The notes beneath the pieces are model-generated. The model saw only the letters and a program-made list of their open reading frames with translations, was not told the DNA's origin and searched no databases. From Desulfocarbo indianensis (GTDB lineage: Bacteria > Desulfobacterota > Desulfarculia > Desulfarculales > Desulfarculaceae): a stretch of DNA of 64,000 nucleotides. Made by a program: the position numbers and the translations under genes. Below are positions 1-64,000 of this stretch, piece by piece. The stretch is taken from contig LBMP01000009.1 in NCBI GenBank assembly GCA_001184205.1, forward strand, positions 1-64,000, read 5' to 3'. Position 1 is the stretch's first letter. Each line of letters opens with the position of its first letter.

Positions 1-1253
1 GAGGGGGCCGCCGGCGGGGCCGAGGGGGCCTCGCGGCGGGGCGCGGCCGTAGCGCCCGGCGATACAGCCGCCGCCGGAGGCGGGGCCGGCCGGGGCGGCG
101 GCGGAACCGCACCGCCCGAAGCCTGGCCGCCCAGGCCCGCGATGATATCGGCCAGGCTCAGCACCGGCTTCACCTGGGCTAGCTTGAGCAGGGTCATCTC
201 CATGACCAGGCGGGGCTGGCTGGCCCGGCGGAACATCTCCTCGGCCTGGGCCAAATGGCTAAAAATCTCGTGCAGGGTTTCCGGCGAAACCTCGGCCGCC
301 TGGCGGCGCAGCTCCTCGATCTCCTCGTTGCTCAAGCCGAACAATTCGCTGTCCGGCGGAGCCGCCTGGGCGGCGGCCAGGTTGCGGAACTGCTCCTGCA
401 GCGCGCCGTAAAAGGCCTGCATCTCTCCGCCGGCTCCGTAGACCTGCTCCACCAAATCCAGGGTGCGGGGGGCGTCGCCGGCCAGAACCGCCAGGGCGGT
501 CTGGGCCACCAGCTCGCGGTCCACCAGACCCAGAAGCTCCACCACCTCCTGGTGGGAAAGCTCCTGGCGGCCCAGGGAAAGCACCTGGTCCAAAAGGCTC
601 AAGGCGTCGCGCACGCTGCCGTCGGCCTCGCGGGCCATGAGCGCCAGGCTTTCCTTGGGCAAGCGGCAGCCCTCGGCCTCCAGCACCTTGCCCAAATGGG
701 CGGCCAGGGTCTTGGGCGGCAGGCGGCGAAAATCATAGCGCTGGCAACGGGAAAGGATGGTGAGCGGCACCTTGTGCACGTCGGTGGTGGCCAGGATGAA
801 AACCGCGTGCTCGGGCGGCTCCTCCAGGGTCTTCAACAGGGCGTTGAAGGCCGCCTTGGAGAGCATGTGCACCTCGTCCAGGATGGTTATCCGGTAGCGC
901 GCCGCCTGGGGGCGGTAGCGGATCACCTCCCTGAGTTCGCGCACGTCCTCCACCCGCGAGTTGGAGGCGGCGTCGATCTCCTGCACGTCCACCGCCCGGC
1001 CCTCGTCTATCTCCCGGCACTGGTGGCACTGGCCGCAGGGCTCGGCGGTGGGGCCGCTTTCGCAGTTCAGCGCCTTGGCCAGGATGCGGGCCACCGAGGT
1101 CTTGCCCACCCCGCGGGGACCGGTGAAGCAAAAGGCATGGGCCAGGCGCCCGCTGGCCAGGGCCCCGGCCAGGGTCTTGGTGACGTGCTCTTGACCCACC
1201 ACCTCCGTCAGGTTGGCGGGCCGGTGCTTGCGGGCGAGGACCAGATAGCTCAC
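1..1253 (-). CDS. dnaX: DNA polymerase III subunit gamma/tau (3' end outside window)
   Basis: This is the clamp-loader ATPase that loads the beta clamp at the replication fork. About 417 codons are visible. The AAA+ core carries Walker A GPRGVGKT near residues 45-52, four zinc-ligand cysteines near 64, 73, 76 and 79, Walker B DEVH near 126-129, and the RFC-box region with SRC just after. Domain III follows, and the visible end enters a Pro/Ala/Gly-rich linker typical of the tau extension. The start is GTG; GGGAG lies about 10 nt upstream and the family N-terminus (YLVLARKHRP) begins at once. No A-rich frameshift site lies in the visible part, so gamma/tau processing cannot be judged. The gene appears to have its own promoter upstream. 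Confidence 0.96.
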   Translation of the reverse strand, partial: MSYLVLARKHRPANLTEVVGQEHVTKTLAGALASGRLAHAFCFTGPRGVGKTSVARILAKALNCESGPTAEPCGQCHQCREIDEGRAVDVQEIDAASNSRVEDVRELREVIRYRPQAARYRITILDEVHMLSKAAFNALLKTLEEPPEHAVFILATTDVHKVPLTILSRCQRYDFRRLPPKTLAAHLGKVLEAEGCRLPKESLALMAREADGSVRDALSLLDQVLSLGRQELSHQEVVELLGLVDRELVAQTALAVLAGDAPRTLDLVEQVYGAGGEMQAFYGALQEQFRNLAAAQAAPPDSELFGLSNEEIEELRRQAAEVSPETLHEIFSHLAQAEEMFRRASQPRLVMEMTLLKLAQVKPVLSLADIIAGLGGQASGGAVPPPPRPAPPPAAAVSPGATAAPRREAPSAPPAAP

Positions 1254-1385
1254 CCTGACAGACTCCCGGGCTTAAACGACATTATCCCAAAGCCGCTTCT
1301 TTTTAGGCCACGGCCTGCCCGCCCCTGTTTCCCCTGGCGGGCCGACCAGCACAACATACCGTATTTGTTGAACTTTAGCATGGCT

Positions 1386-1414
1386 ACGATACCATCCGCC
1401 GCGGGGAATGTCAA
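1386..1414 (-). promoter_or_regulatory. Predicted sigma-70 promoter of dnaX
   Basis: On the minus strand TTGACA (1414-1409) is followed after exactly 17 nt by TATCGT (1391-1386). The -35 is a perfect consensus and the -10 matches four of six positions. Transcription would start near 1379, leaving a leader of about 125 nt before the dnaX GTG. That leader can form a GCCCGCC/GGCGGGC hairpin. No SRP RNA signature was seen in it. Confidence 0.55.
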
Positions 1415-1518
1415 ACCGGCCGGAAAAACGCGGAGGTTGTTCCCAATCCCCGCCAGGCCGCCGGCCAGCGGCCGCCTCCGGGAGCTTCCCGCCCGTGGCA
1501 CGGCCCCTCTCGGCGGCG

Positions 1519-1779
1519 TCAGATTTTATGACCCCAGAACCGCGACTTGGACTTTCTGAATTTAGGGCAGAAATTCCTCATATGGGATGACGAGGACGAA
1601 CACCACTGCTCGCAGCCGAAGTCCTTGCGGTCGTTGAAGACCGGCTGGCGGCAAGAGGGGCAGGTCCTTCTGATTTCATCCTTGAAAAACTCGACCAGGC
1701 GTCCGCAATGAGGGCATCTGACGTCGAAAATGGCGTCGAATCCCCAAGCTTCCGTATTGTTGCCCGTGCACTTGCGCAT
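1519..1779 (-). CDS. Small double-CxxC zinc-ribbon protein
   Basis: An 86-residue protein of unknown role. It has two close cysteine pairs, CPHCG and CPSCR, about 15 residues apart, which is a classical zinc-ribbon arrangement, followed by CEQWC. That order (ribbon, then C-x2-W-C) resembles small deltaproteobacterial zinc-ribbon proteins that also occur at the ends of HD-domain proteins, from memory of that family. The C-terminus is basic (KFRKSKSRF). ATG is preceded by AGGGA at a usable distance. It sits alone upstream of dnaX, on the same strand and separated by the dnaX promoter, so it is probably not co-transcribed with it. Confidence 0.7.
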   Translation of the reverse strand: MRKCTGNNTEAWGFDAIFDVRCPHCGRLVEFFKDEIRRTCPSCRQPVFNDRKDFGCEQWCSSSSSHMRNFCPKFRKSKSRFWGHKI

Positions 1780-1865
1780 GGCCGGTCCCTGGTTGCCTTA
1801 TATGGCCAACGATACCACGCTTTGGGGGCTTTGGCCCGGCCAAAGGGCGGAACGCGCCCCGGCTT

Positions 1866-2585
1866 TTACCTGTCCACCCGCATGACCACCAGGTCGCGGC
1901 CCACGCCTCTTTTCCTGAGGCCGGCCAGGAGGGCCTTGGCCCGGCTGTAGCCGGTGCAGCACCCCACCCAGACCCGGTGCCAGACCTTGCCGCTTAAATT
2001 GTGGGTCTTGACCATGGCCGGGTAGCCCAGCTTGGCCAGCTTGGCCTTGTCGGCCTGGGCGTGGCGCATTTCCAAGTTGGAGGAATACAGCACGGCGTAG
2101 GGCCCGGTAACGGCCCCGCCCTTGGCGTAGGCTTTGCCCCCGGCCTTGGCGGAGGCCCCTCGCGGCTTGCCGGCGGGCCGCCCCTCCAAACCGGCCAGGG
2201 CGGCGGTCATCTCCGCTATGGCGCGGTCGCGGTCATAATCCATGCGCACCGGCCCCTTGCGGGCCAGCACGATGCCCCTCTCCCAGGTCTGGCGCGCCTG
2301 GTCGGTCTGGCCCAGGTCGCGATAGGCCAAGCCCAGTTGATACCAGGCCGAGTAATTATATTGATCCTCCGCCAGGGCCTTTTCCAGTTCGGCCGCCGCC
2401 TGGCTCAGTTGGCCCTCGGCGCGGTAGGACATGGCCAGATTGAAATGCTGGTAACCGCTCAGCGCGGTCTGCTTGCCCACCCCGCCGGGCGACAGCCAGG
2501 CGCAAGCCGGCGTCAGGGCCAGGGCCACAAGAGCCAACAGGGCTCCCCCCAGCCGGCCGGCCCTGGCGAATGGTTTGCGGTTCAT
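1866..2585 (-). CDS. Lipoprotein with TPR repeats and a C-terminal SPOR-like domain
   Basis: The 239-residue product begins with a signal peptide ending in a lipobox (Cys near residue 28). Residues about 45-115 form two to three TPR helices-turn-helices (HFNLAMSYRAEGQ, AWYQLGLAYRDLGQ). After a low-complexity Ala/Gly/Lys linker, the last 75 residues (YAVLYSSN...HRVWVGCC...ARALL-like) have the spacing of a SPOR domain, which binds denuded peptidoglycan glycans. The role is probably in the periplasm or at the cell-division envelope. ATG at 2585 was chosen over an in-frame TTG two codons earlier because GGGAGAG is then well placed. It is monocistronic as far as can be seen. Confidence 0.75.
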   Translation of the reverse strand: MNRKPFARAGRLGGALLALVALALTPACAWLSPGGVGKQTALSGYQHFNLAMSYRAEGQLSQAAAELEKALAEDQYNYSAWYQLGLAYRDLGQTDQARQTWERGIVLARKGPVRMDYDRDRAIAEMTAALAGLEGRPAGKPRGASAKAGGKAYAKGGAVTGPYAVLYSSNLEMRHAQADKAKLAKLGYPAMVKTHNLSGKVWHRVWVGCCTGYSRAKALLAGLRKRGVGRDLVVMRVDR

Positions 2586-2747
2586 GGTCAATCTCTCCCA
2601 ACAGGCCAGAATTATTAACCGGGCAGCATCAGCTTAACATGGCGGGCGAGATGGAACCAAGGGGGAGTTTGGGGGGCGCGCCCCGCGGCGGCCCGGCCTG
2701 GGCTCAGGGGAGCGCGCAACGCCCTGAAGCCGGCGGACGGCTTGGGG

Positions 2748-2890
2748 GATCAACGTCCTCGCGGGGGTCCGGCGGCGATAACGCCCGCCGGCCTCCCAAG
2801 GCGATGGGCTTTTTCTGATCAACGGCCTCAAGGGGAGCCTGGATAGGCAACAGCCCGCCGGCCTCCCAAGGCTAGCGGCCCTGTTTGCTT
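2748..2890. repeat. Imperfect ~70-bp tandem repeat (two copies plus a partial third)
   Basis: The 20-mer GCCCGCCGGCCTCCCAAGGC occurs at 2783 and again at 2853. The unit start GATCAACG is repeated at 2748 and 2817, with a degenerate third start near 2886. The tract lies in the 350-bp gap upstream of the TPR/SPOR lipoprotein, between it and the 3' end of the next minus-strand gene. Nothing else is evident in this gap. Confidence 0.6.
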
Positions 2891-2935
2891 GATGGCCGCC
2901 AGGGGAGGGCCCTCATGCGGGCGACCGGCCGGGGC

Positions 2936-3823
2936 TTATTCGCCTTCCGGGTCCGCCGCCGGGGTTTCGGGCTTTTTGCCGTTGGGCCTCAGATGCACCA
3001 ACTGGCCGCCGCCGCCGGGAGCCGGGCGGGCGTTGCGCGCGGCGCGGCCGGGGCCCAGGCGTTCCCTGGCCCAGCGCTTCTGCCGGCGCTGCACCTCGCC
3101 CGGATCATAAAAGCGCATCCAGTCTTCCTGATAATGCCATATCTCGGGCTGGGGGCTGTGAAAGGCCCAATCCACCTCCTCCGGGTCGAAACCCATGGAG
3201 TACCAGCCTTCCAGATCGCCGAAGCCCATATCCTCGCGGGCGAACTTTATCAGCGCCATGCGGTAGTTTTCGCGGCGGAAATCCAGGAGAATCTGACCGG
3301 CGAGCTGGCGCAGCAGCCGTTCCTCGCTCTCGTCCATGAAGCGTTCGCCGATGATGCGGAACACGTGCTCGGTGGATTCGGCATGGGAAAGGCTCACCGC
3401 GGCCAGGCCCTTCAAGGCCAGGTCCCGCGCCGACCAGCCGGCCGCCACGTCGCGGGCCACGGCGGTCAGGCCGGGGATCATGGCCGGCCCCACCTTGCCC
3501 ATGATGGCCGGCAGCAATTCGGTCACCCAGTCGCAGTCAAAGGCGTCGGCCCAGCGCAGGGCGCTTAACAGGGGCAAAACCACCTCTTCCCCGCCGCGGT
3601 AACCCAATAGATAGGTGGCATGCACCACGGCCCACCATTCGGGCAGTTCGGCCAGCCAGGATTGCTTGTCGCTGGCCACCTGCGCCAAAAGGGGCTGCAT
3701 GCTGTCCCGCCGGGCCATTTCCAGGGCCGCGGCCAACTCCAGCCTATCCTCCGCCATGAACAGGAGGTCGGCCAGGCGCTCATCATCAAGCGATGCGTAG
3801 TCAAACGGTTGCATGTCCGCCAT
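2936..3823 (-). CDS. Helical-repeat (DUF1186/HEAT-like) protein of unknown function
   Basis: A 295-residue soluble protein without signal peptide or transmembrane segment. Residues 1-190 are a run of amphipathic helices with the look of HEAT-type repeats (AVVHATYLLGYRGGEEVVLPLLSA and similar), and the middle is acidic and Trp-rich. The pattern resembles the DUF1186 family, in which a helical-repeat body is sometimes followed by a SEC-C zinc motif. Here the C-terminus is instead a basic, Pro/Gly-rich tail without cysteines. The start is uncertain by three codons (a second ATG lies at 3814). No functional partner is adjacent. Coding is strongly supported; the family assignment is tentative. Confidence 0.6.
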   Translation of the reverse strand: MADMQPFDYASLDDERLADLLFMAEDRLELAAALEMARRDSMQPLLAQVASDKQSWLAELPEWWAVVHATYLLGYRGGEEVVLPLLSALRWADAFDCDWVTELLPAIMGKVGPAMIPGLTAVARDVAAGWSARDLALKGLAAVSLSHAESTEHVFRIIGERFMDESEERLLRQLAGQILLDFRRENYRMALIKFAREDMGFGDLEGWYSMGFDPEEVDWAFHSPQPEIWHYQEDWMRFYDPGEVQRRQKRWARERLGPGRAARNARPAPGGGGQLVHLRPNGKKPETPAADPEGE

Positions 3824-4120
3824 CTCTTTGTTGGAAAAAGGGCAAACGCAGCCTTGCCTTAGCTGCCTGCCCCCCTGTAGTCACTATACCCCAGCGCCAG
3901 GGCGCTTACAACAAGGCGACCAGGACTGGCCTTTAATATCCTTGGGCACAATTATTTGTTATATTTTAACAATAACTCGACGGTCCCCAAAGGGCACCCC
4001 ATAAAATCCGGCGGCCGCCACGCGCGCCCCCGAGGGGACGGGCAGCCGCCTTGCGGGAGCGGTTTTTTATGGTAAACCCATTTGGAAGCGGGATCACAAG
4101 CGCCTTTCAAGGAGGGGTTG

Positions 4121-4378
4121 ATGGGCAAGTGGTTGCTTTGCATGCTGTTGCCGGCCGCGTTTTTCGCCGCGACCTCCCTGGTCTGGGCCGGCCAAGCCTC
4201 CTCCCTGGACCCCGACCTGATCCGCCAAGAGCTGGAACGGCTCCGCGTCCTTTACAGCGATGAACACCCTGACGTAATCTTATTGCAACGCAAGCTGGAA
4301 AAAGCCGAGGAACTGAAACGCCTGCGCCAAGGCCCGCCGAAGAAGAGCCCCGATCAGGAACCTTCCAGCGCGCCTTGA
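4121..4378 (+). CDS. Small exported coiled-coil protein resembling a Wzz/GumC segment
   Basis: An 85-residue product. The N-terminal 20 residues form a signal peptide (LLCMLLPAAFFAATSLVWA). The mature part is one amphipathic, charged helix, IRQELERLRVLYSDEHPDV and onward, ending in a disordered Lys/Pro tail. The L-x2-R-x2-Y-x3-HPDV pattern is what is seen in the periplasmic coiled coil of polysaccharide co-polymerases (Wzz/GumC), but no membrane anchors or kinase domain are present. ATG at 4121 was chosen because GGAGGGG lies just upstream, giving a better start than ATG 4082. It lies 17 bp before the thiamine-binding-type gene, so the two are likely co-transcribed. Function unknown. Confidence 0.65.
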   Translation: MGKWLLCMLLPAAFFAATSLVWAGQASSLDPDLIRQELERLRVLYSDEHPDVILLQRKLEKAEELKRLRQGPPKKSPDQEPSSAP

Positions 4379-4395
4379 GGCCGGGGAGAGAAAGC

Positions 4396-4692
4396 ATGGC
4401 CATAATACAATTTTCCGTGGTGCCCCTGGGCACCGCCGGCACCAGCCTCTCGCCCTATGTGGCCCAGGTGCACAAGGTATTGCAAGCCAGCGGAGTGAAA
4501 CACACCCTCACTCCCATGGGCACGGTCCTGGAGGGCCCCCTGCCTGAGCTTTTGGCGGTGATCCAAAAATGCCATGAGGCGCCTTTCATGCAAGGCGCCC
4601 AGCGGGTCATGACCCTGATAAACATTGACGACCGGCGCGACAAGCAAGCCACCGCCGCCGGCAAGATGAAAAGCGTTGCAGACAAGCTATAG
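4396..4692 (+). CDS. MTH1187/YkoF-type thiamine-binding family protein
   Basis: A 98-residue protein matching the small ferredoxin-fold family once called DUF77. It shows the typical IQFSVVPLGT N-terminus, the SPYVAQVHKVL helix, the TPMGTVLEG turn and the C-terminal VMTLINIDDRRD strand. Family members bind thiamine or related hydroxymethylpyrimidine compounds in the cytoplasm and are thought to salvage or buffer them. No thiamine biosynthesis gene or TPP riboswitch is visible nearby, so the substrate is inferred only from the family. GGGGAGAG precedes the ATG. It lies between a small exported peptide gene and an M48 peptidase gene on the same strand. Confidence 0.85.
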   Translation: MAIIQFSVVPLGTAGTSLSPYVAQVHKVLQASGVKHTLTPMGTVLEGPLPELLAVIQKCHEAPFMQGAQRVMTLINIDDRRDKQATAAGKMKSVADKL

Positions 4693-4767
4693 TCGAGCCG
4701 GGGAAACCGGCCCTCACCCCCCCGGCCAAGACGCCGGCCCCCGGCCGTAACGAGGGACGTTGCCGTC

Positions 4768-6078
4768 ATGAAATTGCCCGAACCGATGAAAAACAAGCTC
4801 GTTGGATTGATTATTCTACTGTGTCTGGGTTTGCTGGCCGGCTGCGCGGTGAACCCGGTCACCGGCCAGCAGGAAATCGTACTCATGAGCGAGCCGCAAG
4901 AGCTGGCCATGGGCGCGCGCTATTATCCCCAAACCACCCAGATCAACAACGGCCTGGTGCCCCACGACCAGGGCCTGCAAAACTACGTCAGCCGGGTGGG
5001 GCACAAACTGGCCAGGGTGAGCCACCGTCCCGATATTCCCTGGGAGTTCAACGTGGTCAATTCGGACCAGGTGAACGCCTTCGCCCTGCCGGGCGGCAAG
5101 ATATCGCTCACCAGGGGGCTCATCGCCAACATGCGGAGCGAGGACGAAATGGCCTCGGTGCTGGCCCATGAAATAGGCCACGTCACCGCGCGTCATTCCG
5201 TGGCCCAGTACACCCGCGGCGTTTTCGTCTCCATGGCCGTGGCCGGGGCGGGGCTGGCCCTCTCCAACAGCGATTACAAGGAGGTGGGCGCCATGGCCGC
5301 CGGCGTGGCGGGGAGCCTGCTCATGCTCAGCTATTCGCGCGATCAGGAGCGCCAGGCCGACCAGCTGGGCTATGAATACATGGTCAACGCCGGCTACAAC
5401 CCGGTGGGGCAAGTCAAGACCTTCGAGATGTTCCAGCGGCTCCATAAAAGCGAGCCCGGCTTTATCGCGGCCATGCTCTCCAGCCACCCCCTGACCGATG
5501 AGCGCGTGCAAACCGCCCGCGACCGGGTGGCGGCGACCTCGCGCGCCATCGCCGGCCAGCCCTTGCAAACCGCCGGCTTCCAAAAGGCCCTGGCCGCGCA
5601 AAAACAGCGCCGGCCGGCCTACGAGGCCGAGGCCAAGGGGGACGCCCTGGCCAAGAAAAAGAACTACGCGGCCGCGGCCAAGGAATACCGCCGGGCGGCC
5701 GATCTCTACGGCGGGGACGGGCTGTTCGCCACCAAGCTGGCCCTGGCCCAATACCAGATGAAGAACTACGACCAGGCCATGCGCGCCTCGGCCGAGGGCG
5801 CTGAAGCCAGCCCGGGGGTCTACCTGCCCAATTTCGTGGCCGGGGCCATCCACTACAAGATGAAGGATTTCAATAAAGCCAAGGACTACCTGGGCCGGGC
5901 CGACAAGCTCCTGCCCGATCAGCCGCGCAATCAATTGCTGCTGGCGGCCAGCTACGAGCAAAGCGGCCAGCGCAGGACGGCCGCCTCCTATTACCGGCGC
6001 TTGGTCAACCAGGCTCCCAAAAGCCAGGAAGCCGCGGCCGCGGCCTATCGCCTGCGCCAGATGGGCTATAAGCGATGA
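4768..6078 (+). CDS. M48 zinc metallopeptidase lipoprotein with C-terminal TPRs (BepA-like)
   Basis: A 436-residue periplasmic protease. A lipoprotein signal ends at LLAGC (Cys near residue 26). The peptidase domain holds the zinc motif HEIGH near 134-138, with a downstream Glu in DQERQADQLG as probable third ligand. The last ~150 residues are TPR-like repeats (AAKEYRRAADLYGGDG and similar). This is the architecture of BepA/YfgC, which assembles or degrades outer-membrane proteins such as LptD and BamA; that role is inferred. Two in-frame ATGs are possible (4768 and 4786); GAGGG suits the first. It is the last gene of the plus-strand trio and is followed by an inverted-repeat element 12 bp after its stop. 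Confidence 0.88.
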   Translation: MKLPEPMKNKLVGLIILLCLGLLAGCAVNPVTGQQEIVLMSEPQELAMGARYYPQTTQINNGLVPHDQGLQNYVSRVGHKLARVSHRPDIPWEFNVVNSDQVNAFALPGGKISLTRGLIANMRSEDEMASVLAHEIGHVTARHSVAQYTRGVFVSMAVAGAGLALSNSDYKEVGAMAAGVAGSLLMLSYSRDQERQADQLGYEYMVNAGYNPVGQVKTFEMFQRLHKSEPGFIAAMLSSHPLTDERVQTARDRVAATSRAIAGQPLQTAGFQKALAAQKQRRPAYEAEAKGDALAKKKNYAAAAKEYRRAADLYGGDGLFATKLALAQYQMKNYDQAMRASAEGAEASPGVYLPNFVAGAIHYKMKDFNKAKDYLGRADKLLPDQPRNQLLLAASYEQSGQRRTAASYYRRLVNQAPKSQEAAAAAYRLRQMGYKR

Positions 6079-6090
6079 GCCGCCGGGCTG

Positions 6091-6348
6091 GCCCGCCTAT
6101 TTCATGAAGGTCGGGCAGTCGTCAGCGGATTTGTCGAGCATGGCGGGCTGATTTAAGAACGAGCCTCCTAGGCAACGATCGCCATTTGCGACCCGGACCG
6201 GCACCGCCAGGGGCCGGCAATCAAGGCGTCTGGCAAGCGAGGGCCGCAGGCGTAGCTTAAGCTACGTCGAGGCCCGAGCGCAGCCAGCAACGCAGTGTGC
6301 CGGTCCCTGGCGCAGCCGGACGCCCCGGCCTTCGTGAAATAGGCGGGC
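6091..6348. mobile_element. 258-bp inverted-repeat (MITE-like) element
   Basis: The left end GCCCGCCTATTTCATGAAGG (6091-6110) is repeated in inverted orientation at the right end (6329-6348) with one mismatch (C for T), so the ends can pair over about 20 bp. Inside, a perfect 16-bp palindrome CGTAGCTTAAGCTACG (6251-6266) is flanked by further imperfect complementary arms. It encodes no protein. The right end abuts the stop codon of the universal stress protein gene. The design (long hairpin, AT-poor, intergenic, just after a stop codon) fits a non-autonomous repeat or REP-like element. No target-site duplication was confirmed, and no second copy was seen in this window. Confidence 0.6.
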
Positions 6349-6806
6349 TAAGCCACCACCCACACGCAGCAATCGGTGGCCTGGCGCACCACGGTATTGG
6401 ACACGCTGCCGAAAAGAAACTCCTCGGCCTTGCTCAGCCCCCGGCGGCCCACCACCACGGTGCCGTAGCCGCCTTGGCGCTGCATTTCCATGATGACCTC
6501 GCCCACGCCGCGGCTGCCGTCGGCCTCCACCAATTCCGAGGTCACGTTCTCCGCCGCCAGACGGGCCTCCACCAGAATGCGGTGGGCCTCCAGCAGGCAC
6601 TCCTCCAGCGCGATGCGCGCCTCCACGTCCCTGGCCTTGATCTCCTCGGCCCGGCTGGGGTCGTCCTGGGGAGAGGGCAGGTGCACGGCCATGAGCCGCA
6701 CCTTGCAGTTGCTGGAGCCGCCCAGCACCGCGGCCAGGTAGCGCACCGCGTTGAGTCCGTGGTCGCTGCCGTCCACGCCCACCAGCACACGGTTCCACAG
6801 TATCAT
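6348..6806 (-). CDS. Universal stress protein (UspA family)
   Basis: A 152-residue single-domain Usp. It opens with VLVGVDGSDHGLNAVRYLA, the conserved Asp-containing strand of the fold, and has the late nucleotide-binding motif VVVGRRGLSKAEEFLFGSVS (G-x2-G-x9-GS type), so ATP or AMP binding is likely. It starts at ATG 6806 and overlaps the stop of the kinase-like gene by 4 bp (ATGA), a sign of translational coupling. It is therefore the last gene of an operon with a RACE-type activator and a kinase-like protein. Its stop lies inside the last base of the inverted-repeat element. Confidence 0.9.
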   Translation of the reverse strand: MILWNRVLVGVDGSDHGLNAVRYLAAVLGGSSNCKVRLMAVHLPSPQDDPSRAEEIKARDVEARIALEECLLEAHRILVEARLAAENVTSELVEADGSRGVGEVIMEMQRQGGYGTVVVGRRGLSKAEEFLFGSVSNTVVRQATDCCVWVVA

Positions 6807-7789
6807 GCCGCATCCTCCTCCGGCCGGGGCAGGGCCGCCATGGCCGGCTTGAGATCCGCCAACAATTCCTCCACCCGCTCGTAAAACACGTTGGAGGAAG
6901 CCGCGAAATGCATGAGCACCCGGTTCAGCTCCTCGGGCAGATGGGGATATATCTTTTTCAGATTGAAGACCCGGTTGGGAATGATCAGGGAAAGATCGCC
7001 GGTGTCCAGCTTTTGCAAGACCTCCGGCTGCTGGCGCTGCACCTCCTGCAAGGTCGGTATGCCCTTGCCCACGGCGTAGCAAAGCACGTTGCCCAGCCCG
7101 AAAAGGTCCAGGCCGTAGGGGTTCTCGCGGAACTCGAAATTGTAGTCGAAGTCGATCCAGCGCATGAGCCCGCTGTCGGCGCAGTCGAAAAGATGGTCGC
7201 GCCGGATGTCGCCGTGGCGCTGGCCGTTTTTATGCAGGAAACCGATGCCCTCCACCGCGGGCAAAAGGCGGTCCAACACCCCGCGCAGGTGCCGGCTATA
7301 GTATTCCCGGTGGTCGCCGCCCAGCTTGGCCAGGTTGCGCTCGAAGGGCCCCCCCCGCACCAGATCCAGCACCCGCACCAGGTTGCCCTTGACGTCCTTG
7401 AGGCACTGGCCGTGCATGAAATGGGGATGGTCCTTGACCAAATCCAGGATGCGGGCCTCCTTGGCCGGCGAGCGGTAGCAGCGCACATAGAGCTTGCCCA
7501 CCGGCAGGTCGAACTCCTCGTAGAAAACCAGCTTGATGATCTTGGGCTCGCCGGTCTCCCATTCCACCGCCCGCTTGACCCAATGCTTGGGCTCCTCGTC
7601 CAGGCCGAAGCGCCCCTCGTAGGTCACGCCCTTGATGAGATAGCGCCGCCCCTCCAGCTCCAGGACATCGCCCAGCATCAGCTCCATGAACTGGCTGGTG
7701 TCGCTCACCAGGCGCACCCGGTCCAGCTTGCGGTCCAAAAGCTCCTGGGCCCTGGCCTTCAGTTCGGGTGCTTGCCGGTGCTCAGCCAT
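6803..7789 (-). CDS. Protein kinase-like / aminoglycoside-phosphotransferase-fold protein
   Basis: A 328-residue cytoplasmic protein. A nucleotide-binding N-lobe is suggested by a Lys-containing strand (EPKIIKLVFYEEFD). A catalytic loop is visible as RHGDIRRDHLFD, followed by WIDFDYNFEF, which matches the HGD...DFD arrangement of lipopolysaccharide and antibiotic kinases and of divergent Ser/Thr kinases. The Asn usually found five residues after the catalytic Asp seems replaced (RRDH), so activity is uncertain. The start at 7789 overlaps the end of the RACE gene by 8 bp; an upstream start (7819) would extend deeper into that gene and is less likely. A substrate cannot be assigned. A shared operon with a RACE protein and a Usp suggests regulation of a stress-linked or corrinoid-dependent process. 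Confidence 0.7.
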   Translation of the reverse strand: MAEHRQAPELKARAQELLDRKLDRVRLVSDTSQFMELMLGDVLELEGRRYLIKGVTYEGRFGLDEEPKHWVKRAVEWETGEPKIIKLVFYEEFDLPVGKLYVRCYRSPAKEARILDLVKDHPHFMHGQCLKDVKGNLVRVLDLVRGGPFERNLAKLGGDHREYYSRHLRGVLDRLLPAVEGIGFLHKNGQRHGDIRRDHLFDCADSGLMRWIDFDYNFEFRENPYGLDLFGLGNVLCYAVGKGIPTLQEVQRQQPEVLQKLDTGDLSLIIPNRVFNLKKIYPHLPEELNRVLMHFAASSNVFYERVEELLADLKPAMAALPRPEEDAA

Positions 7790-9383
7790 GGAACACCGGC
7801 ACGCTGGGGAAGCGCCCATGATCGGTGTGGGGGATGAAGCGCGCGGCGGAAAAGCGGTTCATCAGCGCCTGGTTCACGTTCAGCTCCAGGTAAGTGAGCT
7901 TGTCGGCCACAGCCTCCACCTGGGGCCGGGTCTCCGGCTCCAGGAGCAGGCGGCGGCAGCCGGCCAGGGAGGAGTTGCCCAGGGGCACGTAACGCTCCCG
8001 GGGCAGGTCGGGCAGCATGCCCAGGGTGATGGCGGTAGCGGGGTCTATTACGTTGCCGAAAGCCCCGGCCACGTAGAAGGCGTCCAGGTCCTCGAACTCC
8101 AGCCCCACCTCCAAAAGCACGGTGCGCAGGATGGTGTACATGGCGGCCTTGGAGCGCAAGAGGATGTCTATCTCCACCTCGTCCACCACGATGGCCCGCC
8201 CGTCGGCGCTTTCCCCGGCCGGCGCCACCACGTAGCCCAGGCCCTCGTCGGTGCGCACTATGCGGGGATGGTCCTCCACCAGGAACTTGCCGCGCATGTC
8301 CATGACCCTGGTGAGATATAGCTGGGCCAAGAGCTGCAAAAGCCCGGAGCCGCACAATCCCTTGGGGCGAGCCGCGCCGCCGTCGGCTTGGGGAATGATC
8401 TTCAGTTCCGGCTCCAGGCTCTGGGGGTCGATGCGGACGCCCTCGATGGCTCCCGGCTGGGCCAGGACGCCCATCTTGGCCACCCCGCTCTCCAGGGCCG
8501 GGCCGGCCGCGCCGGCGCAGGCCAAAAGCCAATCCCGGTTGCCCACCACCACCTCGGCGTTGGTGCCCACGTCCACCAGGATGGCGGTTTTCTCGCGCTG
8601 GTGCATGCCGGCGGCCACGATGCCCGCCACCAGATCGCCGCCGAAATAAGAGCCCACGTTGGGCAGACACCAGCCCACCGCCTGGGGGGCCAGGGGCAAA
8701 CCCAAATCAACGGTATAGAACGGCGCGGGCCGGTTGACCACCGGGATATAGGGCTCCCGCGGGATGGATTGCACGTCCAGGTCGAGGAAGAAATGGGTCA
8801 TGGTGGTGTTGCCCGCGGCCACCAGGCCTACTACCTGGGAAGCACCGCGGCCGGCCCGGCCGCACATCTCTTCCACCAAATCGGCCGCGGCCTTCACCAG
8901 CATCCGGTGCAGGCGCTGCATGTCCTGGGGCTTGGCGGCCGCCCAGATGCGGGAGAGGATGTCCGCGCCGTACTCGGCCTGGGGGTTCAGACAGGTGCCC
9001 TTGGCCAGTTCATCGCCCGTGGCCAGATCATGCAGGCCGGCTTGCAAATGGGTGGAGCCGATGTCCAGGGCCACGCCCAGGCCCTCCGCGCCCCACAGGG
9101 AGTCCGGCGCCTCGGCGGCGCGCCCGGCCCAGGATTCCTCCGGCGGCCGGGCGCCGGCGTCGCCGGGCTCCACCTCCACCAGCACGCCTTGGGCCAGGGT
9201 GGCGGTGACCCGGTAGCCGGCCTGGCGCATGGTCCTGGCGAAGCGGCCGGCGCGGCCCACCGGGGCCACAGGCCAGGTTCCCGTAACCCGGCGCAGGGCC
9301 TTGGCCAGCCGATCGATATCGGCGGTATTATCCTTCAGACTGGGCGGCTCCAGTTCCAGATAGTGCTTGTGCAAAAGAGCCAT
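7782..9383 (-). CDS. RACE-type activator (ASKHA/DUF4445), lacking the ferredoxin domain
   Basis: A 533-residue protein of the reductive activators of corrinoid-dependent enzymes (RamA/RACo group), which use ATP to return inactive Co(II) corrinoid to Co(I). The N-terminal ~75 residues match the linker region (HYLELEPPSLKDNTADIDRL). Then come an ASKHA ATPase fold with phosphate-1 ALDIGST near residue 105, LVDVGTNAEVV, and the late LCGSGLLQLLAQL and VAGAFGNVIDPATA motifs. The N-terminal plant-type [2Fe-2S] domain normally present is missing: no C-x4-C-x2-C is seen before the linker. Electrons must then come from another protein. ATG follows GAGGAAG. It is the first gene of an operon with a kinase-like and a Usp gene; no corrinoid methyltransferase lies in the window. 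Confidence 0.88.
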   Translation of the reverse strand: MALLHKHYLELEPPSLKDNTADIDRLAKALRRVTGTWPVAPVGRAGRFARTMRQAGYRVTATLAQGVLVEVEPGDAGARPPEESWAGRAAEAPDSLWGAEGLGVALDIGSTHLQAGLHDLATGDELAKGTCLNPQAEYGADILSRIWAAAKPQDMQRLHRMLVKAAADLVEEMCGRAGRGASQVVGLVAAGNTTMTHFFLDLDVQSIPREPYIPVVNRPAPFYTVDLGLPLAPQAVGWCLPNVGSYFGGDLVAGIVAAGMHQREKTAILVDVGTNAEVVVGNRDWLLACAGAAGPALESGVAKMGVLAQPGAIEGVRIDPQSLEPELKIIPQADGGAARPKGLCGSGLLQLLAQLYLTRVMDMRGKFLVEDHPRIVRTDEGLGYVVAPAGESADGRAIVVDEVEIDILLRSKAAMYTILRTVLLEVGLEFEDLDAFYVAGAFGNVIDPATAITLGMLPDLPRERYVPLGNSSLAGCRRLLLEPETRPQVEAVADKLTYLELNVNQALMNRFSAARFIPHTDHGRFPSVPVFHG

Positions 9384-9442
9384 CGCTTCCTCGCCTGTTG
9401 AGCGGCCGTTGGGAAATTCTGGCAGCCTGGAGCGGCGATGTC

Positions 9443-9476
9443 AAAAAAATAACCCCGGCTCCTGGGGGACCGGGGT
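9443..9476 (-). terminator. Rho-independent terminator of the 9498-10004 gene
   Basis: Read on the minus strand, ACCCCGG (9476-9470) pairs with CCGGGGT (9458-9452) across an 11-nt loop, and a run of seven T follows (9449-9443). It separates the unknown gene upstream from the RACE operon downstream, so the latter must have its own promoter in the remaining ~60 bp. Confidence 0.8.
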
Positions 9477-9497
9477 CAGGGGGCATCCGGCACCCGC

Positions 9498-10004
9498 CTA
9501 CCAGCCGGCGGCCTCCTGATTAACCAGTTCCCGCACCTTTTTCACTTCCAGGGCGTTTTCCGCGGCCTTGCGCAGGGCCTCGGCCGGCGAACCGAAGCCG
9601 AAGGCCTGCGGCGCCTGGGCGAGGCTCCCCAGGTTGCCCAGCACGGCCGAGGCCAAATCAACATAGGGCTCGCGGCCTTCCCGGCCACGGCGCAGAAGGT
9701 CGCCGGGCGCGTTCACCTTCACCTGGCCCGCCGCCTGGTTGATGAGATTGCCCAGCCAATAGGCGGCGTCTTCCCACTCGCCGCCCTGGGCCGGCTCCAC
9801 CAGGAATTCATCCTCGCCGGCCAGGGACAGGGAAAGCTGCGCCGTCTCGAAATAGCGCGCCGCCAGGCGCACCAAAAGCTTGCGGTAAAGGGTCTCGTCC
9901 AGGTTGATCCCGTCTATGATCAGCTCGGGCAGGGTGGGAAACCCGAAAAGCTCAACCAACCCCTTCAGGGTGATGGTGTTTTTATCTTTCAGCGAGGTGG
10001 CCAT
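9498..10004 (-). CDS. Conserved-looking hypothetical protein
   Basis: A 168-residue soluble protein, not recognised. It is largely helical and mildly acidic, with no cysteine, no signal peptide and no transmembrane segment. The N-terminal half includes LVELFGFPTLPELIIDGINL, then a helix with AARYFETAQLSLSLAGEDE. The C-terminus is a charged helix. The start is supported by an excellent GGAGGGGG ribosome-binding site just upstream of ATG 10004. It is monocistronic, with its own terminator. Base and codon use look like the neighbours, so it is unlikely to be recently acquired. Confidence 0.7.
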   Translation of the reverse strand: MATSLKDKNTITLKGLVELFGFPTLPELIIDGINLDETLYRKLLVRLAARYFETAQLSLSLAGEDEFLVEPAQGGEWEDAAYWLGNLINQAAGQVKVNAPGDLLRRGREGREPYVDLASAVLGNLGSLAQAPQAFGFGSPAEALRKAAENALEVKKVRELVNQEAAGW

Positions 10005-10069
10005 AGTCCCCCTCCTTCCTTTTTCTTAAAGTTAGGCACTGAAGCCGGGCTTGGCAAGGAGGGGGCAGC

Positions 10070-11533
10070 CTAGCGGGTAGCCAGGCCCTCCAGCAATCTC
10101 TGGTGCAGGTTGTCGAAGCCGCCGTTGCTCATTATGAGGCACAGATCGCCGGGGCGCAGCCCGGCCAGGAGCGCGGCCAGCAGGGCGTCGCTGTCGGAGC
10201 AGGCTTGGGCCTGGACGCCGCGCCCATTCAGGGCCTGGGCCAGGCGGGCCGAGGAAAAGCGGTCTTCCTCCGGCACCTCGTCCACGCCCGGCGGTTCGCG
10301 CAGGAACACCATATCGGCGGCGTCGAAAGCGCCGGCGTAGTCCTCCTGGAAAAAGCCGCGCTTGCTGGTGTTGGTGCGCGGCTCGAAGGCCGCGATCAAG
10401 CGGCCGCCGCCCGGCCGCCAGCCGCGCACCCCGAAGCGGGCCACCGCCGCTAAAGTCTCGCGCACCGCCGTGGGGTGATGGGCGAAATCGTCCACCACCA
10501 CCACGCCGCCTGCCGCGCCGCGCACCTCCTGGCGGCGCTTGACCCCGCCGAAGCCCGCCTGCACCTCGGCGGCCTGGGCGGCGTCCAAGCCAGCCGCACA
10601 CAGCGCCGCCAGGCAGGCGGTGGTGTTCAGGGCGTTGTGCTCTCCGGCCAAGGGCGAGTAGAAGCGCAGTTCCTCCCCGGCCGGCGTCCGCACCCGCAGG
10701 GAGGCCCCGCCGTCTTTGGCCGGCTCCGCCGAGGCCAGCCGCCATTGGCAGCCGTCCCCCTTGCCGTAGAACCACACCGGGCAGGGGGCCTCCCGCACGC
10801 GCCGGCGCACTTCGGCGCTGTCGCCCCAGGCGATGATCACGCCTCGGGCGGGCATCTGCCCGACCAGCATGTCAAAGGCCCGGCGCACCGCGTCCAGGTC
10901 GGCGTATATGTCCGCGTGGTCGAACTCCACGCTGGTGAGCAGCGCGATGTCAGGGAGGTAGTGCACGAACTTGGGCCGCTTGTCGAAAAAGGCCGTGTCG
11001 TATTCGTCGCCCTCCACCACGAAATGCTCGCCCCGGCCCTCGCGGAAATTCTGGCCGCCCTGGTTCATGATGCCGCCCACCAAAAAGCCGGGGTCCGTGC
11101 CGGCGTTCAGAAGGCCGCTGGCGATCAGGGCGGTGGTGGTGGTCTTGCCGTGGGTGCCGGCCACCACGATGGAGGTGCGTCCCTTGATGAAAAATTCGGC
11201 CAGGGCCTGGGGCAGCGACAGATAAGGCAGCCGGGCCCGGCTCAGGGCGGCCACCTCCGGGTTGTCGCGGCGGATCACGTTGCCCACGACGACCAGGTCG
11301 GGCGGCGGGCTCAGATTGGCCGGGTCATAGCCGCCGGCCACGGGTATGTTCTGCTCCGCCAGGAAGGTGCTCATGGGCGGATACAGCGGGTTGTCCGAGC
11401 CGCGCACCAAAAGGCCGCGCCGCTTCAGCGCGCCGGCCAGGGCGCCCATGGCCACCCCGCCGATGCCCATGAGGTGGACGCTTTTCACTTCCCGCGGGGC
11501 GATGTTCAATTGGGGGTCCAGATCCATGCCCAT
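10070..11533 (-). CDS. mpl: UDP-N-acetylmuramate:L-alanyl-gamma-D-glutamyl-meso-DAP ligase
   Basis: Mpl joins recovered murein tripeptide to UDP-MurNAc, short-cutting peptidoglycan synthesis during cell-wall recycling. The 487-residue sequence has the Mur-ligase order: Rossmann N-domain with MGIGGVAMGALAGALKRRG near 22-40, ATP-binding GTHGKTTTTALIASGLL near 125, the Mpl-type EGDEYDTAFFDKRPKF motif, and C-domain DDFAHHPTAVRETLAA. That FDKR/PKF motif separates it from MurC. It sits at the end of a block with a serine hydrolase and LD-carboxypeptidase LdcA, which supplies the tripeptide, so the recycling step and its ligase are encoded together. ATG at 11533 and 11527 are both possible. Confidence 0.94.
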   Translation of the reverse strand: MGMDLDPQLNIAPREVKSVHLMGIGGVAMGALAGALKRRGLLVRGSDNPLYPPMSTFLAEQNIPVAGGYDPANLSPPPDLVVVGNVIRRDNPEVAALSRARLPYLSLPQALAEFFIKGRTSIVVAGTHGKTTTTALIASGLLNAGTDPGFLVGGIMNQGGQNFREGRGEHFVVEGDEYDTAFFDKRPKFVHYLPDIALLTSVEFDHADIYADLDAVRRAFDMLVGQMPARGVIIAWGDSAEVRRRVREAPCPVWFYGKGDGCQWRLASAEPAKDGGASLRVRTPAGEELRFYSPLAGEHNALNTTACLAALCAAGLDAAQAAEVQAGFGGVKRRQEVRGAAGGVVVVDDFAHHPTAVRETLAAVARFGVRGWRPGGGRLIAAFEPRTNTSKRGFFQEDYAGAFDAADMVFLREPPGVDEVPEEDRFSSARLAQALNGRGVQAQACSDSDALLAALLAGLRPGDLCLIMSNGGFDNLHQRLLEGLATR

Positions 11534-11539
11534 ATCCCG

Positions 11540-12598
11540 CTAGAGGCCCAAAAGCGGCCAGATCAGATTGTACATCTCGTGGCGAAAGGCCTTGATCTTG
11601 TCGTTGTCGCGGCCCAGGGCCACCCGGTTGGTCAAGAGCGCCGCCCCCCGGTTGCCGGCCGGCTGCCACCAGAGGCTGACGCCGGTGAAGCCCAAATGGC
11701 CCACGGCGCCCGCCGGCGGATTTTGGCCGGCCGCGCTCAGCTCGCCGCCGGGGGTGTCGAAGCCGGGGGTGCGCGTGGAGCCGGGGGTGGCGGCGTCGCG
11801 CCGGAAAAGCCTGGCGGCCAGCTCGGGCCGCCAGGGCCCGTCCCCCTTGGCCGCGCGCGCCAGGGCGTCCATCAGGGCGGCCGCCTGGCGGGCGCTGCCG
11901 AAAAGCCCGGCGTGGCCCGCCACCCCGCCCAGGGCGAAGGCGTTCTCGTCTTCCACCTGGCCGTGAATCAGGGGCCGGCCCGGCAAGGGCCCGCAGGGGG
12001 CGATGCGCTCCAGGGGCCAGACCTCCCCGCCGTTCAGCGGCAGATAGCGCGGCGGATCGTCCACCAGTTTGGCATGCGCCCGGCTCACCGCCTTTTCCAG
12101 CCGCCAGCCGGCGTGGTCTTCCAGGAGAAGCCCCAGAAGCAGAAATCCCAAATCGCTGTAAACCGCCGCCGTTCCGGGCGCGTTTTCCAAAGGCTCGTTG
12201 AGCAGCATGGCCTTGAGAAAGCCCCGGCGGCCGGGCGGCGCTTGCCGCTCCAGAGCCGTGAAATAGGGCCGGTAGGCGGGAAAGCCCGCCGCGTGGCAGA
12301 GCAACTGGCTGACGGTGATGTCCGCCTTGTCCTCCGGCACCGCCGGCCCCCAGGCCTGCCCCAGGGTGGTCCGCCAGGGCAGCTTTTCCCGGGAGGCCAG
12401 GTCCACGGCCAGGGTCGCCGTGGCCAGGGGCTTGGTCAGGGAGGCCAGGTCGAACACGGTGTCCCTATGGGCCGCGCCGGCGGCCAACTCCACAAGCGGC
12501 GCGCCGTCGCGCCACAGGCACAGGCTCATGGCCGGGGCCACGCCTTGTTCCACGCCCCGGCGCAGGGCGCGGGCCAGCTCCGCCGCTCTCTCAGGCAA
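11540..12598 (-). CDS. Serine hydrolase of the class C beta-lactamase/DD-peptidase family
   Basis: A 352-residue penicillin-binding-protein-like hydrolase without a clear signal peptide. The nucleophile motif is SLTK (in VFDLASLTKPLAT, near residue 53), and a YSDLGFLLLG motif near 160 serves as the Tyr-x-Asn equivalent. The C-terminal GHLGFTGVSLWW stands where the KTG-like box is expected. Family members act as beta-lactamases, peptidases or esterases, so the substrate is not certain. A location between ldcA and mpl suggests a role in muropeptide trimming or amidated wall fragments. Start is TTG, with GGGAG 8 nt upstream, overlapping the ldcA stop by 8 bp. Confidence 0.85.
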   Translation of the reverse strand: MPERAAELARALRRGVEQGVAPAMSLCLWRDGAPLVELAAGAAHRDTVFDLASLTKPLATATLAVDLASREKLPWRTTLGQAWGPAVPEDKADITVSQLLCHAAGFPAYRPYFTALERQAPPGRRGFLKAMLLNEPLENAPGTAAVYSDLGFLLLGLLLEDHAGWRLEKAVSRAHAKLVDDPPRYLPLNGGEVWPLERIAPCGPLPGRPLIHGQVEDENAFALGGVAGHAGLFGSARQAAALMDALARAAKGDGPWRPELAARLFRRDAATPGSTRTPGFDTPGGELSAAGQNPPAGAVGHLGFTGVSLWWQPAGNRGAALLTNRVALGRDNDKIKAFRHEMYNLIWPLLGL

Positions 12599-13514
12599 GG
12601 TTCACTCCCACCCGCAGCCAGCCCGCGCCGGCGTCCATCTGGGCCCAGGCCCCCACGGGCAGCGGCAGGTTGCTCGCGCCGTGGCCAAAAGGCAGGCCGG
12701 TCAACACCGGCACCCCCAGGCCGCCCAGACGCCGGGCCACCACCTGGATCAGATCGGGAGGCTCCTGGTCCTGATTGGACAGCGCGCCCAGGGCCACCCC
12801 GGCCACCTGGGCGAACACCCCGGCCAGTTCCAGCTGGGTCAGCAGCCGGTCCAGGCGATAGGCCGGCTCGTGAACCTCCTCCAGAAAAAGCAGCGCCCCC
12901 CGCAAGGGCGGCAGCCAGGGCGTGCCCAGCAAGTGGCAGATCATGGTCAGGTTGCCGCCCCACAGGACTCCCTCGGCCCGGCCCTGGGCCAGGGGCCGCC
13001 CCTCAAGGGTGAGCGGCCACGGCGGGCGGCCGGCGAGAAGCAGGCTTAAAGCCTGGCGGCTGGCCGCATCCAAGCGGGGCAGTTGGGCCACCATGGGCCC
13101 GTGCAGGGTCACCAGCCCCTGGGCCGCCAGAGCGTTAAGGAGCGCGGTGAGATCGGAAAAGCCCATGAGCAGGCGCCGCCCGCGGACCATGGCCTGGAGG
13201 TCCAACAGCGGCAGCAGCCGGCTGGCTCCGAAGCCGCCCCGGGCGCAGATCACCCCGCCCAGGCCGGGCTGGGTCATGAGTTCGGCCAGATGCGAGGCGC
13301 GGGCCGCGTCCTCGCCGGCCAGATAGCCGCGGCGGTCCAGGACCAGCTGGTCCACCCTGATGGGAGCCTCCGGGGCCAGTTCGGCCAAGGCCGCCAGCCC
13401 GGCCCGCAGGGTGCCCTGGTCCACCGCCCCGGCCGGGGCGGCCACGGCCAGGGGCTGACCAGCCTCCGGCCACAAGGGGGGGCTGGCGGGGCTGGTCGGC
13501 ACGGAGTGGCTCAT
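12591..13514 (-). CDS. ldcA: LD-carboxypeptidase (peptidase family S66)
   Basis: LdcA removes the terminal D-alanine from cytoplasmic murein tetrapeptide, making the tripeptide used by Mpl. The 307-residue sequence shows the S66 triad context: nucleophile Ser in MGFSDLTALLNAL, Glu in LLFLEEVHEPAYRLDR, and His in GLPFGHG near residue 280. The oxyanion region VICARGGFGASRLL is also present. ATG at 13514 overlaps the coaX stop by 4 bp (ATGA), which is better than the longer open frame reading into coaX. Its neighbours are coaX upstream and the serine hydrolase and mpl downstream, a coherent wall-recycling group. Confidence 0.93.
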   Translation of the reverse strand: MSHSVPTSPASPPLWPEAGQPLAVAAPAGAVDQGTLRAGLAALAELAPEAPIRVDQLVLDRRGYLAGEDAARASHLAELMTQPGLGGVICARGGFGASRLLPLLDLQAMVRGRRLLMGFSDLTALLNALAAQGLVTLHGPMVAQLPRLDAASRQALSLLLAGRPPWPLTLEGRPLAQGRAEGVLWGGNLTMICHLLGTPWLPPLRGALLFLEEVHEPAYRLDRLLTQLELAGVFAQVAGVALGALSNQDQEPPDLIQVVARRLGGLGVPVLTGLPFGHGASNLPLPVGAWAQMDAGAGWLRVGVNLA

Positions 13515-14278
13515 TGGTTGCGCAGGAAAAGGATTCGCAGGCCCAGGAGAGTCAGCAGCTCGTCCACCTCGTGAATGGTGTGGGATTGCGGCGCTATCAC
13601 TTTGGCCAGGCCGCCGGTGGCGATGACCCGGCATTTCACGCCGCGCTCGGCGTTCACCGCCTCCACCACGCCGTCCACCATGCCGGCGTAGCCGTAGATT
13701 ATGCCCGCGTTCATGGCGCTGATGGTGTCCTTGGCCACCACCAGGCGCGGCTGCTTGAATATCTCCACCCTGGGCAGCTTGCTGGCCCGCTGGAACAAGG
13801 CCTCGCAGGAGATCATGACCCCCGGCGCGATGGCCCCGCCCAGGTATTCGCCCCTGGCCGAGATGCAGTCGAAGGTGGTGGCGGTGCCGAAGTCCACCAC
13901 GATGAGGTCGGACTTGCAGCGCTCGTGGGCGGCCACCGCGTTCACGATGCGGTCGGCGCCCACTTCCTTGGGGTTGTCATAGAGAATGGGCATGCCGGTC
14001 TTGATGCCCGGCCCCACGAACAAGGGGGTGAGCCCGAAATAGCGCCGGCACAGCTCGTCCACCGTGTTGTTCAGGGGCGGCACCACGCTGGCGATGATGG
14101 CGCCCTCGATGCTGCCCATGGCCACCGGGCTGGTGGCGAAAAGATTGCTGAACAAAACGCCCAGCTCGTCGCTGGTGCGCTCGCGCTCGGTGCGGATGCG
14201 CCAATGGGCCACCAAACGCTCCTCGTTGAACACTCCCATCACGGTGTGGGTGTTGCCCACGTCAATGGCAAGCAGCAT
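13511..14278 (-). CDS. coaX: Type III pantothenate kinase
   Basis: CoaX phosphorylates pantothenate, the first step to coenzyme A. It is the acetyl-CoA-insensitive, ASKHA-fold type. The 255 residues show phosphate-1 LLAIDVGNTHTVMGVF at the start, the GADRIVNAVAAH pantothenate-site motif near 107, phosphate-2 VVDFGTATTFDCI near 127, and late adenosine motif VIATGGLAKVI near 220. Length is normal for the family. RBS AGGGA precedes the ATG. It is adjacent to glmM; coaD, a later step of the same pathway, is at 26.5 kb in this window. Confidence 0.96.
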   Translation of the reverse strand: MLLAIDVGNTHTVMGVFNEERLVAHWRIRTERERTSDELGVLFSNLFATSPVAMGSIEGAIIASVVPPLNNTVDELCRRYFGLTPLFVGPGIKTGMPILYDNPKEVGADRIVNAVAAHERCKSDLIVVDFGTATTFDCISARGEYLGGAIAPGVMISCEALFQRASKLPRVEIFKQPRLVVAKDTISAMNAGIIYGYAGMVDGVVEAVNAERGVKCRVIATGGLAKVIAPQSHTIHEVDELLTLLGLRILFLRNQ

Positions 14279-14289
14279 GGTTTATTTCC

Positions 14290-15663
14290 CTATCCCTGGC
14301 CCAAATCCGCTATGGCCGCTTCCTCGAGCGCCTGCGCAGCCTGGCTCATCAGCGCCTCGTCCTCGGCCTCCACCATGATGCGCAGCAGAGGCTCGGTGCC
14401 CGAATAGCGCACCAGTATGCGGCCGCGCTCGCCCAGGCGTTCCTCCTGCCGGCGCATGGCCTTGCTCAGCCGGGGGGAATCGGCCAGGGCTTTTTTCTGC
14501 GCCACCTTGAGATTCACTAAAGTCTGCGGGATGGGCCGCATGATCTGGCGCAGCTCGCAGAGCGGCTTGCCCGTGGCCACCATGACCCTTAGCACCATGA
14601 GCGCGCTCAGGATGCCGTCGCCGGTGGTGTTGTGATCCAGAAAAACCAGGTGCCCGCTCTGCTCGCCGCCCAGGCTGAAACCGCCGGCGGCCATGGCCTC
14701 CACCACGTAGCGGTCGCCCACCTTGGTGCGCAGCATGCGAATGCCGCGTTCGCGCAGGGCGATCTCCAACCCCAGATTGGACATCACCGTGGCCACCACC
14801 GTGGCCTGGCGCAGCCCCCCCCGGCTGATCATGTCGTCGGCGCAGATGGCCATGATGGCGTCGCCGTCCACGATCTGGCCCTCTTCATCCACCATGATGA
14901 GCCGGTCGCCGTCGCCGTCGAAAGCCAGGCCGATGTCGGCCTTGCCCGCCTTGATAGCCTCCTGCAGGTTCTCCGGGTGCAGGGCCCCCACCCCGTGGTT
15001 TATGTTGGTGCCGTCCGGGTCCACGCCCATGAGGGTCAGTTCGGCGCCCAGTTCACGGAACACCGAGGGGGCCACCCGATAGGTGGCGCCGTGGGCGCAA
15101 TCCAGCGCCAGGCGGATGCCGTCCAGGGTGTACTCGGTGGGAAAAGCGTTTTTCAGAAAAACGATGTAGCGCCCCGGCGCGTCGTCGATGCGCTGCGCCT
15201 TGCCGATGGCCTGGGCCGTGGGCCGGTCCAGTTCGTGGGTGCCGCCCAGGGCGGCCAGGGCGTAGGCCTCCACTTCTTCCTCGACCTCGTCGGGCAGCTT
15301 GTAGCCGGTGCGGCTGAAAATCTTGATGCCGTTGTCCTCGTAGGGGTTGTGGCTGGCGCTGATCACTATGCCCGCGTCGGCCCGCATGTTGCGGGTGATG
15401 AAGGCGATGGCTGGCGTGGGCAGCGGCCCCACCAGGCGCACGTCCACCCCCATGGAAAGGATGCCCGCCACCAGGGCGTTTTCGAACATGTAGCCCGATA
15501 TCCTGGTATCCTTGCCGATGATTATCTTGTGACGCCGCGCGTGGTTCTTGAAAACCGCGGCCACTCCCTGGCCGATGGCCATGGCCATCTCCACGGTCAT
15601 GGGATAGATATTGGCCACGCCGCGCACGCCGTCGGTGCCGAATATTTTTTCTTGGTTGCTCAT
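14290..15663 (-). CDS. glmM: Phosphoglucosamine mutase
   Basis: GlmM converts glucosamine-6-phosphate to glucosamine-1-phosphate for UDP-GlcNAc, peptidoglycan and lipid A. The 457-residue protein has the N-terminal [13 protein letters not shown], the phosphoserine loop [17 protein letters not shown] near residue 100, the metal loop DGDGDRLIM near 240, the sugar loop GGEQSGH near 325 and the phosphate-binding [12 protein letters not shown] at the end. ATG 15663 was chosen because the family motif starts within eight residues. It follows cdaR by about 30 bp in the conserved cdaA-cdaR-glmM order; in Firmicutes GlmM binds and inhibits CdaA. Confidence 0.97.
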
Positions 15664-15692
15664 TGAATATCCATTTGCGAACCGCCTTCGGT

Positions 15693-16409
15693 TCAGGGTC
15701 CTTGCTTTTCCGGGGAACCCGTCGGCGCCTCGCCGGTCTTTTCCTTGGCGGAGTTGGCCGCTCCCCGTTTGGGCCGCACTTTTATTTCCGCCTCCACCGA
15801 CATGGGCACCACCTGCAGGCTGCGCCCCGCCGGCCGGTTCAAGCGGGCTTGCACGGTGGCATTGGCCTCCAGCTCGCCCACCTCGATGGGCTCGGTGAAA
15901 ATCCAATCCACGATCTCTATTTCTTCCTTCTTGCCGGAAACGTTCACCTTGGCTGGAGTGAGCGTGACTTCCCCCACCTCGTAGCCCGGCGCCGGCTTTC
16001 CCTTCAGCTTCAGCGAAACCGGAACCTGGCGGGAAACCTTGGCCGCCAGGCTCACAATGAAGCGGGCCGGACTCACCCGGATCACCGACACGCCGGCGGG
16101 CAGGCTCAGGTCCTCGGGCACCACCTGGAATATGTGCTCGCCCAGGCCCATGCCGGCCAGGTTGACGCGCTTGACCATGCGTCCGGAGGCGGCCCGGCGC
16201 ACCAGGGTGCCCGGTCCGCTGATGCGGGCGAAGACCTTGTTCACCACGTCATCGGCCACCACCGCGTCGGCGGGTATGCCGGTGATCTCCACCGGCACCT
16301 CCACGGTCAGCTCGGCCTTGTCCTGCCCCACCACGAAAATCCACATCACCAGGGCGATGCCCAGGGCCAAAAGCTTGAGCTGCCAATTATGAGCCAGCCG
16401 CCTAAGCAT
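15693..16409 (-). CDS. cdaR: CdaR/YbbR-family regulator of diadenylate cyclase
   Basis: A 238-residue membrane-anchored protein with one N-terminal transmembrane helix ([17 protein letters not shown]) and a short cytoplasmic tail, followed by two to three YbbR repeats exposed outside. Repeats begin near [14 protein letters not shown] and [19 protein letters not shown]. In Firmicutes CdaR modulates CdaA, the c-di-AMP synthase. The C-terminus is a charged, Lys/Glu/Pro tail. The start overlaps the cdaA stop by 8 bp, so the two are translationally coupled. Length is near the short end, with fewer repeats than Bacillus CdaR. Confidence 0.9.
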
Positions 16410-17208
16410 TGCCGCCCTTTCTCCAACGCCAGAAGCGCCCGCGTTTGTGCTCGCCCACCTCGAAAAGCTCGAACAATAAATTGCGCAGGGCCGCCGCGTC
16501 CAGATCGGGGGTGAGCTTGCCGCCCACCGCCACGCTCACCCGGCCCCGTTCCTCGCTGACCACCACGCAGACCGCGTCGGATTCCTCCGAGAGCCCCAGG
16601 CCGGCCCGGTGGCGGGTGCCCAAATGGCGGCCCAGGTTGGGATTGGTGGAAAGCGGCAGCAGGCAGCGGGCCGCCACGATGCGCTCGCCGCGCACCACCA
16701 CCGCGCCGTCGTGCAGGGGGCCCGGCGGCTGGAACAGGCTCACCAGGAGCTCCCGGCTCACCCTGGCGTCCAGCTTGGTGCCGGTCTCCACGAAATCGGC
16801 CAGGCCCACGTTGCGCTCCAGAACGATGAGGCCGCCCATCATGCGCGAGGCCAAAGACACCGCGGTGCGCACCACCTCCTCCAGGGTGGGGCTGGGGTCG
16901 GCGCCCGCGGCGAAGAAAGGCCCCTGGCCCATGCGGGAAAGGGCGCGGCGGATGTCGGATTGAAACAGGATGATGATCACCAGGATGATGGAGGAAAGGA
17001 ACGAGTTCAGGATCCAGTTGATGGTCTCCAACTGCAAGAGCTGGCTGACCACCAGGGTGGCCACCACCACCCCCAGGCCCAGGATCATCTGCATGGCCCT
17101 GGTGCCCTTCACCAGGAGGATCACCTGGTAGATGACGAAGCTGACCAGGAGGATGTCGGCCACATCCTGCCAGCGCATCTGGGTGAAGAGCGCCAGGATC
17201 TCGTTCAT
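16402..17208 (-). CDS. cdaA: Diadenylate cyclase (c-di-AMP synthase)
   Basis: CdaA makes cyclic di-AMP from two ATP. The 268-residue protein has three hydrophobic N-terminal helices (ADILLVSFVIYQVILL, MILGLGVVVATLVV, ILNSFLSSIILVIIIL) and then the DAC domain. The hallmark motifs are both present: DGAVVV near residue 160 and GTRHRAGLGLSEESDA near 195, which bind and orient ATP. In other bacteria c-di-AMP controls potassium and osmolyte uptake and wall balance. ATG directly follows the folP stop with no gap, so the genes form one transcript: tilS-ftsH-folP-cdaA-cdaR-glmM. Confidence 0.96.
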   Translation of the reverse strand: MNEILALFTQMRWQDVADILLVSFVIYQVILLVKGTRAMQMILGLGVVVATLVVSQLLQLETINWILNSFLSSIILVIIILFQSDIRRALSRMGQGPFFAAGADPSPTLEEVVRTAVSLASRMMGGLIVLERNVGLADFVETGTKLDARVSRELLVSLFQPPGPLHDGAVVVRGERIVAARCLLPLSTNPNLGRHLGTRHRAGLGLSEESDAVCVVVSEERGRVSVAVGGKLTPDLDAAALRNLLFELFEVGEHKRGRFWRWRKGGNA

Positions 17209-18091
17209 TTAGGCCTTTTCTCCGCGCAGCACGGCGTCGGCCACCAAAACGGCGTCTCGCACGGGTTCCACATCGTGCACCCTGACCATGTCCGCTCCCA
17301 GCATGGCGCCGGCCACGTGCACCCCTATGGTGGACCAAAGGCGCTGATCGCTGCCTTTGCCGCCGGTGAGCATGCCCAGCATGGCCTTGCGGCTGGCGCC
17401 CAAAAGCACCGGGTAGCCCACGGCGCGCAACTGGCTCAAGTTGTGGAGCAGGGTCAGATTGTGTTGCAGGTTCTTTCCGAAGCCGATGCCGGGGTCGATC
17501 ACGATGCGCTCCCGGGCCACGCCGGCCGCCTGGGCGGCCTGGGCCTGGGCGGCCAGCATGGCGCCCACCTCGCCCACCACGTCATCGTATTCCGGGTTGA
17601 CCTGCATGGTCTTGGGCTGCCCCCGCATGTGCATCAGGACCAGGCCGACGCCGCTGGAGGCGGCCAGGTCGGCCATGGCGGGATCGCCCCTCAGGGCGGT
17701 CACGTCGTTGATCACCTGAGCCCCCGCCTTAATTGCCTCGGAGGCCACCTGGGTCCGGTAGGTGTCTATGCTTATCACCGCCCGCGGGGCCCCGGCCAAG
17801 ACGCCCTGGATAACCGGCAGCACCCTTTTCAATTCGTCGGCGGGGCTGGTGGGATCGGAGCCGGGCCGGGTGGATTCGCCGCCGATGTCCAAGACGTCGG
17901 CGCCCTCCGCCAGGAGCTTGAGCCCCTGTTCCACCGCCGCCCCGGTCTCCAGGAAGCGCCCGCCGTCGGAAAAGGAATCCGGCGTGACGTTCACCACGCC
18001 CATGATCAGGGTGCGCTCTCCCCAGGGGAGGTTCGTCCTGGGCAGCGGCCAAGTCCCCGCCGCCCGCGGCGCGATCTCTATGACGCCCCGC

Positions 18092-18099
<8 letters not shown>
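17209..18099 (-). CDS. folP: Dihydropteroate synthase
   Basis: FolP condenses p-aminobenzoate with dihydropterin pyrophosphate in folate synthesis. The 296 residues form a TIM barrel with the two signatures [15 protein letters not shown] near residue 33 and [13 protein letters not shown] near 72; later [37 protein letters not shown] and the C-terminal RVHDV (pABA/sulfonamide site) follow in order. The start is GTG, overlapping the ftsH stop by 8 bp with GGAGA 9 nt upstream. The ftsH-folP-cdaA-cdaR-glmM order is widespread. Confidence 0.97.
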
Positions 18100-20010
<1,911 letters not shown>

Positions 20011-20014
<4 letters not shown>

Positions 20015-21477
20015 TAGTTTACTCCACATTCTCCGGGTTGGCGGTCCCAAGGGCCGGCAAAAGCTCCACCAAAACCAATAGTATATGAAGGGCTCTCATT
20101 TGTGTCAACGAACCTGAGCCTCAAATATGCGCTTTCTCCGGGTTTTTTACGCGCGCGTTCCGCCAGGGACCAGGGCGCGGCCCACCAGGTTCCCCGGCGG
20201 TCGGCCAGCACCACCGTGCGCCTGCGCCACCAGGGGGAGACTTTCTGGTCCATGAGAAAGCGGCTGAGCCGTTTGGAGCCCGGCGCGCCCAGGGGATGGA
20301 AGCGCTCGCCCCGACGCGGCGGCCTGATAAGCAGGGGCCAGGCCACGCGGGCCGCGGGGATGAAGACCTCCGGGCCGCGCGCCTTCAGCTCCGGCGGTTC
20401 GGAGACGGGCTCCACCGCCAGCCAGCGGCGCAAATGGGGCAGCCACACCCAACCCGGCCCCTGCAGGGCGAAAGCGAACTCCGGCGGGCTTTCGCCGACA
20501 TCCAGGCGCAAGCCCCCCGCCTCCCGCCAGGCCATCAGCCCCGCCGGCAGGGTGAGCCGCCGGCCGGCCGGTCCCGCGGCCAGCTCCTCCAATTGCCCGA
20601 TATGCCTGGCCAGGAGGTGCTGCCCCCTGCCCAGGAGCCGGCCGGTGAGCCAGCGCAAGAGGCGGCGCAGGCCGGCCGGAGGCAGCGCCCGCGCTTCCGG
20701 CAGCGCCAATAAAAGCGAGGAGCCTTCGGCGCTTACCCTTTGCCGGCTTTCTTCCGCGCACCAGGCATCCCAATAATCTTCCTCCTCGGCGCAAAGCGCG
20801 GCCAGGCGGCCCAGCGCCTCCACCGCCCGGGGATTGACCCTGGCCTGGGCCAGGGGCAGGATTTCATGGCGCAAGCGATTGCGCATAAACCCCAAGTCCT
20901 GGTTGCTGGGGTCCTCCCGCCAGGCCAGGCCTTGCCGCTTCAGCCAGGACCGCAAGTCAGCCCGACTAAATTCCAACAGCGGCCGCCAAAAGGGCGGGCT
21001 CCAGGCGCGCATGCCGGCCAGGCCGCTGGGGCCGGTGCCTTGCAGCAGGCGGGCCAGAAGCGTCTCGGCCTGATCGTCGGCATGGTGGGCCAGGGCTATG
21101 GCCGCGGCCCCGGCCTCCCGGGCCATGTCCATGAGCGCCGCCCGGCGGGCCTCCCTGGCCGCCTCCTCCGGGGAGCGGCCCCGGGCTTTAACCCGCACCC
21201 GCCGCCACAAGAAAGGCACGCCCAGCTCCCCGGCCAGGGCGGAGGCGAACTCCATATCCGCCGCGCTATCTGAACGCAGGCCGTGGTCCACGTGGCCGGC
21301 CCAGAGCCGCCAGCCGCGCTCCGGGGCCAGAGCGTGCAGCATGCCTAAAAGCGCCACGGAATCAGCTCCGCCGCTAAAGGCGACCAGGACGGGTCCCGGA
21401 CCGGGCAGGCCCCGGCCCTCGGCCTTGACGCCGGGAGGCGGGGAAGCTAAGCTCAATGTAACTACGGACATTTTCAT
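20011..21477 (-). CDS. tilS: tRNA(Ile)-lysidine synthase
   Basis: TilS changes C34 of the tRNA(Ile) CAU anticodon to lysidine with ATP, fixing AUA decoding. The PP-loop [13 protein letters not shown] lies near residue 35, followed by [11 protein letters not shown] and the [22 protein letters not shown] core. Later [20 protein letters not shown] is the conserved tRNA-recognition helix. A long C-terminal region completes a normal ~490-residue protein. The start is uncertain: candidate codons at 21492, 21489, 21477 and 21471 all lack a good ribosome-binding site; 21477 is a compromise. It is divergent from the MOSC gene, whose ATG is only 13 bp away, so the promoters must overlap coding sequence. 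Confidence 0.93.
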
Positions 21478-21490
21478 ATGGGTGCGCATC

Positions 21491-21946
21491 ATGACTCAGG
21501 CAAAAATCGTGTCGGTAAATATTAGCAAGGACAAGGGAGATTGCAAAACGCCTATTGACGAGGGCGAATTGCGGCCCGAAACCGGCCTGGTGGGCGACGC
21601 CCACGCGGGGGCCTGGCACCGCATGCTGTCGCTTTTGGCCATGGAATCCATCCAGACCATGCGCGACAAAGGCGCGGAGGTCAATCCCGGTGATTTCGCG
21701 GAAAACATAACCACCGAGGGCGTGACCTTGCACACCCTGCCCGTGGGCACCCGCATGACCTTGGGCGCGGTGGAGGTGGAGGTGACCCAGATCGGCAAGG
21801 AATGCCATCAGGGCTGCGCCATACGCAAAAAGGTGGGCGACTGCGTGATGCCCCGCCAGGGAATTTTCGTTAAGGTGCTCAACCAGGGGATGGTGCGCGC
21901 CGGAGACCCGGTAACCGTGCTTTCGCCCCAGAAAGGCGCTGCATGA
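21491..21946 (+). CDS. MOSC domain protein
   Basis: A 151-residue stand-alone MOSC domain. It has the N-terminal VSVNISKDKGDCKTP, then GLVGDAHAGAWHRMLSLL, NITTEGVTL, and the conserved cysteine block QIGKECHQGCAIRK, followed by GIFVKVLNQGMVRAGD. MOSC domains bind sulfur-carrying molybdenum cofactor in sulfurases and related proteins; single-domain forms like this often accompany MogA/MoaB proteins. No other molybdopterin gene is visible. Its ATGA stop/start overlap with the next gene indicates coupling. No strong ribosome-binding site is seen, and the start is set by family alignment from memory. Confidence 0.88.
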   Translation: MTQAKIVSVNISKDKGDCKTPIDEGELRPETGLVGDAHAGAWHRMLSLLAMESIQTMRDKGAEVNPGDFAENITTEGVTLHTLPVGTRMTLGAVEVEVTQIGKECHQGCAIRKKVGDCVMPRQGIFVKVLNQGMVRAGDPVTVLSPQKGAA

Positions 21947-22338
21947 GCCGCCTGAAGCGGCTGAGCGGAGAAGCTTGCACATACTTCGTACGTGACCGCT
22001 GCACGCGCACGCGAAGCCCCGAGGAATCAGCCGAAGCCAAATGCGCTCTTCTGGAGGAGCGCCGCAAGGTCGGCGCCCAGACCCTGGACCGTTTGGAGCG
22101 CATCAAGCGTTTGGCCGACGCCGAGGACCGCGAAGTGGCCCGGCGGCACGTCATCCAGAAAAACCTGGAAGCCATGACCAAGCTCTCCTGCCCCGGCTTC
22201 GTGCCCGCCTCCGGCGAAGGCCCGGTCTGCGTTCATCAGCATCTGGTCTACTGCCTGCTCCTCCTGCCCGCCTGCACGGGGCGTTGCGAGGATTTCCTGG
22301 TGCGCCGCGAGCCGGGCGCGCGGGCCAAGGGCAACTAG
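21943..22338 (+). CDS. Cysteine-rich small protein of unknown function
   Basis: A 131-residue protein, not recognised. Seven to nine cysteines are spread through it: two near the N-terminus (ACTYFVRDRC), one near 34, then SCPGF, VCVHQH and CLLLLPACTGRCEDF at the end. This spacing suggests a bound metal or Fe-S centre. A central charged helix (LDRLERIKRLADAEDREV) separates the cysteine groups. The start overlaps the MOSC stop by 4 bp, so production is tied to the MOSC protein. Whether it carries sulfur or metal for a cofactor enzyme is speculative. Confidence 0.65.
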   Translation: MSRLKRLSGEACTYFVRDRCTRTRSPEESAEAKCALLEERRKVGAQTLDRLERIKRLADAEDREVARRHVIQKNLEAMTKLSCPGFVPASGEGPVCVHQHLVYCLLLLPACTGRCEDFLVRREPGARAKGN

Positions 22339-22348
22339 GAAGCCCGCC

Positions 22349-22837
22349 GTGAAAGAGCACCTGGTCTGTCCCCATTGCGGCGGCCAAGTGGCGCGCTACC
22401 GCAATCCCTTGCCCACCGTGGACATCGTCATCGAGCTGACCGGCCGGGGCGGCCCCGGCCCCATCGTGCTCATAGAGCGGGCCAACCCGCCCCTGGGCTG
22501 GGCCCTGCCCGGCGGCTTCGTGGACTACGGCGAAAGCGTGGAAAGCGCGGCCCGGCGGGAGGCCAGGGAGGAGACCGGCCTGGAGGTGGAGCTGGTGGCC
22601 ATCCTGGGGGTTTATTCCCGGCCGGGCCGGGACCCCCGCTTCCACACCCAGACCACGGTTTTCGCGGCCCGCGCCCAGGGCCGGCCAGCGGCCGGCAGCG
22701 ACGCCGCCGGGCTGCGAGCCTTTGCCCTGGATGATTTGCCCCAGGCCATTTGTTTTGACCACGGGTTGATTCTGGAGCATTACCGCCAGTGGCGCGCCGG
22801 CGCTAGACCCGCCGCGCCCGTGCAAGAGGAGCCCTGA
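22349..22837 (+). CDS. NUDIX hydrolase with N-terminal zinc ribbon-like stub
   Basis: A 162-residue NUDIX protein. The NUDIX box runs GGFVDYGESVESAARREA then REETGL, matching GX5EX7REUXEEXGU, so a metal-dependent hydrolysis of a nucleoside diphosphate-linked substrate is expected. The N-terminus has a single CPHCGG pair, a half zinc ribbon as in NADH pyrophosphatase-like proteins. Substrate is not predictable. The start is GTG with AGGAAG 7 nt upstream. It lies 10 bp after the Cys-rich gene and 3 bp before the AMMECR1 gene, in one operon. Confidence 0.9.
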   Translation: MKEHLVCPHCGGQVARYRNPLPTVDIVIELTGRGGPGPIVLIERANPPLGWALPGGFVDYGESVESAARREAREETGLEVELVAILGVYSRPGRDPRFHTQTTVFAARAQGRPAAGSDAAGLRAFALDDLPQAICFDHGLILEHYRQWRAGARPAAPVQEEP

Positions 22838-22840
22838 GCC

Positions 22841-23409
22841 ATGAGCCAAGACCGCCCCTTGAACCAAGAGGAAAAAAAGCGCCTTTTGCGGATCGCCCGC
22901 CAGACCATAGAAAGCCATGTGACCGGCGGCAAAGCCGGCGGCGACCATGCAACCCTGGAGGGCCTTGGCTTCAAGCGGGGCGCTTTCGTGACCATTCATC
23001 GCCGGGGGGCCCTGCGGGGCTGCATCGGCAATTTCTTCTCGGATCAGCCGCTGGCGAACACCGTGGAGGAAATGGCCGTGGCCGCGGCCAGCCACGATCC
23101 CCGCTTCCCGCCGGTGTCCCCGGCCGAGCTTGGCGAATTGGATTTGGAGATAAGCGTTTTAAGCCCCCTGCGCGAGGTGGAGGACGTTAACGAAATCCAG
23201 GTGGGGGAGCACGGCATCTATATCTTCAGCCCCCGCGGCCGGGGGGTGCTGCTCCCCCAGGTGGCCACCGAGTACGGGTGGGACCGGGACACCTTCCTCG
23301 ACCAGACCTGTCTCAAGGCCGGCCTGGAGCCGGGCTGCTGGCGCGATCCCCAGACCAAGGTCCTGGTTTTTTCAGCCCAGGTCTTCGGCGAAAAGGATTT
23401 GGGCCAGGC

Positions 23410-23413
<4 letters not shown>
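22841..23413 (+). CDS. amrA: AMMECR1-domain protein (AmmeMemoRadiSam system protein A)
   Basis: A 190-residue AMMECR1 domain. The signature LRGCIGNFF lies near residue 62, with FVTIHRRGALRG before it and the SHDPRFPPVSPAEL and LEISVLSPLREVE blocks after it. In many bacteria and archaea this domain is encoded with a Memo-like protein and a radical-SAM enzyme (AmmeMemoRadiSam), a protein or lipid modification system of unclear substrate. Here the Memo and radical-SAM partners are absent from the neighbourhood. It is the final gene of the MOSC operon; its stop overlaps that of the convergent kinase gene. Confidence 0.9.
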
Positions 23414-26343
<2,930 letters not shown>

Positions 26344-26432
26344 CCCTAGCGCCCCTATCGGGATTCGCGTTGTTTACTGGGGGAGTCTTTATTATGCCTC
26401 GTCCGCCGCGATGAGGGCAAGAATAACCTACC

Positions 26433-26460
26433 GGTTTGCCATGCAATTTACCGGCAAACC
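26433..26460. other. 8-bp hairpin between coaD and the kinase gene
   Basis: GGTTTGCC (26433-26440) pairs with GGCAAACC (26453-26460) across 12 nt. It lies about 40 bp beyond the coaD stop. There is no long T run on either strand, so it is only a possible weak terminator of coaD. The rest of the 150-bp gap holds nothing else recognisable. Confidence 0.4.
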
Positions 26461-26500
26461 CTGCCCCCGCCGGCGGCGGCTGAATAATAATTCCGAAAAA

Positions 26501-27010
26501 TCAGTGGTTTGACTTCTTGAGGCGTGCCTTGAGCGCGGGGAATTTATCGGCCAGCGCCTCCCGCACTATATCCGGCACCAAGGCGTTGACGTCGCCTCCC
26601 AGGGCGGCCGCCTCCTTGATGATGGTGGAGGAAACGTACAGCCATTTGTAGTCGGTCATCAGGAAAATGGACTGCACCTTGCGGTTCAGTTTGCGGTTCA
26701 TGAGCGCCAACTGAAACTCGTAGTCAAAATCGGACAGGGCCCGGATGCCCCGTAAAATAACATTGGTTTTCTGGGAGATGACATAGTCGACCAACAGGCC
26801 GGTGAAGGTATCCACCCGCACCCCGGGGATGGTTTCGGTAACCCGGCGGATGATGTCCAGGCGCTCTTCCAGGGGGAAAAGGTTCTTCTTTTCGGGATTC
26901 TTGGCCACCGCCACGATGACCTCGTCGAAAATTTCCAGGCCGCGGCGAATGATGGAGAGGTGGCCGTTGGTGATGGGATCGAAGGAGCCGGGGTATACGG
27001 CGGATTTCAT
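26501..27010 (-). CDS. coaD: Phosphopantetheine adenylyltransferase
   Basis: CoaD makes dephospho-CoA from 4'-phosphopantetheine and ATP. The 169 residues start AVYPGSFDPITNGHLSIIRR, with the T/HxGH nucleotidyl-transfer motif NGH. The KNPEKKNLF loop, VILRGIRALSDFDYEFQLA and YVSSTIIKEAAALGGDV, including the SSTxIKE motif, follow in order. Length is typical. ATG 27010 was chosen over TTG 27016, with GGAAAGG about 10 nt upstream. It follows rsmD by 19 bp; the rsmD-coaD pairing is common in bacteria. Confidence 0.98.
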   Translation of the reverse strand: MKSAVYPGSFDPITNGHLSIIRRGLEIFDEVIVAVAKNPEKKNLFPLEERLDIIRRVTETIPGVRVDTFTGLLVDYVISQKTNVILRGIRALSDFDYEFQLALMNRKLNRKVQSIFLMTDYKWLYVSSTIIKEAAALGGDVNALVPDIVREALADKFPALKARLKKSNH

Positions 27011-27029
27011 TGGCAATACCCTTTCCGGT

Positions 27030-27581
27030 TCAGGACTCGCGCCTCAAGAAGCTGAGTTCGGTTTGTCCGTAGGTTCTATGGTCAATTAACTCCAGGCCGT
27101 GGGCCTCCCTGGGTCTCTCCCGGGGCGAATGCTCCAGGACCATGAGCCCGCCCGGGGTCAGGAAGCCGTGCAGGCCGGCCAGCTCCACGAGCCTTTGCAC
27201 CTGGCCCTGGTCATAGGGGGGATCGCCCAACAGCAAATCCACCGGTCCCAGGCCCAGGAGCTTTTGGGCGGGGCCGGCCGCGTCGGCCTGCAACACCGAG
27301 GACCTGGGCTTGAGCCCCAGGCTTGCCAGGTTTTCGCGCAAAACCCGCAGCACCGCGCCGCGGCGTTCCACGAACAGGCAACGCTCCGCCCCCCTGGAGA
27401 GCGCCTCTATGCCCAAGGCCCCGGACCCGGCGAAGAGATCGGCCGCCCGGGCCGCCTCCACCCTTGCCGCCAGGATGGCGAACAGGGCCTCGCGCACCTT
27501 GTCGCTGCTGGGCCGGGTGTCGCTGCCGGGCGGCGCCTTGAAGCGCCGTCCGCCCAGCTCGCCGCCCGTGACCCGCAGCAA
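27030..27581 (-). CDS. rsmD: 16S rRNA (guanine966-N2)-methyltransferase
   Basis: RsmD methylates G966 of 16S rRNA with SAM. The 183-residue sequence opens LRVTGGELGGRRFKAPPG, then RPSSDKVREALFAIL, the SAM motif DLFAGSGALGIEALSRGA near residue 48, and catalytic LLGDPPYDQG near 118. The initiation codon is TTG; no ATG lies before the conserved start, and a modest GGCGG is upstream. The gene starts within 20 bp of the asd stop and precedes coaD, as in many genomes. Confidence 0.95.
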   Translation of the reverse strand: MLRVTGGELGGRRFKAPPGSDTRPSSDKVREALFAILAARVEAARAADLFAGSGALGIEALSRGAERCLFVERRGAVLRVLRENLASLGLKPRSSVLQADAAGPAQKLLGLGPVDLLLGDPPYDQGQVQRLVELAGLHGFLTPGGLMVLEHSPRERPREAHGLELIDHRTYGQTELSFLRRES

Positions 27582-27598
27582 AGGATACCGCCAACCGT

Positions 27599-28618
27599 CT
27601 ACAGGTAATCGCGCAGTAAAATCTCGGCGATTTGCACCGCGTTGGTGGCCGCGCCTTTTCTTATGTTATCCGCCACCAGCCAGAGATCGATTCCGTTGGC
27701 CTGGCTGATGTCCTCCCGTATGCGCCCCACCAGGGTGTAATCCTGATGGGCGGCCATGAGAGGCGTGGGGTATTGGTTCGTCGCCGGCTCGTCCACCACC
27801 TTCACCAGGGGCGCCTTGGCCAGAATATCCCGCGCTTCTTTAGCGGTCAACTTGCGCTCGAAGGCCAGGTTGAGCGCCTCGGAATGGCTGTAATACACCG
27901 GGACCCGCGAACAGGTGGCCGAAACCAATATCCCGTCCTCGTGCAGGATCTTGCGGGTTTCGTTGACCATTTTCATCTCTTCCTCGGTGTAGCCGTTGTC
28001 GGTGAAAGGCCCGATGTGCGGGAAGAGATTCAGCGCGATCTGGTGGGGATAGACCTTGTTTTCCGGCTGGTTGCCCTCGTGAATCGCCTTGAGCTGGTTT
28101 TGCAGCTCGAAGATGGCCTTCTGGCCGGTGCCGGAAACCGCCTGGAAGGTGGTCACCACCACCCGCTTGAGCCCGGCCGCCAGATGCAGCGGCTTCAGCA
28201 CCACCACCATCTGGATGGTGGAGCAGTTGGGATTGGCGATGATGCCCTTGTTCTTGTATCGGGCTATGTCCTCGGGGTTGCATTCGGGCACCACCAGGGG
28301 CACCTGGGGGTCCATGCGCCAGGCCGAGGAATTGTCCACCACCACGGCGCCCTCGGCCCAGGCCTGGGGAGCCCATTGTTTGCTGGTGCCGCCGCCGGCG
28401 CTGAACAGGGCGATATCCATGCCCTCGAATGATCCCTTGCCAATGACCTGGACCGGCACCTCTTGGCCCTTGAACTTGAGGCTCCTGCCCCGGGAGCGCT
28501 CCGAGGCCAAAAGCCTGATCTCGCTCACCGGAAAGTCGCGCTCTTCCAGGCACTGGATCATCTGATTACCCACGGCGCCGGTGGCGCCGCACACCGCCAC
28601 GCGGCAGCTTGCAGCCAT
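27599..28618 (-). CDS. asd: Aspartate-semialdehyde dehydrogenase
   Basis: Asd reduces aspartyl phosphate to the semialdehyde for lysine, DAP, methionine and threonine. The 339 residues have the NADP site VAVCGATGAVGNQMIQ at the start, catalytic cysteine in NPNCST near 132, and the base/substrate region with FQAVSGTGQKAIFEL. CSRVPVYYSHSEA follows, and the C-terminal GIDLWLVADNIRKGAATNAVQIAE closes the dimer arm. It belongs to the ~335-residue subgroup. A structured 130-bp intergenic stretch separates it from leuA upstream, so expression may not simply follow leuA. Confidence 0.97.
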   Translation of the reverse strand: MAASCRVAVCGATGAVGNQMIQCLEERDFPVSEIRLLASERSRGRSLKFKGQEVPVQVIGKGSFEGMDIALFSAGGGTSKQWAPQAWAEGAVVVDNSSAWRMDPQVPLVVPECNPEDIARYKNKGIIANPNCSTIQMVVVLKPLHLAAGLKRVVVTTFQAVSGTGQKAIFELQNQLKAIHEGNQPENKVYPHQIALNLFPHIGPFTDNGYTEEEMKMVNETRKILHEDGILVSATCSRVPVYYSHSEALNLAFERKLTAKEARDILAKAPLVKVVDEPATNQYPTPLMAAHQDYTLVGRIREDISQANGIDLWLVADNIRKGAATNAVQIAEILLRDYL

Positions 28619-28646
28619 TTTGGTTCATTCCTTTCTAAACGCTGTG

Positions 28647-28719
28647 CCTTGGCTTTATGGGCCGTTCTCCGCCCCCTTGAAAAGGGGCGGAGAGCAACCG
28701 CAACTCTTTTTAGCCAAGG
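28647..28719 (-). promoter_or_regulatory. Nested inverted repeats between leuA and asd
   Basis: An inner perfect 10-bp stem, TCTCCGCCCC (28666-28675) with GGGGCGGAGA (28684-28693), sits inside an outer 8-bp stem, CCTTGGCT (28647-28654) with AGCCAAGG (28712-28719). In the minus-strand transcript a T-poor stretch follows, so it is not a classical terminator. It could be an attenuator, an RNase-stable structure or a protein-binding leader for asd. Confidence 0.5.
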
Positions 28720-28749
28720 TCGGCCGGGATTGCAAGGCTTTGTGGCCGG

Positions 28750-30318
28750 TCAGGCCGCGTCGCCGCCTCCCGCGCTGGAGCACATGCCGTTTTTTGTCTT
28801 GGGCGCGTGCTCCTTGAGGTATTCCAGACGGTTCAGGCCGTTCAGATAGGCCTTGGCCGAGGCCACCAGAATGTCCGAATCCGCGCCCTTGCCCAAGGCG
28901 ATGAATTCGCCCTCCTGCAGGCGGGCGGTCACCTCGCCCTGGGCGTCCACGCCGCCGGTGACGCTGGCGATGCCGAAGCGCAACAGCTTGGCCTGGCTGC
29001 CGGTCATCTCGGCCAGGGTGTTGTAGACCGCGTCCACCGGGCCGTTGCCCGAGCCGAAGCCGGTGAGGAGCTTTTCGCCCTCGCGGATGCGCACGGTGGC
29101 GGTGGGCACCGTCACCGTGCCGGAGACGATGTTCAAATACTCCAGCTTCCAGCGCAGGGGTATGCGCAGGATCTCGTCGGCGATCAGAGCCTCCAGGTCC
29201 TCGTCGAAGACCTCTTTTTTCTTGTCGGCCAAGGCCTTGAAGGCCATGAACAGGCGCTCGAAGTCCTCGGGATTCAGGTCGTAGCCCATGTCCTTCAAGC
29301 GCGACTTGAGCCCGGCCCTGCCCGAGTGCTTGCCCAGGACCAGGTTGTTCTGGCCCAGGCCCACCTCGGCCGGGGTCATGATCTCGTAGGTGAGCGGCTG
29401 CTTCAGCACGCCGTCCACGTGAATGCCGGACTCATGGGCAAAGGCGTTGGCCCCCACGATGGCCTTGTTGGGCTGCACCAGGATGCCGGTGACCATGGAC
29501 ACCAGGCGGCTGGTGGGATACAGCTCGTTGCGCTTGAGCCCGGTGGTGAAGCCCAGCTCCTTTTCACGGGTGGCCAGGGCCATGACCAGCTCCTCCAGGG
29601 CCGCGTTGCCCGCCCGCTCGCCGATGCCGTTCATGCAGACCTCGGCCTGGCGGGCGCCGGCCCGGATGCCGGCCAGGGAATTGGCCACCGCCATGCCCAG
29701 GTCGTCGTGGCAATGCACGCTCATCACCGCCTTTGCCACCTCGGGCACGTCCTGGCGGATCTTCGTGATCAGGGCCTCGAACTCGTGAGGCAGGGCGTAG
29801 CCCACCGTATCGGGGATGTTGATGGTGGTGGCGCCGTGCTTCAACGCCATCCGCACCGCCTGGCACAAAAAGTCGGGATCGCTGCGGCTGGCGTCCTCGG
29901 CGGAAAACTGCACGTCGTCGCACAGGCTCCTGGCCAGGGAAACCCCGGTCTCGATTTCCTTGAGGACCTCCTCGCGGCTGATCCGGAGCTTATACTGCAA
30001 ATGGATGTCCGAGGTGGCGATGAACACGTGTATGCGCGCCTTTTCGGCGTCCTTCAAGGCCTCCCAGGCGGTGCGGATGTCCTCCGGCCTGGTGCGGGCC
30101 AGGCCGCAGATCACCGGGCCCCGCACCTCGCGGGCTATGGCTTGCACCGCCTCGAAATCCCCCGGACTGGCCGCCGGAAAGCCCACCTCTATGATGTCCA
30201 CCCCCAGGCTGGCGAACTTATGGGCCAAACGGAGTTTTTCCTCGCGGTTCATGGAAGCGCCGGGCGATTGCTCGCCGTCGCGCAAAGTGGTGTCGAATAT
30301 TAATACCCGTCCAGACAT
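28750..30318 (-). CDS. leuA: 2-isopropylmalate synthase
   Basis: LeuA condenses acetyl-CoA with 2-oxoisovalerate, the committed step to leucine. The 522-residue protein is the full-length form: a TIM barrel with FDTTLRDGEQSPGASMN at the start, IEVGFPAASPGDF, metal ligands in MSVHCHDDLGMAVANSLA, and GANAFAHESGIHVDG. A C-terminal LeuA dimer domain (about 390-505, with GFGSGNGPVDAVYNTL) senses leucine for feedback inhibition. No Leu-rich leader peptide was seen upstream. ilv genes are not in the window. It is preceded by pssA on the same strand with a 65-bp gap. Confidence 0.97.
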   Translation of the reverse strand: MSGRVLIFDTTLRDGEQSPGASMNREEKLRLAHKFASLGVDIIEVGFPAASPGDFEAVQAIAREVRGPVICGLARTRPEDIRTAWEALKDAEKARIHVFIATSDIHLQYKLRISREEVLKEIETGVSLARSLCDDVQFSAEDASRSDPDFLCQAVRMALKHGATTINIPDTVGYALPHEFEALITKIRQDVPEVAKAVMSVHCHDDLGMAVANSLAGIRAGARQAEVCMNGIGERAGNAALEELVMALATREKELGFTTGLKRNELYPTSRLVSMVTGILVQPNKAIVGANAFAHESGIHVDGVLKQPLTYEIMTPAEVGLGQNNLVLGKHSGRAGLKSRLKDMGYDLNPEDFERLFMAFKALADKKKEVFDEDLEALIADEILRIPLRWKLEYLNIVSGTVTVPTATVRIREGEKLLTGFGSGNGPVDAVYNTLAEMTGSQAKLLRFGIASVTGGVDAQGEVTARLQEGEFIALGKGADSDILVASAKAYLNGLNRLEYLKEHAPKTKNGMCSSAGGGDAA

Positions 30319-30383
30319 GGCTGTTCTCCACGATATTCGTGATTGGAAATGCTTTCGAATTTTAGCGTTTTTTTAAAGAACGG

Positions 30384-31178
30384 CTAGGCCGAAGTGACCC
30401 TGTCTCCCACGGGTTTGGTCTCCTCGGACTCCGATCTTTTATGTGCAACGATACGAGCCCCCAAGGGGCCCAGCAGCACGTACAGAGCCAGAAGGGCGAA
30501 TCCCATGACCTGGGGCTGCACCGCGACCAAAACGAAGAAAAGGGTGAGGGCCACCAGCCAATTGAAGGATTTGAGCTTGGCCAAGCCCAATTCCTTGAAG
30601 GAAAGATAATGGATGTTGGAAACCATGAGGAAACTGAGCAGGAACATCAGGGCCACCAAGGGCCAGAAGGACACCGGCTGCGCATAGCCGAACTCATTGG
30701 CCATGAGCACCGTGGTGGAAATCATGGAAGCGGCCGCCGGTATGGGAAGCCCCACGAAATGCTTGGTGCCCACTTCCTCCACCTGCACGTTGAAACGGGC
30801 CAGGCGCAAGGCTCCGCAGGCCACGAACAAGAACGCGGCCAGCCAGCCGAAGCGGTCAAAGGGCTCCAGGGCCCAGCGGTACATCAAAACCGCCGGCGCC
30901 ACCCCGAAGGCCACCAAATCGGCCAGGGAGTCGTATTCCACGCCGAAGCGGCTGGTGGTCTTGGTGGCCCGCGCCACCTTGCCGTCCAAGCCGTCGAACA
31001 CCAGCGAGGCCAAAATGGCCAGGGCCGCTTCCACGAAACGGCTCTCCAGGGTGGCCACCATGGAGTAGAAGCCCATGAAAAGGCTCGCCGTGGTGAAGAG
31101 ATTGGGCAGCAGGTAGATGGCTTTTCTACGCTCCCGCAATTTCTTCTTGCGTGTGGCTTTGTTGCGGCGTCGCGCCAT
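30384..31178 (-). CDS. pssA: CDP-diacylglycerol--serine O-phosphatidyltransferase
   Basis: PssA makes phosphatidylserine from CDP-diacylglycerol and serine at the membrane. The 264-residue protein has the CDP-alcohol phosphotransferase signature DGLDGKVARATKTTSRFGVEYDSLAD (shown here only in parts: DGLDGKVAR, then FGVEYDSLAD), with all Asp/Gly positions intact near 64-87. Six to seven transmembrane helices surround it, and the N-terminus is very basic (RRRNKATRKKKLRERRK). Psd lies 2 bp upstream of its start, so both steps to phosphatidylethanolamine are encoded together. Confidence 0.95.
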   Translation of the reverse strand: MARRRNKATRKKKLRERRKAIYLLPNLFTTASLFMGFYSMVATLESRFVEAALAILASLVFDGLDGKVARATKTTSRFGVEYDSLADLVAFGVAPAVLMYRWALEPFDRFGWLAAFLFVACGALRLARFNVQVEEVGTKHFVGLPIPAAASMISTTVLMANEFGYAQPVSFWPLVALMFLLSFLMVSNIHYLSFKELGLAKLKSFNWLVALTLFFVLVAVQPQVMGFALLALYVLLGPLGARIVAHKRSESEETKPVGDRVTSA

Positions 31179-31180
31179 GC

Positions 31181-31828
31181 CTAGCCAAGTTCTCCCAGGA
31201 TGCTGATTCCCGCTTTAACTTTCTGGCCCAGGCTGACCGCCACCTTTGCCTCCAAGGGCAGCAGCACATCCAGCCGAGAGCCAAATCTAATCATACCAAA
31301 TCTTTGCCCCCGCCGCACCATTTCGCCGGGGATCAGGGAACATTCTATTTTACGCGCCACCAGGCCCGCCACCTGGGTCACCTTCAGCGCGCGGCCCTGG
31401 GAATCCTTGAGCACCACCTCCACCCGCTCGTTGCAATGGCTGGCGTCGCGGCGGGCGGCGTTCACGAAGGCTCCGCTTTTGCGCTCCACGCTTTGCACCT
31501 GTCCGTCGGCCGGCGCCCGGTTCACGTGCACGTTGAAAATGCTCATGAACACCGAGACCATGGTGGCCCGCCCTCCCGGCATGTCCGGCGCCTCCACCTC
31601 CTCCACCGCCACCACCCGGCCGTCGGCGGGGGAAAGCACGGCTGCGGCCGGGGCGAAGGCCTCCCTGGCGGGGTCCCGGAAAAAGAAGGCGATGAAGCCG
31701 GTGAGGAGCCACAAAGGCGCGGCCAGCCACCACGCCCCCAGGGCGCTGGCCACCAGCGCTAAAAACAAATAGCCTAAGACATAGGGCCAGCCCGAGGCGG
31801 CCAGAGGAAACTTGTCCAGGCGTGGCAT
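31181..31828 (-). CDS. psd: Phosphatidylserine decarboxylase proenzyme (short type)
   Basis: Psd removes CO2 from phosphatidylserine to give phosphatidylethanolamine, using a pyruvoyl group made by self-cleavage. This 215-residue form is the short archaeal/delta-type. Two transmembrane stretches are at the N-terminus, followed by LSPADGRVV, MSIFNVHVNRAPADG and the late self-cleavage site RFGSRLDVLLP near residue 184, in which cleavage occurs between Gly and Ser. ATG 31828 begins MPRLDKF. It directly precedes pssA in the transcript. Confidence 0.94.
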   Translation of the reverse strand: MPRLDKFPLAASGWPYVLGYLFLALVASALGAWWLAAPLWLLTGFIAFFFRDPAREAFAPAAAVLSPADGRVVAVEEVEAPDMPGGRATMVSVFMSIFNVHVNRAPADGQVQSVERKSGAFVNAARRDASHCNERVEVVLKDSQGRALKVTQVAGLVARKIECSLIPGEMVRRGQRFGMIRFGSRLDVLLPLEAKVAVSLGQKVKAGISILGELG

Positions 31829-31853
31829 TTTTCTCGCTTCCGCGCCCCGGAGC

Positions 31854-32090
31854 CTAGGCCCCGGGATTCTCCTGGCGATAGGCGGCCAGGATTTGTTCGA
31901 TGCGGTCGCGGCCGGCCAGCTTCACCTTTTTCAGCCTTTTGACCTCTTGCTCGTCCTGGGGCGAAAGATAGGTGCGCTGGGCCATGGCGTCGAGCTGGGC
32001 GTCGAGCTGCTGATGCTCGCGCCAAAGCGCCGCCAGTTCCTGGTTTTCCTGGGTCAGTTTCTCTATGAGTGCGATATCTTGTTTGTCCAT
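31854..32090 (-). CDS. YdcH/DUF465-family small helical protein
   Basis: A 78-residue, mostly alpha-helical protein. Two long charged helices include LWREHQQLDAQLDAM and a C-terminal EVKRLKKVKLAGRDRIEQIL, where the LKK-x2-L-x-x-x-D/RxI pattern is the DUF465 (YdcH) signature. The family is abundant in proteobacteria and its function is not known; a coiled-coil homodimer is expected. It is located between the SIMPL-domain gene and psd. The start is ATG with a weak ribosome-binding site. Confidence 0.75.
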   Translation of the reverse strand: MDKQDIALIEKLTQENQELAALWREHQQLDAQLDAMAQRTYLSPQDEQEVKRLKKVKLAGRDRIEQILAAYRQENPGA

Positions 32091-32132
32091 CTGTTATCCC
32101 GTTGTGACCGATCGAGAAGCAAAGGCGATAAG

Positions 32133-32864
32133 CTACTGCTTATCCGCCTCCAGGGAAAAAACGCAATTCACCGAGGCGCTGACCGTGATGCTGCCGGCCT
32201 CCACCGGCGTGGATTCGGCCGGCGCGGCGCTGGCCTTGAAACTCATCATGGGCTCCCTGAAGCGGCGCTCCTGGCCGGCCTGGATGGAGATCACCTTGCC
32301 CAGCTTCAGCCCCGCCGCCGCGGCCAGGTTGCGGGCCTGCTCCTGGGCGTTCTTGAAGGCCTCGGTCTGGGCCTGGATCAGGGCTTGGCCGGGCTTGGCC
32401 AGGGACCAGTTGGGGCCGTCTATGCTGTTGGCTCCCGCCTTGATGGCCGCGTCCAAAAGGGACCCCACGCCTTTGACGTCCTGGGAGCGCACCCCCACCC
32501 GGTTGGAGGCCTCGAAGGCCACGAAGCGATTCCGCTTGGCCTGGCGGTCGTATTCATAGATGGCCTGCACCCGGTAGCCCACGGTGCGCAGCTCCCCCTT
32601 GTCGCCCAGGGCCTCCTTCAGGGCCTGGCTCACCCTGCTCATGGCCGAGGCGTTTTCCGTGGCCGCCTCGTCGGCGGTGGGCGCCCGGGTGACCACCGCC
32701 ACGGTGAGTTCCACCGTGTCGGGGGCGAACTGCAAGGTCGCCTCGCCGGTCACCGCCACTGACGGCGCCGCGCCGGGGGCCTCCCCGGCCAGGGCCGGGC
32801 CGGAGGCCATCATGCAGGCCAATGCAAACAGGACCGCCAGCCAGACTTTGCCGAAGCCGGGCAT
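32133..32864 (-). CDS. SIMPL-domain (DUF541) periplasmic protein
   Basis: A 243-residue exported protein of the SIMPL/YggE family. The signal peptide is VWLAVLFALACMMASGPALA. The mature part has SVAVTGEATLQFAPDTVELTV at its start, the central VGYRVQAIYEYDRQ, and the C-terminal ARNLAAAAGLKLGKVISIQ typical of DUF541. Family members are linked to oxidative-stress protection and outer-envelope integrity, but mechanism is unclear. ATG 32864 was chosen because AGGAGG lies 6 nt upstream; the longer open frame has no such site. Confidence 0.92.
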   Translation of the reverse strand: MPGFGKVWLAVLFALACMMASGPALAGEAPGAAPSVAVTGEATLQFAPDTVELTVAVVTRAPTADEAATENASAMSRVSQALKEALGDKGELRTVGYRVQAIYEYDRQAKRNRFVAFEASNRVGVRSQDVKGVGSLLDAAIKAGANSIDGPNWSLAKPGQALIQAQTEAFKNAQEQARNLAAAAGLKLGKVISIQAGQERRFREPMMSFKASAAPAESTPVEAGSITVSASVNCVFSLEADKQ

Positions 32865-32941
32865 TTCAACCTCCTGATTATGATTAGTTCCAGACCGGCT
32901 TATTCTACCACATAAGAACCGCGGGGCTAAACGCTTGTGGC

Positions 32942-33643
32942 TCAATCCAAGAGCCGGTAGCCGTCCAGGGGCAGGCCGAAGCGGATTTCCGCGTCGGAGG
33001 GCCGGCAATAGCTGGGCCGCAACTCCTCGGGGCGCAGGCCCCGGCCCGCTTGCAGGCGCTCATGGCCGATCAGGGCCAAAAGCCCGGCGCGGGGCAGGCC
33101 GGCCCATTCCGGGGCCAGTTCCCGCCCCGGCGCGGCCAATTGTTCGGCATAGGCCAGGGCGCCGTCGCCGGCCAAAAGCGCGGGGCTTTTTATCTCGCGG
33201 TGCAGGCGCTGGGGGCTCATGGCCGCGTCCTGGTCCAGGCGCTCCAGGCCCCCGGCGCTCAGGCGGAAAGGCGCCGCGTAGACCAGGCCGCGCCGGGCGT
33301 CCAGCGTCGCCCAGGTGGTGAGGCCGGGCCGGGCGGCGGCCATGGCGATGAGGCGCAGGGTGGATACCGCGGCCACCGGCGCCGCGAGACCCAGGGCCAG
33401 GCCCTGGGCCGTGGCCAGGCCGATGCGCAGGCCGGTGAAATAGCCCGGCCCCCTGGTCACCGCCAGGCCGGTAATCTCTTCCCGAGCGCGGCCCGCCTCG
33501 GCCAGGAGGAATTCCACCGCTTTCAACAAGCGGCGGGAGTGGGTGGCGTCGGTGGAGAGCATCACCTCGCCCAAAAGCCGGCCGTCCTGGGCCAGGGCCG
33601 CGCCGCCGGCCTTGGTGGCGGTATCCAGGGCCAGAACCAGCAC
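32942..33643 (-). CDS. tsaB: tRNA threonylcarbamoyladenosine biosynthesis protein TsaB
   Basis: TsaB is the non-catalytic ASKHA partner of TsaD in making t6A37 on tRNA reading ANN codons. The 233-residue protein starts LVLALDTATKAGGAALAQDG, then HSRRLLKAVEFLL and VTRGPGYFTGLRIGLATAQGLAL, the hallmark block near 63-84. Length is normal. The start codon is GTG, 6 bp after the rseP stop, with no strong ribosome-binding site, so it may be translated by coupling. tsaD, tsaC and tsaE are not in the window. Confidence 0.93.
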   Translation of the reverse strand: MLVLALDTATKAGGAALAQDGRLLGEVMLSTDATHSRRLLKAVEFLLAEAGRAREEITGLAVTRGPGYFTGLRIGLATAQGLALGLAAPVAAVSTLRLIAMAAARPGLTTWATLDARRGLVYAAPFRLSAGGLERLDQDAAMSPQRLHREIKSPALLAGDGALAYAEQLAAPGRELAPEWAGLPRAGLLALIGHERLQAGRGLRPEELRPSYCRPSDAEIRFGLPLDGYRLLD

Positions 33644-33649
33644 GGCGGG

Positions 33650-34720
33650 CTACTGGGTGCCGCCCATCAGGCGGGCGATGTCGTTGTAGAAGATGAAAAC
33701 CATGAGCAGCAGCAGGAGCGCCATGCCCACCTGCTGGGCCTTTTCCCGCCAGACCACGGAAACCGGCTTGCGGCGCACCGCCTCGATCAAAAAGAAGAAC
33801 AGATGCCCGCCGTCCAGCGCCGGAATGGGCAGCAGGTTGAGGATGGCCAGGTTCACCGAGATCAGGCCGGCCAAATCCAGAAGCGGGGCCAGGCCGTGGC
33901 GGGCGGCCTCGCCCGCGGCCTGGGCGATCAAGATGGGACCGCCCACGTTATCCATGGAGACCTGGCGGGTGGCGATCTTGTACACGCTTAAGGCGATGAT
34001 CTCGCCGGCCAGGTAGGCCCGTTCAAAGGCCATGCCCACGGCCTGCAAGGGCCCCACCGCCAGGGAGAAGGTCTCGCCGCCGGCCTGGATGCCCACCCGG
34101 TAGATCTTGTGCAAATCGCCGAAGATGTCGGCGACCTCCACCTCCACCGGCTTGATCTGGCGGGCCAGGGTTTCCCTGCCGCGCTCCAGGTGCAGGTTCA
34201 GGGGCCGGCCCTCGCTTTTCTGGATGGCCTCCACCATGTCGCCCCAGTGCTCCATGGGCTTCTGGTCGATGGCCAAGACCCGGTCTCCCTTTTGGATGTC
34301 CACCGCCGCCGCCGGCGAGCCGGGCTGCACCCCGCCCACCAGGGTGCTCAAGGTGGGCACCCCCCAGATCACCAGCACCAGATAGTAGACGATCAGGGCG
34401 AAAAGGATGTTGGACAGGGGACCCGCGGCCACGATGGCCAGACGCCAGCCCACCGGCTTCTGGCTGAAGGAGCGCTCCAGGTCGGCCGGCTCCACCTCCT
34501 CGCCGGGGTTTTCGCCCACCATGCGCACGAAACCGCCCAGGGGAATCCAGGAAATGCGGTAATCGGTTTCGCCCCGCCGGAAGCCTATGAGGCGCGGCCC
34601 GAAGCCCAGGCTGAAGGTGGAGACCCCCACCCCCGCCCGTTTGGCCATGATGAAATGCCCCAGTTCGTGGACGAAAATCAAGACGCCCAGCACCAGAACC
34701 GCGCTTACCACGGTTATCAT
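33650..34720 (-). CDS. rseP: Site-2 intramembrane metalloprotease RseP
   Basis: RseP cleaves membrane-bound anti-sigma factors or signal-peptide remnants within the bilayer. The 356-residue protein has HELGHFIMAKRAGV near 19-32 in the first helix, a single PDZ domain near 110-190 (GGVQPGSPAAAVDIQKGDRVLAI), and the C-terminal LLPIPALDGGHLFFFLIE motif near 295-312, which supplies the third zinc ligand. Four transmembrane helices are visible. It overlaps the dxr stop by 4 bp (ATGA). Gene order uppS-cdsA-dxr-rseP is the classical one. Confidence 0.96.
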   Translation of the reverse strand: MITVVSAVLVLGVLIFVHELGHFIMAKRAGVGVSTFSLGFGPRLIGFRRGETDYRISWIPLGGFVRMVGENPGEEVEPADLERSFSQKPVGWRLAIVAAGPLSNILFALIVYYLVLVIWGVPTLSTLVGGVQPGSPAAAVDIQKGDRVLAIDQKPMEHWGDMVEAIQKSEGRPLNLHLERGRETLARQIKPVEVEVADIFGDLHKIYRVGIQAGGETFSLAVGPLQAVGMAFERAYLAGEIIALSVYKIATRQVSMDNVGGPILIAQAAGEAARHGLAPLLDLAGLISVNLAILNLLPIPALDGGHLFFFLIEAVRRKPVSVVWREKAQQVGMALLLLLMVFIFYNDIARLMGGTQ

Positions 34721-35895
34721 GATTTACCCCCTCTGGCGGCCAGCCACTGGCGGGCCTGGTTCCGGGCCCAGCGGTCGGCTTCCAGCACCTCGGCCACCGA
34801 TTCCAGGGGGCCGGCCTGGTGAGCTTCCAGGGCCTGCGTCACGCAGGCGGTTATGCCGGTGAAATCCAGCCGGCCGGCCAGGAACGCCTCCACCGCCACC
34901 TCGTTGGCCCCGTTCAAAACCGCGGGCGCGCTGCCTCCGGTGCGCCCGGCGGCATAGGCTACGGCCAGGGCGGGAAAGCGCTTCATATCCGGCTCCTCGA
35001 AGGTGAGCGCCTTTAGCCGGGTCAATTCCAGACGGGGCAGTTCCCACGGCAGGCGTTCCGGGTGGGTGAGGGCGCTGGCGATGGGCAGGCGCATGTCGGG
35101 CACTCCCATCTGGGCCAGCATGGTGCCGTCCACGAACTCCACCAGGGAATGCACCACCGACTGGGGATGGATCACCACCCGCACCTTGTCCAAGGGCTGG
35201 CCGAAGAGCCAGCCGGCCTCGATCACTTCCAGGCCCTTGTTCATGAGGGTGGCCGAATCCACGGTGATCTTGGGGCCCATGGTCCAGTTGGGATGATCCA
35301 GGGCCTCGGCCGGGGTTACCTTTTCCAGCTCGGCCGCGCTCTTGCCCCGGAAGGGCCCGCCGCTGGCGGTGAGCCACAGGCAGCGCACCTCCTGAGGCCG
35401 GGAGCCCAAAAGCGCCTGGAAGATGGCGGCGTGCTCGCTGTCCACCGGCACGATCTGCGCCCCGGTTTCGGCGGCCTTTTTCATAACCACCTCGCCGCCG
35501 GCCACCAGGGTCTCCTTGTTGGCCAGGGCCACGGTGATGCCGGCCCGCACCGCCGCGAAGGTGGGCATCAGGCCGGCCGCGCCCACCATGGCCGAAAGCA
35601 CCACGTCGGCTCCGGCGCTGACCACCGCCTCGATGTAGCCCGCCGGACCGTGCACCACCAGGCGGGCCAGGTCCTCGGGCAACAGCGCCTTGATCCTCTG
35701 GGCCGCCTCGGCGTCCAGCACCACGATGAGGCGGGGCCGGTGACGCCGGGCCTGGACGGCCAGCACCTCCACCGACCGGGCCGCGGCCAGGCTCACCACC
35801 TCGAAAAGATCGGGCCTCTGCTCCACCACCTCCAAGGCGTTCTTGCCTATGGAGCCGGTGGAGCCCAGAACGGCTATCTTCTTTACTGCCACCAC
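34717..35895 (-). CDS. dxr: 1-deoxy-D-xylulose-5-phosphate reductoisomerase
   Basis: Dxr is the second enzyme of the non-mevalonate isoprenoid pathway. The 392 residues show NADPH-binding KKIAVLGSTGSIGKNALEVV at the start, ALANKETLVAGGEVV near 124-138, metal/substrate VPVDSEHAAIFQAL near 150, the LTASGGPFR loop near 180, and HPNWTMGPKITVDSATLMNKGLE near 207 (cited here in part: TMGPKITVDSATLMNKG). The start is GTG with AAGGA upstream, overlapping the cdsA stop by 13 bp. Confidence 0.97.
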   Translation of the reverse strand: MVAVKKIAVLGSTGSIGKNALEVVEQRPDLFEVVSLAAARSVEVLAVQARRHRPRLIVVLDAEAAQRIKALLPEDLARLVVHGPAGYIEAVVSAGADVVLSAMVGAAGLMPTFAAVRAGITVALANKETLVAGGEVVMKKAAETGAQIVPVDSEHAAIFQALLGSRPQEVRCLWLTASGGPFRGKSAAELEKVTPAEALDHPNWTMGPKITVDSATLMNKGLEVIEAGWLFGQPLDKVRVVIHPQSVVHSLVEFVDGTMLAQMGVPDMRLPIASALTHPERLPWELPRLELTRLKALTFEEPDMKRFPALAVAYAAGRTGGSAPAVLNGANEVAVEAFLAGRLDFTGITACVTQALEAHQAGPLESVAEVLEADRWARNQARQWLAARGGKS

Positions 35896-36710
35896 AACAT
35901 CCTTAAGAGCAACATGGCGGGCCCGGCCAAAAGCAGCCCGTCGATCCTATCCAAAATGCCGCCGTGCCCGGGAAAGATATCTCCCGAATCCTTGACCCCG
36001 TGCACCCTTTTGACGAGCGACTCCAAGAGGTCTCCCAAGACGCTGACCAGGCCCAGGGCCAGCCCCAAGGCGGCGCCGGCCGGCGCGGGCACGTCGGCCA
36101 GGAGGAGCGCCGCGAAAAGCGCCCCGATCAGCGCGGCGCACAGCATGCCGCCCGCCAGGCCCTCCCAGGTCTTGCCGGGGCTGATGCGGGGGGCCATTTT
36201 GCGGCGGCCCCAAAGGTGGCCCGCGAAATAGGCCCCCGAATCCGCCGCCACCACCGCGGCGATGACGAACAGGAGAAGCAGCCGCCCCTGGGGCAGGCCG
36301 GCGATGGTCAGGAGAACGGCCAGGAGGCCGCCGGTGTAGACCAGGCCCCAACCCCGCCGCCGGGTCTTGGCCAGCTTGTCGGCCAGTTCGTCCGGGCCGG
36401 CCAGCGACAGGGCCGCGCCCAGGGCCAGGGCCAGGCCCAGGGCCGCGGCGGAGCCCGCCGGCCCCAGGAAAGAGCAGGCGCACACGCCCACCGCCAAGGC
36501 CACGCAGAGCCAGGCGTCCCAGTTCCAGGGGCCGGGCTCCACCATGCGCATGTATTCCCACATGGCCAGGCCGGCGGCGGCCGCCGCCGCCAGGGTCAGC
36601 ACCCAGAGGGGCGTGAGGAGTATCAGGGCCGCCGCGCCGGCGGCCAGGGCCAGGCCGGTGACCACCCGCAGGGAAAGCCCGCTGAAGCCGCGGCGGCCCT
36701 CGCCCGCCAT
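35883..36710 (-). CDS. cdsA: Phosphatidate cytidylyltransferase
   Basis: CdsA makes CDP-diacylglycerol from CTP and phosphatidic acid, the precursor used by PssA at 31 kb. The 275-residue membrane protein has seven or eight hydrophobic helices. The signature is near the C-terminus: SVLGDLLESLVKRVHGVKD and DIFPGHGGILDRIDGLL, with the Ser, Asp and Lys residues of the CDS family intact; ISPGKTWEGLAGG precedes it. ATG 36710 lies one base after the uppS stop and is preferred over the longer frame, which reads through uppS. Confidence 0.95.
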   Translation of the reverse strand: MAGEGRRGFSGLSLRVVTGLALAAGAAALILLTPLWVLTLAAAAAAGLAMWEYMRMVEPGPWNWDAWLCVALAVGVCACSFLGPAGSAAALGLALALGAALSLAGPDELADKLAKTRRRGWGLVYTGGLLAVLLTIAGLPQGRLLLLFVIAAVVAADSGAYFAGHLWGRRKMAPRISPGKTWEGLAGGMLCAALIGALFAALLLADVPAPAGAALGLALGLVSVLGDLLESLVKRVHGVKDSGDIFPGHGGILDRIDGLLLAGPAMLLLRMLWWQ

Positions 36711-36711
36711 G

Positions 36712-37485
36712 CTAGCCCGTCTCCAGCTGATCGCCGGTGCGGCCGAAACGGCGCTGGCGGCCGGCATAGGCGCGCAGGGCGCTCATGAGTTCGGGCTCGC
36801 GGAAATCCGGCCACAGGGTTTCGGTGAAATAGAATTCGGCGTAGGCGGTTTGCCAGGGCAGGAAATTGGAGATGCGCTGCTCCCCGCTGGTGCGGATGAG
36901 CAGGTCCGGGTCGGGCATGCCCGCGGTGTAGAGCCGGCCGGCCAGGGCGGCTTCATCTATGGCCGCGGGCTCCAGGCGGCCCGCCTTGACGTCTTCGGCC
37001 AAGCGCCGCGCCGCCTGGGTTATCTCCTGGCGGCCGCCGTAGCTCAGGGCCAGGGTCAAGGTCATATCCCGGCCGCCGGCGGTTTCGGCCATGGTTTTAG
37101 AGAGAAGCTCGCGGGTGGCCTTGGGCAGCTTCTCGGTCTCGCCTATGGTGTTCAAGCGGATGCCGCGCTCCAGCATCTCCTGGCGCTCCTTTTTCAAAAA
37201 GCGGTTCAGGAGCTTCATGAGCGCGGTCACCTCGGCCTGGGGCCGGGCCCAGTTTTCCTCGCTGAAGGCGTACAGAGTGAGCCAGCCGATGCCCAGCCGG
37301 CGGCAGGCGCGCACCAGCACCCGCACGCTCTCCGAGCCCTCCTCGTGGCCGCGCACCCGGTTCCAGCCGCGCTTTTTGGCCCAGCGGCCGTTGCCGTCCA
37401 TGATGACGGCCAAATGGCGGGGAAGCTTCTCCGGCGGGACGGTCAAGTCCTCTCCCTGGTTTTGGGGGGGTGCGGTGGCGCTCAT
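36712..37485 (-). CDS. uppS: Undecaprenyl diphosphate synthase (cis-prenyltransferase)
   Basis: UppS adds isopentenyl units to farnesyl diphosphate, giving the lipid carrier for wall and O-antigen sugars. About 257 residues. HLAVIMDGNGRWAKKRG near 24-40 carries the catalytic Asp; LTLYAFSEENWARP and the late DLLIRTSGEQRISNFLPWQ with AYAEFYF follow. Starts at ATG 37485 were preferred to the longer frame because the family begins shortly before the catalytic region. It is cut off from frr by a 525-bp repeat-rich gap, so it might have its own promoter. Confidence 0.96.
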   Translation of the reverse strand: MSATAPPQNQGEDLTVPPEKLPRHLAVIMDGNGRWAKKRGWNRVRGHEEGSESVRVLVRACRRLGIGWLTLYAFSEENWARPQAEVTALMKLLNRFLKKERQEMLERGIRLNTIGETEKLPKATRELLSKTMAETAGGRDMTLTLALSYGGRQEITQAARRLAEDVKAGRLEPAAIDEAALAGRLYTAGMPDPDLLIRTSGEQRISNFLPWQTAYAEFYFTETLWPDFREPELMSALRAYAGRQRRFGRTGDQLETG

Positions 37486-37705
37486 TCCTGCCGATCCTGG
37501 ACCGAACTGGCGGCCCACAAAGGAAAAACCGCTTTAAACGAACGTTTATAGTATCAGAGCCCCCCCAAGCCAGCAAGGCCGGCGGCAAGGGGGGAAAGCC
37601 CATGGCCAGCAAAACCGCCCCGCGGCCAAGGCCGGGGGGCGGAAGCGATCGATCGGCGCAAACTCGGGGCCCGGCTCGCCGGGCGGGGCATGGGTCTCTG
37701 CCCGT

Positions 37706-37931
37706 TAGCTAAGGCCCCGTAGCCAAGCCCCTGTAGCCAAGGCCCCGTAGCCAAGCCCCTGTAGCCAAGCCCCTGTAGCCAAGGCCCCGTAGCCAAGCCC
37801 CTGTAGCCAAGCCCCTGTAGCCAAGGCCCTGTAGCCAAGGCCCCTGTAGCCAAGCCCCTGTAGCCAAGGCCCTGTAGCCAAGGCCCCTGTAGCCAAGCCC
37901 CTGTAGCCAAGCCCCTGTAGCCAAGCCCCCA
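37706..37931. repeat. 14-bp minisatellite, about 15-16 copies
   Basis: A head-to-tail array of the unit TAGCCAAGCCCCTG, with variants TAGCCAAGGCCCCG, TAGCCAAGGCCCTG and a 15-bp form TAGCCAAGGCCCCTG. The order of variants shows higher-order duplication (pairs or triplets repeated). The array fills much of the 525-bp gap between frr (38011) and uppS (37485). On the minus strand all three frames are free of stops, producing illusory GYRGLATG-type open frames. No other feature was recognised in the gap. Confidence 0.95.
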
Positions 37932-38010
37932 GGTCCATCTCCCCGGCGGCGAGAGCGCCCTCGTGGGATTCCCCTGAAGCCGAGACGCCGGAGCCGGGCC
38001 GGGCGCCGGG

Positions 38011-38568
38011 CTAGAACTCCATGATCTCCTTTTCCTTGGCCTCCATGAGCCCGTCCACCTTGGCCACGTAGTCGTCGGTGATCTTTTGAATCTGCTCCTG
38101 GCCGCGGAAGGCGTCGTCCTCGGAGATATCGCCTTCCTTCTTGTATTCCTTGAGCATCTCGTTGGCGTCGCGCCGGGCGTTGCGCACCGCCACCTTGGTC
38201 TCCTCCCCCATCTTGCGCACCACCTTGACCAAATCCTTGCGGCGCTCCTCGGTGAGCGGCGGAATGGAGATGCGCACCACCTTGCCGTCGTTCATGGGGG
38301 TGAGCCCCAGATCGCTCTTTAGAAGCGCCTTTTCGATGGCCTCGCAGGTTTTGGGGTCCCAGGGCTGGATGAGGATCAGGCGCGGCTCGGGGATGGAAAG
38401 GCTGGCCATCTGGTTGAGCGGCGTGGGCGTGCCGTAATAATCGGCCCGCACTCCGTCCAGGATGGAAAGGGAGGCCCGGCCGGTGCGCACCCGGTTGAAA
38501 TCCCGCTGCAAGGCCGCGATGGCCTTGTCCATGGACTCGGTGGCTTCCTTCTTGGTATCTTCGATCAT
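38011..38568 (-). CDS. frr: Ribosome-recycling factor
   Basis: RRF, with EF-G, splits post-termination ribosomes. The 185-residue protein shows family landmarks [19 protein letters not shown] near 31-50, [47 protein letters not shown] (cited in parts) and the C-terminal [18 protein letters not shown]. Two domains (helical bundle and beta/alpha) are implied. It follows pyrH by 4 bp in the standard rpsB-tsf-pyrH-frr order. Confidence 0.98.
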
Positions 38569-38572
38569 GCTC

Positions 38573-39292
38573 TTACGCCTCCACCCGGGAACCCACCGGC
38601 TCTCCGCGGAGAACCCGGCAGATGTTGCCCGGCTTAAGCAGGTCGAACACCAACACCGGCATCTTGTTGTCCCCGGCCAGGCTGATGGCCGTGGAATCCA
38701 TCACCTTGAGGTGCCTGACCAGCACTTCGTCATAGGTGACGTTGTCCAGCTTGACGGCGTCGGCGTTCTTGGCCGGATCGCTGTCGTAGATGCCGTCCAC
38801 CCTGGTGGCCTTCAACAACATCTGGGCCCCGATTTCCTGGGCCCGCAAGGCGGCGGCGGTGTCGGTGCTGAAATAGGGGCTGCCGGTGCCGGCGGCGAAA
38901 ATCACCAAACGGCCTTTTTCCAGATGGCGCAGCGCCCGGCGGCGGATGTAGGGCTCGGCCACCTGGGGCATGCTTATGGCGCTCATCACCCGGGTGGGCA
39001 GGCCCTTGCGCTCCAGGGCGTCCTGCATGGCCAGGGAATTGATCACCGTGGCCAGCATGCCCATGTTGTCGGCCTGCACCCGTTCCATGCCCTTGGCGCT
39101 GTCGGAGACGCCGCGGAAGATGTTGCCGCCGCCCACCACCACGCCGATTTCCGGGCACAGCTCATGGGCCGCCATCAATTCCCCGGCCACGTAATCCAAA
39201 ACGGGCTTGACGATGCCGAAGGGGGCTTCCCCCATGAGGGCTTCGCCGGATATTTTCAGAAGCACGCGGCGGAATGCGGTTGGAGCGGCCAT
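38573..39292 (-). CDS. pyrH: Uridylate kinase
   Basis: PyrH phosphorylates UMP to UDP and belongs to the amino-acid-kinase fold. About 239 residues. [13 protein letters not shown] near 9-21, [16 protein letters not shown] near 54, the [16 protein letters not shown] helix, and the ATP-proximal [22 protein letters not shown] near 133 (cited in part). Two starts fit: ATG 39292 (chosen, typical N-terminus length) and GTG 39307, the latter closer to GAGGAAG. Situated between tsf and frr. Confidence 0.96.
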
Positions 39293-39317
39293 GAGCCTTT
39301 GGTTCACTTCCTCGGGC

Positions 39318-39917
39318 TTAGGATTCCTCGCCCAGTTGGAAACGCGCGAAGCGGCGGATTCTCACGTTCTCGCCGGTCTTGGCGCGCAACTCGTTCAGGA
39401 GGTCCTCGATGGTCTTGTCGGTATCCTTGACAAAGGCCTGCTGCAGGAGACAGGATTCCGCGTAGAACTTCTTCAGCTTGCCTTCCACGATCTTGTCCAT
39501 GATCTTCTCGGGCTTGCCCTGCTCCTTGGCCTGGGCCACGTAGATGGCCTTCTCGCGCTCCAGCACCTCGGCCGGCATCTCCTCGGGGGAGATGCAGATG
39601 GGATTGGTGGCCGCGATGTGCATGGCCACATCCTTGGCGAAGGCCACGAACTCCTCGGTCTTGCCGGTGAAGTCGGTCTCGCAGTTCACCTCCACCATCA
39701 CGCCCAGCTTGCCGCCGGCGTGGATATAGGAGGATATCTGACCTTCGCTGGCCTCGCGGCCGGCCCTTTTAGCGGCCACGGAGAGGCCCTTTTGGCGCAG
39801 CCAGTCGGCGGCCTTTTCCATGTCGCCCTCGGTTTCGGTCAAGGCCTTTTTACAGTCCATCATGCCCGCGTTGGTCTTGTCGCGAAGCTCTTTCACCATC
39901 TGTGCGGATATAGCCAC
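39318..39917 (-). CDS. tsf: Elongation factor Ts
   Basis: EF-Ts is the nucleotide exchange factor for EF-Tu. It starts [20 protein letters not shown], which includes the conserved RxxTxAGxxDCKKAL stretch, and has [20 protein letters not shown] near 80, the core that contacts EF-Tu. At 199 residues it is the short bacterial form with a single core subdomain. GTG 39917 is called as start because AAAGGAG lies 9 nt upstream and the family N-terminus then fits; an ATG-initiated longer frame is not conserved. The 250-bp gap to rpsB holds a GC-rich repeat. Confidence 0.96.
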
Positions 39918-40008
39918 GGCAATCTGCTCCTTTATCCAGACTCCTCCCCGCCGGGGCCTGGCGGCGCCGGCGGGGAGGCCGGTAATCTCCATATATTTAT
40001 TCGGCTGG

Positions 40009-40160
40009 CCCGGCCGCCATGCTCGCGGCGGCCGGGCCTTGCGATTTCAGCGGCCGGCCACTCCGCCATCCTGGCGGCGAGCGGCCCTTGCAATCCCGGC
40101 GGCCGCCCCTCCGCCATCCTCACGGCGGCAGGTCCGGGCAATCCCGGCGCCCGGGGGCCC
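40009..40160. repeat. GC-rich 48-49-bp repeats with a 12-bp perfect hairpin, rpsB-tsf gap
   Basis: Three diverged units, each opening with a CGCCAT box (40015, 40064, 40112), have spacing of 49 and 48 bp and share CGCCATCCT...GGCGG..GGCCCTTGCAATCCCGGC. The first unit holds a perfect 12-bp stem, GGCCCGGCCGCC (40007-40018) with GGCGGCCGGGCC (40027-40038). No T run follows, so it is not a typical terminator. The repeat lies in the transcribed region between rpsB and tsf. Confidence 0.75.
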
Positions 40161-40172
40161 GGCGCTGGGCGC

Positions 40173-41003
40173 CTAGGCCTGGGGGGCCTCCTCCTGGCCC
40201 TTGCGGATGACCACCACCTCGGGGCCCGCCTCTTCGCCGCGGGCCACGGTCAGCTCGGGCATGTCATCGGGCATCTCAACCTTTTCGGCCCGCCCCTCGC
40301 TGTAGCCGCCGCGCTGCTCGCGGATGGCCAGGCCCTCGTTGATCGCGTCCACGATCTTGCCGGTGATGAGCCGGATGGCCCTGATGGCGTCGTCGTTGCC
40401 CGGAATCAGATAGTTGATATCTTCGGGATCGCAGTTGGTGTCGACGATGGCCACGATGGGTATGCCCAGGCGCTTGGCCTCGTTGACGGCGATTTTCTCC
40501 TTTTTGATATCCACCATGAAGATGACCGCGGGCAGCCGGTTCATGTCCTTGATGCCGCCCAGGTTCTTCTGCAGCTTTTCCAACTCGCGGCCCATGGAGA
40601 CGGCTTCCTTCTTGGGGAAGCGGTTGATGGTGCCGTCGTTGAACATGCCTTCCAGGTACTTGTAGCGCTCGATGGAGCGTTTGATGGTCTGAAAGTTGGT
40701 CAGCATGCCGCCCAGCCAGCGGTGGTTGACGAAATGCATGCCGCAGCGCTGGCTCTCTTCATTGATTATGTCCGCCGCCTGGCGCTTGGTGCCCACGAAA
40801 AGCACCTCGCCGCCCTTGGAAACCGCCTTCACCACATAATCGTAGGCGTCGCGGAAGAGCTTGACGGTCTTTTGCAGGTCGATGATGTAGATGCCGTTGC
40901 GGGCCCCGAAGATGTAGGGTTTCATCTTGGGGTTCCAGCGGCGGGTCTGGTGGCCGAAATGAACGCCGGCCTCCAACAGTTGACGCATGGTCACGTAAGC
41001 CAT
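40173..41003 (-). CDS. rpsB: 30S ribosomal protein S2
   Basis: S2 is a late-assembling protein of the small subunit. The 276-residue sequence starts [20 protein letters not shown], then [38 protein letters not shown] and [13 protein letters not shown]; the late [25 protein letters not shown] is also standard. A ~35-residue acidic C-terminal tail is beyond the usual end. ATG 41003 has GGAGG 6 nt upstream. A promoter at 41202-41230 gives a leader close to 200 nt; in other bacteria S2 represses its own leader. Confidence 0.98.
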
Positions 41004-41201
41004 TTCTTGCCTCCGAATCCGGTTGTTCCTCCGCCTCTTTCTTCCGGCCCCGCCCACCGGCGGCTTAAAGCCGCGCCGGCACCGGGCGAACCGTCCAGAG
41101 GCGTGTGTATTGTAAACCGCAGAAGGATAACATAGCCCACCCCGGCCCGCAAGCGGCGGACCAGGCTGCAACATAGTCATCACAAACCGTTTATGACCTG
41201 G

Positions 41202-41230
41202 AGCATACGACCTGGGGGCCCAGGGGTCAA
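41202..41230 (-). promoter_or_regulatory. Predicted sigma-70 promoter of the rpsB operon
   Basis: On the minus strand TTGACC (41230-41225) and TATGCT (41207-41202) are separated by exactly 17 nt. Five and four positions match consensus. Transcription from about 41195 would give a ~190-nt leader containing a strong stem, GCGGCTT (41060-41066) with AAGCCGC (41068-41074), extended by CCGGC/GCCGG. Confidence 0.5.
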
Positions 41231-41325
41231 GCCCTCTGGCGGACACCCGGCGGCGCTCGGATCGCCGCGCCGCGAGTGGCCCGTCAACTGTGCCCCACTA
41301 TACCCATGGTCTTCATGGTTTCCGG

Positions 41326-41354
41326 TTGACAGGTCGGGATTTATATTTTTTAAT
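41326..41354 (+). promoter_or_regulatory. Strong sigma-70 promoter of the arsR-dsrE2 cassette
   Basis: TTGACA (41326-41331) and TTTAAT (41349-41354) lie 17 nt apart, with an AT-rich spacer unlike the GC-rich surroundings. The -35 is a perfect consensus and the -10 has one mismatch. Transcription is expected to start near 41361, inside the adjacent palindrome. Confidence 0.75.
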
Positions 41355-41366
41355 ATATTTAAATAT
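41355..41366 (+). promoter_or_regulatory. Probable ArsR operator overlapping the start of transcription
   Basis: ATATTTAAATAT is a perfect 12-bp palindrome located directly after the -10 box and before the ArsR coding start at 41383. Short AT-rich palindromes at this place are the usual binding sites of ArsR-type repressors, so negative autoregulation is inferred. Confidence 0.6.
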
Positions 41367-41382
41367 GCAGAGGTTTGCATGT

Positions 41383-41685
41383 ATGCGGCTGGATAAAGAC
41401 TTTCTCAATTTCGCGGCGGACATGCTCAGGGTGATGGGCCACCCTTTGCGCATAAGAATCGCGCAGTTCCTGGAAAGCGGCGAGCAGAAGGTGGGCGATA
41501 TCGCCAGCGCCGTGGGCGCCAGCCAATCGGCCACCTCCCAGCACCTGAAGGCCATGCGCGTGCGGGGCCTGCTGAATTCCCGGCGCGAGGCCACCAACGT
41601 GTATTACTCCATCGCCAGGCAGGAGATATACAGGATCATCCAATGCATCCGCGAGGGGCAGGCCCAGACCGCCCGCCACGGCTAA
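41383..41685 (+). CDS. ArsR-family transcriptional regulator
   Basis: A 100-residue winged-helix repressor. The fold is clear: FAADMLRVMGHPLRIRIAQFL, then the recognition helix KVGDIASAVGASQSATSQHLKAMRVRGLL, cited in parts, and the beta-wing RREATNVYYSIA. No CxC metal motif is present in helix alpha3 and no cysteine occurs after the start, which argues against a metal sensor; members of this subgroup can sense sulfide or redox state by other means. ATG 41383 has AGAGG about 9 nt upstream. It heads the cassette and is the likely controller of the dsrE2, fadL and thioredoxin genes. Confidence 0.9.
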   Translation: MRLDKDFLNFAADMLRVMGHPLRIRIAQFLESGEQKVGDIASAVGASQSATSQHLKAMRVRGLLNSRREATNVYYSIARQEIYRIIQCIREGQAQTARHG

Positions 41686-41712
41686 CCCATTGTTTATATT
41701 GGAGGGCGTTTC

Positions 41713-42276
41713 ATGGATCAGGAGATTCAAGCCTACATCGACCAGAAAGTTCAGGAGGCCTTGGAAAGCCAGCTGGACCAGCGCATAAAAGCCGCCCTCA
41801 AGGCCCAGGGCAATGACAGCCGCGCGGCCATCGTGGCCTCCAAGGGCTCTTTGGATATGGCCTATCCGCCCCTGATCCTGGCCTCCACCTGCGCGGCCCT
41901 GGACATTGATTGCCAAGTGTTCTTCACCTTTTACGGCCTGGACATCATAAACCGGAAAAAATACCGCAGCCTCAAGGTGCCGCCCATCGCCAACCCGGCC
42001 ATGCCGGTGCCCATGCCCAACATCCTGGGCATGCTGCCGGGCATGACCGCCATGGCCACCATGATGATGAACAAATGGATGAAGGACCAGAACGTGCCCA
42101 GCATCCCCGAACTCATCGATACCTGCAAGGAATTCGACGTGAAGCTCATCGGCTGCCAGATGACCATGGACGTGATGGGGGTCAAGAAGGAAGACCTGAT
42201 CGACGGCATCGAGGTGGGCGGCGCGGCCTACTTCCTGGAATACGCCTCGCGCAGCAACATAACCTTGTTCATTTAG
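41713..42276 (+). CDS. DsrE/DsrF/DrsH-like (DsrE2-type) sulfur-relay protein
   Basis: A 187-residue protein. A charged N-terminal helix is followed by RAAIVASKGSLDMAYPPLILA, an intact DsrE strand-helix, then CAALDIDCQVFFTFYGLDI with two cysteines, a hydrophobic Met/Pro-rich loop (PMPNILGMLPGMTAMATMMM), and SIPELIDTCKEFDVKLIGCQMTMDVMG with two more cysteines (cited in parts). DsrE2 proteins carry persulfide on a cysteine in sulfur oxidation or polysulfide reduction; the cysteine CxM in GCQM is the likely one. GGAGG precedes the ATG. The Met-rich loop may insert at or bind a membrane. Confidence 0.9.
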   Translation: MDQEIQAYIDQKVQEALESQLDQRIKAALKAQGNDSRAAIVASKGSLDMAYPPLILASTCAALDIDCQVFFTFYGLDIINRKKYRSLKVPPIANPAMPVPMPNILGMLPGMTAMATMMMNKWMKDQNVPSIPELIDTCKEFDVKLIGCQMTMDVMGVKKEDLIDGIEVGGAAYFLEYASRSNITLFI

Positions 42277-42289
42277 CTTGCCCGCCGGC

Positions 42290-42312
42290 CTTCCCGGATT
42301 TTCTCCGGGAAG
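42290..42312 (+). other. Stem-loop after the dsrE2-like gene
   Basis: CTTCCCGGA (42290-42298) pairs perfectly with TCCGGGAAG (42304-42312) across a 5-nt loop, 14 bp after the stop codon. No T run follows, so it is probably not a full terminator. It may stabilise the arsR-dsrE2 message and lower expression of the downstream channel gene. The remaining 150 bp to the fadL-like gene shows only its ribosome-binding site. Confidence 0.55.
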
Positions 42313-42460
42313 CGGTGCCTTCATAAAACCCGCGGCCCGCATTCTTGCGCCGATGGCTGGTCGACCTCTTCTCCTGCGCCGCGGGCGGGCCTCAAGCCCC
42401 GTCCGGCGGGGCCGCCGGGCGGGACACTGGCAACCAACCGTTTTAAAAGGGGAAAGGAAC

Positions 42461-43711
42461 ATGCGTAGGGCAAGCGTATGGTTATTGGCGGCAGCGCTCC
42501 TGGCCTGTCCCGCCGCCGCTCTGGCCACCAACGGCATGAACATGATCGGCACCGGCGCGGTGGCCTCGGGCATGGGCGGGGCGGACGCGGCGGTGCCGGC
42601 GGGCTGCACCGCCATCGCCGGCAACCCGGCCCAATTGGCCACCACCTGCAACCGGGTGGTTTCGGCGGGCACGGCGCTTTTGATGCCCAAAATGGACGTG
42701 CAGATGCCGGGCTCCGGCGAGGTGGGCAATGAAAACCAGATATTCCCCCTGCCCTTTTTCGGCTATGCCCAGCGCATCGGGGTGAGCCCCTGGAGCATCG
42801 GCCTGGGCGTGTTCGCCCAGGGCGGCATGGGCGTCGATTTCCGGGAGGCGCCGGCCGGGCCCGGCGCCAAGGACGACCTCTACTCCCAGGTGGCCTTCAT
42901 GCGCCTGGCCCCCACCGTGGCCTACAACGTGAACGACAAATTCACCCTGGGCGCCAGCCTGTTCGCGGGCTACGCCACGGTGGATTACGAGTTTTTCCCC
43001 AACCTGCCCATGGGCCAGAGCGTAACCGGCTTAAGCTCCTACACCCTGGCCGGCCGGCTGGGCTTCAGCTATCAGCTCAACGAAAAATGGGCCATCGGCG
43101 GCACCTACACCACCAAGAGCGCCCTGGATTTCGACGATGGCGAGATGAAGGCCAATTTCGGCCCCCTGGGCGTGGTGACCTACAAGGACGTTTCCATGGA
43201 GGACTTCACCTGGCCCCAGCAGCTGGAGTTCGGCGTTTCCTTCCGGCCGGCCGCCAAATGGCTGCTGGCCTTTGACATAAGCTGGATCAACTGGTCCAAC
43301 GCCATCGAAACGGTGAAGGTCAAGGCCAAGAACCCCAACGTTGCCCTGCCGCCCCAGTATCAAAGCCTGGAAGTGCCCTTTATCATGGACTGGAAGGACC
43401 AATGGGTCTTCGCCCTGGGCGCCCAATACGAGATCAACGCCAACTGGACCGTGCGGGCCGGCTACAACTACGGCAAGAGCCCCATACCGGATGACACCGT
43501 GAATCCCCTGTTCCCGGCCATCGTGGAGCACCACCTCACCGCCGGCTTCACTTTCTCCCATGGCGATTTCGACATCGACTTCGCCTATGAGCACGGCTTC
43601 GAGCACAGCCAGAAGAACACCGGCGCGCCTTCGACCACCAACCCCTTCGCCGGCACCGAGGTTTCCCACTATCAGGACACCCTGCATTTCATGGTTTCCT
43701 ACCGCTTCTAG
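42461..43711 (+). CDS. FadL/OmpP1-family outer-membrane channel
   Basis: A 416-residue outer-membrane beta-barrel. The signal peptide is VWLLAAALLACPAAALA, with mature TNGMNMIGTGAVASGMGGAD, the typical FadL N-terminal hatch. Alternating strands (LAGRLGFSYQLNEKWAIGGTY, WTVRAGYNYGKS) continue to the C-terminal aromatic residue F of the last strand (LHFMVSYRF), as required by the BAM machine. FadL channels take up hydrophobic compounds by lateral diffusion: fatty acids, toluene, possibly elemental sulfur. GGGGAAAGG precedes the ATG. Preceded by the dsrE2-like gene, followed 17 bp on by the thioredoxin-like pair. Confidence 0.93.
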   Translation: MRRASVWLLAAALLACPAAALATNGMNMIGTGAVASGMGGADAAVPAGCTAIAGNPAQLATTCNRVVSAGTALLMPKMDVQMPGSGEVGNENQIFPLPFFGYAQRIGVSPWSIGLGVFAQGGMGVDFREAPAGPGAKDDLYSQVAFMRLAPTVAYNVNDKFTLGASLFAGYATVDYEFFPNLPMGQSVTGLSSYTLAGRLGFSYQLNEKWAIGGTYTTKSALDFDDGEMKANFGPLGVVTYKDVSMEDFTWPQQLEFGVSFRPAAKWLLAFDISWINWSNAIETVKVKAKNPNVALPPQYQSLEVPFIMDWKDQWVFALGAQYEINANWTVRAGYNYGKSPIPDDTVNPLFPAIVEHHLTAGFTFSHGDFDIDFAYEHGFEHSQKNTGAPSTTNPFAGTEVSHYQDTLHFMVSYRF

Positions 43712-43727
43712 GGAGGAGTGAAAAGTC

Positions 43728-44216
43728 ATGGGCGTTAAACACGCGACATCCATCCTGGCGGCGGCGCTGCTCCTGGCCCTGTTTGCGGCTTTGGCCGCGG
43801 ACCTGAGCCAAGCCGTGGCCCAAGCCTCCCCGGAGGTGCACTGGCAAAGCCTGGAACGGGCCCAGGCCTTACAAAAGGCCGAAGGCAAGCCCATGGTGGT
43901 GTTTTTCCATCTCTCCTATTGCTGGCGCTGCAAGGAGATGAAGCGCAAGGTCTACGCCGACGCCCGGGTCAGCGACCGCCTCAACCGCCAATTCATCCCG
44001 GCCGAGGTGGATTTGGCCCAGCGGGAAGAGCTGGGCAGGAGCCTGGGGGTGGACTATGTGCCCACCCACCTGTTTCTGGCCCCGGACGGCCACGAGGTTC
44101 TCCGGGAAAAGGGCGTTATCGCGCTGGAGGATTATCTTTTGATGCTGGATTACCTGGCCGGCGGGCATTACGCCGCCATGAGCTTTCAGGCCTATACCGA
44201 GAGCCGCCGCAAATGA
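43728..44216 (+). CDS. Periplasmic thioredoxin-like protein 1 (CWRC)
   Basis: A 162-residue exported thioredoxin-fold protein. A signal peptide (ATSILAAALLLALFAALAA) is followed by MVVFFHLSYCWRCKEMKR, whose CxxC lies near residue 65, FIPAEVDLAQREELGRSLGV and the cis-proline region YVPTHLFLAPDG. This is the Thioredoxin_7/DUF255-like type, shown by the extra C-terminal helix with the GGHY...SFQAY motif. Expected to act as a thiol-disulfide or persulfide reductase in the periplasm. It shares the C-terminal motif with the following gene, with which it overlaps by 4 bp. Confidence 0.9.
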   Translation: MGVKHATSILAAALLLALFAALAADLSQAVAQASPEVHWQSLERAQALQKAEGKPMVVFFHLSYCWRCKEMKRKVYADARVSDRLNRQFIPAEVDLAQREELGRSLGVDYVPTHLFLAPDGHEVLREKGVIALEDYLLMLDYLAGGHYAAMSFQAYTESRRK

Positions 44217-44707
44217 CGGCGGGAAGCATCATGCCCGGCGCGCCCCGGGTCTCGCGGCCCTGGGCGCGCTTTCTTCTTTGCCTGCTCTTGCTTTTGATCT
44301 GCCTGCCGGCCGCGGCCGCCGGGGCGGAGCAGATAAAGTGGCTGACCTACGCGCAAACCCTGGAGCTGGCCCCCAGCGCGGCCAAGCCGGTCTTCATTTA
44401 TTTCCGGGCGCCCTGGTGCCATTTCTGCAAGAAGATGCAGAGCCAGGTCTTTCCCGAGGCCCAGGTGAGCGCCGCCCTCAACCGCGATTTCCTGGCGGTG
44501 GACGTGGACGTGACCCAGGAGCGCCGGGTGGCCGAGGCGTATCAGGTCAGTTACCTGCCCACCTCCATTTTTCTCTCGCCCCAGGGCAAGCCGGTGCTGG
44601 TCTTGCGGGGCTTTCTGCCGGCGGAGCGCCTGCTGAGCGCCCTGGCCTACATGGCCGGGGGTCATTATAAAAAAAAGAGCTTCCAGGATTACGAAAGCCA
44701 GCCCTGA
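44213..44707 (+). CDS. Periplasmic thioredoxin-like protein 2 (CHFC)
   Basis: A 164-residue paralogue of the preceding protein. The N-terminal signal peptide is ARFLLCLLLLLICLPAAAAG; then KPVFIYFRAPWCHFCKKMQ, with CxxC near residue 75, LAVDVDVTQERR, YLPTSIFLSPQGKPVLVLRG and the same GGHY...SFQDY end. The mature fold is thioredoxin with an active site CHFC, close to that of disulfide reductases. ATG 44213 overlaps the upstream stop (ATGA); ATG 44231 is possible. The pair lies at the end of the ArsR cassette. Confidence 0.9.
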   Translation: MTAGSIMPGAPRVSRPWARFLLCLLLLLICLPAAAAGAEQIKWLTYAQTLELAPSAAKPVFIYFRAPWCHFCKKMQSQVFPEAQVSAALNRDFLAVDVDVTQERRVAEAYQVSYLPTSIFLSPQGKPVLVLRGFLPAERLLSALAYMAGGHYKKKSFQDYESQP

Positions 44708-44790
44708 GCCGCGTGACTGGCGGCGAAGAGGCAGGCCGCTCCCCCTTTGCCGCGCCGGCCAGAGCCCGCCGCCGCCTAAGGCACGCCAGG

Positions 44791-45039
44791 CTATCTCCTG
44801 ATCAGGCCCACGAAAAAGAGCACCACCACCGCGCCCACCGTGGCGGTGATGATGGAGCCCAGCAGCCCCGAAGCTGAAATGCCCAGCAGGTTGAACAGAA
44901 ATCCTCCCACCAAGGCGCCCGCCACGCCCAGGATGATGTTGCCCAAGAGGCCGAACCCGCCCGACCGCATGATCTTTCCCGCCAGCCAGCCCGCCAGCGC
45001 GCCGATCAGCAGAAAAATCAATATCGCTTTCAGTTCCAT
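44791..45039 (-). CDS. GlsB/YeaQ/YmgE-family small membrane protein
   Basis: An 82-residue, three-helix membrane protein. AILIFLLIGALAGWLAGKIM, GLLGNIILGVAGALVGGFLF and LLGSIITATVGAVVVLFFVG are glycine-rich helices, and the internal repeat of G-x-x-x-G positions is typical of this transglycosylase-associated family. Its role (membrane stress response) is poorly known. ATG 45039 follows GGAAGAG; a longer frame to 45150 has no support. It is convergent with the thioredoxin-like pair and stands alone. Confidence 0.9.
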   Translation of the reverse strand: MELKAILIFLLIGALAGWLAGKIMRSGGFGLLGNIILGVAGALVGGFLFNLLGISASGLLGSIITATVGAVVVLFFVGLIRR

Positions 45040-45224
45040 GACTCTTCCCGTTTGATGGCATGACAGTGGGGCACTCCCCCGCCTCCCGGCGCGGCCGCCG
45101 GCAACGCGGGCCCTTGTTTTAAGGATAACCGCCCGGCGGCCCCACCCCAAGCGGGGCTTGGCAACTTTCTTTTCTGATGAGTCAAAACGTGTAAGCAGAC
45201 GGGCTTAAAGGGAGCGCCGGGAAT

Positions 45225-47447
45225 CTAGTCCCGGATAATGACCTGGCGGGGCTTGGAGCCGTCCGAGGGCCCCACGATGCCCTCGCGCTCCATCTGCTCG
45301 ATCATGCGGGCGGCGCGGTTGTAGCCCACCCGCAAGCGGCGCTGCACATAGGAGATGGACGCCTGGCCGGTTTCCTTGACCAGGGCCAGCGCGTCGGCGT
45401 AGCGCTCATCCTCGGCGTCGTCCGCTTCGCCGTTTTCGCCCGCCTCGCTGGTGGCCTGCACCACGGTTTCGTCGTATTGGGGCTGGGCCTGTTTTTTCAC
45501 GAAGCCGACCACGTCCTCGATCTCCCGGTCGGAGACAAAGGCCCCGTGCAGGCGCGCCACGCCCGAGACCCCCGGCTGGGAAAAAAGCATGTCGCCCAGG
45601 CCCAGGAGATGCTCGGCCCCCTGCTGGTCCAGGATGGTGCGCGAATCCACCCGCGAGGTGACCTTGAAGGAGATGCGGGCCGGAAAGTTGGCCTTGATGA
45701 GGCCGGTGATGACGTCCACCGAGGGCCGCTGGGTGGCCAGCACCAGATGGATGCCGGCGGCGCGGGCCATCTGGGCCAGGCGGGTGATGAGCGCCTCCAC
45801 CTCCTTGGAGGAAACCATCATGAGATCGGCCAGCTCGTCGATGATGATGACCACGTAGGGCAGGGGCTCCATGAGCGGCTCGTCCGGCTCCGTGGGCGGG
45901 GGCGGCCCCTCCTTGGCCAGGCGCTGGTTGAAGGACTTGATGTTGCGCACGTTCAGGCGGGCCAGAAGCTCGTAGCGTCGCTCCATCTCCGCCACGGCCC
46001 AGCGCAGGCCGGCGGTGGCCTCCTGGGGGTTGGTGATGATGGGATAGAGCAGGTGGGGTATGTCGTTGTAGGTGCTCAGCTCGATGCGCTTGGGGTCCAC
46101 CATCAGAAGCCGCACCTGATCCGGCGAGGCCTTGTACAGGATGGAGAGCACCAGGGTGTTGATGAAAACGCTCTTGCCCGCGCCGGTGGCCCCGGCGATG
46201 AGCAGATGGGGCATGCGGGCCAGGCTGTTCACCACCGGCATGCCCAGGATGTCCTTGCCCAGGGCGATGGTGAGGGGGCTGGCGGCCTGCTGATAGGCCG
46301 GCGAGGCCAGCAAATCCTTGAGGAACACGGTTTCCCGCCGGTTGTTGGGTATCTCTATGCCGATGACCGCCTTGCCGGGAATGGGGGCCACGATGCGGAT
46401 GGAGGTGGCCCGCAGGTTCATGGCCAGATCGTCGGAAAGGCCGGCCACCTTGGAGATCTTCACCCCCGGCGCGGGCATGAATTCATACATGGTGACCACC
46501 GGGCCGGGCGCCACCTCCACCACCTGACCCTGCACGCCGAAGTCGCCCAGCTTTTTTTCCAGGAGGCGCGAATTGTATTTCAGGCTCTCGGCGTGGTCCG
46601 GGGCGGTCTGCACCTGGGGCTCCTGCAGGAGGTTCAGGGTGGGCAGCTTGTATTTCTCCCCGGCGAAAGAGAGCTTTTCCTGCTGGGGAGGGGCGGCCTT
46701 GGGCGCTTCCAGGCGCGGCTTGATGCGAGGGCCTTGGCCCCCCTCCGGCGCGGCGAGGGGCTCCGCCGGTTCCTCCGCCTGGGGCTCCTCTATGGGCATT
46801 GACCCGGCCGGGTTTTCCTCGGCGCTCGCCTCCCAGGGCTCGGCCGGTTCTTGCGGCTCGCCCTCGGGGACGGGTTTCCTGGCCAGGCCGGGCAGGTTCA
46901 GCATGTCCGGAATGTCAGCGATCACCGGCCAGATGGACCAGACCACCGCGGCCAGGCCGGCGGCGGCCGCCAAAGCCGGGGTGAGCCAGCCCAGGGGCGC
47001 GGGCAGGGCCTGGCTCAGCGCCTGGGCCAGGGCCAGGCCGGCCTCGCCGCCCAGGGGCAGCGACCCCGCGCAAATCCTGGCCCCGAAAAAGCCGAACACC
47101 CCGGCCAGGCCCACCATGAACCAGAGCCCGCCGCCGGCCAGCCAGACCAGGGCCGCGGCCCTGCGCTCCCGGAACAGATAGGCCCCGGCCAGGACGCCCA
47201 GCCCCGTTAAAATCCAGGCCGCGCCCCCCATGCTTTGCAAGAACACCCCGGCCAGCGCCTGGGCCGGCCAGCCCAGGAAGTGGCCGCCGGCGGGTTTATA
47301 GCCGATAAAGGCCGCGGCCAAGAGGCCCGCCCCCAGCCAACAGGCCGCGGCACCGAGCGGCCAGGTCCAAGAGGGCGGCGGGGCAAAGGGGTCCAGGTTC
47401 CCCTGATAGGCGGCGGGTTTCCGGCTCTGGCTGGCCAAGGCGGGCAT
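45225..47447 (-). CDS. ftsK: DNA translocase FtsK/SpoIIIE
   Basis: A membrane-anchored DNA pump for chromosome separation at the septum. About 740 residues. Four hydrophobic helices lie in the first 180 residues, then an acidic Pro/Glu/Ala linker (180-270) shorter than in E. coli. The alpha/beta motor follows with Walker A LLIAGATGAGKSVFIN near 420 and Walker B IIIDELADLMM near 560, ATQRPSVDVITGLIKAN, and a C-terminal winged-helix gamma domain (ISYVQRRLRVGYNRAARMIE), which reads KOPS-like sites. Start: ATG 47447 is chosen, but a TTG at 47456 is in frame; neither has a well-spaced ribosome-binding site. Confidence 0.95.
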   Translation of the reverse strand: MPALASQSRKPAAYQGNLDPFAPPPSWTWPLGAAACWLGAGLLAAAFIGYKPAGGHFLGWPAQALAGVFLQSMGGAAWILTGLGVLAGAYLFRERRAAALVWLAGGGLWFMVGLAGVFGFFGARICAGSLPLGGEAGLALAQALSQALPAPLGWLTPALAAAAGLAAVVWSIWPVIADIPDMLNLPGLARKPVPEGEPQEPAEPWEASAEENPAGSMPIEEPQAEEPAEPLAAPEGGQGPRIKPRLEAPKAAPPQQEKLSFAGEKYKLPTLNLLQEPQVQTAPDHAESLKYNSRLLEKKLGDFGVQGQVVEVAPGPVVTMYEFMPAPGVKISKVAGLSDDLAMNLRATSIRIVAPIPGKAVIGIEIPNNRRETVFLKDLLASPAYQQAASPLTIALGKDILGMPVVNSLARMPHLLIAGATGAGKSVFINTLVLSILYKASPDQVRLLMVDPKRIELSTYNDIPHLLYPIITNPQEATAGLRWAVAEMERRYELLARLNVRNIKSFNQRLAKEGPPPPTEPDEPLMEPLPYVVIIIDELADLMMVSSKEVEALITRLAQMARAAGIHLVLATQRPSVDVITGLIKANFPARISFKVTSRVDSRTILDQQGAEHLLGLGDMLFSQPGVSGVARLHGAFVSDREIEDVVGFVKKQAQPQYDETVVQATSEAGENGEADDAEDERYADALALVKETGQASISYVQRRLRVGYNRAARMIEQMEREGIVGPSDGSKPRQVIIRD

Positions 47448-47531
47448 TCTCCCCAATATGCTGTGGCAAAGATCGCATATACCCCCACATGAGGGGGGTC
47501 AAGCCGAGATTATGTCATGCCGGGCTTTCTG

Positions 47532-48275
47532 TCAACCTGCCAGGGGCGGCTGGTCTGCCAGTTTTTGCAAAACCCGCTCCCGCACCTCTTGGGCCAGCTC
47601 GTCGCGTTGGTTCATCTTCAAGCCGGCGGTGGGGATGGGTTCGCCCAGCACGATCTGAATGGGGCCGGGGTTCAGCAGCAAGCTCTTGGGCTGCAAGGCC
47701 CGGTTGGCTCCCAGGATGGTCACCGGCACCACCGGCCTCTGGCTGCGGATGGCCAGGGCCAGGCCGCCGGATTTGAAAGGCAGGAGCCGGCCGTCCGGGC
47801 TGCGGGTTCCCTCCGGGAAAATCACCACGCTGGCCCCGCCGGTGATGCGCTCCGCCGCCCGGTTCAGGCTCTCCATGGCCGCCCGGCGGTCCGAGCGGTC
47901 GATGGGTATGTAGCCGGCCCGCAACATGGCCGGGCCGAACAGGGGAATCTCGAAGAGCTCCTTCTTGGCTATCCAGCGGAAATTGGCGGGCAGCCGGGAG
48001 AGCAGGGCCAGGATGTCCAGGGCCGAGGTGTGGTTGGAGGCGAAAACATAGGTGGCTTCCGGCTCCAGGTTCTCCAGGCCCCTGATCCGCGCCGGGCAGC
48101 CCACGCCCCACAACAAAAGCTTGGCCCAGGTGCGCGGGGACCATTGTATGTGGTGCTCGCTCACCCCGCACCAGGCCAGCACGATGGTGATCACCGAGAA
48201 AGATACCGTGAGCAGGGAAAGCCAGATCATGCCCCAAGCGGAGGCCAGGGCGCGCAGGGGTTTGGGCAAATTCAC
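47532..48275 (-). CDS. 1-acyl-sn-glycerol-3-phosphate acyltransferase (PlsC family)
   Basis: PlsC-type enzymes add the second acyl chain in phospholipid synthesis. The 247-residue protein has an N-terminal transmembrane helix, then ASNHTSALDILALL (NHx4D-type motif), IPIDRSDRRAAMES, VVIFPEGTRSPDGRLLPFKSG (with FPEGTRS), and late PVVPVTILGANRAL. GTG 48275 is called as start because GGAGG lies 6 nt upstream and the frame before it is non-hydrophobic and Pro-rich; the alternative ATG at 48413 would add 46 residues. Its start is close to the 528-bp gap below. Confidence 0.92.
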   Translation of the reverse strand: MNLPKPLRALASAWGMIWLSLLTVSFSVITIVLAWCGVSEHHIQWSPRTWAKLLLWGVGCPARIRGLENLEPEATYVFASNHTSALDILALLSRLPANFRWIAKKELFEIPLFGPAMLRAGYIPIDRSDRRAAMESLNRAAERITGGASVVIFPEGTRSPDGRLLPFKSGGLALAIRSQRPVVPVTILGANRALQPKSLLLNPGPIQIVLGEPIPTAGLKMNQRDELAQEVRERVLQKLADQPPLAG

Positions 48276-48548
48276 GGCCGGCCTCCCTGGGGGCGGCGGC
48301 TGCGGCTTGCCTCGCTTAAGGAAGGCATGGTTGGGCTCGCGCTTGGCATCGGCTAGGTTGCCCGCCTCGGCTAGGGTTTTAACACACGGCCGCGGCCGTG
48401 ACGCTTCCAGCACCCCCCGGCCGCCGCCCCTGGGGGGTCCGCCCTCAGGCGCGGACAGGCCAATTACTATATACCGGAAACCGCCTCCGATGCGCCAGCG
48501 CCCCCGGCCGTTTTCACGGTTTGGTCATGCCAGCCGATCCAAAGAGAG

Positions 48549-48611
48549 GCCCGGACCGACCGGGGCAGGCAAGTCGCCGCAAGGGCTTCGGGCAAGTGGG
48601 TCGGCCCGGGC
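48549..48611. other. Long-armed hairpin in the 48276-48803 gap
   Basis: GCCCGGACCGACC (48549-48561) pairs with GGTCGGCCCGGGC (48599-48611), 12 of 13 bp plus a G-U pair on the minus strand, across a 37-nt loop. No T run follows. The rest of this 528-bp gap shows no convincing gene; its short open frames are out of register with codon usage of neighbours. It lies between the Hdr operon end and the acyltransferase start. Confidence 0.45.
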
Positions 48612-48803
48612 TGGGTACCGCCGGCATATTAATAGAGCGGAGACGCGTTCCGGAGTGAGAGTGGCATAGCTCCCAGATCGCGCCCCCGCTCTGCAGGGCA
48701 ATTAAGCGTCCCAGCGGCGTCCCCGCGCCTCGACGTGCCGGGGAATAAAGCCGGGCTCTCGGAAAAATGCTCGGCCGCCTGGACCGGCTACTTTATCGCC
48801 GGC

Positions 48804-50075
48804 CTACAGGCCGAACTCGGCCAGGTCGGGCCCCAGGTACACCCTTTCGTTCTCGCCCAGGATGCCCATGGCCAGGCAGATCAGGGTCCACAAATGGGTG
48901 ACGTAAAAGCCGCCTTCGTAATGCTCGGACAGATCGTGTATTTGGGCATGGCAGTTGTGGCAGGGCACCAGCACGTAGCCCGCTCCGGTGGCCATGATCT
49001 GGTCAAACTTCTTGCGGCCGTAGGCCTGCCGCTCCTCGGTGAAACCGGCCTGCAAGGACCCGCCGCCGCCGCCGCAACAATAGTTCTGCGACTTGTTGGG
49101 GGTCACGTCGATGAAGTTTTCCTCGCCCACCACGGTCTTGATCACGAAACGCAGATCGTCGGCGAAATCGTCGCCCAGGGATTTACGCACCACGTTGCAG
49201 GGGTCCTGGGTGGTGAACTTGATCTTCAGGTCCTTGTTCCAATCGGAATTGACCTGAAGCTTGCCCTCCCTGATCCACTGGGCGTAGAGTTGCACGATGC
49301 TGACCAGTTTGAACTTGTGGGGTATGTTGAATTTCCGCAGGCCGCCCCACAGCGCGTAAAAGGAATGGCCGCATTCGGTGTTCACCAGGTACTCGCAGCC
49401 CAGCTTGTCGATATGCTCGGCCTGGGCGCGTATTATCTTTTCCCAGTTTTCGTCGTCGGCCAGGAACATGCAGTAGTTTTCACCGCCCCACATCTGCGAG
49501 TAGTAGGTCCAGTCCGCGCCGACCTTGTACAGAATCTTCCAGAGGGGCACCAGCTCATCGGGCTCGGTGACCGGCTCGCGGGAATTCTGGTTGAGCGCGT
49601 ATTTGGCTCCTTCTTTGTCTATGTAGACCTTGAAGTCCTCGAAGCCCTCCTGCTCGGTCAATTCCTCGGCCACGTCCTCCACGGTGAACTTGAAGTCGTC
49701 GAAGGGCACGCCCATGGCCCCGCCGTTGGACTTGACGTGGAGATCGCAGGAGCCCAGGATTCCCTTGGGCCTCTCCGACCGCGGCCAATGGGAGCGGAAG
49801 GTGAATATGAGCTTGGGTATGTCCACGTTCATGGGACAGGCGTCCTGGCAGCGCTTGCACATGGTGCAGACCCACACCCAGGGGTCTTTCTCCAACTCGT
49901 CGTAAAGGCCCAGCGCCACCTTGCGGATGAACTTCCTGGGGTCCATGTCCATGAGGCCGGTGGCCGGGCAGCCGCCGGAGCAGGTGCCGCAGGTCAGACA
50001 AAGATTCAGATTGACGCCTTCCAGCTCCGCCAGGGCGTCCTGGGGCAGCTTTTTCGGCGTGATGGTTTGAGCCAT
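48804..50075 (-). CDS. HdrC-HdrB-like fusion (HdrD-type) iron-sulfur protein
   Basis: A 423-residue soluble protein. The N-terminus holds two [4Fe-4S] ferredoxin motifs, CLTCGTCSGGCP near 26 and CTMCKRCQDACP near 71, as in HdrC/GlpC. The C-terminal part resembles HdrB: one complete CCG signature is visible (DPCN ... NYCCGGGGGS ... PCHNCH), and a second, earlier one is degenerate (EYLVNTECGH). In methanogens HdrB's CCG cysteines hold two noncubane [4Fe-4S] clusters that reduce CoM-S-S-CoB; in sulfate reducers similar proteins serve other disulfides or quinone/DsrC acceptors. ATG has GGAGG upstream. It ends the Hdr operon. Confidence 0.88.
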   Translation of the reverse strand: MAQTITPKKLPQDALAELEGVNLNLCLTCGTCSGGCPATGLMDMDPRKFIRKVALGLYDELEKDPWVWVCTMCKRCQDACPMNVDIPKLIFTFRSHWPRSERPKGILGSCDLHVKSNGGAMGVPFDDFKFTVEDVAEELTEQEGFEDFKVYIDKEGAKYALNQNSREPVTEPDELVPLWKILYKVGADWTYYSQMWGGENYCMFLADDENWEKIIRAQAEHIDKLGCEYLVNTECGHSFYALWGGLRKFNIPHKFKLVSIVQLYAQWIREGKLQVNSDWNKDLKIKFTTQDPCNVVRKSLGDDFADDLRFVIKTVVGEENFIDVTPNKSQNYCCGGGGGSLQAGFTEERQAYGRKKFDQIMATGAGYVLVPCHNCHAQIHDLSEHYEGGFYVTHLWTLICLAMGILGENERVYLGPDLAEFGL

Positions 50076-50101
50076 GATTGCCTCCAATGGGACTTAACGC
50101 G

Positions 50102-50581
50102 CTAGCTGGCGCGGCAGACGCAACCCGCCGCCAGGGAGGGGCAGGCGGATTGCTTTATATCCTTGATTAAGTGGCTGGCGGGTCCCAACTCGCGCACCGC
50201 CTCGGTGACGTTGATCACGGTGCGCTGGAATTTCTCCGCCTCGGCCGACGATATCCAGGAGAAATGCAGGCGGCCGGATTCGATGCCGATGTAGTCCAAC
50301 AGCTTTTTCATGACGGCGAAGCGCCGGCGCGCGTAAAGGTTGCCGGCGATGTAATGGCAATCGCCGGGGTGACAGCCGCTGACCCACACCCCGTCGGCGC
50401 CTTGGCGGAAAGCCTGCAAGATGAACTTGGGGCTCAGGCGGCCGGTGCAGGGGATGCGGATCACCCGGATGTTGGGTGGATATTGCAAACGGCTGACGCC
50501 GGCCAAATCGGCGCCGCCGTAGGTGCACCAGTTACAGAAGAAGGCCGCGATGCGCGGCTGAAAACCGTTATTGTCGCTCAT
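50102..50581 (-). CDS. mvhD: MvhD-like electron-transfer protein 2
   Basis: A 159-residue protein of the MvhD/hydrogenase iron-sulfur subunit family, which passes electrons to HdrA from a hydrogenase or formate dehydrogenase. The binding residues of the [2Fe-2S] cluster are visible: FFCNWCTYGGADLAG near 15-30, IPCTGR near 43, VSGCHPGDCHYIAGN near 66. A C-terminal extension carries two more cysteines (CPSLAAGCVCRAS). It differs from the first MvhD (53643) by this tail and in several loops. No hydrogenase gene lies in the operon, so the electron source is unknown. GGAG precedes ATG. Confidence 0.93.
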   Translation of the reverse strand: MSDNNGFQPRIAAFFCNWCTYGGADLAGVSRLQYPPNIRVIRIPCTGRLSPKFILQAFRQGADGVWVSGCHPGDCHYIAGNLYARRRFAVMKKLLDYIGIESGRLHFSWISSAEAEKFQRTVINVTEAVRELGPASHLIKDIKQSACPSLAAGCVCRAS

Positions 50582-50596
50582 GTTTGTTCTCCAGCC

Positions 50597-53500
50597 TCAG
50601 CCTTGCAGCATGGTGGTTATCTGGGCCATTACGTCCTGGTTGCTGAATCCGCGCAGGTTGGGCGCGCCCGAGCGGCAGGAGGCCACGCAGGTGCCGCAGC
50701 CCTTGCACAGGGCTTCGTTGACCACGGCCAGGCCCTTGTCGTCCTGGCTTATGGCCGAATAGGCGCACACCGCCCAGCAGACCCCGCAGCCCACGCACTT
50801 GTTCTGGTCGATCACCGCCACGGTGCCGGGCAGGGTGATCTCGGGCTTGGAAAGCACGGTGACCGCCCGGCTCACCGCGGCCTGGGCCTGGGCCACCGCC
50901 TCCTCGATGGGCTTGGGATAGTGGGCCAGGCCGGCCATGAACACGCCGTCGGTGGCGAAATCCACGGGCCGCAGCTTGACGTGGGCCTCCAGGAACCAGC
51001 CGTCGTCGTCCTGGGGTATCTTGAACATCTGAGCCAGGGCCTGATCGCGGTGGCTGACGATGGCGCTGGCCAGGCCCACCAGATCGGCGGGCAGCTTCAG
51101 CTCGCGGCCCAGCACGTGATCCCAGACGTAGACGAACAGGTCGTCGCCCTCCTTGGCCACCCGCGCCTTTCTTTCCACGTCGTAGCGCACGAAGAGCACG
51201 CCCGCGGCCCTGGCTTCCTTGTAGAGGATCTCGCGCTCGCCAAAGGTGCGCATGTCGCGGTAGAGCACGATAACCCGGCTTTCCGGGTTGTGCTTTTTCA
51301 GGTGCAGGGCGGTTTCCACGGTGTGGGTGCAGCAGACCTTGGAGCAGTAGGGCCGCTCCGGCTCGCGGGAGCCCACGCACTGGATGAACACCGCGTTGTC
51401 CACCTTGGCCGGGTCCAGCTCGCCGCTTAACAGCGCCGAGTCCAGCTCCAGGTGGGTCATGATGCGGGGGTCCTGGCCGTAGAGGTATTCGTCCGGCTTG
51501 TATTCGCCGGCTCCGGTGGCGATCACCACCGCCCCGTGCTCGATCATCTCCTGGCCGCCGTCCTTGGCCAGGGCGGTCTTGAAATTGCCCACGAAGCCCT
51601 CCACCGTTTCCACGGTGGCGCCCAGATGGGTGGTGATGAGGGGATCGGTTTTCACCTTTTCCGCGAGCTCGGCCAGGTAGGGCTGCACCTCCTCGCCCTT
51701 GGCGGTGATGCGCAGCAGGCGGGCGTTGCCGCCCAGGGCGTTGTCGCGCTCCACCAAGTGGGTGGCGAATCCCTGGGAGGCCAGGTTGAGCGCCGCGTTC
51801 ATGCCGGCCAGACCGCCGCCGATTACCATGGCGGTGGGATTGACGCTGAGCTGCACCTCGTTGAGCGGCTCCAAGAGGCTGGCCTTGGCCACGGCCATGC
51901 GGACTTGGTCCTTGGCCTTTTCGGTGGCCTTCTCCGGCTCCTCGGCGTGCACCCAGGAATCCTGGTTGCGGATGTTGGCCATGTCGAAGAGATATTTGTT
52001 GAGCCCGGCCGCCTGCAGGGTTTCCTGGAAAAGCGGCTCGTGGGTGCGCGGCGAGCAGGCCGCCACCACGATGCGGTTGAGGCCCTTTTCCGCGATGACC
52101 TTGGCCATCTTGTCCTGGGTGTCCTGGGAGCAGGTGAAGAGGTTGTTCTCCACGTAGGCCACGTTGGGCAGGGTGGCGGCGTATTCCATCACCGCCTTCA
52201 CGTCCACCACGCCGGCGATGTTGATGCCGCAGGAGCACACGAACACGCCCACCCGCGGCGTGTCGCCCAATACCGGACGCTGGGCCGGTATCTCCCTGGT
52301 CTGCACCAGGCTGCCCCGGGAGCTGGCCAGCTTGGCCGAGGCGGCGCAGGCCGCGGCCGAGGCCTCCACCACCGAGATGGGGATGTCCTTGGGCCCGGCC
52401 AGAGCGCCGCAGACGAAAACGCCTTCGCGGCTGGTGGCCACGGGATCGAAGGAGCCGGTGGCCACGAACTGGCTGGGGGCCAGATCCACCCCCAGGCGCT
52501 GGCACATCTCGGCGGTCTCCGGGTTCATCTCCAGGCCCTGGCTCAGCACCACCAGGTCGAAGTTCTCGGCGATCAGCATGCCGGCGTCGTCGGCGTATTC
52601 GATGCGCAGGTCGGTTTCCGGGGTTTCGGTGATGGAATGCACCCGGGAGCGGACGAAGCGCACCCCGCTCTTGGCGGCGTTGACGTAGGTCCGCTCGAAA
52701 TCCTTGCCAAAGGTCCGCATGTCCATGAAGAAGATGGCCGTGTCCAGATCGCCGTGGGAATGCTCCTTGGCGATGACCGCCTCCTTGATGGCGTACATGC
52801 AGCACACGCTGGAACAGTAGGGATGGTCGCAGTGGTTGATGTCGCGGGAGCCCACGCATTGCAGCCAGGCCACCTTCTTGGGCTCCTTCTCGTCGCCGGG
52901 CCGCACCAGATGGCCCATCCAGGGACCGCTGGCCGAGAGGATGCGCTCGAACTCCAGGGCGGTGACCACGTTGGGCAGCTTGGCGTAGGCGTATTGGGCG
53001 TAATTGACCGGATCATAGGGCTTGAAGCCGGCGGCCAGGATGACCGCCCCCACCTTGATCTGGCGCTCCCGGTCCTTTTGCTCGAAATCAATCGCCCCGG
53101 CCGGACAGAACTTTTCGCAGGCCCTGCACTTGCCCTTCTGGAAAAAGATGCAGTTGTCCTTGTCGATGGCGTATTTCAGGGGCACGGCCTGGGGATACTT
53201 CACGTAGGCGGCCTTGCGCTTGTTGAGCCCCCGGTTGAATTCGTCGTCCACCTTTTTGGGGCACTTTTCCGCGCAGACTCCGCAGGCGATGCACTTGGAA
53301 AGATCCACGTAGCGGGCCTTTTCCCGCAGCTTCACCGTGAAGTCGCCCACCTGGCCCTTGAGCTCCTGGACCTCGGCCAGGGTGATGAGCTCGATGTTGG
53401 CGTGGCGGCCCGCCTCGACCAGTTTGGGCGAGAGGATGCACATGGAACAGTCGTTGGTGGGGAAGGTCTTGTCCAACTGGGACATGACCCCGCCGATGGC

Positions 53501-53629
53501 GGCGGATTTCTCCACCAGGTAAACGTAATAGCCGCTATCGGCCAAATCCAGCGAGGCCTGGATGGCGGCGATGCCGCCTCCCACCACCATCACCGCGCCG
53601 GTGGAAGATTGTAAATTGCTGGCCGTCAT
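50597..53629 (-). CDS. hdrA: Double-length HdrA (flavin-dependent disulfide reductase/bifurcating subunit A)
   Basis: HdrA is the FAD protein at the branch point of flavin-based electron bifurcation. At 1010 residues this one is a long form with two FAD modules: VVGGGIAAIQASLDLADSG near 16 and VIGGGLAGMNAALNLASQG near 590. Iron-sulfur motifs are CIACGVCAEKCPKK near 113, CRACEKFCPAG, CVGSRDINHCDHPYCSSVCC (cluster beside the first FAD), CSCGINIAG, CVGSREPERPYCSKVCC and a terminal pair of ferredoxin motifs, CVGCGVCWAVC and CKGCGTCVASC. ATG 53629 has GAGGAG upstream. It lies between two MvhD genes and before the HdrD-type gene, in one transcript. Confidence 0.95.
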   Translation of the reverse strand: MTASNLQSSTGAVMVVGGGIAAIQASLDLADSGYYVYLVEKSAAIGGVMSQLDKTFPTNDCSMCILSPKLVEAGRHANIELITLAEVQELKGQVGDFTVKLREKARYVDLSKCIACGVCAEKCPKKVDDEFNRGLNKRKAAYVKYPQAVPLKYAIDKDNCIFFQKGKCRACEKFCPAGAIDFEQKDRERQIKVGAVILAAGFKPYDPVNYAQYAYAKLPNVVTALEFERILSASGPWMGHLVRPGDEKEPKKVAWLQCVGSRDINHCDHPYCSSVCCMYAIKEAVIAKEHSHGDLDTAIFFMDMRTFGKDFERTYVNAAKSGVRFVRSRVHSITETPETDLRIEYADDAGMLIAENFDLVVLSQGLEMNPETAEMCQRLGVDLAPSQFVATGSFDPVATSREGVFVCGALAGPKDIPISVVEASAAACAASAKLASSRGSLVQTREIPAQRPVLGDTPRVGVFVCSCGINIAGVVDVKAVMEYAATLPNVAYVENNLFTCSQDTQDKMAKVIAEKGLNRIVVAACSPRTHEPLFQETLQAAGLNKYLFDMANIRNQDSWVHAEEPEKATEKAKDQVRMAVAKASLLEPLNEVQLSVNPTAMVIGGGLAGMNAALNLASQGFATHLVERDNALGGNARLLRITAKGEEVQPYLAELAEKVKTDPLITTHLGATVETVEGFVGNFKTALAKDGGQEMIEHGAVVIATGAGEYKPDEYLYGQDPRIMTHLELDSALLSGELDPAKVDNAVFIQCVGSREPERPYCSKVCCTHTVETALHLKKHNPESRVIVLYRDMRTFGEREILYKEARAAGVLFVRYDVERKARVAKEGDDLFVYVWDHVLGRELKLPADLVGLASAIVSHRDQALAQMFKIPQDDDGWFLEAHVKLRPVDFATDGVFMAGLAHYPKPIEEAVAQAQAAVSRAVTVLSKPEITLPGTVAVIDQNKCVGCGVCWAVCAYSAISQDDKGLAVVNEALCKGCGTCVASCRSGAPNLRGFSNQDVMAQITTMLQG

Positions 53630-53642
53630 GGATGCATTCTCC

Positions 53643-54074
53643 TCAAGCCGCGTCACAGGCGGCGTCGCTTGAAAACAAGGGCCCCAGTTCCTTGATGCGC
53701 TGGGTGAAATCAATGCAGGTCTGGGCGAACTGGGGGCCCATGGCCGAGCTGTTGTAATACATTTCCAACCGCTCGGGCTCGACGCCCAGCTGCTCCAACA
53801 ACCGTTTGGCATAGGCCACCCGGCGGGTGCACTTGTAGTTGCCGTTCACGTAATGACAATCGTCCAAGAGACAACCCGACACGAAAACTCCGTCCACGCC
53901 TTCCTCAAAAGGCTTCAGCAGGTGCAGGATGTCTATGCGCCCGGTGCAGGGCACTCTAACGATGCGGATGTTGGCCGGATACTGCAGGCGCATGGTGCCC
54001 GCCAGGTCAGCGGCGGCATAGGAACACCATTGGCAGCAGATCGCTAGAATCTTGGGTTCGAATTCCGAACTCAT
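53643..54074 (-). CDS. mvhD: MvhD-like electron-transfer protein 1
   Basis: A 143-residue MvhD homologue, first gene of the Hdr operon. The cluster residues appear as ICCQWCSYAAADLAG near 13, VPCTGR near 43 and VSGCLLDDCHYVNGN near 66, so the [2Fe-2S] ligands are conserved although loops differ from the second copy. No C-terminal cysteine tail. ATG 54074 follows GGGAGGG; the long upstream frame to 54182 is low-complexity. Two different MvhD subunits in one operon point to two electron inputs, or to one subunit acting as a structural partner. The 511-bp gap upstream is described in the ssb entry. Confidence 0.93.
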   Translation of the reverse strand: MSSEFEPKILAICCQWCSYAAADLAGTMRLQYPANIRIVRVPCTGRIDILHLLKPFEEGVDGVFVSGCLLDDCHYVNGNYKCTRRVAYAKRLLEQLGVEPERLEMYYNSSAMGPQFAQTCIDFTQRIKELGPLFSSDAACDAA

Positions 54075-54585
54075 CACATCCCTCCCTGGCGGGGTTCGCC
54101 CATGCCTGGCGGCGCGGCCGGCCTGGAAACCAAACCCGGAGCTTTTTGGGGAATCGTTTTTGGCGGAAAGAGCGCCGGCCATATCCGGCTGGGATTATAC
54201 GGCCTTCGCAGTCCTACCTGGCCCGGGCAGGTTCCCTGACGCTGTGTATCAAGTAAAGCCGTAGCGCAAAGGCATGGAAGCCGCCTTGGTTTCTGGGGTG
54301 TTAGGATAATGGCAATTAAATCCCAGGCTTCTGGGTCAGTCAAGAAGGTAATTCCCATGGATTGTGGGGCTTTGCCCCCATAAATGCCGATAACACGCCC
54401 TGCCCGCCTCTTGCTTTGGGCCAAGGAAAACCGCGGCCGGTGTTGCGGGGAGACGGGACCTTAAGATAGTATGGCCTTACTCACTGATCCATGCGGCAGA
54501 GGCATTGGGCTAAAATGGCGGTGAGATTTTATTCGGCCGGGGCCTCGGGCAAAGCTTTGCCTGGTTGCGCCCCAGGAGGTATCCC

Positions 54586-55056
54586 ATGGCGCGCGGCATC
54601 AATAAAGCTATTTTGATCGGCAATTTGGGCGCTGACCCTGAAATGAAATACACCGCCAACGGCACTGCCCTGTGCACCTTCCGTCTGGCCACCAGCGAAA
54701 CCTTCAACGACCGCGACGGCAACCAGCAGGAGCGCACCGAGTGGCACCGGGTGGTGGCCTGGGGCAAGCTGGGCGAGATTTGCGGCAAGTATCTGGCAAA
54801 GGGCCGGCAGGTCTACGTGGAAGGCTCCATACGCACCCGCAGTTGGGACGACCAGGACGGCAACAAGCGCTGGATGACCGAGATCAACGCCCGCGACGTG
54901 CAGTTCCTGGGCGGCGGCGGCGAATCCTCGGGCGGGGGCGGCTACGGCGGCGGTGGCGGTGGCGGTTATGGCGGTGGGGGAGGCGGCGGTTATGGCGGCG
55001 GCGGCGGGGATTACGGCGGTCCGCCCCCGGCCGGCGACGACGACATCCCCTTCTGA
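54586..55056 (+). CDS. ssb: Single-stranded DNA-binding protein
   Basis: SSB coats single strands during replication, repair and recombination. The 156-residue protein has the OB fold up to about 115 ([54 protein letters not shown]), then a Gly/Tyr-rich linker with [11 protein letters not shown] runs, and the acidic tip DDDIPF that recruits partners. AGGAGG precedes ATG 54586. The 511-bp gap before it, back to 54074, shows only a GGGG/CCCC hairpin near 54367-54382 and a weak promoter-like TTGCGG-18-TAGTAT near 54442; no other gene is supported. Confidence 0.98.
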
Positions 55057-55082
55057 CCGGGAATTTAAGAACGCGAACCACG

Positions 55083-55112
55083 AACTGGGAATCTTAATGA
55101 TTCCCAGTTTTT
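55083..55112 (+). terminator. Rho-independent terminator of ssb
   Basis: ACTGGGAATC (55084-55093) and GATTCCCAGT (55099-55108) form a perfect 10-bp stem with a 5-nt loop, followed by a run of T. It ends 56 nt after the ssb stop. Confidence 0.92.
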
Positions 55113-55273
55113 CATTGGTCACCTGCATGCAAGGAAGGCGGTCCGGTGGCCCGCCCTCTCAAACCGAACCCAGCCTCTGAGTTAATCTCTTAAAGCTTGG
55201 GCCTCACTGGATTCCGGCAACGGCCGGAAGAAGAGATCGCCTCGCGCCCGCACGCCGGCAGGGCGCTTTAAAG

Positions 55274-55291
55274 AATAACCGGGCGGTTATT
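55274..55291 (-). terminator. Short hairpin just after the archaeal-type ATPase gene
   Basis: AATAACCG (55274-55281) and CGGTTATT (55284-55291) form a perfect 8-bp stem with a 2-nt loop, only 2 bp beyond the stop codon of the minus-strand gene. On the minus strand CTTTAAAG follows, so there is a weak T run. A second stem, TTCCGG/CCGGAA, lies near 55212-55229. Confidence 0.5.
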
Positions 55292-55293
55292 GC

Positions 55294-56433
55294 TCAGGTC
55301 AGTCTCAACCAGGTGGCCATGACGGGGTCCACCAGTCGGTAGCGGCCGCCATCGCCTTCCACCTGCTCCACCAGATCGAGTCTTGCCAACTTCTTGAGGG
55401 GCTTCTGGGCGCTGAAGGCCGGAATTTCATGAAGCTTGGCAAAGTCGGCCGAGAACACGCTGGGGGTATTGTCCTTGGCGATGGCGCGCAGGAGCCGCAC
55501 CTCCTTGAGGGTCAGCCCGAACAGGACGGCCTTGAAGAAATCGGCTTCTTCCTTCAGGACGGAATCGAACGCTTTTTGCACGTCCTCCGCGCCGGCCTTG
55601 CTCTCGGCCAGATCGAACAAATAGTTCGCGGTCTTCTGGGCGTAATAGGGGTAGCAATGGGTGACGTCGCAGAGCGCCGCGGCGGCTTGGGGATCGCAGG
55701 TCTTGCCGTTTTCGGCGAAACGGCTGACAATGTAATCCACCAGATCGTCCTTGGGGAGTTTCTCCAGCTTGAACAGGAAGGTGCTCTGAAAAAAGGGTCT
55801 GCTCTCGCTGGCGAACATCTCCAGCAATAGGCGCCGCCGGCTGCCGATAAAGAAAAAAGACGCTTGGTGGATGTGCTGGATTTGCTCGCGCAGCGCGGCC
55901 TCGATTTCGTTTTTCTTCTGTATCTCCGTGATTTCCTGGAATTCGTCCAGTGCGAGGTGCACCGGCTTGTCGTAGTTTTCGATGAACTCGCCCAGGTACT
56001 CCATGGTACTTGCAAGCAGCTCCACGCCAGCGGGCCGCGCACCCACCCGTTCAACGCTCACCGTGAACTCGCCCTGGTCATTCACCTTGAAAACGGGCCG
56101 AAAATTGACCAGCGCGCCGAGGTACCTTTTGGCTTTGGCGGAGAGGTCCTCCTGGCGATGCAGAGCGGCGTACACGGCCTTGGAGATGCGCGCGGCCACT
56201 TCTTCGGCCGAGGTGACCCGGTACAGGTCCGCGTAGATGGTCAAAACATCGTGCTCGGCGCGGAGCTGGGCCTGAACCCGCTTCACCAGCGAGGTCTTGC
56301 CGTAACGACGCGGTGAATAAAGGGTGACGTTGCTTGCGTCCAGGGCGCGCCTTTTCAGCGTATCCAGCTCGGTTTGCCTGTCACACAGGGGGGCCGTGTC
56401 GGGTATGACGCCTATGTTGAAAGGATTGGGCAT
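55294..56433 (-). CDS. Archaeal-type (ATPase_2) AAA+ NTPase
   Basis: A 379-residue STAND-like ATPase. Walker A is YSPRRYGKTSLVKRVQAQL near 40; Walker B is PVHLALDEFQEI near 162; sensor FIGSRRRLLLEMF and a C-terminal winged-helix half (SVFSADFAKLHEIPAFSAQK) follow. This family is common in archaea and in bacterial genomes with mobile elements, and its function is mostly unknown; DNA binding by the wing is inferred. The GGGGATG ribosome site favours ATG 56433. It stands alone and faces an AT-rich 250-bp region upstream, quite unlike the GC-rich neighbourhood. Confidence 0.85.
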   Translation of the reverse strand: MPNPFNIGVIPDTAPLCDRQTELDTLKRRALDASNVTLYSPRRYGKTSLVKRVQAQLRAEHDVLTIYADLYRVTSAEEVAARISKAVYAALHRQEDLSAKAKRYLGALVNFRPVFKVNDQGEFTVSVERVGARPAGVELLASTMEYLGEFIENYDKPVHLALDEFQEITEIQKKNEIEAALREQIQHIHQASFFFIGSRRRLLLEMFASESRPFFQSTFLFKLEKLPKDDLVDYIVSRFAENGKTCDPQAAAALCDVTHCYPYYAQKTANYLFDLAESKAGAEDVQKAFDSVLKEEADFFKAVLFGLTLKEVRLLRAIAKDNTPSVFSADFAKLHEIPAFSAQKPLKKLARLDLVEQVEGDGGRYRLVDPVMATWLRLT

Positions 56434-56439
56434 ATGCAC

Positions 56440-56690
56440 ATCCCCATGAAATTATACTAATATTATAATACCAAAAGCATAATGCCAAGAGAATAATGAG
56501 CGTTACCGATGGATAACCAGTCGTTCCCCATGGTAAACAGGCATTTCCGCGCGCGGCGACGTGTTATCCATGCGATAAATTATACTTTTAGAATAATACT
56601 AGCGGTATAATAAATCCCGCTTATAGTGCGTTAACGCGGCACTAGTTGATAATCTACAATAATGACAGGATATTGCTGACAGTCATACAA
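56440..56690. other. AT-rich upstream region of the archaeal-type ATPase
   Basis: About 250 bp of clearly lower GC than the rest of the window, rich in TTATACT, ATAATAC and GGTATAAT words. TTATACT occurs near 56452 and 56579, and several imperfect palindromes of the TATTATAATACC / GGTATAATA type are present. It is the likely promoter or operator zone of the ATPase gene. A recent insertion boundary is possible. Confidence 0.55.
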
Positions 56691-56692
56691 GG

Positions 56693-56740
56693 CGTTGCCA
56701 TGTGCAGGCGCTTACTCAGAAGCACCTACACATGGCAACG
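56693..56740. repeat. 48-bp near-perfect palindrome
   Basis: CGTTGCCATGTG (56693-56704) and CACATGGCAACG (56729-56740) are perfectly complementary 12-bp arms; the inner arms AGGCGCTT and AAGCACCT add six or seven more pairs, leaving a small loop. No T run follows on either strand, so it is not a plain terminator. It lies between the ATPase's AT-rich region and the end of the methyltransferase gene. Confidence 0.75.
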
Positions 56741-56778
56741 GGTGCGCATAGCGGGTAGTGCCCCTCTGCCCGGCTTTA

Positions 56779-57351
56779 TTAAAACCGGCCGTCCGCCTGC
56801 TTCTGCAGGACGGCCTGCCTCCCGCCTCCGGCCTGGGCCTGGGGGTCGGGCACGAAACCCGCGCGCCGGGCCAAGGCCAGCGAGCGCTCAAAGTCCTCAT
56901 TAGTCACGTGGCCCTTGGGCTCCATGGCCAGCAGTCTGCCGCCGGGCTTCAGGGCCTGGTACGCCTCCGCGAAAAACAGCTCCTGGTTGGGCAGCTCGTG
57001 GATGACATGGATGGCCGCCGCGAAATCCACTTGGCCCCCGAGATCGCTCACGCCCAGGGAATCGCCTTGGGCCAGCCTGGTTTCGATCACTTCATCCACG
57101 CCGGCCCTGCGAGCCCGGCGGCGGAGCTTGGCCAGCATGGTTTCCTGAAGGTCCACCACCACCACCTTGCCGGAAGCGCCCACCAAGCGGGCCATGGGCA
57201 GGGTGAAAAACCCCATGCCGCAGCCCGGCTCCAGCACGGTCATGCCGGGGGTAATAAAGGGGGCCAAGAGGCGTTCCGGGTTTTCCAATAGTTTGCGCAA
57301 GGGATTCAGCAGCAGATATCCCACCCACACCGGACAAACGTGTTGCGCCAT
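56779..57351 (-). CDS. SAM-dependent methyltransferase (class I)
   Basis: A 190-residue Rossmann-type methyltransferase. Motif I is VLEPGCGMGFFTLPMARL near 44, Motif II VVVDLQETMLAKL near 70, LAQGDSLG near 96, and post-motif LKPGGRLLAMEPKGH near 140. It opens WVGYLLLNPLRKLLENPERLL. Family members methylate small molecules or quinones; the substrate cannot be told. ATG 57351 has GGGAGG upstream; the longer frame to 57399 overlaps the operator. A palindrome in its promoter, matched in that of the tetR gene, shows probable control by that regulator. Confidence 0.88.
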   Translation of the reverse strand: MAQHVCPVWVGYLLLNPLRKLLENPERLLAPFITPGMTVLEPGCGMGFFTLPMARLVGASGKVVVVDLQETMLAKLRRRARRAGVDEVIETRLAQGDSLGVSDLGGQVDFAAAIHVIHELPNQELFFAEAYQALKPGGRLLAMEPKGHVTNEDFERSLALARRAGFVPDPQAQAGGGRQAVLQKQADGRF

Positions 57352-57370
57352 GGTCAACCTCCCTTGTAAA

Positions 57371-57386
57371 TAGTAAGTACTTACTA
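57371..57386 (-). promoter_or_regulatory. Palindromic operator upstream of the methyltransferase
   Basis: TAGTAAGTACTTACTA is a perfect 16-bp palindrome, 20 bp before the methyltransferase ATG and just after the tetR stop codon. A 13-of-16 match sits before tetR itself, so both are inferred sites for the TetR protein. Confidence 0.75.
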
Positions 57387-57418
57387 ATATTAAAAGCAAA
57401 AAAATGTCCCCCCGTTAA

Positions 57419-58021
57419 TCAGGCGCGGGGCAGCAACCCCCCCAGAAAAACATCCGCCAAGACCTCGGCCGCCTCATGATCGCTCACCTGGCTGGGCGGG
57501 CCGGTCAGTTTTAGCTGCATGTCGGACACGTACAAAAATACCGCGTACATGAAATAACGGGCGGCCAGGCGGGCGTCCATTTTTCGCAAGCCCCCCTCTT
57601 CCATGCGGCGCAGCAAATAGTCTTCCAGCGCCTGCACGGGCGTGCTTTCGCCCTTGGCCATGCCCATGCCTTCCAACCCGCTGAACAGGTTGAGCCGCAC
57701 GATGCGGCCATCGCGGCGGCCATGCTCGATTACGTGCCTGGCCAGTTGGTACAAGACCTCATGGTCGTCATCCACGGCCATGGCCGGCGCCATGTCGGCG
57801 TCCACCGGGTGCGGGCTGAACAGATGATCCAAGGCTTCCCGGTACAGGTTTTCCTTGCTGCCGAAATGGCGGAACACCAGGGTCTCGCTGATCCCGGCCT
57901 CCTGGGCTATCTCCTTGGTGCGCGCTCCGTTGTAGCCCTTGCGGGCGAAGACGTTCAAGGCCGCCTCCAGGATGGCCTCTTTTCTTTGCTCCGCGCTGAG
58001 CCGGTTTTTGCTTTGGGGCAT
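57419..58021 (-). CDS. TetR-family transcriptional regulator
   Basis: A 200-residue repressor. The N-terminal HTH is ILEAALNVFARKGYNGARTKEIAQEAGISETLVFRHFGSKENLYREAL, cited in parts, and is complete. The C-terminal ligand-binding domain is mostly helical, with a Met-rich segment that might bind a hydrophobic effector. Effector unknown. ATG 58021 is preceded by GAGGC. It shares matching palindromes with the downstream methyltransferase, which suggests a self-contained sensing and methylation unit. Confidence 0.93.
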   Translation of the reverse strand: MPQSKNRLSAEQRKEAILEAALNVFARKGYNGARTKEIAQEAGISETLVFRHFGSKENLYREALDHLFSPHPVDADMAPAMAVDDDHEVLYQLARHVIEHGRRDGRIVRLNLFSGLEGMGMAKGESTPVQALEDYLLRRMEEGGLRKMDARLAARYFMYAVFLYVSDMQLKLTGPPSQVSDHEAAEVLADVFLGGLLPRA

Positions 58022-58036
58022 GAAGCCTCGTATGAT

Positions 58037-58052
58037 TAGTGACTACTTACTT
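58037..58052 (-). promoter_or_regulatory. Probable TetR operator upstream of its own gene
   Basis: TAGTGACTACTTACTT at 58037-58052 matches 13 of 16 bases of the perfect palindrome found before the methyltransferase gene. It lies 16 bp before the tetR ATG, so autorepression is inferred. Confidence 0.6.
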
Positions 58053-58173
58053 ATATCAGCCGGCCCTGCCATGGTCAAGCTCATATTCAGCAAGACCATC
58101 CAATACGCAAAGCCGGTCATTGGTTATTAAAGACATAAAAGACCGCCAAGCATCCCCTAACCGGAGGCCGATC

Positions 58174-58563
58174 ATGGAAACCAAGCCCAACCCCAGCCAA
58201 TTAGAAGCCTGCAAGCTCATACTGCCCCACGGGCAAGCCGCCGAACCGGAAGCCTGGGCGGCCCATCCCCAGTTCGCGGGAGTCAGCTTGCAACACCTCA
58301 TCACCGGCTCCCACAGCCAGGGCCGCTTCAGCCTGCATCTGGTCAGGGTGGAGCCCGGCCGCGCTTTGGGTGAACACCGGCACCCGGAGCAATGGGAGTT
58401 GCACGAGGTGCTGAAGGGCCGGGGCTCTTGCCGTTTGGCGGACCATGTAGCCGACTACCGGCCCAAGACCCTGGCCCTCATACCGCCGGGCAGTCTCCAC
58501 CAGGTGAACGCCGGGCCGCAAGGCTTGCTCATCAAGGCGCTCTTCGTTCCCGCCCTGCTCTAG
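58174..58563 (+). CDS. Cupin-domain protein
   Basis: A 129-residue single cupin. The metal-binding block HRHPEQWELHEVLKGRGSCRLAD near 69 has two His and a Glu in the conserved GX5HXHX3-4EX6G-like order, and the second cupin motif is PPGSLHQVNAGPQG near 107. Single cupins bind small metabolites or a metal and act as isomerases, dioxygenases or sensors; the exact reaction is not predictable. GGAGG precedes the ATG. It is divergent from tetR and lies 84 bp before an AraC regulator, with which it may be co-regulated. Confidence 0.85.
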   Translation: METKPNPSQLEACKLILPHGQAAEPEAWAAHPQFAGVSLQHLITGSHSQGRFSLHLVRVEPGRALGEHRHPEQWELHEVLKGRGSCRLADHVADYRPKTLALIPPGSLHQVNAGPQGLLIKALFVPALL

Positions 58564-58646
58564 GTGGTGTTGCCCCGCTGATGGTATATTTCACCTGAAA
58601 AGGATTGCGCGGCGCTTGAAACCCGTCCTCGCCAAAGGGAGAAGCC

Positions 58647-59489
58647 GTGTCCGTCAAGAACAAGGCCTGGCTCCAATGCCGTAACCTGGATCAGGTGGAG
58701 CCGGGGGTGGAATTGATACGCGCCCGCGGCATGGACAACCGCTTTGCCCGCCACTCCCACCGCTCCTATTGCCTGGGAATGGTGGAAGAGGGCAGCCGCG
58801 TAATCCTGCAAGGCGGCCGGACCACCCTGATCCCCAGCGGGGCCCTATTCATCTTGGCGCCGGGCGAGCCCCATGCCTGCCGTTCGGCCCAGCCCTCAGG
58901 CCACGCCTACAGCGTGCTCCGCCTGCCGGTTGAGTACCTGCTGGGCGCGGCCCGCCGGCAAGGCCTGGCTGCGCTCCCCTCTCCCCAATTCAGGGGCAGC
59001 CTGCTGGCGGACCCGGGCCTGGCCGAATCATTCAGGCGCGTGGCGGCGCGGCTTACCGGCGGCGGTCCTATAGAAAAGGCGCGCGCGGCGCTTACCGACC
59101 TGGCGGCCGGCCTTTGGGCGCGCAGCCCGGCTCAAAGCCCACCCCGCCCGCGTCCGGCCCGCTCCGGCCCGGTGGCCAGGGCTTGCCAATACCTGGAATC
59201 CCATTGCGGCCGGACCATCCCCTTGTCCAGCCTGGCCCGCGCCGCCGGGGCCAGTCCCTTTCACCTGCACCGCCAGTTTGTGGCCGCGGTGGGTTGCTCA
59301 CCCAGGCAATACCACTTGCAAAGGCGCGTTGCCAAGGCCCGTGAGCTTCTGCTCCAGGGGCTGCCGCCCAGCCGAGTCGCCTTGGAAACCGGCTTCTACG
59401 ACCAGGGCCATCTGACCCGCCAATTCAAGAACCTCATGGGGGTGACCCCGGCATGGTTCGCCAAAATCAACCAGGCTGCGCGCTTTTGA
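58647..59489 (+). CDS. AraC-family transcriptional regulator
   Basis: A 280-residue regulator. The N-terminal ~130 residues have the cupin-like AraC binding domain (RFARHSHRSYCLGMVEEGS, LFILAPGEPHACR). The C-terminal DNA-binding domain has two helix-turn-helix units: IPLSSLARAAGASPFHLHRQF and VALETGFYDQGHLTRQFKNLMG, with the final PAWFAK. It begins at GTG 58647 with AGGGAGAAG upstream. It follows the cupin gene on the same strand and may control it or another pathway. No target was identified. Confidence 0.93.
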   Translation: MSVKNKAWLQCRNLDQVEPGVELIRARGMDNRFARHSHRSYCLGMVEEGSRVILQGGRTTLIPSGALFILAPGEPHACRSAQPSGHAYSVLRLPVEYLLGAARRQGLAALPSPQFRGSLLADPGLAESFRRVAARLTGGGPIEKARAALTDLAAGLWARSPAQSPPRPRPARSGPVARACQYLESHCGRTIPLSSLARAAGASPFHLHRQFVAAVGCSPRQYHLQRRVAKARELLLQGLPPSRVALETGFYDQGHLTRQFKNLMGVTPAWFAKINQAARF

Positions 59490-59705
59490 CAAAAATCCAT
59501 CGGCTTTTGCCCTGCTGTTTTTGCTTCCTGCCATGAGCTTGATATCATAAGATAATAAAAGTGACGTGGTTAGCGCAGAGGGAGGCAACTTGGCCAATTC
59601 AGTCTGGCGCCTGGCCGCCTTGGTAAACCCCATCCGGATTCGCCGCGCGCCCAGAGCCGGCGTGGATTATATTTTTACCTGTTTTATTCCTGGGAGAGTA
59701 AAGGC

Positions 59706-61262
59706 ATGGCCCTGAATATACGCAGGTCCCTAACCGGCAAGATTTTGTGCCTGTCCCTTGGCGCTTCCGTGTTGATGGCGCTCACCTACATATGGGTGCT
59801 GCCCCACATCCGCGACCGGCTCTTTCAGGAGAAAAGCCTTAAAACCCAGCATTTGGTAGAAGCGGCCGTTTCCGTGGCCATGCATTTCCAATCCTTGCAA
59901 CAAGCGGGCAAGCTCCAGGAGAAGGACGCCCAGGAAGCGGCCAAGGACGCCTTGCGCTCCATGCGCTACGGCGGCAACGAGTATTATTGGATCACCGATG
60001 AGCATCCGATGATAATCATGCACCCTTTCTCGCCCCAATTGGTGGGCCAGGATGCCTCCGGCATGCAGGACAAGGCCGGCAAGTACATGTTCAAGGAGAT
60101 GGTGGCGGCCGCGCAGTCCGAAGCCGGCGGCTTTGTCGATTATCTCTGGCCCAAACCCGGCAGCGAAAAACCGGTCCCCAAAATATCGTTCGTGAAAAAA
60201 GTGCCCGGCTGGAATTGGGTAGTGGGCAGCGGCATCTACGTGGATGACGTGGACGCGGAAGTGCGCAACCTGATGCTCACCATCGGCGGGGTGGTGCTGG
60301 CCATCTTCCTGATCGTATTGGCGGCCAGCCTGTTCCTGGCCAACTCGGTCACCAGACCCTTGAAGGCGGCCCTGACCATGGTCAAGGATATCGCCGCCGG
60401 CGAGGGCGACCTCACCAAGCGCCTGGAGGTTAGCACCCAGGATGAAATCGGCCAACTGGCCGACGTGTTCAACCGTTTCGTGGAAACCATCCACGATCTC
60501 ATCTTGTCGGTCAAGGAATCGGCCTCCCAGCTCACTCATGCGGTTACCGAAATAAGCCAAGGCAATCAAGACCTTTCCAACCGCACCCAGGACCAGGCCA
60601 GCGCCATCGAGCAGACCGCCAGCGCCGTGGAGGAAATGACCTCCTCGGTGAAAATGAACTCCCAGCACGCGGACGAGGCCAACCAGCTCTCCCACAAAAC
60701 CGCCGATTTGGCCAAGCAGGGCGAGGAAGTCATGTCGCAAACCGTGCAGGCCATGGAAAAAGTCAGCGGCAGCTCCAAGCGCATCGTGGAAATCATCGAC
60801 ATGGTAAATTCCATTGCCTTCCAGACCAACCTTTTGGCCTTAAACGCGGCGGTGGAAGCGGCCCGGGCGGGCGAGGCGGGACGGGGATTCGCCGTGGTGG
60901 CGGGCGAGGTGCGCAATCTGGCCGGGAAAAGCGCCCAAGCCGCCAAGGACATTCAGAACCTGATAAGCGATAGCGCCGGCAAGGTGGAGCAAAGCGGCGA
61001 GCTGGCCCAGCAGAGCGGCAAGTTCTTGTCGGAAATCGTGACCAACATCAAACAAATGGCGACCACGGTGGAAGAGATATCAGCCACCGGCCGCGAACAG
61101 GCCCAGGGCATAGACGAGATAAACAAGGCCATGGCCCAAATGGACGACGGCGTGCAGCAAAACGCCGCCCTGGTGGAAGAGGCGGCCGCGGCCTCCGAGG
61201 AAGTCTCCGCCCAGGCCAATACCTTGATGGATCTGGTGGGGCGTTTCCGCCTGCGCCGGTAG
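59706..61262 (+). CDS. Methyl-accepting chemotaxis protein with a sCache_2 sensor
   Basis: A 518-residue chemoreceptor. Two transmembrane helices (about 12-30 and 195-215) flank a periplasmic single-Cache domain, with [20 protein letters not shown] and [18 protein letters not shown], the sCache_2 pattern for small acids. HAMP follows ([26 protein letters not shown]), and then a long signalling coiled coil with the conserved tip [20 protein letters not shown] (cited in part) and methylation-region Glu/Gln. There is no C-terminal CheR pentapeptide. GGGAGAG precedes ATG. No che or flagellar gene is adjacent. Confidence 0.96.
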
Positions 61263-61363
61263 CCCCGGCGGCAAGACCCGCGCACCATGAAAAACGGGCG
61301 CCCCCTTTGGTGGGGAAAAACTATAGACGCGCCTTTTTGCGGGCTCTTCGCACATCCCAAATT

Positions 61364-61396
61364 AAAAAGGAGCGCCCCTTTGGGGAGCCCCTTTTT
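61364..61396. terminator. Bidirectional terminator between the chemoreceptor gene and rplQ
   Basis: A run of five A, then GGAGCGCCCC (61369-61378), loop TTT, GGGGAGCCCC (61382-61391) and five T. The stem has two mismatches and works on both strands, ending the chemoreceptor message from the left and the ribosomal alpha-operon message from the right. Confidence 0.85.
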
Positions 61397-61464
61397 ATTG
61401 CCGCGCGCCCTTTCAGGCACCGGCCCAAGGCTGACGGCTGCTTGCGCTGGCCCGGGATCAGCGG

Positions 61465-61836
61465 CTACTTGGCCTCGGCCGGCGGCGGTATCAGTTCCAC
61501 CACCGCCATGGGCGCGGCGTCGCCCCGCCTTATGCGGGTGGGCACCACCCGCACGTGGCCCGAGACGCGGTCCTGGTAGCGTTCCTTGGCATCGCTGAAA
61601 AGCTTGCCGCACACCTTGTGGGAGCGCATGAAAGACTCGGCCTGACGCCGGGCGTGCAGATCGCCGCGCTTGGCCAGGGTGATCATTTTTTCCGCCACCG
61701 GCTTCAGTTCCTTCGCCTTGATCCAGGTGGTCTCGATGCGGTCGTGCTCAAAGAGCGAAGTGACCATGTTGCGCATCATGGCCTTGCGGTGCGCGGTGTC
61801 GCGCGAAAGCCTGCGGGATAGCCTTTTGTGCCTCAT
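61465..61836 (-). CDS. rplQ: 50S ribosomal protein L17
   Basis: L17 is the last gene of the alpha operon. The 123-residue sequence begins MRHKRLSRRLSRDTAHRKAM (as family) and has RNMVTSLFEHDRIETTWIKAKELKP and the Arg-rich end RVVPTRIRRGDAAPMAVVEL, cited in parts. The length is normal. It follows rpoA by about 70 bp and is followed by the bidirectional terminator. Confidence 0.98.
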   Translation of the reverse strand: MRHKRLSRRLSRDTAHRKAMMRNMVTSLFEHDRIETTWIKAKELKPVAEKMITLAKRGDLHARRQAESFMRSHKVCGKLFSDAKERYQDRVSGHVRVVPTRIRRGDAAPMAVVELIPPPAEAK

Positions 61837-61905
61837 TTTAGCCCAGTCCTCTATGGCAAATCGGTTTTAAGCCGCGGAAAGCCTCTGCTTTTAAGGGCTT
61901 AAAAC

Positions 61906-62916
61906 CTACGGAGTCTTCACTTTTACGTTGGCGTCCAGTTCCTCCCGGGGAGGAAAGCTGTCAAGCTTCATGCCCAGGTTGAGCCCCATTTCGGTCAGCA
62001 TTTCCTTGATCTCGTTCAGGCTCTTGCGTCCGAAATTCTTGGTCTTGAGCATTTCGGCCTCGCTCTTTTGCACCAATTCGCCGATGAACTTTATGTCGGC
62101 GTTTTTCAGGCAATTGGCGGAGCGGACGCTCAATTCCAGCTCATCCACGGTGCGGAACAGGTTCTCGTTGAGTTGGGGCTCTTCCTCGTTCTTCTCCTCC
62201 ACCGGCTCGGGCTCCTCGGGGAAGTTGATGAAGATGGTGAGCTGCTCCTTGAGAATCTTGGCGGAATAAGCCACCGCGTCCTCCGGCCGCACCGCGCCGT
62301 TGGTGTGCACCTCCAGGGTCAGCTTGTCGTAGTCGGTTATCTGGCCCACGCGGGCCTGGGTGACCACGTAATTGACCTTGGTGATGGGCGAAAAGGCCGC
62401 GTCCAGGGCGATCACGCCGATGGGATCGTCGGGATTCTTGTTGCGGTCGGCGGTTACGTAGCCCTTGCCGGTCTGCACCGTCAGTTCGGCCTCGATGGAG
62501 CCATCGGGACCAAGGGTGGCGATGTGGTGCCTGGGATTCAGGACTTCCACATCGGGCGGCGTCTTGATATCGCCGGCCCTGACCGGGCCTTCGGTGGTGG
62601 CGCTGATGGTCAGGGTGGTGGGGCCGTGGCCAAGGTAGCGCAAACGCACGCCCTTCAGGTTCAGGATGATGTCGGAAACGTCTTCCAACACCCCAGGGAT
62701 GGTGGAGAACTCGTGCAGCACTCCGTCGATGCGCACACTGGTGATCGCCGCCCCTTGCAGGGAGGAAATCAGTATGCGCCGCAAAGCGTTGCCGATAGTG
62801 TGGCCGAACCCTCTCTCTAAAGGCTCACAAGAGAACTTACCAAAGCTGTCGCTATGGGTATCCTCGTCAACCTCGATGCGCGAAGGCCGGATCAGTTCTC
62901 TCCAGTTCCTCTCCAT
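61906..62916 (-). CDS. rpoA: DNA-directed RNA polymerase subunit alpha
   Basis: RpoA dimerises to nucleate RNA polymerase and contacts UP elements and activators through its C-terminal domain. The 336 residues have the N-terminal assembly domain with [25 protein letters not shown] (cited in part) near 33-55, and the C-terminal HhH-type CTD near 255-325 ([36 protein letters not shown]). An acidic linker ([16 protein letters not shown]) joins them. ATG 62916 has GGAGAG upstream; the frame to 62937 is longer by seven codons. Confidence 0.98.
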
Positions 62917-63069
62917 ATTCTCTCCATCGGAAGGCATCGCCGGTAGGCCTGTGGGTTATCGACCAGGTTGCCTCTCGGCCCCCAGTCCCCGCGGCCGGGT
63001 TTTATTCGCCTGCTGCCTGAGCTAGGGCGCCGGGGCGCTGCTTTTCCAAATTCAGGGTTGCCCCCCAAC

Positions 63070-63699
63070 CTACTTGGAGTAAAGCTCCACGATGAGCTGC
63101 TCCTGCATGGGCAGGGTAAGCTCTTCCCGGTTGGGCAAGGCCTTTACCGAGCCGCTGAAATTGGCGTTGTCCAACTCCAGCCAGGACGGCACCGTACGCC
63201 GGGCCACCGCTTCCAGCGAAGCCTTGATCTGGGCGATTTCCCGGCTTTTTTCCCTAACGGCCACCACGTCGCCCACCTTGAGGCGGGCCGAGGGTATATC
63301 CACCCGCTTGCCGTTGATCGTTATGTGGCCGTGGCGGACCCAATGCCTGGCCTGGATGCGGCTGGAGGCGAAGCCCAAACGATAGGCCACGTTGTCCAGG
63401 CGCAACTCCAGGAGCATGAGCAGGTTCTGTCCGGTCACGCCCTTGATGCGCGCGGCCTTGACATAGGTCAGCTTGAACTGCTTTTCCGCCAGACCGTACA
63501 TGCGCTTGACCTTCTGCTTTTCCCTGAGCTGCAAGCCGTAGTCGCTGGCCTTGCCGCGGCGGCCCTGGCCGTGCTGGCCGGGAGGGAAGGCGCGCCGCTC
63601 GACGGCGCACTTGTCACTATAGCAGCGGTCACCTTTAAGATATAGCTTTTGGGTCTCGCGCCGGCACAAGCGGCAAACGGAACCACGATACCTGGCCAA
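63070..63699 (-). CDS. rpsD: 30S ribosomal protein S4 (zinc-finger form)
   Basis: S4 starts small-subunit assembly by binding 16S rRNA. The 209-residue protein retains all four N-terminal cysteines (CRLCRRE near 9-12 and CYSDKC near 26-31), so it is the zinc-binding type. The S4 RNA-binding domain is near 92-155 ([27 protein letters not shown], cited in part). The start is TTG with GGAGGA 6 nt upstream. In the alpha operon S4 often represses its own translation. Confidence 0.97.
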
Positions 63700-63718
63700 A
63701 GTATTCCTCCGGTTTTAT

Positions 63719-64000
63719 CTAGACCCGGCGCCGCTTGGGCGGCCGGCAGCCATTGTGGGGAATGGGGGTCACGTCGCGGATGACGGTCACGTTCAAGCCC
63801 GTGGCCGACAAGGCCCTCAGCGCCGCCTCGCGGCCGGCCCCAGGCCCGTTGACGTTCACCTCCACGCTGCGCATACCGTTGTCCATGGCCTTTTTGGCCG
63901 CGTCCTCGGCGGCGAGTTGCGAGGCAAAGGGCGTGGACTTGCGCGAGCCCTTGAAACCCTGCACTCCCGAGGAGGACCAGGACACCACGTTGCCGTTGGG
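63719..64000 (-). CDS. rpsK: 30S ribosomal protein S11 (5' end outside window)
   Basis: The C-terminal 93 residues of S11 are visible, beginning at [18 protein letters not shown]. They hold [36 protein letters not shown] and the typical end [21 protein letters not shown]11 forms the platform of the small subunit near the 3' end of 16S rRNA. It lies 20 bp before rpsD; rpsM is expected further upstream, outside the window. Confidence 0.97.

Follow-up and report, generated by a model that had tools for sequence, protein, structure and literature searches.

A FadL-family channel linked to sulfur-carrier genes in a candidate ArsR-regulated cell-envelope module for zero-valent sulfur of low solubility

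How does poorly soluble elemental sulfur enter Gram-negative cells? The question is open. Known FadL channels work in uptake by lateral diffusion: E. coli FadL serves long-chain fatty acids and has, to our knowledge, no sulfur linkage, and the genes for TodX, TbuX, CymD and XylN sit with aromatic catabolism. SqrR and BigR are persulfide-sensing ArsR repressors whose two cysteines sit in helix 2 and in the last helix, respectively. The Tso operon consists of three selenoproteins (TsoA, TsoB and TsoC) and the regulator TsoR; we know of no FadL or DsrE2 among its members. OprD-like porins have been proposed for S0 uptake in Sulfurovum on the basis of expression, and membrane proteins for S0 transport are not yet confirmed (PMC10045233). 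The YTD cluster (YedE-TusA-DsrE-chp) of sulfur disproportionators pairs sulfur carriers with sulfur transport in Desulfobacterota (PMC12998232, PMC13047784), and DsrE2 of the Allochromatium type has two transmembrane helices (PMC12998232).

We analyzed a 64,000-nucleotide stretch of a Desulfocarbo indianensis contig (LBMP01000009.1, positions 1 to 64,000; hereafter the window). On its plus strand, from 41365 to 44707, lie five consecutive genes, for an ArsR regulator, a DsrE2-family protein, a FadL channel and two thioredoxin-like proteins, TrxA and TrxB; all five are real, in the order and at the coordinates given by an earlier sequence-only reading. That reading knew of no described system with this gene set. 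In a literature search we found no published locus that joins FadL to DsrE, TusA, SQR, DsrC, elemental sulfur or polysulfide, or TodX to DsrE. Two literature mentions of FadL in sulfur bacteria are unrelated. Like the YTD cluster, the cassette pairs a sulfur carrier with transport; YTD, however, has the inner-membrane YedE and neither outer-membrane channel nor thioredoxins, and the cassette is the reverse. With no YedE or TusA next to its DsrE gene it is not a YTD cluster, and the YedE-family gene of the host genome lies on a different contig (C301). The OprD-like porins share with the cassette FadL the standing of outer-membrane barrels put forward for zero-valent sulfur uptake, but they belong to a different barrel family and were proposed from expression rather than from operon linkage. 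We read the locus as a module of the cell envelope, under ArsR control, that would handle zero-valent sulfur of low solubility (S8, long polysulfane or organic polysulfane), a reading that stands about an even chance of being right. The host is a sulfate reducer in whose genome we found DsrAB, one DsbD and no second FadL, which speaks for this reading; the cassette itself has no inner-membrane sulfur transporter, which speaks against it.

Is the arrangement conserved? The whole cassette is kept in order in five genomes of a sister genus (G003, G005, G007, G008 and G009), and a sixth copy is split over two contigs (G006), so conservation is not limited to one genome and the arrangement is not due to chance. 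Counting against the sulfur reading, the one near relative within the genus, G001, has no FadL, though its genome is 71% complete. We then asked how often FadL and DsrE2-family genes are neighbors, taking proximity as within 5 kb, in 395 genomes sampled across the phylum, which gave 111 FadL-family matches. A DsrE2-family gene lay within 5 kb of 12 of these matches where 0.13 were expected (Poisson P about 3e-20), and seven of the 12 pairs fall outside the orthologous cassette, spread over five families. Four loci (L122, L181, L183 and L184) have the order MarR-DsrE2-TusA-DsrM like-DsrK like-FadL; a further one (L216) resembles MarR-TusA-DsrM like-DsrK like-FadL, with DsrE2 not found there, and three (L187, L188 and L189) show FadL-DsrK at contig edges. 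Among Nitrospirota, for which only DsrE2-anchored loci were considered, the orders are DsrE2-FadL (L047), DsrE2-TusA-DUF302-FadL (L061) and DsrE2-DUF302-FadL (L073). In all, FadL-DsrE2 linkage is seen in no fewer than five families of the phylum, and again in Nitrospirota, with TusA, DsrMK-like, DsrC and SQR genes among the neighbors; it makes a link of this FadL to sulfur well supported. Counting the other way, DsrE2 is missing beside FadL in two close relatives, L133/L185 and L134/L186, and the neighbors sampled at the second of these include no sulfur gene.

A further locus adds to the sulfur link and also bears on the direction of flow. At L179 the order is ArsR-FadL-type III SQR-DsrC/TusE-DsrE2, with scores above cut-off for SQR (596 bits, cut-off 525) and DsrC/TusE (90 bits, cut-off 53.5). 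Type III sulfide:quinone oxidoreductase belongs to the enzyme class that makes zero-valent sulfur, and the channel could instead be an outlet for surplus zero-valent sulfur, or for hydrophobic polysulfane, that arises in the periplasm, thereby protecting the cell; ArsR-type control would suit such a detoxification response. We give export little probability, as known FadL channels work in uptake, the cassette itself has no SQR, and a cytoplasmic DsrE2 would fit import better.

The channel gene (42461..43711, plus strand, 416 aa) had been assigned to the FadL family, and a profile search agrees (PF03349, FadL/OmpP1/TodX; 135.7 bits, gathering score 29.7). Its signal peptide is cleaved at about ALA/TNGMN, and its AlphaFold model (pLDDT 85.7) is a beta barrel with an N-terminal hatch and an invariant NPA motif, matched best in the PDB by TbuX, CymD, TodX and FadL. 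It is not a long-chain fatty-acid FadL by equivalog (PRK10716, 54 bits against a cut-off of 585), although fold and hatch motif are common to it and the E. coli protein. Resemblance to channels for small hydrophobic molecules agrees with a sulfur substrate; that the nearest channels by both sequence and fold carry monoaromatic hydrocarbons weighs against one. The main rival is uptake of aromatics or, more broadly, of hydrophobic organics (fatty acids and alkanes included) as a carbon source, with DsrE2 and the thioredoxins unrelated to it and engaged, for example, in FadL folding or thiol stress. In its favor, the solved structures nearest to the channel are those of CymD, TbuX and TodX, clade A of the FadL tree may be sister to XylN/CymD/TbuX (weakly supported), and no other FadL was found in the host genome. 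Yet no catabolic gene adjoins the cassette, the same FadL lineage is tied to SQR, DsrC, TusA, DsrMK-like and DsrE2 genes in other families, and the conventional FadLs of Desulfobacterota branch apart and, in the sample, lack such linkage. We consider organics import unlikely. Plasmid FadLs, used as controls, were hydrocarbon-type or unassigned, at no more than 28% among the matches listed.

What sets the cassette FadL apart from TodX, TbuX, CymD and XylN, with which it shares Pfam family, barrel fold and NPA hatch (26% identity to XylN), is its association with a sulfur carrier and a pair of hatch cysteines that they lack. Cys49 (42605-42607) and Cys63 (42647-42649) flank NPA (42623-42631) within 42605..42649 and are invariant in 7/7 cassette-type FadLs; all six DsrMK-linked-type FadLs of clade B have a different pair (CFGPYC-type), and conventional FadLs and CymD/TbuX have none. 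These pairs count in favor of the sulfur reading; against it stands the absence of hatch cysteines from eight DsrE2-linked FadLs (L015, L122, L047, L135, L136, L145, L061 and L073).

Downstream lie TrxA (43728..44216; CWRC at 43920-43931) and TrxB (44213..44707; CHFC at 44417-44428), on the plus strand and with reading frames that share 4 bases (ATGA). Both are, as had been claimed, periplasmic thioredoxin-like proteins with CxxC motifs: each has a Sec signal, read from the N-terminal sequence, and a thioredoxin fold; PF13899, PF13098 and PF00085 are matched above cut-off, and the CxxC is invariant in aligned relatives. Within the taxonomic order the pair is found only beside FadLs of the Cys49/Cys63 type. 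This partnership agrees with the sulfur reading. It also fits the idea that TrxA and TrxB serve only to mature the FadL, or to gate it by redox, through the hatch disulfide, a suitable substrate, and never touch what passes through the channel. We regard such a role as very improbable: L134/L186 has the same cysteine pair with no Trx pair seen among the sampled neighbors, and two different thioredoxins would seem excessive for one disulfide.

The DsrE2-family gene (41713..42276, plus strand, 187 aa) had been called DsrE2-type, which holds for the PF13686 superfamily (174.8 bits, gathering score 25) and fails at the NCBIfam DsrE2 equivalog NF047629 (188.3 bits, below the cut-off of 210). The four cysteines ascribed to it are there (C60, C67, C138 and C148). 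Cys148 (42154-42156) is present in 125/127 aligned homologues, which favors a sulfur function, and C60 and C67 are almost confined to the ArsR-linked group. In the structural model, strand 144-148 carries Cys148 within a DsrE fold that matches the DsrE/DsrF proteins 3pnx, 2qs7 and 2hy5; a Met-rich segment (97-107) is poorly predicted and is followed by a helix (109-125). PF13686 and the catalytic-type cysteine are common to this protein and to the DsrE2/TusA sulfur-trafficking proteins found with sHdr-LbpA or rDsr, but the cassette member scores below the equivalog cut-off, has no TusA and comes with an outer-membrane channel; elsewhere the family adjoins TusA, LbpA-like (GCV_H), HdrC-like and FCSD-like genes. 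Between DsrE2 and FadL is a gap of 184 bases (42277..42460, plus strand) with strong GC hairpins, comparable to those in gaps of 149-163 bases at five orthologous loci, and such strong folding leaves room for unequal expression of the five genes.

How might the cassette be controlled? The putative promoter (41326..41354, plus strand) had been described as strong, which is an overstatement: the -35 element, TTGACA (41326-41331), is perfect, but after a 17-nt spacer the -10-like TTTAAT (41349-41354) is only partial and lacks a consensus A, and a consensus promoter scan accepted none at 41326..41354. The reported operator-like element is present as a perfect AT-rich palindrome, ATATTTAAATAT (41355..41366), whose pattern has no other exact match in the window (0.12 expected with one mismatch or none), and AT-rich palindromes also lie upstream of orthologous arsR genes. 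The ArsR/SmtB-family repressor gene (plus strand; PF01022, 45 bits) probably runs from 41383 to 41685, since AGAGG at 41369-41373 precedes this start at suitable spacing; the alternative in-frame start at 41365 is less likely. The regulator is not cysteine-free, as had been supposed, but has Cys94 (numbered from 41365; codon 41644-41646) in its last, C-terminal helix, kept in 15/17 aligned ArsRs. It shares the ArsR fold with SqrR/BigR and aligns to SqrR over residues 16-97; cysteine positions and score (44.5 bits against the BigR equivalog cut-off of 155) nevertheless place it outside that group. The missing helix-2 cysteine of the SqrR/BigR pair counts against the sulfur reading. ArsRs of the sister genus have one helix-2 cysteine, one residue off the SqrR position.

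A regulator that scores above the general metalloregulator model could instead point to metal(loid) or electrophile stress, with ArsR sensing a thiophilic metal(loid), the Trx pair and DsrE2 repairing or trapping, and FadL moving a hydrophobic adduct. The Tso operon likewise combines an ArsR regulator with DsbD/thioredoxin-like parts, and the similarity of TrxA/TrxB to TsoB and of ArsR to TsoR, though weak, lies in this direction, as do a Sec-containing TrxB relative in another genome (G020) and the ArsR-FadL-redoxin locus L185, which adjoins an MduS-type methyltransferase. We think such a stress module quite improbable. TsoR (35 vs 115 bits) and TsoB (63 vs 805 bits) scores are far below cut-off, so the cassette is not a Tso operon; we saw neither a metal exporter nor a reductase nor an arsenic gene in the cassettes; and sulfur genes dominate the neighborhoods. 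Arsenic methylation was considered for L185 and rejected, its methyltransferase being MduS-type and not ArsM (23 vs 263 bits).

Under the reading of the cassette as a zero-valent sulfur module, the barrel would offer hydrophobic sulfur species a passage across the outer membrane, where hatch Cys49/Cys63 might open or hold S-S chains or act as a redox gate. TrxA and TrxB, which DsbD (present once in the genome) could plausibly maintain in the reduced state, would either reduce S-S bonds as they arrive or restore the hatch cysteines; sulfane sulfur might then reach the cytoplasm via a carrier outside the cassette, be held as a persulfide on Cys148 and pass to the sulfite-reduction machinery (DsrC/DsrAB). 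ArsR would leave the promoter in response to a thiol-reactive sulfur species or to some other ligand. A comparable route was outlined by the sequence-only reading; gene linkage supports the handling of sulfur by FadL, and we infer the substrate, the direction of flow, the reduction, the hand-over to DsrE2 and the inducer. More tentatively, and on balance doubtfully, two Desulfobacterota FadL lineages and their Nitrospirota relatives may be devoted to bringing zero-valent sulfur across the outer membrane; hatch cysteine pairs placed independently would let the channel itself bind or open sulfur chains, and in the cassette studied here a private periplasmic Trx pair would drive the reaction.

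The repeated ties of this FadL lineage to SQR, DsrC, TusA, DsrMK-like and DsrE2 genes, together with the hatch cysteines, provide named genes and residues to test, and make the cassette a testable candidate for the outer-membrane route of poorly soluble sulfur. If the reading is right, FadL substrates would extend beyond carbon compounds, and sulfate reducers would possess regulated machinery for zero-valent sulfur.

Five plus-strand genes behind one promoter and operator were reported by the sequence-only reading, and we located all five: an ArsR regulator, a DsrE2-family protein, a FadL-family channel, and the periplasmic CxxC thioredoxin-like proteins TrxA and TrxB, in this order from 41365/41383 to 44707. 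The unit is isolated: as named from the sequence, its neighbors are a divergent rpsB on one side and a minus-strand small-membrane-protein gene, then an FtsK-like gene, on the other. Within it, the trxA and trxB reading frames share four bases. The 5.1-Mb draft genome contains DsrAB, and the organism is therefore very probably a sulfate reducer. For ArsR, the better-fitting start is 41383, preceded by AGAGG, and not 41365, because orthologues align from 41383 and the earlier start leaves almost no leader. Contrary to its first description, the regulator is not cysteine free: Cys94 sits in the last helix and, by alignment, is kept in 15/17 ArsRs, some of them near other DsrE2 genes. The promoter, described as strong, has a perfect -35 element but only a partial -10. 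The palindrome ATATTTAAATAT at 41355–41366 is rare within the window, and orthologous arsR genes are also preceded by AT-rich palindromes of this kind. The gap between dsrE2 and fadL (42277–42460 here; also L027, L028, L110, L113, and L114) folds strongly in 6/6 loci, with raw energies of -62 to -85 kcal/mol over 149–184 bases; directly 3' of the dsrE2 stop lies a long GC hairpin that lacks a T run and may serve in mRNA processing or stabilization. Farther along the window, the minus strand at 48804–50000 encodes a protein similar to a DsrK-like FeS/CCG protein (100 bits).

How well is the cassette conserved in the order? It is complete, with gene order kept, in five genomes of the sister genus (G003, G005, G007, G008, and G009), where ArsR, DsrE2, and FadL are roughly 65–73% identical to those of the window; in G006 it is spread over two contigs. 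DsrE-like, LUD, and DsbA-like genes directly adjoin most sister-genus cassettes upstream, and G004 and G010 of that genus retain ArsR-DsrE2 alone, with an amidase next. Across the order, close Trx-pair relatives, each encoded as two stand-alone genes, are confined to the seven genomes with the FadL cassette and always adjoin its FadL. A TrxB relative in G020, of the same order (L215, about 6197–6610), has an in-frame TGA replacing the first Cys of CxxC (ADY-TGA-IYC) and may be a UxxC selenoprotein thioredoxin; similar one-TGA matches occur in G012, G013, and G016. The window DsrE2 protein falls within PF13686, yet under the DsrE2 equivalog cut-off, and its predicted structure matches the DsrE/DsrF proteins 3pnx, 2qs7, and 2hy5. 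Cys148 is present in 125/127 relatives, and C60 and C67 are nearly limited to the ArsR-linked group. The genome of the window carries a second DsrE2-family gene (L107 6016–6552; G000:C1:818818–819348), 63% identical, without FadL and near a chemoreceptor gene.

We then asked how often FadL and DsrE2 are linked across the phylum. Among 395 genomes, with 111 FadL and 90 DsrE2-family matches located, 12 FadLs lay ≤5 kb from a DsrE2 versus 0.13 expected, a count that favors near relatives—the query FadL is itself DsrE2-linked—and in which families are not fully independent. Five of these pairs are the orthologous cassette and seven are others, across five families. Sulfur operons of two kinds recur around FadL in the loci read. 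A MarR-DsrE2-TusA-DsrM like-DsrK like-FadL operon is found in L122, L181, L183, and L184; L216 is of this type with no DsrE2 found, L187, L188, and L189 show FadL-DsrK at contig edges, and L191 and L195 carry the set without FadL. Seen once, L179 comprises ArsR, FadL, a type III SQR (596 bits; cut-off 525), DsrC/TusE (90; cut-off 53.5), and DsrE2; with such an SQR, the channel might instead release sulfur. Bare DsrE2-FadL pairs occur in L117/L197, L182, and Nitrospirota L047, and a DUF302 protein accompanies the two in Nitrospirota L061 and L073. Genes for SCP2 (sterol-carrier-like) domains, a hydrophobic-ligand-binding fold, lie near such pairs in two phyla (L047 1–555 and L117 3353–5436). 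L185 1216–8694 encodes, in a row, an MduS-type methyltransferase, ArsR, a FadL with 44% identity, a protein resembling redoxins, and an FAD/FeS fusion of GlcD-HdrD-like type; L180, too, pairs a FadL with a fusion of this type. The gene after the MarR-linked DsrE2 of genus g5 encodes a non-FadL protein, P0006 (L119 4219–5526; relatives in L034, L116, L118, and L124). P0006 has no Pfam match, and its appearance as a signal-bearing outer-membrane barrel unrelated to FadL stays an impression because no solved relative was found.

Sulfur linkage is unevenly distributed over a maximum likelihood FadL tree of 48 rows. Conventional FadLs of the phylum form a single branch (100/100; 16 rows, 0 sulfur-linked); the other 32 rows include clade A, clade B, Nitrospirota rows, unassigned plasmid FadLs, hydrocarbon channels, and two long rows. 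Clade A, the window type (98/98), is sulfur-linked in 10/12 rows and clade B (99/96) in 9/9, and two linked Nitrospirota rows fall among the plasmid FadLs; L047, L061, and L073 are not independent linkage evidence, because they were found via DsrE2. The label changes five times, versus 15.9 in shuffles, so the linkage had more than one origin or underwent partial loss. Cys49 and Cys63, either side of the NPA motif in the N-terminal hatch, are invariant in seven cassette-type FadLs and also present in L134, and DsrMK-linked clade B FadLs have a different pair directly after NPA (CFGPYC-type, 6/6). The alignment shows no such pair in conventional FadLs, CymD, TbuX, or XylN. Several DsrE2-linked FadLs lack hatch cysteines, which are thus not required for linkage. 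Clade A appears to adjoin the hydrocarbon channels, with weak support (86/87), and the window FadL is modeled as a FadL barrel with best matches to TbuX, CymD, and TodX; given this kinship, the main rival reading is that the channel takes up aromatics.

Alongside the observed linkage, conservation, and residues, the best-supported reading of the cassette is a regulated cell-envelope module that handles zero-valent or polysulfane sulfur, for which we infer substrate, direction, chemistry, and inducer. Such sulfur would pass through FadL with thiol chemistry in its hatch, TrxA/TrxB would carry out thiol chemistry in the periplasm, and cytoplasmic DsrE2 would carry the sulfur as persulfide; the cassette has no component for the step across the inner membrane. 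Every part belongs to a known family. In the open-access literature, we found no description of a locus of this kind that joins FadL to DsrE, TusA, DsrC, or SQR, and no FadL channel proposed for sulfur. Earlier sulfur-uptake candidates are OprD-like porins, stated as unconfirmed (PMC10045233), and outer-membrane thiols, likewise stated as unconfirmed. The cassette offers a testable claim on how cells take up sulfur.
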